Shown piece by piece: positions 1 to 33,050 of a stretch of DNA of 33,050 nucleotides. Made by a program: the position numbers and the translations under genes. Position 1 is the stretch's first letter, and every line of letters begins with the position of its first letter. The notes beneath the pieces were generated by a model. That model did not search any database, was not told the origin of the DNA, and saw only the letters and a list, made by a program, of their open reading frames with translations. Where the stretch lies: NCBI GenBank assembly GCA_031286095.1, contig JAITUY010000234.1:1-33050 (forward strand), in the 5' to 3' direction. Origin of the DNA: Treponema sp. Lineage in GTDB: Bacteria; Spirochaetota; Spirochaetia; Treponematales; Breznakiellaceae.

Positions 1-22
1 TCCTGCATTGATAACCCCATTT

Positions 23-49
23 CTTTTCCCGAACCCTCCTTCGGAAAAG
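23..49. other. Hairpin at window start
   Basis: Positions 23-33 and 40-49 form a ten-pair stem with one bulged C (position 30) and a loop of CCCTCC. It may end a gene lying left of the window, but no strong T run follows on the plus strand. A 13-bp direct repeat, TTTGGGTTAGATT, occurs just after it at 54-66 and 89-101. I see no gene in positions 1-306. Confidence 0.35.
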
Positions 50-191
50 CATATTTGGGTTAGATTTTTATTTTGAGGCATGGCCGCTTTTGGGTTAGAT
101 TATTTTTGACGCAATGCGCTCTCTTGTTTTTATAGAAGAAACTTATCAAACTTATCTCTTTTTCCCCTACAGGCATTTTCATGGGGTAGTT

Positions 192-206
192 GTGTCCAAA
201 GGACAC
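192..206. repeat. Short inverted repeat upstream of FGE-fold lipoprotein
   Basis: GTGTCC at 192-197 and GGACAC at 201-206 form a perfect six-pair stem with loop AAA. The same GTGTCC word opens the hairpins at 1378 and 4827, which suggests a shared short repeat family. Its role is unknown. Confidence 0.35.
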
Positions 207-306
207 CACCGCAATTTTTGCGCCAAAGATGGCGGCTGTTTCTATGCTTTTTTTAAAGAAAAACACCGTGTATGTGGAGTTTATATAACCATAAGGAGTG
301 TAAAAA

Positions 307-1296
307 ATGAAAAAATTAATTTTTAGAATGATGACGGTTTGTACAGTTGCGGTAGTTATCGTCACGATGGCTTTGCTTTTTGCAGGCTGTTCTGATTCTA
401 CGGGCAATCCTAAAGGTCAGTATAATCCGAAAGACCAGGATAATCCGAATACCCCAGGTGGCGACGAAGGCAGTAGCGCCGTAACCGAAATAACATCGGA
501 TACAGGTATTGTGTTAATAAAAATAACTGCCGGGACATTTTCGATGGGGCAAGCTTATTATGTAATTCCAGTACACTCAGTAACGCTGACGAGCGGGTTT
601 TACATGGGCAAGTATCAGGTAACACAGGAGCAGTATAAGGCTGTGATGGAGAACAGTAATCCGAGCAGTTTTACAACGGCGGTAGAAGGGGAAAGCGGCA
701 CGCCGGACAAATTGCCTGTAGAAACTGTAAGCTGGTATGACACTTTGGTATTCTGCAACAAGTTGAGCATTGCTGAAGGATTAAGCCCGGCGTACAAGAT
801 TAGTGGCAGTACCGATCCTGCGGATTGGGGATCAGCGCCTACAGAAAGTGACCCTGCTTGGGACGCGGTTGAGATAGTTACTGATTCCAACGGATATAGA
901 TTGCCCACCGAGGCGCAGTGGGAGTACGCTTGCCGTGCAGGGACTACGACAGCGTTTAATAACGGGAATGATAATTATGATACGGTAGGCGCGATTGCTT
1001 GGTATAAAGATAACTCTTCGTCCAAGACGCATAAGGTTGGGTTAAAGACCGCCAATGCATGGGGTTTATATGACATGCACGGGAATCTGGCGGAGTGGTG
1101 CTGGGACAGGTACGGGGGCTATTCAGGATCAGCGCAAACTGATCCTGTTGGCCCGTCTTCGGGGGCTCCCCGCGTGATACGCGGCGGGGGCTGGAACGGT
1201 TCGGCTCAGGGCGTAGGTTCTGCGTTCCGGTTCATCGAATATCCGATTTCCCGGAAGAACAATCTGGGGTTCCGCCTCCTGCGCCCAAACAATTAA
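307..1296 (+). CDS. FGE/SUMF1-fold lipoprotein
   Basis: A 329-residue secreted lipoprotein. The signal peptide is hydrophobic and ends in a lipobox, FAGC, with the lipidated Cys at residue 28, followed by a Ser/Gly/Pro/Asp-rich linker to about residue 60. From about residue 70 to the end lies a formylglycine-generating-enzyme (C-type-lectin-like) domain: TAGTFSMG near its start, RLPTEAQWEYACRAG in the middle, GLYDMHGNLAEW, then RGGGW and LGFRLLRP at the end. The C-terminal active-site Cys pair of true formylglycine enzymes is absent; the RGGGW-to-GFR stretch has no Cys. It is therefore probably a binding or structural protein, not a sulfatase activator. AAGGAG stands just before the ATG. The C-terminal segment resembles the variable region of diversity-generating retroelement targets (see findings). 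Confidence 0.88.
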   Translation: MKKLIFRMMTVCTVAVVIVTMALLFAGCSDSTGNPKGQYNPKDQDNPNTPGGDEGSSAVTEITSDTGIVLIKITAGTFSMGQAYYVIPVHSVTLTSGFYMGKYQVTQEQYKAVMENSNPSSFTTAVEGESGTPDKLPVETVSWYDTLVFCNKLSIAEGLSPAYKISGSTDPADWGSAPTESDPAWDAVEIVTDSNGYRLPTEAQWEYACRAGTTTAFNNGNDNYDTVGAIAWYKDNSSSKTHKVGLKTANAWGLYDMHGNLAEWCWDRYGGYSGSAQTDPVGPSSGAPRVIRGGGWNGSAQGVGSAFRFIEYPISRKNNLGFRLLRPNN

Positions 1297-1377
1297 AGCG
1301 CCAAGTTAAGGGCTGTAGAAAAATAATGGTAGTACATTCCGGCGCAAAAAATTTACAGCTCTGAGTAAAAGTAGAGC

Positions 1378-1427
1378 GGTGTCCGAAAAGTTATAAACAC
1401 GGTCTGTTGAATAACTTTTAGGATACC
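1378..1427. repeat. Long imperfect hairpin between lipoprotein gene and metG
   Basis: Positions 1378-1394 and 1411-1427 pair over 17 positions with one G-T wobble and one mismatch. The inner nine pairs (AAAAGTTAT with ATAACTTTT) are perfect and the loop is 16 nt. It may be a terminator for the lipoprotein gene, but it lacks a clean T run, and its GTGTCC word recurs at other gaps. The rest of 1297-1463 shows nothing recognisable. Confidence 0.5.
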
Positions 1428-1463
1428 CTCTTAATAGGCATACATATTCATTTATACATCGTG

Positions 1464-1492
1464 TTGAATGTTAACGATCTTTTCTGTAATAT
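1464..1492 (+). promoter_or_regulatory. Predicted metG promoter (leaderless)
   Basis: A -35 TTGAAT (1464-1469) and a -10 TAATAT (1487-1492) are spaced by exactly 17 nt. Only six nt separate the -10 from the metG ATG, so transcription should start at or within a base or two of the A of the start codon. This fits the lack of any Shine-Dalgarno sequence. Confidence 0.6.
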
Positions 1493-1498
1493 TTCAAT

Positions 1499-3745
1499 AT
1501 GAAAAGACGATTAATAACTTCAGCCTTACCTTACGTGAACAACGAACCGCACCTCGGCAACCTTATACAGGTGCTTTCCGCGGACGCTTTTGCCCGTTTT
1601 TGCAGACTGCGCGGTTACGAAACTCTGTATGTTTGCGGCACGGACGAATACGGAACTGCCACGGAAAACAAAGCCGTTGAAGAAGGACTGTCGCCAAAAG
1701 AACTGTGCGACCGCTATCATAAAATTCATGCGGATATTTACCGCTGGTTTAATATCGACTTCGATAAATTCGGACGCACTTCAACTCCGATACAAACCGA
1801 AGTTACTCAGGAAATTTTTACAAAACTGGACAAAGCGGGCTATATCTGCGAAAGGACGATAGAACAGTTTTACTGCGCAAAATGCGGCAGATTTCTTGCC
1901 GACCGCTATATCCGCGGCGTCTGCCCAAAGTGCGGCTCCGCGAAAGCGCGCGGCGACCAATGCGAGGACTGCCAGAAACTGCTTGACCCCACCGACTTAA
2001 AAGACCCGCAATGTTCCGCCTGCGGAAACAGTCCGGCGCTGGAAAAGACAAATCATCTTTACATTGATCTTCCGGCAATAAAAGAAAAACTTGAAACATG
2101 GATAAAAACCGCTTCGCAAAAGGGTTTCTGGGCGAATAACGCCGTGCAGATGACCCACGCGTGGATACGAGACGGTTTAAAAGAACGCGCGATAACAAGG
2201 GATTTGAAATGGGGAATACCCGTGCCGAAGCCCGGCTACGAAAACAAGGTTTTTTACGTCTGGTTCGATGCGCCCATCGGTTATATTTCCATTACGGGAA
2301 ATCTTGGCGAGGAAAAATCAAAAACCGGCTGGCGCGATTTCGTAAATTACTGGTGGAAAAGCCCGGATGAAGTTGAGTTGTTTCAGTTTATCGGCAAAGA
2401 TAATATTCCGTTTCACACTGTTATTTTCCCTTCCAGCCTTTTGGGAAGCGGCGATAAGTGGACAATGTTACACCACATGTCAAGTTCGGAATATCTTAAT
2501 TATGAAAACGGAAAATTTTCCAAGTCCAGGGGAGTTGGCGTATTCGGTACGGACGCGATGAAAACCGGAATTCCCGCCGATGTGTGGCGTTTTTATATTT
2601 TCTACAACCGCCCGGAAAAATCGGACGCGATGTTTACATGGGATGACTTTCAGGAGAAAGTGAACGGTGAACTTATCGGCAATCTGGGAAATTTGGTAAA
2701 CCGCACCCTTGCTTTTGTTACGCGCTATTTTGACGGTAAAGTGCCAGACGCAAAAAGCAATGCTGATTTTTGGGATTCAGCGCGAAAACGCGAGGCGTCT
2801 ATAACCGAAAAACTTGACAGAGCCGAACTGCGGGATGCTTTCAGGGAAATTTTTGAGCTTTCGTCTTTTGCGAACAAATATTTTCAGGACTCGGAACCTT
2901 GGCGTCTGCGTAACGACGATCCCGAGAAGGCAAAGGAGGTAATCCGAGATCTCTCTTACATTGTGCGTGATCTGTCCGTTTTAATAGAACCATATATGCC
3001 CAAGGCGTCTGCAAAAATCGCTTCGTTCTTCGGTCATACGGCCAATGAAGGTTTAGGCTGGAAAGATATTGGAACTGTAAACGGCATCGGCGACATACAG
3101 ATAGAAAGCGAAGTGCTTTTTTCAAAACTGGAAGATGATCAAGTTTCTGCGTTACGCGAAAAGTATTCGGGAAGCCAGCATGAAAGAGCGCAAGCTGGAT
3201 CGCAGACCGGGTCGCAGACCCAGCCGTCTTTTTCTTCCGTAATGGATTTGCGGGTCGCTAAAATCGAAAAAATCGAACGGCATCCCAAAGCCGATAAACT
3301 TTACATAGAACATCTTGAAGTGGGGGAGGGTGTTACCGGAGTCCGCGAGGAAAGGACTATTGTTTCCGGTCTTGTTCCCTTCTATACTGAAGATCAGCTT
3401 CTTGGAAAAAAAATCATTGTTGCCTATAACCTGAAACCCGCAAAACTTCGCGGAATTGAATCGAAGGGGATGCTTCTTGCCGCGGGCGACAAAAACGGAA
3501 TTGGCGCGGATGGACAGGCGGTTGAGCGGGTCGAAGCGCTGGATGCGGGCGATTATCCCACGGGAACGCGGCTTTTGCCCGAGGGCGAAACAGCCGGAAC
3601 GCCGCCAGCTGAAATAGACATAGACACGTTTTTTTCTTATCCGATTGTTGTCAAGGATAATAAAGTTTTAAGCGGAGGAAAAAAACTGTGCCTTAACGGA
3701 AATGCGGTTAGCACTATTGTTATTCCTGACGGAGAAGTGCATTAA
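1499..3745 (+). CDS. metG: Methionyl-tRNA synthetase
   Basis: Cytoplasmic enzyme that charges tRNA-Met using ATP; 748 residues. The start fits the family opening (MKRRLITSALPYVNN, then HLGN, the HIGH signature, at residues 18-21). Two zinc knuckles carry eight Cys (126, 129, 142, 145, 155, 158, 172, 175), the two-knuckle E. coli-like form. The KMSKS loop appears as KFSKS at 339-343. The anticodon-binding helical domain follows. From about residue 580 there is a Trbp111-like tRNA-binding domain (MDLRVAKIEKIERHPKADKLY) that normally dimerises the enzyme. After that come roughly 60 extra residues of no obvious family. There is no Shine-Dalgarno; the gene is probably leaderless. A GTG-started gene follows two nt after the stop. 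Confidence 0.97.
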   Translation: MKRRLITSALPYVNNEPHLGNLIQVLSADAFARFCRLRGYETLYVCGTDEYGTATENKAVEEGLSPKELCDRYHKIHADIYRWFNIDFDKFGRTSTPIQTEVTQEIFTKLDKAGYICERTIEQFYCAKCGRFLADRYIRGVCPKCGSAKARGDQCEDCQKLLDPTDLKDPQCSACGNSPALEKTNHLYIDLPAIKEKLETWIKTASQKGFWANNAVQMTHAWIRDGLKERAITRDLKWGIPVPKPGYENKVFYVWFDAPIGYISITGNLGEEKSKTGWRDFVNYWWKSPDEVELFQFIGKDNIPFHTVIFPSSLLGSGDKWTMLHHMSSSEYLNYENGKFSKSRGVGVFGTDAMKTGIPADVWRFYIFYNRPEKSDAMFTWDDFQEKVNGELIGNLGNLVNRTLAFVTRYFDGKVPDAKSNADFWDSARKREASITEKLDRAELRDAFREIFELSSFANKYFQDSEPWRLRNDDPEKAKEVIRDLSYIVRDLSVLIEPYMPKASAKIASFFGHTANEGLGWKDIGTVNGIGDIQIESEVLFSKLEDDQVSALREKYSGSQHERAQAGSQTGSQTQPSFSSVMDLRVAKIEKIERHPKADKLYIEHLEVGEGVTGVREERTIVSGLVPFYTEDQLLGKKIIVAYNLKPAKLRGIESKGMLLAAGDKNGIGADGQAVERVEALDAGDYPTGTRLLPEGETAGTPPAEIDIDTFFSYPIVVKDNKVLSGGKKLCLNGNAVSTIVIPDGEVH

Positions 3746-3747
3746 GC

Positions 3748-4812
3748 GTGGCGTGTATCAATGGGATAACAGAAACCAGTCTTAAAACATGCGAAACGGC
3801 GGACTCTTTTTTGCAATCCGCTATGTGGGGGGAATTTAAATCCCGCTTCGGCTGGAAAAGCAGGGCGTTTTTAATTGAATGGGCAGGGTATTCAAACTGC
3901 CCGCTGTTACTGCTCTCCCGCCGTCTTGCCCCCGGCTTTTCATTTGCCTATGTCCCATGGGGACCCAGCCTGCCTGATAATTTTCCCGCTGTTGACAGAA
4001 CATCCGCTCTTTCTGAACTTGCCGTAAAACTGAAAAATTATCTTTCGCATAACACCGCTTTTATCCGCTTTGATCCGCCGTGGGCTGTCGCGGACGGCGA
4101 AGACGCGATGCTTTCCGCGTGTTTTAAGCGTTCCGCCGCAGATATCCAGCCGCCTGACACTGTTATTATCAACCTGTCCGCGTCAAACGAAGAAATACTT
4201 GCGCAGATGAAACCTAAATGGCGCTACAATATTTCCCTTGCCGGTAAGAAAGGCGTAAAGGTAAATTCAGGTAGTGCGCAGGATACGGAAAAGTTTTACA
4301 GCCTCTTAAAAGAAACCGCGCAAAGGGACGGAATTGCGATACATAGTATTGATTACTATAAAACACTTTTCGGCGTTTGCGGCGCGCCTGAAAGAAGCGA
4401 TATGTCTTTGCGCCTTTATACCGCCTGTCATGAAGGCGACACCCTCGCGGCGGTTATGGTTCTTTTTTTCGGGAAAAACGCCACATATCTTTACGGAGCG
4501 TCTTCCAACACAAAGCGTAATCTGATGGCTCCCTACGCCCTTCAATGGAAGGCTATGCAGGACGCAAAAAACTCAGGCTGTTTGTATTACGATCTTTTTG
4601 GCATACCGCCCTGCGACAACCCCAATCACCCGATGTCGGGGCTTTACCGTTTTAAAACCGGTTTTGGCGGGCAGATTATTCACCGACCGGGGAGCTGGGA
4701 TTTTCCGTATAAATCTTTTGTATATAATCTTTTTAATCTTGCCGAGACCTTACGAAAAAAAATCCGCGACCGCGGAAAACGTATTGCAATACATACCAAT
4801 TCAAATGTATAG
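3748..4812 (+). CDS. FemAB-family peptidoglycan-bridge aminoacyltransferase
   Basis: A 354-residue protein with the two-part GNAT-like fold of FemA/FemB/FemX. These enzymes move an amino acid from aminoacyl-tRNA onto the peptide stem of lipid II or peptidoglycan. Visible family marks are SAMWGEFKSRFGW at the N-terminus, the W-R-Y-N-I segment after 'MKPK' (about residue 155), and the C-terminal YDLFGIPP with GLYRFKTGFGG. The start is GTG, with GGAGAAG about ten nt upstream and only two nt after metG, so the two are co-transcribed. The amino acid it transfers cannot be read from sequence. Linkage to a tRNA synthetase gene fits tRNA-dependent chemistry but is not proof. Confidence 0.8.
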   Translation: MACINGITETSLKTCETADSFLQSAMWGEFKSRFGWKSRAFLIEWAGYSNCPLLLLSRRLAPGFSFAYVPWGPSLPDNFPAVDRTSALSELAVKLKNYLSHNTAFIRFDPPWAVADGEDAMLSACFKRSAADIQPPDTVIINLSASNEEILAQMKPKWRYNISLAGKKGVKVNSGSAQDTEKFYSLLKETAQRDGIAIHSIDYYKTLFGVCGAPERSDMSLRLYTACHEGDTLAAVMVLFFGKNATYLYGASSNTKRNLMAPYALQWKAMQDAKNSGCLYYDLFGIPPCDNPNHPMSGLYRFKTGFGGQIIHRPGSWDFPYKSFVYNLFNLAETLRKKIRDRGKRIAIHTNSNV

Positions 4813-4826
4813 TTTAACTAAGTTGT

Positions 4827-4861
4827 GGGTGTCCTAAAAGCAACTGGCTTCCCGGACAGCC
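4827..4861. repeat. Imperfect hairpin between FemAB gene and ilvE
   Basis: GGGTGTCC (4827-4834) pairs with GGACAGCC (4854-4861) with one mismatch. An alternative pairing is AGTTG (4821-4825) with CAACT (4841-4845). It shares the GTGTCC(T/G)AAAAG word with the hairpin at 1378, so it is likely another copy of a short repeat. Confidence 0.35.
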
Positions 4862-4889
4862 AAACTACCTTAAAGTCAAAGGAGTTATT

Positions 4890-5975
4890 ATGGCTTTTGC
4901 GTTAAATACTTACCCGATTACCTACCGTGCAAAGTTTTCGGACGGAAACTGGAGCGAGGAATACCTTGAAAAACCGCACAAGACATCCGAAGAAGAAGCC
5001 GCAATGAGCGATGATGATCTTGCCAAATTGCAGGATTCAAGAAACTGCTATGCCGATATGCCTCTTGTAAACTACACCAGTCAGTACGGTCTGGCCTGTT
5101 TTGAGGGACTTAAGGCGTTGCCGCAAAAAGACGGAGGGCTTTCCCTTTTTCGCCCCGATAAAAACGCGGCGCGGTTTTACCGTTCAATGGAAGGGCTGTG
5201 CATGCCGCCTTTTCCTGAAAAATTTTTTCTGTCAGCGTGTATCGAAACCGTCAAGCGGAACGCGAAACTTGGTTTTTATCCTCATTATAACAGCGATTGG
5301 GAAAAAGATTCCTTTATGACAGCGGACTCTGTTTATGTAAGACCTTTTACAATGTCGGAAGGCGGCATTGGAGTAAATCTGTCGAGCAAGCCGTGGGTGT
5401 ATGTGATTAACACCCCAGTGAGCGCGTATTTTTCGGCTAACAATTCAGACGCTGTTATTTCAGACAGAATCCGCGCGACTCCGAACGGGACGGGCTGGAT
5501 AAAAGCCTGTTCAAATTATGTAATATCGGCTCTCGCAAAATCCGAAGCGCTTAAGGCTGGTTATATGGAATGTGTTTTTCTCGACGCGGCTCACCGCAAG
5601 TATATAGAAGAAGGTTCGTCCTGTAATATCTTCTTTTATTTGAAGTCCGGTGAGCTTGTTACGCCCGAACTTGGCGACACAATACTTCCCGGCATTACCC
5701 GCGCGAGTATCATAGAACTTGCCCGCGACAAAGGTATAAAAGTGTCTGAAAGGCAAATCTCAATTGACGAGGTTATGGGAGAGACAAAGGAATGTTTTGT
5801 CAGCGGGACTGCGGCGGGAGCAACGCCTATCACTTCACTTACATACAAAGGGAAGAAAGCGGTCTTTAGCGACGGCAGAGTCGGCGATTTTTCAGCGGAC
5901 ATACGCGACACCATCAAAGGCATTCAATACGGAACCCTGCCCGATACCAAGGGGTGGATGATGCGGGTCATCTGA
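4890..5975 (+). CDS. ilvE: Branched-chain amino-acid aminotransferase
   Basis: A 361-residue PLP enzyme of fold class IV that interconverts Leu/Ile/Val and their 2-oxo acids. The length and the SQYGLACFEGLKA opening match the longer (group II, BCAT-like) branch of the family. The probable Schiff-base lysine is K205 in GWIKACSNY. The stretch LDAAHRKYIEEGSSCNIFF and the C-terminal SGTAAGATPI match the cofactor-phosphate binding regions of the family. Many relatives read GGNYA where this reads CSNYV, a mild variation. A strong AAAGGAG lies seven nt before the ATG. It stands alone, with no other branched-chain genes nearby. Confidence 0.93.
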   Translation: MAFALNTYPITYRAKFSDGNWSEEYLEKPHKTSEEEAAMSDDDLAKLQDSRNCYADMPLVNYTSQYGLACFEGLKALPQKDGGLSLFRPDKNAARFYRSMEGLCMPPFPEKFFLSACIETVKRNAKLGFYPHYNSDWEKDSFMTADSVYVRPFTMSEGGIGVNLSSKPWVYVINTPVSAYFSANNSDAVISDRIRATPNGTGWIKACSNYVISALAKSEALKAGYMECVFLDAAHRKYIEEGSSCNIFFYLKSGELVTPELGDTILPGITRASIIELARDKGIKVSERQISIDEVMGETKECFVSGTAAGATPITSLTYKGKKAVFSDGRVGDFSADIRDTIKGIQYGTLPDTKGWMMRVI

Positions 5976-6008
5976 AAGACGACCCGTATAATAACTTCCT
6001 ATCGTCAA

Positions 6009-6024
6009 CAGACCGCAAGGTCTG
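6009..6024 (+). other. GNRA-capped hairpin after ilvE
   Basis: CAGACC and GGTCTG form a perfect six-pair stem closed by a GCAA tetraloop, 34 nt after the ilvE stop. The downstream DNA is AT-rich without a tight T run, so it could be a weak terminator or an RNA 3'-end stabiliser. Confidence 0.4.
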
Positions 6025-6047
6025 ATGGTTAAAGTTTTATATATAAT

Positions 6048-6126
6048 TTTACCACAAACCTCACAAACAGATATAAATTAAAAGTTCGTGAGTGTACCGA
6101 AGGTACGCAGTTGTCGAACAAGTCCA
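6048..6126. repeat. Dispersed intergenic repeat, copy 1
   Basis: This stretch shares TTTACCACAAAC, TCAC(A/G)AA and the 18-bp core TACCGAAGGTACGCRGTT with the element at 30282-30424. It contains an inverted repeat, CTCACAAAC (6060-6068) with GTTCGTGAG (6084-6092), with one mismatch. It ends in TTGTCGAACAAGTCC, a word that recurs with one change at about 30515. The rest of 5976-6451 holds no gene. A CACGCAGAGGACGCCAAGG-type stretch near 6199 looks repeat-like. Confidence 0.55.
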
Positions 6127-6410
6127 GTATTTGGTACACAGCAATTTTAAGTTTATCTCAGTCTCAATCTATAGTGAACTTACCTTCAAATATTCTCACG
6201 CAGAGGACGCCAAGGCGCGGAGAGCTATAAGCAATGCGTAAGCCAATCGCTGTTTTTCTGCTTCTTCTTCTAAAAAGATAAGAAAAAACATATTGTAGAC
6301 GCACAACAAGGTCATTAAGTCCCGTTATCCGCGAGCTTTGCGCGATGAATTTTCCGATATATCTTAAGTATTTTTTAAACTTTAAATTGCTGTTTGGTAT
6401 ATCTGACTTA

Positions 6411-6439
6411 TTGACTAAATAACGAATTTACTGCTTAAT
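6411..6439 (+). promoter_or_regulatory. Possible tRNA-Ala promoter
   Basis: TTGACT (6411-6416) and CTTAAT (6434-6439) are spaced by 17 nt. Transcription would start around 6446, about five nt before the tRNA. The -35 is good, the -10 only fair. Confidence 0.4.
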
Positions 6440-6451
6440 GGTATAAAGCTT

Positions 6452-6524
6452 GGGGATATAGCTCAGTTGGTAGAGCGATTGGTTCGCAATCAATAGGCCT
6501 GGGGTTCGAATCCCCATATCTCCA
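6452..6524 (+). tRNA. tRNA-Ala(CGC)
   Basis: A 73-nt cloverleaf: acceptor GGGGATA with TATCTCC, D arm GCTC/GAGC, anticodon stem ATTGG/TCAAT with loop TTCGCAA (anticodon CGC, reads GCG), T arm TGGGG TTCGAAT CCCCA. The third acceptor pair is G-U, the classic alanine identity element, which confirms the assignment. The CCA end is not encoded. Confidence 0.96.
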
Positions 6525-6590
6525 ATGGATTTAATTGCCGCTATTGACACTTTTTGATGTTTTTGGCACATTTAATGTGGCGCTTTAAGG

Positions 6591-6613
6591 GTTCCCTGCG
6601 GGAACTGTTTTTT
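6591..6613 (+). terminator. Intrinsic terminator after tRNA-Ala
   Basis: GTTCCC (6591-6596), loop TGC, GGGAAC (6600-6605), then TGTTTTTT. A clean rho-independent terminator separating the two tRNA genes. Confidence 0.75.
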
Positions 6614-6707
6614 GAGGCGGCACTGCCGCTCGCCTAAAGGCGGGTTTGCATTGGATGTCCGGGGTTACTTTTGAGGGGACTGGTCTTGTTAATTTTTTTG
6701 GCTGTAA

Positions 6708-6724
6708 CACCGCTTAATGCGGTG
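6708..6724. other. Hairpin before tRNA-Phe
   Basis: CACCGC and GCGGTG form a perfect six-pair stem with loop TTAAT, ten nt before tRNA-Phe. A second small stem, CGCC/GGCG with loop TAAA, lies near 6639. They may take part in precursor processing; no T run follows. Confidence 0.35.
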
Positions 6725-6734
6725 CTGTAAATTA

Positions 6735-6807
6735 GCCACCTTAGCTCAGTTGGTAGAGCAGCAGACTGAAAATCTGCGTGTCTGGAGTTCAATTCTCCGA
6801 GGTGGCA
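6735..6807 (+). tRNA. tRNA-Phe(GAA)
   Basis: A 73-nt cloverleaf: acceptor GCCACCT with AGGTGGC, D arm GCTC/GAGC, anticodon stem GCAGA/TCTGC with loop CTGAAAA (anticodon GAA), T arm TGGAG TTCAATT CTCCG. CCA is not encoded. The convergent restriction-modification gene ends ten bases away, so this tRNA end may mark an accessory-gene boundary. I found no second copy of the tRNA 3' end in the window. Confidence 0.96.
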
Positions 6808-6817
6808 CTTTAAGTTT

Positions 6818-9800
6818 TTAAATATCTATCTGCCGTTGTATATCAATTGTAAGGGACAGTACGGTAATGATTTTCCGGTAATGTTCAATTTCATCAAAAC
6901 TAAGGATATGACCGTTTCTGTCTTTTAACCATTTTTGCGCCGGCTTGTAACCGCCAATGTAAAATTCCCATGTTTCAATGGGAACATTGTCAAAATATTG
7001 TGTTTTGTTGATAAATACTTTTCCGTCTTGGCTTGCATGTCCGCCGGAAAGGCGCTTTTGCAATGATATTTCGTTACTGCCCGCAACGGGAAAAGTGGCT
7101 TTGTCATGTGAGGGGCTGACATCCTCCATTAGGTGCAACCGGCGCAGAAGAGAGCCGAGACCGGCAAGGCGGTAAAATTCTTCCGCGTTTGCCGGATAAG
7201 GTACGCGGGGGAAATCAATTTTTAATAGTTCTTTGTATTTCGCACGGTAGGAGGGGCTGTGCAGAACGGCGTATATGTAATCAAGTATGTCAACCGGGGC
7301 GAAAGTTTTTTCATTATCCGAGCCTGACGGCAAGTCAGGCAGTTTTTCTCCGGTGAATTGAAGTCCAGTTTTTTGCGCTATAGTTTGGACTATTTCGTTA
7401 TTCAAGTTTGGACGGCGCTTTTCCGTTTCGTCTAACTCTCCTTTTTCAGGGTAGAGATAAAGAGGGACGATATAATCACCCCCTTGCATACCCGGACGAG
7501 ACCAACTTCTGAATTCACTGATATGATTTGATATGAATATCGGCGGTGCGTCTTCAGTAAAACCGCGCTTGAAGATCAACCCGACATTGTCACCAATGAT
7601 GAAATGCCGCATAATTTTAATAACCGTACGCCAAACTAACGCATCTTCATAAAAAATGTATCTATTATCAAAAGGACGGTAACTAATAGGTTTTACAAAA
7701 CAAGATAAATCATCTTTATTCTGAATATTCTTCCACCCTTTCAATATATCCCAGCCTTCCTTATATTTTACATTAAACTTTTTATGCAAATATATTCTTT
7801 CTGCCGGGCTTTTTTTAAATTCAGAGAACCTATTTATAAGTTTGTCTTTGTTTTCTGAAATTACAAAATCATCATGCGCGGTTGTAATGCCAGCCCCATT
7901 TACCGGAAACATATCATTTATATAAAATCCTTTTTCATATTCAAGTTTATTATCAAATATTTTATTAACAAAAAAATAATTATTGCCTTTTAGTTCTACC
8001 TCATTCCATTGAATTGAAGTAATATCATTACTATCAAGATAATCGTATTTATATTTTCTTGTGCCATAAAGGTCAGAATAAAAAACCTTTGCAAGCCCGT
8101 CATTTTTCCTGTCTGTCTTAATAAACAGATTTATACTTACTCCCTGCTGAATATCAAATACATTTTCGTCTTTGCTCCCGTCAGGGCAGGTTTCTTTCTT
8201 TCTTGAATTCCCGTGCAGATTGAGAATATATATTTTGTCAAACGTCGTCAGTAAATGCCACCGCATGCCCCTAAAAGTAGGATTATCCAAAAAGCCGTGA
8301 TTATTTATAAACGCAAGAACTCCAGCTCCGTATTTTTCGATAAATGTTTGCCCATAACGTATAAACTTCACATAGTCGTCATTAAGCCATTTTTGGTTCT
8401 TTTCTTTAAGTTTTTCTTTTCCTCCCGGCTCTTTTTTATACGGGGCAAGAAATTCCTCGCTGGTTAAATTTGCGCTCTCGCCGGAATAAGGCGGATTTCC
8501 CAATACCACCATTACGGGAGTGTTTTTCTTCACTTTATTCGCTTCTATCGCCTCATCAGTCAGCCATTTTCCCATAAAAAGTTCAGGCACTTCTTTTGGA
8601 GGTTCCTCAAGGCTGTTTGTCAAAAATACTTTAAGGCGGGAAGTTTCACCTGTCCTGTTGTCAGGCGGGTCCCCTGTGTAGCCTGTTTCTTTTAACTTCA
8701 TGTCCAGCTTAAAATGCGCCATCGCGTAGGATGCCATCAGTATTTCAAAACCGTTTATGCGGGGTATTAAATGATCTGTGCAATAACCCTGCCACGCTCC
8801 TTTGTTGAATGCGAAATGAGAATAGATTTTTTCGATTACTTCGGCAAGAAACGTCGCTGTTCCGGCGGCAGGATCGAGTATTTGGACTTTATGAAAATCA
8901 AGCGTCTTCTTTGTTCCGTCCGTATCAAGAACGGTGTTTTTCAATTTTGAATGATCCGCAAGTCCGTCTTTTATGTTGAAATCTGATTTAAGAATATCAT
9001 CAACGGCGCGTACTATAAACCGTACTACGGGCAATGGTGTATAGTATACGCCCCTTGTTTCACGGAGTTCAGGGTCATATTTTGCAAGAAATGTCTCATA
9101 AAAATGTATATAGGGGTCCTGATTTGCCTTTAAGAATTCTTTTTTAATATCTTCCACCGCGACACAGTTAAAAATGTCGGCTAATGCGTCAACTATCCAC
9201 ACTATGCGGGAGTCAAGGTCTATTCCGGCTATGTAATTAAAGAATCTCCGTAAAAAAGGATTAGATTGCGGTATAAGTTGAGCCGCCAAAAAGCGGGTGA
9301 ATGGTTGATTGTCCGTCTGATTTAGCCTCGCGGCGAACAGTCCGTAGGCTAGCGTTTGGGCGTATATGTCGGAAAACTCTAACAAGCCAAGATTGTGCAA
9401 CAATATTTTTCTAAAACTTTCGTATTGTTCTGTAATAGTGTCGCTGGAAACCGACTTGTCCATAAGAGCTTTATGTATTATTTCCGTAAGCAATTTTGAT
9501 TTGTCGGCCATTATTTCCGCGAGGTTTCCGCTTGTGCTGATTGTTTTGCCTGAATAAGATGTAAACTCTTTTATCAGGCTAATAAAAGCGTCATAATTAT
9601 CTTTTTCAGGGATAATTGAACTTGCCGTCTTTTTTGGAGACTGGTTTTCATGCGCTATTGTAACTAAAAGCCTTTGTTCGCCGTCAACATAGTAACGGAA
9701 GGCAAGATAATCGGTTATTATCAAATTGTTCAGAGACTGGCGGTAGCGGTCAAATTGTTCCTTATTCTGTTTATTGTCCAAGCCTACGGGTATATTTTTC

Positions 9801-10055
9801 GCCTCTACATAGCCTAAAGGTATATTGCCGCGGGTGATTATGAAATCGGGTGCGCCGCAGACGATATGTTTAGGCTCATTTGTGACTGTAAGCCCTTTTG
9901 TAAGATTTTCAAAAAGCGTTTTTAAGGCGGGGCGGTAGCTGTGTTCAGTGGCGTTCCCGCCGTGGTAGATTTTGTCAATTTCGGTAATGTAGCGGGTTAT
10001 CGCCTGCGTATAAGATGCTGTTTCATGGGGGGGGGGGGGTATGTTTTTTAATCAT
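6818..10055 (-). CDS. Phase-variable type ISP/IIG-like restriction-modification enzyme (frame OFF as written)
   Basis: One polypeptide that should both cut and N6-adenine-methylate DNA. The best start is the ATG at 10055-10053, seven nt after AAGAGGG. Six codons later comes a run of 13 C; as written the frame stops at once (TGA). With 12 C it reads 1078 residues. In that reading, residues 40-86 hold a PD-(D/E)XK nuclease of the Mrr/type ISP kind (YRPAL, then GAPDF with D70, then YVEAK with E84 and K86). About 210-240 is a helical coupler (LGLLEFSDIYAQTLAYGLF). The methylase has motif I DPAAGTATF near 394 and motif IV NPPY near 520, with PDGSKDENVFDIQQG after it. A target-recognition region with YRPFDNRYIFY follows. 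LlaGI-type enzymes carry a helicase of several hundred residues between nuclease and methylase; there is no room for one here. The stretch around 7680-8130 (recognition part) looks AT-rich compared with its flanks, as in swapped specificity domains. The only start in the open frame as written is TTG at 9781, without a Shine-Dalgarno and after the nuclease domain. Confidence 0.88.
10027..10039 (-). repeat. Poly-C(13) slippage tract inside the restriction-modification gene
   Basis: Thirteen G on the plus strand (13 C on the coding strand) lie after the codons for M-I-K-K-H. The open frame through the nuclease and methylase needs a count divisible by three (12 or 15). Thirteen gives an immediate TGA, and 14 gives a stop about nine codons later. 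This is the layout of contingency loci that switch by slipped-strand mispairing. Confidence 0.85.
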
Positions 10056-10113
10056 ATAGAACCCTCTTAATTATTCAGATTTGTCTTGTAAAACTGATTT
10101 CTTAACATTGAAT

Positions 10114-10257
10114 TTGTCCGGCAACTGCGAACCTTCGTTTCTAGTTGGTTGGTCTTATGACCAGCTTCGCCGGTCTGTCCCGCAGTTTTCCGGTCTACGG
10201 TCTGCAAAACTGCGATTTTTATAATAAAGTTCTTCAGAAACTGAAGTTCCCGGACAA
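10114..10257. repeat. 144-bp multi-hairpin element with inverted ends
   Basis: The ends are TTGTCCGG (10114-10121) and CCGGACAA (10250-10257), a perfect inverted pair. Inside are three more perfect stems: TGGTC/GACCA (10150-10163), CGCAGTTTT/AAAACTGCG (10181-10214) and CTTCAG/CTGAAG (10232-10246). Such nested stems suggest a MITE-like element or a structured RNA, not a protein. Minus-strand ORFs through it look incidental. Confidence 0.5.
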
Positions 10258-10400
10258 CTCTATTAGCGGATCGATAAATATCTGTATTTTTATTTGGTTC
10301 CATTTTCTCTCTGCTTCTTCGTATAAATACAAGAATATAAGATATTTCAAATAGGAGCAAGGAAAAAGTCTTTTTCTACAACAATCCCTCAGTGATGTGA

Positions 10401-10419
10401 CCGCCGCATTCGTGGCGGG
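10401..10419. other. GC-rich hairpin in the gap before rpsL
   Basis: A CCGCC arm and a GGCGG arm flank GCATTCGT, in otherwise AT-rich DNA. Its role is unknown. Apart from this hairpin, the 144-bp element and the rpsL promoter, I see no gene in 10056-10715. Confidence 0.3.
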
Positions 10420-10534
10420 ACTTACTTGTGTTCCCATGATCTATCACAAAGAAAGAGAATAATCCATTTGGTGAGCGGCTTCAAAGCGCTTTTCAAAAGG
10501 GGTAAAACACCGCTTTTTCATGTCTGAAAACCGC

Positions 10535-10594
10535 AAAAAAAAATTAAAAAAATCTTCCCCCCCACTTGATCTTTTTTTTTAATTTTGCTAGATT
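10535..10594 (+). promoter_or_regulatory. rpsL promoter with upstream A tracts
   Basis: TTGATC (10566-10571) and TAGATT (10589-10594) are spaced by 17 nt. The spacer begins with nine T. An A9-TT-A7 stretch (10535-10552) sits where an UP element would bind the alpha-subunit C-terminal domain. Transcription from about 10601 leaves a ~115-nt leader. That leader holds a small GGGC/GCCC hairpin near 10639-10658, possibly a control site. Confidence 0.55.
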
Positions 10595-10715
10595 TTAAAG
10601 CCTAGCCTCTTGTTTTCGCAGGAGAGTAATTTTGTGTCCGGGCGGTAAGGTAGCCCGCACGCTATTCCATAAAGCTGGCTTTTTGGATATGCTGTATTTA
10701 AGGAGTTTTTGAGGA

Positions 10716-11090
10716 ATGCCTACTATTAACCAACTGGTTCGTTTTGGACGGCAGAAAGTAACTTCCAAGACGAAATCCCCGGCGCTGAAATCTTGTCCGC
10801 AGAAGCGGGGGGTTTGTACCCGTGTTATGACCGTAACGCCCAAAAAGCCAAATTCCGCCCTTCGGAAGGTAGCCCGTGTGCGCCTTTCCCATGGGACAGA
10901 AGTTACCGCGTATATCCCGGGAATCGGGCATAATTTGCAGGAACACTCGGTCGTTTTAGTCAGGGGCGGGCGCGTAAAAGACCTCCCAGGCGTACGTTAC
11001 CATATTGTAAGAGGCGCTAAAGACACGCTTGGCGTCACGGATCGAAAGCGGAGCCGCTCAAAATACGGCGCAAAACGGCCAAAGGCGTAG
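10716..11090 (+). CDS. rpsL: 30S ribosomal protein S12
   Basis: 124 residues, the usual length. S12 guards decoding accuracy in the 30S A site. The conserved [11 protein letters not shown] and [13 protein letters not shown] loops are present. The lysines where streptomycin-resistance changes arise (K43 and the K of VKDLP) are unaltered. It heads the long ribosomal cluster behind its own promoter; TTGAGGA precedes the ATG. In T. pallidum rpsL-rpsG are recalled as following rpoBC; here they sit directly before tuf. Confidence 0.98.
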
Positions 11091-11093
11091 TAT

Positions 11094-11564
11094 ATGGGAA
11101 GAAAGAAAAAAACATTAGACCGGGGAATTTTACCGGATCCAAAGTACAACAGCGTAATAATTTCAAAGTTTGTAAACAGAATGATGTGGGACGGAAAGCG
11201 CTCGCTTGGTCTTCGCGTCATTCACAGCGCCCTTGACATCTTAAGGGAAAAAACCGAAAAAGACCCCCTTGAAGTTTTTTTAAAGGCGTTAGATAATGTG
11301 AAGCCTGTAATCGAAGTTAAGTCACGGCGCGTGGGCGGCGCGACTTATCAGGTTCCTGTCGAAATCAGGGAAATAAGGCGCGAAGCCTTAGGAATGAGGT
11401 GGATTATTACCGCGGCCCGTTCCCGTTCGGGAAAAGGTATGGGAGACCGTCTTGCGGCGGAGCTTCTGGACGCGTATAATAATACTGGTACTGCCTTCAA
11501 AAAGAAGGAAGATACGCATAAAATGGCAGAGGCGAATAAAGCCTTTGCTCATTATAGATGGTGA
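11094..11564 (+). CDS. rpsG: 30S ribosomal protein S7
   Basis: 156 residues, full length. S7 starts assembly of the 30S head and lines the E site. The N-terminal MGRKKK and the central [13 protein letters not shown] are typical. It begins three nt after rpsL and is surely co-transcribed with it. The gene normally next in the str operon, fusA (EF-G), is missing; a 283-nt gap leads instead to tuf. Confidence 0.98.
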
Positions 11565-11584
11565 TGGTTTCCAAACCGATCATT

Positions 11585-11707
11585 GCAAGCCGTTTGTGCG
11601 GTTTGCTTGCGGTTGCTTCGCAACTGCAAGGCTGATGACCAATGGTTGTCGGCTAAAAATGAGACAGGTGGAACGGTTGTGGATTAATTGCATAACGTTT
11701 TCGTTAT
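11585..11707 (+). promoter_or_regulatory. Hairpin cluster in the rpsG-tuf gap
   Basis: GCAAGC (11585-11590) can pair with GCTTGC (11605-11610). Alternatively CTTGCGGTTGC (11606-11616) pairs with GCAACTGCAAG (11620-11630) around a TTC loop. The two share bases and exclude each other. A third perfect stem, ATAACG-TTTT-CGTTAT, lies at 11692-11707. The 283-nt gap has no gene. It could attenuate read-through into tuf or carry a tuf promoter, but no -35/-10 pair stands out. Confidence 0.4.
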
Positions 11708-11847
11708 TGGCTGATTTTCCGCGAGGATCGTTTTTCCCCTCTCAATTAAACTGGGTATTTCGCTGTCCGTCGGCGTACCGTTGGTTAAGCCGCCGGATGC
11801 GGATTAATTATGTGTAAGTATTTTAGTGTCCATTAAGGAGGACAAAA

Positions 11848-13038
<1,191 letters not shown>

Positions 13039-13045
13039 TTGGTTT

Positions 13046-13117
13046 ACCTGACCGTACCTAACCGCAGGGCTGTGTCTCTGTAGTTAGGTGAAATGGTCAG
13101 GTTAAGTGGTCAGGAGG
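13046..13117 (+). promoter_or_regulatory. Switch-like hairpin and SD region between tuf and rpsJ
   Basis: ACCTGACC (13046-13053) and ACCTAAC (13056-13062) pair with GGTCAGGT (13095-13102) and GTTAGGT (13083-13089), giving a 15-pair stem with one internal loop. A second copy of GGTCAGG (13108-13114) overlaps the rpsJ Shine-Dalgarno AGGAGG (13112-13117) and could take over the same left arm, hiding the site. No T run follows, so control of translation is more likely than termination. Confidence 0.55.
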
Positions 13118-13121
13118 AATG

Positions 13122-13430
13122 ATGGCAAAGGAAGGAATTCGCGTAAGACTGCGCGGCTTCGATGTTGAATTAATTGATCAAAGCGCAAAATCAATCGCAA
13201 CGGCGGTACGAAAAGCCGGCGCGAAAGTTACGGGGCCTATTCCCCTGCCTACAAGAATTAACAAGGTGACGGTTTTACGTTCGCCTCATGTGAATAAGAA
13301 GAGCCGCGAACAGTTTGAAATGCGGACTCATAAAAGGTTAATCGATATTATTAATCCTTCCGCGGAAGTAATGGATTCTTTGATGAAGCTTGAACTGCCC
13401 GCCGGTGTAGATGTCGAGATTAAGCAGTAA
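13122..13430 (+). CDS. rpsJ: 30S ribosomal protein S10
   Basis: 102 residues, usual length, with the conserved loop [20 protein letters not shown]10 is part of the 30S head and, in other bacteria, also the NusG/NusE antitermination partner. Two ATGs lie back to back at 13119 and 13122. I prefer the second: [14 protein letters not shown] matches the family and gives four rather than one nt after AGGAGG. First gene of the S10 operon proper. Confidence 0.96.
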
Positions 13431-13442
13431 CGGAGTACAGCG

Positions 13443-14069
13443 ATGCTAGGGCTATTGGCCAGAAAAGTTGGTATGACTCAGGTGTTTGACGATTTGGGCA
13501 ATCTTTTGCCCGTAACGGTAATGCGCGTAGACCCGAATGTTGTCATTGCCAAAAAATCAAAGGAAGCGGACGGTTATTCCGCAGTTGTCGTCGGCATGGA
13601 CGAAGCGAAAAAAAGCCGCGTAACAAAAGCGCGCGCCGGACAGTTTCCTGAAAATATTACGCCTAAAAAACAGGTTCGCGAGTTACGCGATTTTGAAAAA
13701 GAAGTCAATGTCGGAGACTCCCTCGGAATAGAAGTGTTTGAAGGCGTAAGATATGTTGATGTTTCGGGCGTTTCCAAAGGCAAGGGCTTTCAGGGCGTTG
13801 TTAAGCGCTATGGTTTCGGCGGCGGACGTAAAACCCACGGTTCAAAATTCCACCGCGAACCAGGTTCGACGGGACAAAGCACATATCCCGCGAAGACTTT
13901 TAAAAACGTAAAATTACCCGGACGCATGGGACGTGAAAAAACGACAACCTTGAGCCTTAGAGTCGTAAAATTGGACAGTGAGAAAAAGCTGATTATGGTA
14001 AAGGGAGCCGTTCCCGGTATTAACAAAGGGCTGGTTTTTGTGCGTGCGGCCGTAAAGAAGGGGCGGTAG
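13443..14069 (+). CDS. rplC: 50S ribosomal protein L3
   Basis: 208 residues. An early assembly protein whose long loop reaches the peptidyl-transferase centre. MLGLLARKVGMTQVFDD opens it and the HGSKFHREPGSTGQ loop, where the modified Gln of other bacteria sits, is intact. GGAG precedes the ATG; rplD starts one nt after the stop. Confidence 0.98.
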   Translation: MLGLLARKVGMTQVFDDLGNLLPVTVMRVDPNVVIAKKSKEADGYSAVVVGMDEAKKSRVTKARAGQFPENITPKKQVRELRDFEKEVNVGDSLGIEVFEGVRYVDVSGVSKGKGFQGVVKRYGFGGGRKTHGSKFHREPGSTGQSTYPAKTFKNVKLPGRMGREKTTTLSLRVVKLDSEKKLIMVKGAVPGINKGLVFVRAAVKKGR

Positions 14070-14070
14070 A

Positions 14071-14709
14071 ATGAACTGTAAAGTGTTTTCAAAAGAAGGC
14101 AAAGAACTTCGCTCCATAGTTCTTGACGACGCAGTTTTTGGTCTTCCTGTAAATGACGATTTAATCTGGTACGCGATTAATAACGAGCTTGCCAACAAAA
14201 GGCAGGGCAACGCCAGCACAAAGGGGCGCGCCGAAATTAACGGCTCTAACGCCAAGCCTTACAAACAAAAAGGCACGGGACGCGCGCGCCGCGGCGATAA
14301 AAAATCGCCTGTTCTGGTAGGCGGCGGAACAATCTTCGGACCCAAGCCGAGGGATTTTTCTTACGCTCTTCCGAAAAAAGCAAAGCGTCAGGCATTTAGG
14401 ACGATTCTCAGTTTAAAAGCGCAAAGCGACACGTTAAAGGTTGTCGAAGATTTTTCTATAGAGTCTGGAAAAACGAAAGATTTAGTGAAACTTCTTGAAA
14501 ATTTCCAGCACGGCGTACGGACAGTTTTAATTCTTAAAGACGACGATCCTAAGATTAAAAGAGCCGCCGCCAATATCCCATGGCTTAGTTATCTTTCGTA
14601 TAACCGCCTTAGGGCGCACGATCTGTTTTACGGACGTCAGGTGCTAATGCTGGAAACCGCCGCGAAAAACCTTAACAAGTTTTACGGCGCGAAGGAGGCC
14701 GGTGAATGA
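14071..14709 (+). CDS. rplD: 50S ribosomal protein L4
   Basis: 212 residues, slightly longer than E. coli L4. It binds 23S rRNA and lines the exit tunnel with its [12 protein letters not shown] loop. E. coli L4 also represses its own operon; whether that holds here is unknown, as no E. coli-type S10 leader is evident. The C-terminal [17 protein letters not shown] segment is normal. It overlaps rplW by four nt (ATGA). Confidence 0.97.
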
Positions 14710-14993
14710 TACAGTACGAAGATATTTTGCTTGAACCGGTGCTTTCAGAAAAAGCGAATCAACTGCGCGAAGAGGGGAAGTATGTTTTCAAGGTAGACCC
14801 GAGGGCGACAAAACCTCAAATTAAGGAAGCGGTTAAAAAGTTGTTCAATGTGAACCCCGTTTCATGTACTACGATGGTGGTGGGCGGAAAGCCGAAGCGC
14901 CAGCGCTACCGCAAGGGATATACCGCCACATGGAAGAAGGCGATTGTGCGGCTTTCAAAAGACGAAAAAATTCCGCTGTTTGAAGGCGTGTAA
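14706..14993 (+). CDS. rplW: 50S ribosomal protein L23
   Basis: 95 residues. It sits at the tunnel exit, where trigger factor and the signal recognition particle dock. EDILLEPVLSEKANQL and KVDPRATKPQIKEAV are the family marks. Coupled to rplD by a four-nt overlap. Confidence 0.96.
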   Translation: MIQYEDILLEPVLSEKANQLREEGKYVFKVDPRATKPQIKEAVKKLFNVNPVSCTTMVVGGKPKRQRYRKGYTATWKKAIVRLSKDEKIPLFEGV

Positions 14994-15008
14994 GGGTAAA
15001 GGAATAAT

Positions 15009-15839
15009 ATGGGTATTAAGACATACAAGCCAATAACTCCTGGTATGCGGCAATGGACAAGCCTTGATTTTTCAGAGCTTACCAAAGACGTAAAACCGGA
15101 AAAATCCCTTACAAAGGGCAAAAAGGAAAGGGCGGGGCGCGACTCGTTCGGAAGAATCAGTGTGCGCCACAAGGGCGGCGGACATAAGCGCCGTTACCGT
15201 GAGATTGATTTCAAACGCGACAAAACCGGAATTCCAGGCAAAGTCGCTTCTATAGAGTACGATCCGAACCGTAGCGCGAATATTGCGCTTATCAATTACA
15301 AAGACGGCGAGAAACGCTACATCATCGCGCCCAAGGATTTAAAGGTGGGAGCCGTGGTTGTAAGCGGTCCCGACGCTTCGATAGAGCCGGGTAACGCGCT
15401 TCCTCTGGAAAATATCCCGTTAGGGTTTACCGTATATAACATTGAGCTGACCCTCGGCAAGGGTGGACAGCTTGTGCGTTCAGCGGGAACGGGCGCTCTT
15501 ATCGCCGCGAAAGAAGGGGACTACGTTACGATTAAAATGCCTTCCGGCGAAATGCGGATGGTGTTTAAAAAATGTTACGCGACAATCGGAAGCGTAGGCA
15601 ACGAAGATCACATGAATGTAACTTTGGGCAAGGCGGGACGCAAGCGCTGGATGGGAGTCCGCCCCACAGTGCGCGGTATGTCTATGAACCCTGTGGATCA
15701 CCCGCACGGCGGCGGCGAAGGAAAGAACAAAGGTATTCACCCCGTTACCCCGTGGGGTCAGCCGACCAAAGGATATAAGACACGGAAGAAGCACAAGCCT
15801 TCTTCGCGGTTTATCGTAAGCAGAGGCAAGAAGAAGTAG
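15009..15839 (+). CDS. rplB: 50S ribosomal protein L2
   Basis: 276 residues, full length. It supports subunit joining and the peptidyl-transferase centre. The start [14 protein letters not shown], the [12 protein letters not shown] stretch and the C-terminal [14 protein letters not shown], with the conserved His, are all present. AAAGGAATAAT precedes the ATG. Confidence 0.98.
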
Positions 15840-15865
15840 CATGAAAAATATATTAGGAAGGGAAT

Positions 15866-16147
15866 ATGTCAAGGTCTGTTAAGAAGGGTCCTTTTATAGA
15901 CAAGAGTCTGTATAAAAAGGTGTTGGATTTGAGCAAATCCGGGGAAAGGAAAATGATTAAAACCTATTCCCGCTGTTCAACTATTATTCCCGAAATGGTA
16001 GGCGGGACTATCTCGGTTTATAACGGCAAAGCGTGGATTCCTGTGTATATCACGGAAAACCTGGTCGGTCATAAACTCGGCGAGTTTGCCCCTACGCGGA
16101 TTTTCCGCGGACATTCAGGCTCCGACAAAAAGGCTACGGCAAAGTAG
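15866..16147 (+). CDS. rpsS: 30S ribosomal protein S19
   Basis: 93 residues. A 30S head protein that contacts S13 and bridges to the 50[26 protein letters not shown] and KLGEFAPTR are typical. AGGAAGGGAAT precedes it. Confidence 0.98.
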
Positions 16148-16155
16148 GCAGGATT

Positions 16156-16545
16156 ATGAAAGAAACGAATACAGGTTACAGGGCAGTAAGTAAATTTCTT
16201 ATCGGTTCGCCGTTTAAGATCAGACCGGTCGCCGATCTCGTGCGCCGCCGTCCGTATCCCGAAGCGGTTTCGATACTGGAAAATATGCCGAATAAAGGCG
16301 CGCGGCTTATCCGCAAGACGGTAAAGTCCGCCGCGTCCAATGCTCTTTCAACTAACAAAAAACTTGAAGAGGATATGCTTTATGTGCGCGAAATTTACAT
16401 TGACGAAGGTCCTCGTCTTAAAAGAATTTGGTTTCGTGGCAGGGGGCGCGCGGATATGCAGTTAAAGCGAATGTGTCACATAACTGTAGTGGTAGACGAA
16501 ACGGCGGGCGCTGTTGCGACTCCTTCAAAAAAGGCGGCTAAATAA
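16156..16545 (+). CDS. rplV: 50S ribosomal protein L22
   Basis: 129 residues including an Ala/Lys-rich tail. It reaches into the exit tunnel; [20 protein letters not shown] holds the hairpin loop, where most bacteria have RG(R/K)A..I.KR.SHI. The stop TAA overlaps the rpsC ATG by one nt. Confidence 0.97.
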
Positions 16546-17252
16546 TGGGACAAAAAGTTAACCCTACGGGGCTTAGGATCGGCATTAATAAAACATGGGG
16601 TTCACGCTGGTATGTGGACCCGAAAGAATATGTGGATGCGCTTCACGAAGATTTATTGCTTCGCAAACTCATTATGGATATGCCCGAAACAAAAGGGGCG
16701 GACATTGCCGAACTGGAAATTATACGTCATCCGCAGAGGATTACTATTACTATTCATACGGCGCGCCCTGGTGTAATCATCGGCGTAAAGGGAGCGAACA
16801 TCGAGAAAATCGGAAACGATTTACAAAAGAAGATAAACAAAAAAGTTCAGATTAAAATTAAAGAAGTGCGCAACGCGGATAACAACGCGCAGATTGTTGC
16901 GCAAAACATCGCGCGTCAGCTTTTGGCGCGCTCATCGTTCAGGCGCACTATGAAACAGGCGATTTCAAACGCGATTAAGAAGGGCAACGCCCAGGGCGTT
17001 AAGGTACGTCTTTCGGGAAGGCTTGGCGGAGCGGAAATGTCACGCACCGAAGAAGCGAAAGAAGGGCGTATTCCACTTCACACATTGCGCGCGGATATAG
17101 ATTACGGTTTTGCCGAGGCTCATACTCCTTTTGGTTCGATAGGCGTAAAGGTTTGGGTTTACAACGGCATGAAGTACGGTAAAGAACAAAAAGAAGACGC
17201 GGGCGCTCTTGTCCGCAAGCGGCGGGACAGGGTTCCCGCCGGCAGGAGTTAG
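16545..17252 (+). CDS. rpsC: 30S ribosomal protein S3
   Basis: 235 residues. It forms the mRNA entry site with S4 and S5 and has the KH domain loop [14 protein letters not shown]. The start [14 protein letters not shown] is canonical. It shares one nt with rplV. Confidence 0.98.
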
Positions 17253-17256
17253 TCAG

Positions 17257-17685
17257 ATGTTAAGTCCTAAACGTGTAAAACGCCGGAAGGTTCAAAGAGG
17301 CAATATGCCGGGAAACGCAACAAGGTGCAACAATGTCGTGTTTGGCGATTTCGGTCTTGTCGCTATGGACAGAATGTGGATCACCAACCGGCAGATAGAG
17401 GCGGCGCGTGTCGCCATAAACCGCCATGTAAAACGCGGCGGTAAAATGTGGGTGCGTATTTTCCCCGACAAGCCGTTTTCAAAGAAACCGGCTGAAACTC
17501 GCATGGGAAAGGGAAAAGGCGCGCCGGAATACTGGGTTGCGGTGGTAAAACCGGGAACAGTCATGTTTGAACTTGGCGGCGGTATCGCGCGGGCTCTCGC
17601 GGAAGAAGCGATGATTCTCGCAGGAGCGAAACTTCCGATAAAAACCAAATTTGTCGCCCGCGCGGACATGGAACTTGGGGCTTAG
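17257..17685 (+). CDS. rplP: 50S ribosomal protein L16
   Basis: 142 residues with the start set at 17257. [15 protein letters not shown] fits the family and GGCAGGAG lies eight nt upstream; a longer in-frame version starting inside rpsC is unlikely. It shapes the A site. [22 protein letters not shown] is the conserved loop. Confidence 0.97.
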
Positions 17686-17693
17686 GAGATAGA

Positions 17694-17900
17694 ATGAAAA
17701 ATTCATTTAAGAACCTTTCTTTCGCCGAACTCAAAGCCAAGCGGGACGAGCTGAAAAAGAAGTACATGGAATTCCGTTTTAAGATCGTTATCGGCCATGT
17801 AGATAATCCTCTGCAAAGGCGAACCATGCGCCGTCAGATTGCGCGGCTTAACACGTTAATCCGCGAGCATGAAATTGCGGAACAAAAGGCGGCTAAGTAA
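17694..17900 (+). CDS. rpmC: 50S ribosomal protein L29
   Basis: 68 residues, a helical hairpin at the tunnel exit. [22 protein letters not shown] and the C-terminal [15 protein letters not shown] are typical. TAGGAGATAG precedes it. Its stop overlaps the rpsQ start by one nt. Confidence 0.96.
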
Positions 17901-18172
17901 TGGCGGAACAGAAAGTTAAAGCCAAAAGCGGCAAAAAAGAATTTGTAGGAATCGTAAAGAGCGACAAAATGGAAAAGACGGTTGTCGTTTCCATAGAAAC
18001 TCTTACTCTGCATCCGCTTTATAAAAAGTACATTAAGAGGGCGAAGAAGGTAAAAGCCCACGACGAGAAGAACGAGGCGAAGATCGGCGACCGCGTCCGC
18101 GTAATTGAGTGCCGGCCTATCAGCAAAGAAAAATGCTGGAAGCTTGTAGAAATAATTGAGCGTGCCAGGTAG
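17900..18172 (+). CDS. rpsQ: 30S ribosomal protein S17
   Basis: 90 residues. It binds 16S rRNA early in assembly. [19 protein letters not shown] and [19 protein letters not shown] are diagnostic. It couples to rpmC by a TAATG overlap. Confidence 0.97.
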
Positions 18173-18184
18173 GGGAGATAGAAA

Positions 18185-18556
18185 ATGATACAGGTAGAAA
18201 GCTTCCTGAATGTGGCAGATAATTCAGGGGCTAAGCTTGCGCAGTGTATAAAAGTTCTCGGCGGCACTCACAGGAGATATGCCAGAATCGGCGATATTGT
18301 CGTTGTTGCCATAAAAGAGGCGTTGCCCACGTCAACAATAAAGAAAGGCACTGTTGAAAAAGCGGTGGTGGTGCGCACACATAAGGAATACCGCCGTCCC
18401 GATGGAACCTATATCAGGTTTGACGATAACGCCTGCGTCATTATTGACGCCGCGCTTAACCCGAAAGGAAAGCGCATTTTCGGACCTGTGGCGAGAGAAT
18501 TAAGGGAAAAGAGCGAATTTATGAAAATTGTTTCCCTTGCACCGGAGGTATTGTAA
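18185..18556 (+). CDS. rplN: 50S ribosomal protein L14
   Basis: 123 residues. It forms an intersubunit bridge with 16S r[20 protein letters not shown] and the C-terminal [17 protein letters not shown] are canonical. GGGGAGATAG precedes the ATG. Confidence 0.98.
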
Positions 18557-18557
18557 C

Positions 18558-18881
18558 ATGGCTTTAGCGGTACATAAATTTAAATTAAAGAAAGAAGACA
18601 TTGTTCAGGTTATCGCCGGCAAAGACAAGGGCAAACAGGGCAGAATATTGAAGATTCTCCGCGACAAAGACCGCATTCTTGTAGAGGGTGTAAACATCGT
18701 CAAGAAAGCGCAGAAGAAAAGAAAACAGCAGGATCGCGGCGGTATTTTGGAAGTGGAAGCGGCGCTTCATTCTTCCAATTTAATGATAGTTTGTAAAAAA
18801 TGCGGACCTACCCGTATCGGGTACAAAATCGACGGGGATAAAAAAGTCAGGGTTTGCAAAAAATGCGGGGAGGCTTTGTAA
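18558..18881 (+). CDS. rplX: 50S ribosomal protein L24
   Basis: 107 residues with the start at 18558 ([19 protein letters not shown]), one nt after rplN stops; CGGAGG is the ribosome site inside rplN. It has the KOW motif [12 protein letters not shown]. The C-terminus carries two CxxC pairs (VCKKCG ... VCKKCG), the zinc-ribbon-like form of L24. It shares one nt with rplE. Confidence 0.97.
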
Positions 18882-19435
18882 TGGACAAGAATTATGTGCC
18901 CCGGCTTAAAAAGATATACAAGGAGCAAATTGCCCCTGAGCTTTTTAAGGAATTCAGTTACAAGACGAATATGCAGATTCCAAAACTGGATAAGATTGTG
19001 GTAAGCATGGGAGTAGGCGAGGCTTTGCAAAACAAGAAATTGCTGGATGCCGCTGTTGACACGTTAACGCAAATCACCGGGCAAAAAGCGGTTAAGACGA
19101 AAGCGAAAAAGAGCATCGCAAATTTCAAGATTAGAAGCGGTCAGGAAATTGGCGCGAAGGTAACATTGCGCGGAACAGTAATGTACGAGTTTTTTGACAG
19201 ACTGGTAAACGTTGCGCTTCCCCGCGTTAAAGACTTTCACGGTATTAACCAGAACGCGTTTGACGGGCATGGGAATTATTCACTGGGAATTCAGGAACAG
19301 ATTATTTTCCCGGAGATTGATTTTGATAAAATTGAAAAGGTTTCGGGGTTGAACGTTGTTATAGTAACGACGGCAAAAACAGACGAGGAAGCAAAAGCGT
19401 TCCTGTCTAAATTCGGAATGCCTTTCAGGAAGTAA
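18881..19435 (+). CDS. rplE: 50S ribosomal protein L5
   Basis: 184 residues from 18881 ([16 protein letters not shown]); the in-frame extension upstream lies inside rplX. It holds 5S rRNA in the central protuberance and touches P-site tRNA. Conserved stretches are [14 protein letters not shown] and FPEIDFDKI. Confidence 0.97.
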
Positions 19436-19451
19436 GGGGGTATCTTTTAGC

Positions 19452-19637
19452 ATGGCAAGAAGAGCGATGATTGTTAAGGCGCAAAGAACGCCTAAATATA
19501 AAACGCGGAAAGTTAACCGCTGTAGGATCTGCGGAAGGCCTCGCGGCTTTTTGCGGAAGTATGAAATGTGCCGTCTTTGCTTCCGTAAATTGGCAAGCGA
19601 GGGGCTTATTCCCGGCGTAACAAAATCAAGCTGGTAG
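19452..19637 (+). CDS. rpsZ: 30S ribosomal protein S14, zinc-binding type
   Basis: 61 residues, the short form with a four-Cys zinc site (CRICGRPR ... CRLCFRKL). The zinc-free form is longer, about 100 residues. Needed late in 30S head assembly. Its presence suggests this operon copy is used when zinc is sufficient. Confidence 0.96.
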
Positions 19638-19646
19638 GAGAACAGG

Positions 19647-20045
19647 ATGAGCGTATCAGATCCCGTTGCGGACATGCTGACAAAGATTCGTAATGCCGGC
19701 ATGGCAAAGCATGAAAAAGTTGATATTCCCACATCCAGGCTTAAACTGGAAATAGTCAAGATATTGAAGACCGAAGGGTATATCAAGAATTTCAAGAAGG
19801 CAAATCAGGAAGGCGCGAATGTAATACGGGTTTTCCTTAAATATGATGATGATACGGCCCCGATTATTCACGGCATTGAAAAAGTGTCAAAACCGGGACG
19901 CCGTGTGTATATGGGCTATAAAAGTATGCCGAGGGTGTTAAACGGCTACGGAACCCTGATCGTTTCCACGTCGCAGGGCGTAACGACAGGCAAAAAGGCC
20001 GCCGAGAAAAAGGTCGGCGGTGAAGTTATCTGCACCGTGTGGTAA
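19647..20045 (+). CDS. rpsH: 30S ribosomal protein S8
   Basis: 132 residues. It binds the central 16S rRNA domain. [24 protein letters not shown] opens it, and [11 protein letters not shown] with GGEVICTVW closes it. E. coli S8 represses the spc operon; no matching site was verified here. TAGGAGAACAGG precedes the ATG. Confidence 0.98.
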
Positions 20046-20055
20046 GAGGATAAAT

Positions 20056-20595
20056 ATGTCAAGGATCGGAAAAATACCGGTTAAGGTTCCCAAAGGGGTC
20101 AAGGTTTCTTTTCAGCAGGAAGAGATGTTTGTTGAAGGCCCGAAGGGAAAGCTTAAACAAAAGTACCACCCCGTAATTACTTTTGAGGATAAAGGCGGGG
20201 AAATAGTCGTTGGCCGGACGAGCGAGGAAAAGCAGGTAAAGTCGTTTCACGGCTTGTACAGGAATCTCCTCAATAATATGGTAATCGGTGTTTCAACCGG
20301 TTTTAACAAGTCGCTTGTTGTTAACGGTGTAGGTTACCGCGCGGAAGTGCAGGGAAAACTCCTTGCGATGAGTCTTGGGTATTCAAACGACATTTATGTC
20401 GCCATTCCCGAAGGGCTTGCGGTCGCGGTCGATCAGAACGGCAAGATAACGATAAGCGGAATAGATAAGCAAAGAGTCGGCGAATTTGCGGCGCAGGTTC
20501 GCAAATTAAGAGGACCGGAGCCTTACAAGGGCAAGGGTATCCGTTATGAAGATGAAACCATCAAACGGAAAGTCGGCAAATCGGGCGTTAAGTAG
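20056..20595 (+). CDS. rplF: 50S ribosomal protein L6
   Basis: 179 residues from 20056 ([16 protein letters not shown]), ten nt after rpsH. The longer in-frame reading from 20020 lies inside rpsH. It sits near the sarcin-ricin loop. The C-terminal [16 protein letters not shown] is diagnostic. Confidence 0.97.
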
Positions 20596-20604
20596 GGTAA
20601 ATGT

Positions 20605-20967
20605 ATGTTGCAGAAAATGCTGGAAAAAGACAGAAAACGTCTTAGAAGAAAAGTTCATATTCGTAAAAGGATTTCCGGTACTACGGAGCGTCCGCGTATG
20701 ACTGTTACAAAGAGCAACCGCAGTATATCGGTTCAGATAATTGACGACAGCAAGGGGCATACTTTGGCGTGCGCCTCTACTTTGGAAAAGGATTTAAAGA
20801 ATATTAAGGCTACTGTCGCGGGAGCCGCGCAGTTAGGTGAAATAATGGGCAAACGCCTGTTGGAAAAGAACATCAAGACGGTGGTTTTTGACCGCAACGG
20901 GTATTTGTATCACGGAATTGTAAAGGCTTTGGCCGACGGAACCCGTAAAGCGGGAATAGAGTTCTAG
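20605..20967 (+). CDS. rplR: 50S ribosomal protein L18
   Basis: 120 residues. It brings 5S rRNA into the 50[22 protein letters not shown] opens it and [19 protein letters not shown] closes it. Start at 20605; an ATG four codons later is an alternative. GTAGGGTAA is a modest ribosome site. Confidence 0.96.
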
Positions 20968-20975
20968 GGGGCTTA

Positions 20976-21623
20976 ATGGCAAACGAAGAAGACCTGGTAG
21001 AAGACAAGGAAGATCAAATCGAAGATAACGACGCGGCGTCCGATGCGGATGCAGAAGTTGCCGTGGCGGAGGGTTCCCGTTCTGACCGCAGGGAAGGCAG
21101 GGGACGGCGCTCAAGGGACCGCGGGCGCGACAGGGAATTTGTCGAGAAAGAATTTGTCGAAAAGCTGGTAAAGCTTAACCGCACCGCCAAAGTTGTAAAA
21201 GGCGGAAGGCGCTTCTCGTTCTCCGCCCTTACAGTTATCGGCGACCGTAAGGGAAAAGTGGGTTATGGTTTCGGAAAAGCTAACGATGTTTCCGAGGCGA
21301 TCCGCAAGAGCATAGACAGGGCGAAACGCAACATGATCAAACTGCCCATTAAGAACGGAACGATTCCCCATGAAGTAACAGGTCTTTTCAAGGCGTCGCA
21401 CGTTTTGTTAAAACCAGCCCGTTCGGGAACTGGCATTATCGCCGGAGGACCTGTCAGGGCGATTATGGAAGCCGGCGGAGTTACCGATGTGCTTTCAAAA
21501 TCTATAGGAGCGTCCAGCCAGTACAATGTCGTCAAGGCGACTTTCAACTGTATAAGCAAGCTGATGGACGCTAAAGCTATTTCAAGAAACAGGGGCAAGT
21601 CCCTGAATGAGCTGTGGGGTTAG
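20976..21623 (+). CDS. rpsE: 30S ribosomal protein S5 with acidic/Arg-rich N-terminal extension
   Basis: 215 residues against the usual 165-175. S5 lines the mRNA entry tunnel and affects accuracy. The core starts near residue 54 ([16 protein letters not shown]) and is complete, with [14 protein letters not shown]. The first ~50 residues are an extra arm: about 30 acidic residues-rich positions, then a run of Arg/Gly/Ser. At the junction a 15-bp unit (21135-21149 and 21150-21164) is repeated in tandem, doubling EFVEK. TAGGGGGC precedes the ATG. Confidence 0.97.
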
Positions 21624-21624
21624 C

Positions 21625-21687
21625 ATGAAACAAGTTTCATGTTCGATTGGAACACGCGTTTATGTAACCGCATGGAATAGAGGTTAG
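21625..21687 (+). promoter_or_regulatory. Structured element A before rpmD, with a 20-codon ORF
   Basis: A 63-nt stretch starting two nt after rpsE, nearly identical in layout to 23854-23916 before rpsM. ATGAAA-CAAG-TTTCAT forms a perfect hairpin; a second weak stem, GCGTT/AAC-CGC with one bulged C, follows. The end TAGAGGTTA supplies the rpmD ribosome site. It also reads as a 20-codon ORF (MKQVSCSIG...) whose stop is one nt before the rpmD ATG. Confidence 0.6.
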
Positions 21688-21688
21688 T

Positions 21689-21871
21689 ATGGCTAAAATA
21701 AAAATCCGTCTGGTGCGGAGTACCATTGGAGCTCTTCCCAGACAGCGCTCTACAGTCCGTTCTCTCGGTCTTAGGAAGATCGGTTCAAGTGCCGTGCAGG
21801 AAGACAGCCCTGCGATTAAGGGAATGGTAAAAGCGGTTTCGCACTTAGTCTCAGTAGAGGATGTTAAATAA
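21689..21871 (+). CDS. rpmD: 50S ribosomal protein L30
   Basis: 60 residues. [31 protein letters not shown] covers the family signature. Preceded by structured element A rather than the usual tight coupling to rpsE. It overlaps rplO by one nt (TAATG). Confidence 0.96.
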
Positions 21872-22374
21872 TGGCGCACGATTTTAATTTGCACGCCCCA
21901 GTTGGCGCGAACAAAAAGAAGAAAATACTCGGACGCGGACAGGGAACCGGCAGAGGTACTACCGCAGGCAAGGGAAACAAAGGGCAGAAAGCGCGTTCAG
22001 GCGGAAAGACTTATGTCGGTTTTGAAGGCGGACAGATGCCTCTTTACCGCAGACTCGCGCACAGAGGTTTCTCAAATTATCCTTTTAAGAAGGAATGGCA
22101 GATTGTCAATCTTGGTCAAATTGAAAAATTCTTTGAAGCCGGGGATACGGTCGATCTTGCTTCTCTGCATAAAAAAGGGCTGGCAAAAGGCGCGGACCCC
22201 GTAAAGGTTCTTTCTAACGGCGATTTTTCCAAGAAGTTAAATTTTAAAGTTGCGGCGGCGTCCGCCGGGGCAAAAGAGAAAATCGAAAAGGCGGGCGGCA
22301 GTATAGCTCTTAATCCCCCTCTTCCAAAGGCAAGGCCGAAAGTAAATAAAAAGAAAACAGGCGGAAAAAAATAA
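21871..22374 (+). CDS. rplO: 50S ribosomal protein L15
   Basis: 167 residues, longer than the usual ~145 because of a basic Lys-rich tail. It binds 23S rRNA. The start is GANKKKKILGRGQGTGRGTTAGKGNKGQ-like, with FEGGQMPLYRRLAHRGF following. secY begins directly after the stop. Confidence 0.97.
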   Translation: MAHDFNLHAPVGANKKKKILGRGQGTGRGTTAGKGNKGQKARSGGKTYVGFEGGQMPLYRRLAHRGFSNYPFKKEWQIVNLGQIEKFFEAGDTVDLASLHKKGLAKGADPVKVLSNGDFSKKLNFKVAAASAGAKEKIEKAGGSIALNPPLPKARPKVNKKKTGGKK

Positions 22375-23703
22375 ATGGCTAATCCCATAGTTGGAATTTT
22401 CAGAGTTAAAGAACTTCGCGAAAGAATCCTCTTTACCGTAGGAATGTTGATAGTGTTCAGGATTGGCGCGGTATTTCCCATACCGGGAATCAATGTCCGC
22501 GAACTGTCGCGTTATTTCTACGATCAGGTAAATTCCGGCAACCCGATAGTTGATTATCTGGATTTCTTCGCGGGCGGCGCGTTCTCCAACTTTTCGGTAT
22601 TTATGCTTGGTATTATGCCGTATATCTCAATGTCGATTATAATGCAGTTACTGCTTATCGTTTTTCCTTCGCTTAAAAAAATATCGCAGGAAGACGGCGG
22701 CAGGAAAAAAATTCAGCAATGGCAACGTTACGGGACAGTCCTTGTCTGCCTTGTCCAGTCTTACGCAGTTACTCAGTACGCGAGGGCAATATCGCGCAGT
22801 GTGGAAAACTTGCTTAACATAGGGATTGTGCCTTTTACGTTGATCGCCATGCTTACCGTTACTACCGGGACTATGTTCCTTATGTGGATAGGCGAACAAA
22901 TCACCAAACGCGGAATAGGCAACGGTATTTCATTGTTGATCTTCGCGGGTATCGTTGCGCGCCTTCCCAATGCCGTTTATGAACTGGTACAAATGATGAA
23001 AAAGGGCGATATTAACCCTGTTTTTGTAATCATCGTTTTCTTAATGTTTGTCGCGGTAATAACGCTGGTTGTTTTTGAACAGCAGGGACAGCGCAAGATT
23101 CCTGTAAATTACGCAAAGAGGGTAGTGGGCAGAAAGATGTACGGGGCGCAGAACACGTATATTCCGTTCAAGATTAACCCTTCGGGCGTTATTCCAGTTA
23201 TTTTCGCTTCGTCAATACTCACCTTCCCTCTGCAAATAGCGCAGACTGTCGGCGGTAACTTGCCGTGGCTTGCAAAAGTCGCCACTCTGTTAAGTCCGAG
23301 GGAACCGCTTTATAATATACTGTATGTGCTTCTTATCATTTTCTTTGCATATTTCTACACGCAGGTAAGTCTTAACCCCATAGAAATAGCAAAACAAATA
23401 AGGGAGAACGGCGGGTCCATTCCCGGGATTAGAACCGAGCGTATTGAAGAATACCTTACTAAAATCCTGAACCGCATTGTGCTTCCCGGTTCACTGTATC
23501 TTGCCCTGATAGCGGTCATTCCGACCTTTATTCAATGGGCTTTTAAGTTTCCCACATCAATTTCCTATCTGATGGGCGGTACTTCACTGCTCATTTTGGT
23601 TGGCGTTGACCTGGACACGATGAGCCAGATTGAGGGATTGTTGAAAATGCACCACCATGAAGGGTTGGTCAAGCACGGACGCCTGCGCGGACGGAACTTG
23701 TAA
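22375..23703 (+). CDS. secY: Preprotein translocase subunit SecY
   Basis: 442 residues with about ten membrane helices; the protein-conducting channel. GIMPYISMSIIMQLL, GERITKRGIGNGIS-like (here GEQITKRGIGNGISLL) and the cytoplasmic loop ending in PGIRTERIEEYLTKILNRI are typical. Its ATG is the base after the rplO stop, so translation is coupled, as usual at the end of the spc operon. Confidence 0.98.
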   Translation: MANPIVGIFRVKELRERILFTVGMLIVFRIGAVFPIPGINVRELSRYFYDQVNSGNPIVDYLDFFAGGAFSNFSVFMLGIMPYISMSIIMQLLLIVFPSLKKISQEDGGRKKIQQWQRYGTVLVCLVQSYAVTQYARAISRSVENLLNIGIVPFTLIAMLTVTTGTMFLMWIGEQITKRGIGNGISLLIFAGIVARLPNAVYELVQMMKKGDINPVFVIIVFLMFVAVITLVVFEQQGQRKIPVNYAKRVVGRKMYGAQNTYIPFKINPSGVIPVIFASSILTFPLQIAQTVGGNLPWLAKVATLLSPREPLYNILYVLLIIFFAYFYTQVSLNPIEIAKQIRENGGSIPGIRTERIEEYLTKILNRIVLPGSLYLALIAVIPTFIQWAFKFPTSISYLMGGTSLLILVGVDLDTMSQIEGLLKMHHHEGLVKHGRLRGRNL

Positions 23704-23731
23704 AAGTTGGCGATTTAGGAGATTATAAGGA

Positions 23732-23845
23732 ATGAAAGTCAGAACCAGCGTGAAGCCCATCTGTGATAAATGTAAAATTATCAAGCGGAATGGGATTGTC
23801 CGCATTATTTGCCAAAATCCCAAGCATAAACAAAAGCAGGGTTAG
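23732..23845 (+). CDS. rpmJ: 50S ribosomal protein L36, zinc-binding
   Basis: 37 residues: [20 protein letters not shown], then a short tail with [11 protein letters not shown]. The zinc ligands are C11, C14, C27 and H32, the zinc form. ATAAGGA precedes the ATG. It stands between secY and rpsM as in most bacteria. Confidence 0.96.
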
Positions 23846-23853
23846 GAGAAAGT

Positions 23854-23916
23854 ATGAAACTTAGTTTCGTGTTCGATTATAATGTGCGCCGGCTGGCCGC
23901 ACGAGGTAGAGGTTAA
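23854..23916 (+). promoter_or_regulatory. Structured element B before rpsM, with a 20-codon ORF
   Basis: Second copy of the element seen before rpmD, also 63 nt. GAAAC-TTA-GTTTC forms the first hairpin and GTGC-GCC/GGC-C-GCAC the second, again with a bulged C. The end TAGAGGTTAA gives the rpsM ribosome site. The ORF ([13 protein letters not shown]...) has a good AGGAGA upstream and stops one nt before the rpsM ATG. Confidence 0.6.
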
Positions 23917-23917
23917 T

Positions 23918-24283
23918 ATGGCGCGTCTTGTGGGAGTTGACCTCCCCAATAAACATGTAAATATCGCGTTAACCTACATTTTCGGAATAGGAAGACCAAG
24001 CGCGGAAAAAATCTGTCAGAAGGCAAAACTTGATCCTATGCGGATGATTAACGATCTGTCTCAGGAAGAGTTAAATGATCTGCGTCAGATTATTGAAGGT
24101 GAATATAAGGTAGAGGGGCGTTTGCGCACAGAAGTCGCCTTGAACATCAAACGGCTTATGGATATTGGCTGTTACCGCGGGTTACGCCACCGCAAAGGTT
24201 TGCCGCTGAGAGGTCAGCGTACAAGAACGAATGCCCGTACGCGCAAGGGTAAAAAGAAGACCGTTGCCGGAAAGAAGAAATAG
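23918..24283 (+). CDS. rpsM: 30S ribosomal protein S13
   Basis: 121 residues from 23918 ([11 protein letters not shown]), with the longer in-frame reading rejected. It contacts the P-site tRNA and 50S bridges. [41 protein letters not shown]-type tail. First gene of the alpha operon. Confidence 0.97.
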
Positions 24284-24295
24284 TTGGAGGTGTGA

Positions 24296-24679
24296 GTGGC
24301 TACTGTTGCAAAGAAAAAGAAAGAAAAGAAATCAGTATATGAAGGTAATGTCTTTATTCAGGCTACCTTTAATAATACAATTGTTACGATTACCGACATG
24401 ATGGGGAACACTGTTTCATGGGCAAGTTCGGGTATGTTGCAATTCAGGGGGGCAAAAAAATCAACCCCGTTTGCGGCGCAGACTGTAACCGAGACCGCCG
24501 CCCAGAAAGCTCTGCAGGCCGGATTACGCGAAGTTCACGTTTATATAAAGGGGCCGGGTATCGGCAGGGAATCAGCCATTCGCCAGCTTGGCGTAATGGG
24601 CATAAAGGTTAAGTCGATCAGCGATGTTACGCCAATTCCGCATAACGGCTGTAGGCCGAGAAAAACGCGCCGCATATAG
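24296..24679 (+). CDS. rpsK: 30S ribosomal protein S11
   Basis: 127 residues starting at GTG (24296), with GGAGG four nt upstream. It lines the platform near the E-site m[23 protein letters not shown] and the C-terminal [13 protein letters not shown] are diagnostic. Confidence 0.97.
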
Positions 24680-24688
24680 GAGAAAAAT

Positions 24689-25324
24689 ATGGCAAGATAC
24701 ACAGGCCCTGTTTGCAGAATGTGCCGTGTAGAACAGAAGAAATTGATGCTCAAGGGGAATCGCTGTAAGAGCGACAAATGCCCTATTAATAAGAAGCGTC
24801 CCGCGCCAGGCAAAGACCCAAAAGGACGCGCCGGCAAAAGGTCCGATTACGGAATACAGCTTAGGGAAAAACAGAAGCTTAAAAGAATTTACGGAATGCT
24901 GGAAAAGCAGTTCAGTCTTTTCTTTAAGCGCGCCCTTCGTATGCCGGGCATCACGGGCGAAAACCTCTTTGTCCTGCTGGAAAGGCGGCTTGATAATGTG
25001 GTTTACCGCCTGCGTTTTGCTTCATCAAGGAATCAGGCAAGACAGCTTGTGTTGCATGGTCATATTCTTGTGAACGGCAAAAAAATAACGATACCGTCTT
25101 ATATTGTAAACCCGGAAAATGAAGTTAGCGTTGCCGAAAAAAGCAAGAACATGACGGTTATTAAGGATTCGCTGAAAGAATTTGGCAAATCGGGAGTAAT
25201 GCCCTGGATTAGCCTTGATCCTGACGCGATGAAAGGGAAGTTCCTCGCGTCTCCTCGCAGAAGTGATATTACTGATCTTGGAGACATAAAGGAACAGATG
25301 ATCATTGAATTATATTCCAAGTAA
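24689..25324 (+). CDS. rpsD: 30S ribosomal protein S4, zinc form
   Basis: 211 residues. It starts 30S assembly and aids mRNA unwinding. The N-terminus has four Cys (VCRMCRVE ... NRCKSDKCP), the zinc-binding form. The S4 domain is RLDNVVYRLRFASSRNQARQLV. In E. coli S4 represses the alpha operon by binding near rpsM, where element B sits here. TAGGAG precedes the ATG. Confidence 0.97.
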   Translation: MARYTGPVCRMCRVEQKKLMLKGNRCKSDKCPINKKRPAPGKDPKGRAGKRSDYGIQLREKQKLKRIYGMLEKQFSLFFKRALRMPGITGENLFVLLERRLDNVVYRLRFASSRNQARQLVLHGHILVNGKKITIPSYIVNPENEVSVAEKSKNMTVIKDSLKEFGKSGVMPWISLDPDAMKGKFLASPRRSDITDLGDIKEQMIIELYSK

Positions 25325-25333
25325 GGAGTGTCC

Positions 25334-26383
25334 ATGGCCCGTAAGAACCTTATGAAAGGATTCAAACGTCCTAAGAGTAACTTTGAGCAGGTAGAACACA
25401 ATTCCAGCTATGGCAAATTTGTCGCCGCCCCCTTTGAACCGGGGTTCGGCACGACAATAGGCAATACATTACGCAGGGTGCTCCTTTCCTCGATTCAAGG
25501 ATACGCTATTACCGCCGTAAAAATTGTTTCCTACGACTCAAACGGAACAGCCCACAATGTATCCAGCGAATTCGAAACGATACCGAATATTGTTGAAGAT
25601 ACAATTGAGGTTATTAACAGTCTTAAACAGATTCGCCTGAAACTGCCTGACGACGTTGAGCAGGATATTCTGCTTTATGAATGGTCCGGCAAACGAGAGA
25701 TAACGAGCGATGATTTCGCCCGTCCCGGACAGGTTGAAGTTCTTTCGGCAGGACAGCATATAATGACTCTTATGGAAGACGCCAAAATTGAATTTGAAAT
25801 TCAAATTGATCTTGGCAGAGGTTATGTGCCGTCTGAAGTTAACGAGCGTTATGTCGAAGTTATCGGGACAATTCCACTGGATGCGATTTTCTCTCCTGTA
25901 AAAAAGGTAAAATTCGCGGTTGAACCTACTCGTTTCGGACAGCGCAGTGATTATGACAAACTTGTGCTGGAAGTTTGGACGGACGGAACCGTAAAACCGG
26001 ATGACGCTCTGGCGGAAGCCGCGAAAATCGCCAAGGATCATTTTTCGGTATTTATCAATTTTGATGAAAACAATATGGGCGTTGAAGATGATATTGACGA
26101 AGGCAACGAACATATACGTAAAATACTCAATACTCCTGTAGAGGAGTTGGAACTTTCGGTTCGTTCTTCAAATTGTTTGAAGAATGCGAATATCAAAACC
26201 ATTGGGGAACTTACGCGTAAAACGGAAGACGATATCGCAAGGACGCGCAACTTCGGAAAAAAATCCCTTCAGGAAATCAAGGAAAAACTTAAAGAGTGGA
26301 ACTTGAGTCTTGGGATAACCGATTTGAACGTTCTTAAAAACGCTCGCGTGGAACCTAAAAAGGAAACTGAAAATGAAGCATAA
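25334..26383 (+). CDS. rpoA: RNA polymerase subunit alpha
   Basis: 349 residues, start set at ATG 25334 (five nt after AAGGAG) rather than the in-frame GTG at 25328. The N-terminal assembly domain has [24 protein letters not shown]. After a flexible linker, the C-terminal domain (from about 260, [23 protein letters not shown]) binds UP elements and activators. The end overlaps rplQ by 11 nt. Confidence 0.98.
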
Positions 26384-26804
26384 AAGAGGGTTTAACCCGT
26401 TGCAGAGAATGGCGTCTCACAGGAAGGCTCTGCACAGGAATATGCTGACAAGCCTGTTCAGGCAGGAGCGGATCAGGACGACCAAGGCGAAAGCGCTGGA
26501 AGTCCGTAGAACTGCGGAAAAGATGATAACCCGCGCCAAGGAAGACACTGTTCATAACCGCAGGATTGTTTCCAGCCGTCTTTTTGACGAGGGGATTGTT
26601 GTAAAACTTTTTACAAATATCGCACCGCGCATGAAGGAAAGAAACGGCGGTTATACCCGTATTTTAAAGCTCGGCGAACGCAAGGGAGATGCCGCGGAAT
26701 TGGTTGTTCTTGAACTTGTAGACTATAAACTTGATACAGAGGGAAGCGCCAAGAAAACCAAGAAGAAAGAAGAAAAGTCCAAGGGCGAGGATAAGGGGAA
26801 ATAG
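26373..26804 (+). CDS. rplQ: 50S ribosomal protein L17
   Basis: 143 residues. [24 protein letters not shown] opens it (an insertion-like FNPLQRM in place of the common KLNR). A Lys/Glu-rich tail of about 20 residues follows the core, which ends [17 protein letters not shown]. It starts inside rpoA. Confidence 0.97.
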
Positions 26805-27113
26805 ATGTCAAAACCGCATAGAGGCAGTAGTCTTAGGGAATTATTTAAACATGGGCGCGGCGAGTGTCCCGTCTGCAACAGGAAAAATATAAAAGTTTTA
26901 TATGAACAGGAAAAAGACGGGCAGAAGTTCAAGATATGCAAGACATGCAAGGCGGCGATTAAGAATGGCACAAAAAGCCTTCCTGCCGTAACGCAGAAAG
27001 CTCCGTCTTCCGAAGAAGAGCCGAAAGAAAAACCGGCGGATGAAGTTTCTTCGGGAGAAACAGCCAGTGGGGCAACTTCTGACTCAGCAGTTTCCGGTTC
27101 AGCCGCTGAATAG
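26805..27113 (+). CDS. Small zinc-ribbon-like protein of unknown function
   Basis: 102 residues, starting on the base after the rplQ stop, so translationally coupled to the alpha operon. Residues 1-55 are basic with two CxxC pairs (ECPVCNRKNIKVLYE ... FKICKTCKAAIKNG), the spacing of a small zinc ribbon. From about 60 to the end it is a low-complexity Ser/Glu/Ala/Pro tail. I do not recognise a family. The position suggests a role in the ribosome or transcription, but that is inference. No clear terminator follows before the convergent gene at 27126. Confidence 0.65.
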   Translation: MSKPHRGSSLRELFKHGRGECPVCNRKNIKVLYEQEKDGQKFKICKTCKAAIKNGTKSLPAVTQKAPSSEEEPKEKPADEVSSGETASGATSDSAVSGSAAE

Positions 27114-27125
27114 AAAAACTTCCGG

Positions 27126-28250
27126 TTAAAAGGGATTGTGCATAAAAATTTTGGTTTCCATCCGCTTCAGAACGGAATAAAAGTAATTCATTGTAAGGTC
27201 TTTGTTTTTTAAAGCGTGGTTTTTCAATATTTCTTCGCTGTATGAAAATAAAGGGTAGACTTTCGTATTTATAAAACCGCGGTCAAAATGGCATATAACA
27301 GGTATCATTCCGTAATCGGAAATGGACAATTCTGCGGTTTCGGGCGCTGAATTTTGTTTTGTAAAAGTTACAGCCATCATTCCGCCTATTATTCTTTCAT
27401 TTTCCCTCTGGTTGGAGACGAAGTTTCCTAAAGAATAGAAGCACAATGTTTTTCTCCCGTCTTCAAGGGTGATAGTCTGCGCCTTCTGTAACACATGCGG
27501 GTGATGTCCTATGATTACGTCCACATTATGCTCCGCAAGAAACATGGCAAGGTCTGTTTGGGCTTTTCCTGGTTCAGTCTCGTATTCGTCGCCCCAGTGC
27601 ATGGAGACAATTAAAAAATCGCATAACGGGCGTAAAGCATCAATTTCCTTCTCCATAATGTTTCTGTTGATCAGCGAAACAAGGCTTGGATTGTCAGATG
27701 GAAGCATGTTGCCGTTAAGTCCGTATGTGTAGGATAAAAAACCAAGGCTTATGTTGTTTTTTGTTATTATACGCGCGCTTTCCCCTGCCTTGCGTGCGCC
27801 GATTACGGTTACTTCCTTTATCGTGTCCCATAGATCAAGCGTAGCGTAAAGGCCTGCCTTCCCCATATCCATTGAGTGGTTATTCGCCTGATTTACGATG
27901 TCAAAACCCGTGTCCGCAAGAGTTTTAGCGAGGGACTGGGGCGAATTGAAAGCGGGGTATCCAGAATAGCCGAAACTTGCGCCCGCCATAACAGTTTCCT
28001 GATTTACAAAGGCAAGATCGGCCTTGTCCACAATGGTTTTTATTTCTGAATAAATAGGCGTAAAATCATAGACGCCGTCTTTCAGCGAGGAATTAATTAT
28101 TGTTTCGTGAAATAAATTATCGCCTGTAGCGATGAAGGTAAGGGTGTTAATTGTTTTAAGGTTTTCATTTTTGTCTTTTACGGCATCGGGTTCGGAACGG
28201 CATGAGAAAAATAAAAAAATTACCGTTATAACTAAAAACCTGTTTTTCAT
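27126..28250 (-). CDS. CapA/PgsA-family lipoprotein, metallophosphatase fold
   Basis: 374 residues. A signal peptide ends in LFFSC with the lipid-attached Cys at 17. The rest is a poly-gamma-glutamate-synthesis CapA-like domain. FIATGDNLFHE, NQETV, NQANNHSMDMG and GHHPHVLQ carry the Asp, Asn and His residues that bind metals in this fold, followed by YSLGNFV. Relatives occur in capsule loci, but many in lipoprotein form are of unknown substrate. It overlaps prmC by four nt, so it is the last gene of prfA-prmC-capA. Confidence 0.85.
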   Translation of the reverse strand: MKNRFLVITVIFLFFSCRSEPDAVKDKNENLKTINTLTFIATGDNLFHETIINSSLKDGVYDFTPIYSEIKTIVDKADLAFVNQETVMAGASFGYSGYPAFNSPQSLAKTLADTGFDIVNQANNHSMDMGKAGLYATLDLWDTIKEVTVIGARKAGESARIITKNNISLGFLSYTYGLNGNMLPSDNPSLVSLINRNIMEKEIDALRPLCDFLIVSMHWGDEYETEPGKAQTDLAMFLAEHNVDVIIGHHPHVLQKAQTITLEDGRKTLCFYSLGNFVSNQRENERIIGGMMAVTFTKQNSAPETAELSISDYGMIPVICHFDRGFINTKVYPLFSYSEEILKNHALKNKDLTMNYFYSVLKRMETKIFMHNPF

Positions 28251-29107
28251 ATACGCTCTTGATACGCGCCGCCGATTACCCTTTCGCGTCCCGATAAGTC
28301 CTTGTATGATTTTACACCGGCAAATCCTTTTCTTTCAAGTAAAATCGCGATGTCTTTCATCTGGCGCGGATCGGCTTCCATTAATAACGTTCCGTTTTCC
28401 TGCAAGTATTTTGGCGCGTCTTCGATTATCCGCTTTATAATTTCCAGTCCCGTATGCCCGCCGTCCAGCGCGAGTCGCGGTTCATTTTGCACTTCCGCCG
28501 GGAGCGTCCCTATTTCGCCTGTGGGGATATACGGCGGATTGCTGACAATTACGGAAAACTGCATGGCATGTAACTCTGAGTAAAGATCGCTTTTAAGAAA
28601 TTGAATGGAGTTTGCGGGCAAAAGACAGTTCGCGTTTGTTTTCGCGGTTTCAAGAGCCTGATCGCAAATGTCCGACGCCCACACTTCCGTCTTTGGCATT
28701 TCGTTTTTTATTGAAACGGCGATTGCCCCTGATCCTGTGCAAAGATCGAGAATGCGGACTGAACCTGCGGTTTCTTCTTTGCTGATTATTTCTACCGCTG
28801 TTTCGACAAGCGTCTCGGTTTCGGGGCGCGGAACAAGGACAGATTTATTTACCAGAAATTCCAGATTTCTGAATTCTTTTTTACCAAGTAAGTAAGCCGT
28901 ACATTCGCCGTTCAGTCTTCTTTGAATAAGAGCGCAAAATGCGGAAAGTGCGCCGTCCGAAAGCGTGTCCGTCCCTCTTGCGTACAGCGTAGTGCGCGTG
29001 GTGTTTAACACATCCGCAAGTAAAAGAGATGCGTCAAGCGGCGATGATTCAATGCCGGCTGACTTTAGTTCGGCTACGGCGCTGGACAACGCATTGCGGA
29101 TATTCAT
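28247..29107 (-). CDS. prmC: Release-factor glutamine methyltransferase
   Basis: 286 residues. It methylates the Gln of the GGQ loop in RF1 and RF2 using S-adenosylmethionine. The SAM site is DLCTGSGA (121-128), the substrate Gln pocket NPPYI (190-194), and LVPRPETE (near 91) is a family mark. It starts eight nt after prfA, its own substrate's gene, the common pairing. Confidence 0.95.
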   Translation of the reverse strand: MNIRNALSSAVAELKSAGIESSPLDASLLLADVLNTTRTTLYARGTDTLSDGALSAFCALIQRRLNGECTAYLLGKKEFRNLEFLVNKSVLVPRPETETLVETAVEIISKEETAGSVRILDLCTGSGAIAVSIKNEMPKTEVWASDICDQALETAKTNANCLLPANSIQFLKSDLYSELHAMQFSVIVSNPPYIPTGEIGTLPAEVQNEPRLALDGGHTGLEIIKRIIEDAPKYLQENGTLLMEADPRQMKDIAILLERKGFAGVKSYKDLSGRERVIGGAYQERI

Positions 29108-29115
29108 ATTGCCCG

Positions 29116-30213
29116 TTAGGAAGCGGCGGCTGATGCGGCGTTAGATGCGCCGTCCGATTGCAGTAGTTCCTCTTTTGCGGAAAGTTTTAAGGCGTCAAAG
29201 AGTTCAGCCGTGTCGCCCTGCATAATAAGATCTAGTTTGTAAAGAGTAAGGTTGATACGGTGATCGGTTAAACGGTTCTGCGGAAAATTGTATGTTCTTA
29301 TCCTTTGAGAACGGTCGCCTGATCCGACCTGCGTCTTTCTGGCTTCGGCCCTTTGCGCCGCGGCCTTCGCTTCTTCCATCTCGTAAATACGCGCCCTTAA
29401 TATGCGCATGGCCTTTGCCTTGTTTTTTATCTGGCTCTTTTCGTCCTGACAATGAACGGTAACGCCAGTGGGTATATGCGTTATGCGCACAGCAGAATCC
29501 GTAGTGTTGACGCACTGACCTCCAGGTCCTCCGGCGCGCATTACATCTATGCGTAAATCTTCCTGCCTGATGTCAATTTCGGTTTCGTCCGCTTCAGGCA
29601 AAACGGCGACAGTTACAGCCGAAGTGTGAATCCTCCCCGATGCTTCAGTAGCGGGAACCCTCTGCACCCTGTGGACTCCCGATTCATAACGCATATTTTC
29701 GTACACATTGTTTCCGGTAATGGAAAACACAATTTCCTTAATGCCACCAAGTTCCGTATCGTTGGAATTCATAATCTCAAATTTCCAGCCCTTTGATTCG
29801 GCAAAACGCGAGTACATTCTATATAGATCGGCGGCAAAAAGCGCCGCCTCTTCGCCTCCTGTTCCAGCCCTTATTTCCATAATGATATTTTTTTCGTCCA
29901 GAGGGTCTTTTGGGATTAAAAGGAATTTTAACTTGTCCCTGTTGCCGGTAAGCCTTGTTTCGAGTTCTTTAAGTTCTTCGCGCGCAAGCTCCCTTATTTC
30001 CTGATCTTTTTCTTCCTGAATGAGTGTTTTTGCCCCGTCAACCTGTTTTTCCAGCTCTTCGATATTTGCCTGAATTCCGGCAATTTCAGCAAGGCGCGAG
30101 TGTTCCTTCATGGTTTCACGGTAGCGGTTTTGATCCTTTACCAGTTGGGGGTCTTGGATCAAAAGGTTTAATTCTTCGTATCGTTTCAGAAGGGAATTCA
30201 GACGCTCGTTCAT
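29116..30213 (-). CDS. prfA: Peptide chain release factor 1
   Basis: 365 residues. It ends translation at UAA and UAG. The tripeptide that reads the stop codon is PAT (187-189), which marks RF1 rather than RF2. The catalytic GGQ is at 231-233, in [16 protein letters not shown]; Cys follows where His or Ser is usual. The start ATG lies six nt after a -10 box, with no Shine-Dalgarno, so it is probably leaderless. A short Ala/Ser tail ends it. Confidence 0.97.
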
Positions 30214-30219
30214 TTGTTT

Positions 30220-30248
30220 AATATAGCAATTTTGAAGGGTATTAACAA
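30220..30248 (-). promoter_or_regulatory. Predicted prfA promoter (leaderless)
   Basis: On the minus strand TTGTTA (30248-30243) and TATATT (30225-30220) are spaced by 17 nt. The ATG follows after six nt, the same geometry as metG. Confidence 0.55.
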
Positions 30249-30281
30249 GGCACGAGCGTTGGATGTATCCAAAAAGAATAC

Positions 30282-30424
30282 TTTACCACAAACTTCACGA
30301 ATAAATACGAACAGAAGAAATATATCTTACAAATTAACGAAATATAACGCGGATAACGATAAGACATCAACTAAAAATTTGCGAGCATACCGAAGGTACG
30401 CGGTTCGTGTTGGTTCGTGGTAAA
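30282..30424. repeat. MITE-like intergenic repeat, copy 2
   Basis: A 143-bp element with near-20-bp inverted ends: TTTACCACAAAC... (30282-30301) and its imperfect complement at 30404-30424. It carries the core TACCGAAGGTACGCGGTT (30388-30405), shared with 6048-6126. The word TTGCCGAACAAGTCC follows about 90 nt later. It lies in the divergent gap between prfA and 30571; I see no gene in 30214-30570. Confidence 0.6.
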
Positions 30425-30532
30425 AAAATCTTGCTTTTTGGATACCTTAAACTTCTGCTAATAATGCGGTTTTGCAAGGCTTTAGCCTGAAAAAAAGCAG
30501 GATTACACTATGTGGTTGCCGAACAAGTCCGC

Positions 30533-30561
30533 TTCATTATTATTAATTTTTATGGTATAAT
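30533..30561 (+). promoter_or_regulatory. Possible promoter of the 30571 operon
   Basis: TATAAT (30556-30561) is a perfect -10, with TTCATT (30533-30538) 17 nt upstream as a poor -35. Transcription should start about 2-3 nt before the ATG at 30571, which has no Shine-Dalgarno. Confidence 0.45.
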
Positions 30562-30570
30562 TTATGCGGG

Positions 30571-30963
30571 ATGGGGTTTATAGAAAAAATTATCCGTTTT
30601 TTTCAGGACGGGTTTAAAAATTTAACCGTCGAAAAGAAGAGGCAGGTAGTCCTTGTCTGTACGGCGGTTTTTGTATCTATTTTAATTTTATCCGTGCTTA
30701 TGTCGTTTAAGCGGCCGGAAAAAGAAGAACGGCTTGACGATCAATCCGGTCTGAGTTTACAGGTTCCGATCCCCCCTGATGAGATTTTTCTGCCCGAAGA
30801 GCCTGATTTTGTTCCCGGCGTTATTTTAGAACGGGAGCGGCGGACGGAGTGGACAGAGCAGGATGCTTTGGAATATTGGCGGGACCCGTTAAAGGAAGGC
30901 GAAGAACAATGGCGGGAAAAGATAGAAACAGAAATTGATAAATATTTGGAGCGTGTTCCATGA
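30571..30963 (+). CDS. Small single-pass membrane protein, unknown function
   Basis: 130 residues. A short basic cytoplasmic N-terminus, one membrane helix (about residues 25-44, rich in V, L, I), then an acidic, Pro- and Glu-rich outside part with EEPDFVPG and WTEQDALEYWRDP. I do not recognise a family. It overlaps the lipoprotein gene by four nt and shares its polarity, so the two probably act together at the cell envelope. Confidence 0.7.
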   Translation: MGFIEKIIRFFQDGFKNLTVEKKRQVVLVCTAVFVSILILSVLMSFKRPEKEERLDDQSGLSLQVPIPPDEIFLPEEPDFVPGVILERERRTEWTEQDALEYWRDPLKEGEEQWREKIETEIDKYLERVP

Positions 30964-32492
30964 AAAAATTTTATTCGTTGTTTTTATTGTTGATATTAAT
31001 TGTCCTTTCCTGTAAAGGAACGCCAAAACCCGATGAAAAAGACAGCGATCCCGGTTTATCGCAGTTAGATTTAACGGCGGAAGAAGATCAAGACGGAGAT
31101 GCGGAGATTTATGAAGAAGGTGCGATTGCGCAGGATGAAACAACGGACGGTTCTGATAATGCGGAAAGTGTTTCAGCGGTAATGGATGAGCTTCAGGCGG
31201 ATGCTACGGTTGAAGAACAACCGTTAATTGAAGAAACATCGTTAGTTGAAGGAGAAAAGCCGCAGACCGCTCCGCTTTCACCGCCTCTGCCTGTTTCGCC
31301 GCCCCCGCCAAGAGTTACGGCGGTCCCTCCTCCTAAAGTACCTGTGGAGGAAACTCCAGCCGTAACGGAACCTGAAACTGAACAGCCCGCTCAAGAAGAA
31401 AGCGCGCCTGAACAGAAACCCCCTTCGCGCAGTCAGCCGTGGATTGCGCCGCCGCCCGCTGTTTCTGCGGTGAAAGATGACGCGCCTATTCCGAATCAGC
31501 GCGTGCTGGTTCCGCAAAAACCGGAAAAAGATGAAGAAATTGTTTTTTCCCGGACGGTGCGCGCTACCGCCGGACAGATTGTGGAAATCCCGTTCCGCGG
31601 AACAGGGTGGGTGTATCTGGGGGAATTAGCTTCCCGCAGGGGTATTGTATACAATTCGCGCCGTCTTGATCCTGAGGGACAGAGCTTTATTTTTACGGCG
31701 GAAACGGCTGGAACTTACGCGCTAAAATTTTACAGGCAGGATTTTATAAGGGATTACATTTTAAATGATTATGTTCAGGTTATTGTGGGCGAGCCGCCTA
31801 ATGCCGGCGGCGCTGGGTGGTTTAATCCTCCAGTTGACCGCGGCAGGGTAACAGCGGAACCGCGCTGGCCGTCCGCGCCTGACGAGTCGGCGATTTTAAG
31901 AGGAGGTCAGGCGGGTGCAAATTCTTCCGCTGAAAAGAAAAATGGTTCTTCGCAGTCGTCCGCTAACGCGCAGGGGGCAAGTAACGCGCCGTCAACAGCG
32001 TCTGTAGTTGTGATTGTACCGCCTGTACAGGGGACGGGAATTGCGCCATCAGTAGAGGAGACAGTAATAACGCCGCAAGCGATGCCTCAGACACAGCCGC
32101 AAACGGCATCTCAGGCGCAACAGCAGACTGCAACCCCTCAGACGGGTACGCCGGAGATACCGCAGAGTGGAACAGAGATGCCTTCCGTTGAAAAACAGGA
32201 GAAACTTCCGCCGGAAGAAATATTGAAAAAAGCTCAAGACTCTTTTAATGAGGGAAATACGTCCGCGGCAATAGCGTTACTTGATCAGTATACGGAGTAT
32301 TATCCTAACGGGAGCGATGAACTGTATTGGCTGTACGGTCAGTTTTACGAGGCCAATACGCCTAACCGCAATATTCTGCTTTCGCTGGATTATTACCGCC
32401 GTCTTATAAACGAATACCCGCAAAGCAGGCGTTACAACGACGCGCGCAGAAGAACCGCCTATCTGGAAAGGTTTTACGTCAACATACAATGA
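30960..32492 (+). CDS. Pro-rich TPR lipoprotein, unknown function
   Basis: 510 residues. The signal peptide ends in IVLSC (Cys18). Then comes an acidic stretch to ~95 and a Pro/Glu/Ala-rich tether (98-190). Residues 195-278 look like a beta-rich domain (FSRTVRATAGQIVEIPF, GTYALKFYRQD). A second low-complexity Gln/Ser/Thr linker (300-405) follows. The C-terminus (416-510) has a TPR-like segment (EEILKKAQDSFNEGNTSAAIALL, LSLDYYRRLINEYPQSRRYNDAR) of the kind found in BamD/YbgF-like envelope proteins. It could be a periplasmic or outer-membrane scaffold; no precise family assigned. Confidence 0.75.
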   Translation: MKKFYSLFLLLILIVLSCKGTPKPDEKDSDPGLSQLDLTAEEDQDGDAEIYEEGAIAQDETTDGSDNAESVSAVMDELQADATVEEQPLIEETSLVEGEKPQTAPLSPPLPVSPPPPRVTAVPPPKVPVEETPAVTEPETEQPAQEESAPEQKPPSRSQPWIAPPPAVSAVKDDAPIPNQRVLVPQKPEKDEEIVFSRTVRATAGQIVEIPFRGTGWVYLGELASRRGIVYNSRRLDPEGQSFIFTAETAGTYALKFYRQDFIRDYILNDYVQVIVGEPPNAGGAGWFNPPVDRGRVTAEPRWPSAPDESAILRGGQAGANSSAEKKNGSSQSSANAQGASNAPSTASVVVIVPPVQGTGIAPSVEETVITPQAMPQTQPQTASQAQQQTATPQTGTPEIPQSGTEMPSVEKQEKLPPEEILKKAQDSFNEGNTSAAIALLDQYTEYYPNGSDELYWLYGQFYEANTPNRNILLSLDYYRRLINEYPQSRRYNDARRRTAYLERFYVNIQ

Positions 32493-32899
32493 ATATAAAA
32501 ACGCTTTTTGACAAAGTATTTTTAAAGTTTCTTATTGTAGGGATTATAAATACCCTTGTAGGTTCGGTGATAATGTTTGTACTGTACAACGCTGTCCATA
32601 TGAGTTACTGGTTTTCGTCTGGCTGTAATTATTTTCTTTCCAGTATATTAAGTTTCTTTTTAAATAAATATTTTACTTTTACTGTAAAACGCTGGTCGGT
32701 ATTTATGATTATATCTTTTATTGTTACGATAGTTGTTTCCTATTATGTCCCCTTTTGGATTGCAAAACACGCCGTAAATTATTTTTTACAAAACTGTACG
32801 GAAAAATTCAGAGGAAATATAGCTTTAATAGCGGGAACATGTCTGGCCTCCGCCGTAAGTTATTTTGGACAGAGGTTTGTGGTGTTTAGAAAAAAATAA
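32489..32899 (+). CDS. GtrA-family membrane protein
   Basis: 136 residues, about four membrane helices. FLKFLIVGIINTLVGSVI near the start and SFFLNKYFTFTV in the middle are GtrA marks (the second after a helix). GtrA proteins are thought to help flip lipid-linked sugars or teichoic acid precursors; here no glycosyltransferase gene is visible. It overlaps the TPR lipoprotein by four nt and ends the operon. Confidence 0.82.
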   Translation: MNIKTLFDKVFLKFLIVGIINTLVGSVIMFVLYNAVHMSYWFSSGCNYFLSSILSFFLNKYFTFTVKRWSVFMIISFIVTIVVSYYVPFWIAKHAVNYFLQNCTEKFRGNIALIAGTCLASAVSYFGQRFVVFRKK

Positions 32900-32953
32900 A
32901 TTATGCGAAATGAGGGCTTGGAATATATTAAAATAGACTTGTTTAATAACCAT

Positions 32954-33004
32954 TTAAGGATGGCGATCATAGTTTATAATACCACAAATTAATTTCATCC
33001 TTAA
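32954..33004. repeat. Perfect 9-bp inverted repeat near window end
   Basis: TTAAGGATG (32954-32962) and CATCCTTAA (32996-33004) flank 33 nt. The inner part has TATAATACCACAAA, resembling the start of the repeat copies at 6048 and 30282. It may be a partial third copy or an operator. No gene seen in 32900-33050. Confidence 0.35.
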
Positions 33005-33050
33005 CGAATGCCGGTTGAAACAATGATTACGGTAAGGGTATGACATACAT

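Follow-up and report, generated by a model that had tools for sequence, protein, structure and literature searches.

The window, the whole stretch of DNA analysed, comprises 33,050 nucleotides from Treponema sp. (assembly GCA_031286095.1, contig JAITUY010000234.1). On its minus strand, a run of C stands between a start codon and a long open frame for a restriction-modification enzyme in a single chain. The features of the locus are these:

10062..10068, minus strand: Shine-Dalgarno-like AAGAGGG, 6 nt from the ATG (read from the sequence)
10053..10055, minus strand: ATG start codon, peptide M-I-K-K-H-T-P... (sequence and frame analysis)
10027..10039, minus strand: homopolymer of 13 C (tract-length frame test)
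10023..10025, minus strand: TGA closing the frame at 13 C (sequence and frame test)
6818..10027, minus strand: frame open past the tract, 1069 codons and a TAA (6818-6820), for the predicted type IIG enzyme (P0001)
9548..10027, minus strand: N-terminal PD-(D/E)XK nuclease region, residues 1-160 (invariant residues; DrdV fold alignment from residue 6)
9779..9781, minus strand: first in-frame TTG past the tract (residue 83), a weak candidate for an internal start
8048..9538, minus strand: helical segment and N6-adenine methylase, about residues 164-660, with DPAAGTATFL and NPPY (Pfam N6_Mtase, invariant columns, fold matches)
6863..7915, minus strand: Type_ISP_C specificity domain, residues 705-1055 (Pfam PF18135, E 3e-72)
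6735..6808, plus strand: tRNA-Phe, immediately past the enzyme gene on its 3' side

The start of the gene and its reading frame

On the minus strand, ATG ATT AAA AAA CAT A leads into the tract; as in a phase-variable gene, a long homopolymer is so placed that its length sets the reading frame. A sequence-only reading of this place had named the 13-C tract, the immediate TGA, the ATG and the AAGAGGG, and all are present. With 13 C, as assembled, the product is a peptide of 10 residues; the frame is closed, which is the captured OFF state that the same reading described. The frame opens at 9 C (1077 codons), 12 C (1078 codons, reproducing the length that had been announced for the loss of one C) and 15 C (1079 codons). 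At 10, 11, 13, 14, 16 and 17 C it is closed, by stops that come within 9-20 codons; the claim that 14 C stops at once is right as to closure but not as to distance, the stop coming only after 19 codons. The figure of 13 C is a single consensus of one assembly in 270 contigs.

For the body frame, the closest upstream stops lie at 10054 and 10069, and no ATG, GTG or TTG occurs between 10054 and the TTG at 9781. The 13 C assembly is therefore closed unless an internal start or slippage intervenes, and there is no usable alternative start codon from which 13 C would be the open length. Initiation at TTG 9781 would leave out the nuclease active site (D61/E75/K77). Within the 1069 codons after the tract there is no stop codon; the tract is the only lesion.

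No promoter-like hexamers were found upstream of the enzyme gene. A 78-codon reading frame (10067-10303, minus strand), without a Pfam match at E 0.01, stops 11 bases upstream of the ATG; at 13 C it shares the register of the enzyme body, from which two stops sever it.

Most of the recognisable genes to either side have housekeeping functions; the neighbours include those for methionyl-tRNA synthetase, FemAB, an aminotransferase, two tRNAs, EF-Tu, SecY, RF-1 and PrmC. Ten window proteins were compared with PHROGs; the families matched were translation factors or of unknown function, and none bore a structural label. Eight families of imperfect repeats were found, and no clean flanking repeat marking an insertion. 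On these three grounds an origin of the locus as a mobile element was rejected, and no prophage is claimed. At 6048-6112 and again at 30282-30405 of the window, two pairs of imperfect direct repeats (26 nt, 85%; 44 nt, 80%) are found near each other; these intergenic stretches may belong to a longer repeated element.

The class of the enzyme

Pfam at E 0.01 recognises Type_ISP_C and N6_Mtase alone, and PDLC03610 matches the enzyme with 1054.7 bits. All 35 aligned homologs retain D61, E75 and K77, and likewise P386, A387, G389, T390, N511, P512, P513 and Y514 of the methylase; we take these invariant residues to be those of the nuclease PD-(D/E)XK motif and of the methylase DPAxGT and NPPY motifs. 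Conservation is lowest at residues 721-780, within Type_ISP_C.

Folds were compared by predicted-fold alignment (VIA-align) against chosen structures. The alignment with DrdV (PDB 7lo5, 7lvv), a type IIL/IIG enzyme, spans residues 6-1069; those with LlaBIII and LlaGI (PDB 4xqk, 5ffj) cover only the chain from about residue 160 onward, and matches to type I M subunits begin at about residue 164. Identity to DrdV is 21%, and the rmsd is 14.9 Å over 887 residues; the domains would thus be placed differently in the predicted model.

LlaBIII and LlaGI are type ISP enzymes, ATP-dependent and equipped with a helicase, which in this type sits between nuclease and methylase. The window enzyme differs from them here: neither Pfam at E 0.01 nor the fold alignment reveals a helicase or ATPase domain between its nuclease and methylase, where the gap is about 140 residues. 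With the helicase absent and the two ISP folds matched only from about residue 160, identity as type ISP was rejected. The sequence-only reading had called the enzyme ‘helicase-less type ISP-like’; it was correct about the helicase, and the class has to be changed. What is found instead is a nuclease, an N6-adenine methylase and a specificity region in one chain, with catalytic residues and without a motor, as type IIG/IIL enzymes have. Domains, invariant residues and fold alignment agree on this single-chain layout, which had also been proposed. By sequence and predicted fold, then, the enzyme is type IIG/IIL, DrdV-like, with an ISP-type C-terminal domain.

Tracts in related genes and genomes

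Within the genus of the window, 4 of 39 genomes match at E 0.001 or better, its own genome counted; at E 1e-100, matches occur in 23 of 195 genomes of the family and in 24 of 390 genomes drawn from the order. A scan of named genomes gave 76 homologous loci, with the N-terminus visible in 54 and both ends in 48. In five of the 76, a run of 14-16 C is present, either inside the gene or no more than 230 bases before the match. In L039, 16 C directly follow a GTG, which is out of frame with an otherwise stop-free body. In L031 (15 C) and L034 (14 C), the tract falls at about residue 972, and homology resumes beyond it in another frame; the pieces before the tract are stop-free and the tails open to their end, the sole break being the tract itself. 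L028 has 15 C at 84 bases before its ATG (a hand count), and L037 has 14 C at 192 bases before. The tract thus lies in the frame region in three of the five, at the start or near residue 972, and all three of these genes are out of frame. Runs at contig ends were left uncounted (64 C near the end of L034; in L050, 9 C outside the gene). Another homolog, L071, lies in several frames and has no tract.

A tract just past the start codon is rare. The sequence-only reading had named relatives with a non-repetitive sequence at this site as evidence against itself, and nearly all relatives are of that kind: among the 54 named loci that show the N-terminus, L039 alone has a tract there. The rarity can be read, from these sequences, as gain of a tract in particular lineages; it still weakens the case. 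The same gene with other C counts, which that reading suggested seeking in related treponemes, did not turn up: none of the 39 genus genomes contains the locus again at a different tract length, and the next best match is 63-65% identical. Nor was there an exact 24-base match in viral contigs. Some of the 55 viral-contig homologs are partial; none has a C/G run of at least 10 within the gene, and one has 9 G.

The tract-bearing relatives are not fully independent witnesses, since the two tracts at residue 972 may share ancestry. In a 28-row tree, with tracts of all positions lumped, the six genes that bear tracts require five changes, of which well-supported branches force at least four; three of the five may represent one gain and two losses, and the tract label clusters no more than it does under shuffling (173 of 500 shuffles are as low). 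More than one gain of a tract across the homologs seems likely from the tree, though not proved.

Several minor observations concern these loci. L031 and L034 have conserved ends and a recognition region without blastn similarity, which looks like an exchange of specificity domains; their records carry one sample code, Gx481. At L109:4754-5011, part of the enzyme N-terminus (residues 5-86) occurs a second time, shortly downstream of a full copy. L039 sits in a record titled as a roe deer rumen alphaproteobacterium; its genome, G416, has 21 tracts of at least 10 in 2.0 Mb. In four frames of G416 (L232, L236, L237 and L242), 14-15 C follow the same TTAAAAATATA, upstream of likely starts; these tracts are a possible promoter-type switch.

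How surprising such tracts are depends on the genome. That of the window (G000, 2.77 Mb) has 15 C/G tracts of at least 10, ten of them of at least 13; a gene of this length would be expected to contain about 0.012 tracts of at least 13, and it is this low figure that makes the start-site tract stand out within G000. Across the 23 homolog-bearing genomes of the family, tracts of at least 13 number from 0 to 250 per genome, 1192 in total. The four richest, G061, G095, G097 and G099 (169-250 each), are those in which L034, L031, L028 and L037, respectively, are found. A tract in or near a gene is not rare in such relatives, and part of the comparative signal is therefore background.

If tracts were spread uniformly through the 23 genomes, 1.3 in-gene tracts would be expected against the three seen, the window's own included (P 0.15); for the gene with 250 additional bases, 1.4 would be expected against five (P 0.015). 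Tracts are not, it seems, commonly placed within genes: of 40 sampled (20 from G061 and 20 from G042 and G059, a convenience sample of three genomes), three have at least 100 open codons on both sides, and none of the 20 from G061 does, a count that may be too low because for 12 of the 40 the stretch ends no more than 300 bases away. Corrected for this coding share, the expectation falls to 0.12 in-gene tracts against the three seen (P 2e-4); with a coding share two or three times larger it would be 0.23-0.35 (P 0.002-0.005). The three in-gene tracts are thus surprising only after correction for the low in-gene share of the sampled tracts, and the support that the relatives' sequences lend to a slipped-strand switch is moderate, not overwhelming.

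G000 contains a second tract-bearing type IIG gene (contig C134, L010:1347-5144, minus strand). Here 16 G lie at the junction of TRD1 and TRD2, between the first and second Methylase_S domains, and the second domain is out of frame. A further frame break occurs at 7 G between nuclease and methylase; at this place the in-frame reading in four relatives is GGQLF or GGQIF. To judge from its sequence, the gene might have two switches or be decaying. In its homolog L169 (G074), 19 C are found at the TRD1/TRD2 junction, but past a stop.

Other tracts of G000 lie in genes of other kinds. Three related proteins of about 900 residues with a YidC-type N-terminus (L013:3891-6593, L013:7487-10189 and L019:2089-4767, all on the minus strand) each have an in-frame G tract near codon 150, and two of them have weak sulfatase matches. 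A DUF4910/DUF2172 protein (L015:8663-11308) has 21 C in frame, and a nearby GNAT acetyltransferase gene has 14 C at its 3' end; judging by look-alikes, the cluster is presumably of the sugar-acid or sugar-nucleotide type. On this reading, G000 also has tracts inside genes of surface or sugar type. The four tracts in the YidC-like and DUF4910 genes are all in frame, whereas the five tracts that lie within type IIG frames (the window, L031, L034, L039 and L010) are all out of frame, a contrast of 1 in 126 by chance. It is given little weight: the groups were picked post hoc from several genomes, and other tracts of G000 that lie within reading frames were omitted (L011, L016, L014, the GNAT 3' tail and one in L015:404-742), as was L169, because a stop precedes its tract.

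A probable switch and its alternatives

One way to account for the arrangement is that the gene is a phase-variable type IIG restriction-modification gene controlled by slippage at its C tract, and on the sequence evidence this is probably the case. During replication, the tract past the start codon would gain or lose single C residues by strand slippage. Lengths divisible by three (9, 12, 15) would align the 1069-codon body with the ATG, and the gene would be ON; the enzyme is then predicted to methylate adenine in its recognition site and to cut unmethylated DNA. At the other lengths from 10 to 17, an early stop would turn it OFF. As nuclease, methylase and specificity share one chain, both activities would switch together, and no unprotected nuclease would be left behind on switching OFF. 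The population would then consist of restricting cells and cells that accept foreign DNA, with differing methylomes. We infer slippage in vivo, activity of the enzyme, and effects on phage and on gene expression.

Several lines of evidence lead to this reading. The tract stands right after a start codon with a good ribosome-binding site and without an alternative start; the 1069-codon frame beyond it is intact and keeps its invariant catalytic residues; L031, L034 and L039 are out of frame solely at their tracts; L010, a further type IIG gene of G000, bears a tract as well; the 55 viral-contig homologs lack long in-gene C/G runs; and comparable arrangements are described as switching in Cj0031 (PMC4889913) and JHP1272 (PMC3936762). 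The slipped-strand switch of the sequence-only reading can accordingly be called probable, on account of the three out-of-frame relatives and L010.

The window enzyme is an addition to phase-variable type IIG enzymes already known: such enzymes are established in the accounts of Cj0031 (PMC4889913) and of JHP1272/HP1353-HP1354 (PMC3936762), and the sequence-only reading was right that they exist. Cj0031c of Campylobacter jejuni NCTC11168 has 9 G at base 2573 of 3732, and its switching was measured (PMC4889913), whereas that of the window enzyme is a prediction from sequence. Like the window enzyme, Cj0031 joins nuclease and methylase in one chain, and its frame contains a C/G homopolymer; a frameshift is predicted to abolish both activities, and many homologs are tract-free (PMC4889913). 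The joint loss of cutting and methylation is said there to avoid self-cutting when the gene switches off. The two differ in that the tract of Cj0031 lies in the gene body and that of the window right past the start codon, and in that Cj0031 was aligned to Eco57I and TaqI_C domains, as against N6_Mtase and Type_ISP_C (PMC4889913). JHP1272 of Helicobacter pylori (1071 residues) is likewise a type IIG enzyme turned on and off by a homopolymer frameshift; JHP1272/HP1353-HP1354 has a second tract further downstream, comparable in place to those of L031 and L034, which adds a small domain and changes specificity (PMC3936762); the residue-972 tract of L031 and L034 may change specificity or may kill the enzyme. 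A poly-G tract that changes specificity is described for the type I subunit NgoAV HsdS of Neisseria gonorrhoeae, where it truncates the distal specificity region (PMC6789123); the tract of L010 might act in a similar way, in a single-chain type IIG enzyme rather than a type I subunit.

For spirochaetes, the sources offer less. Treponema pallidum is mentioned for its large repeat-based repertoire (PMC11868660). In the available portion of a survey that includes six Spirochaetaceae methylomes, phase variation appears once in the discussion, for type III, and otherwise in references (PMC4752239); in that of a 2026 review, type IIG is named in the reference list only (PMC13076061). Among the open-access matches listed, none was, by its title or the start of its abstract, about a phase-variable restriction enzyme of a spirochaete, which is weak evidence of absence.

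A second perspective supposes that there is no switch: the assembled length may be off by one, the gene being fixed at 12 C and on, or the locus may hold a recently dead copy in which the tract expanded neutrally. The sequence is indeed one consensus, related genomes contain up to 250 tracts, most of the 40 sampled are without long flanking open frames, and L071, multi-framed without any tract, demonstrates that such genes do die. Against this, L031, L034 and L039 are broken as well, only at the tract; the window frame is free of other lesions; and three in-gene tracts in 23 genomes are improbable by chance at each of the coding shares considered (0.12 expected, P 2e-4; P 0.002-0.005 at the larger shares). 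The absence of a switch is thus unlikely, without being negligible.

Leaky expression at 13 C, by slippage of RNA polymerase or ribosome, could supply some full-length enzyme and a low level of activity instead of, or beside, on/off control. A 13-base homopolymer right after the start codon is, from general knowledge, a plausible slippery site, but nothing else in the sequence favours the idea, and long C/G tracts in bacteria are best known for slippage at the level of DNA (PMC4889913); we consider it very unlikely. Scarcely credible is a closed state that still makes a nuclease-free methyltransferase, from TTG 83 (just past D61/E75/K77) or ATG 173 (near the start of the type I M-subunit matches, and ATG in 33 of 34 homologs), so that the tract would toggle cutting with protection kept: by eye TTG 83 lacks a good ribosome-binding site, codon 83 is TTG in just 5 of 34 homologs, and M173, equally conserved in tract-free homologs, need not be a start.

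If the tract switches, random control of restriction and DNA methylation extends to uncultured gut spirochaetes and, among type IIG enzymes, to a branch resembling DrdV. That tracts arose repeatedly within one enzyme family, at sites of different function, is probable from the sequences compared; the family would then provide a testable case of one type of switch acquired on several occasions in different places. Such a case would bear on what these switches are for: defence against phage and uptake of DNA, or control of genes through methylation. A larger proposal can be offered only tentatively, and may well prove wrong: that type IIG enzymes of gut spirochaetes are repeatedly randomised by homopolymers arising anew (past the start codon, at the TRD1/TRD2 junction, near the C-terminus, or upstream); that this genome runs at least two such enzymes, clonal cells differing both in restriction and in the sequence recognised; and that the usual state of the population is off.

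In C. jejuni, most other tract-bearing loci encode glycan-modifying enzymes (PMC4889913). The mix of surface-type genes and restriction enzymes that carry tracts in G000 resembles the Campylobacter set.
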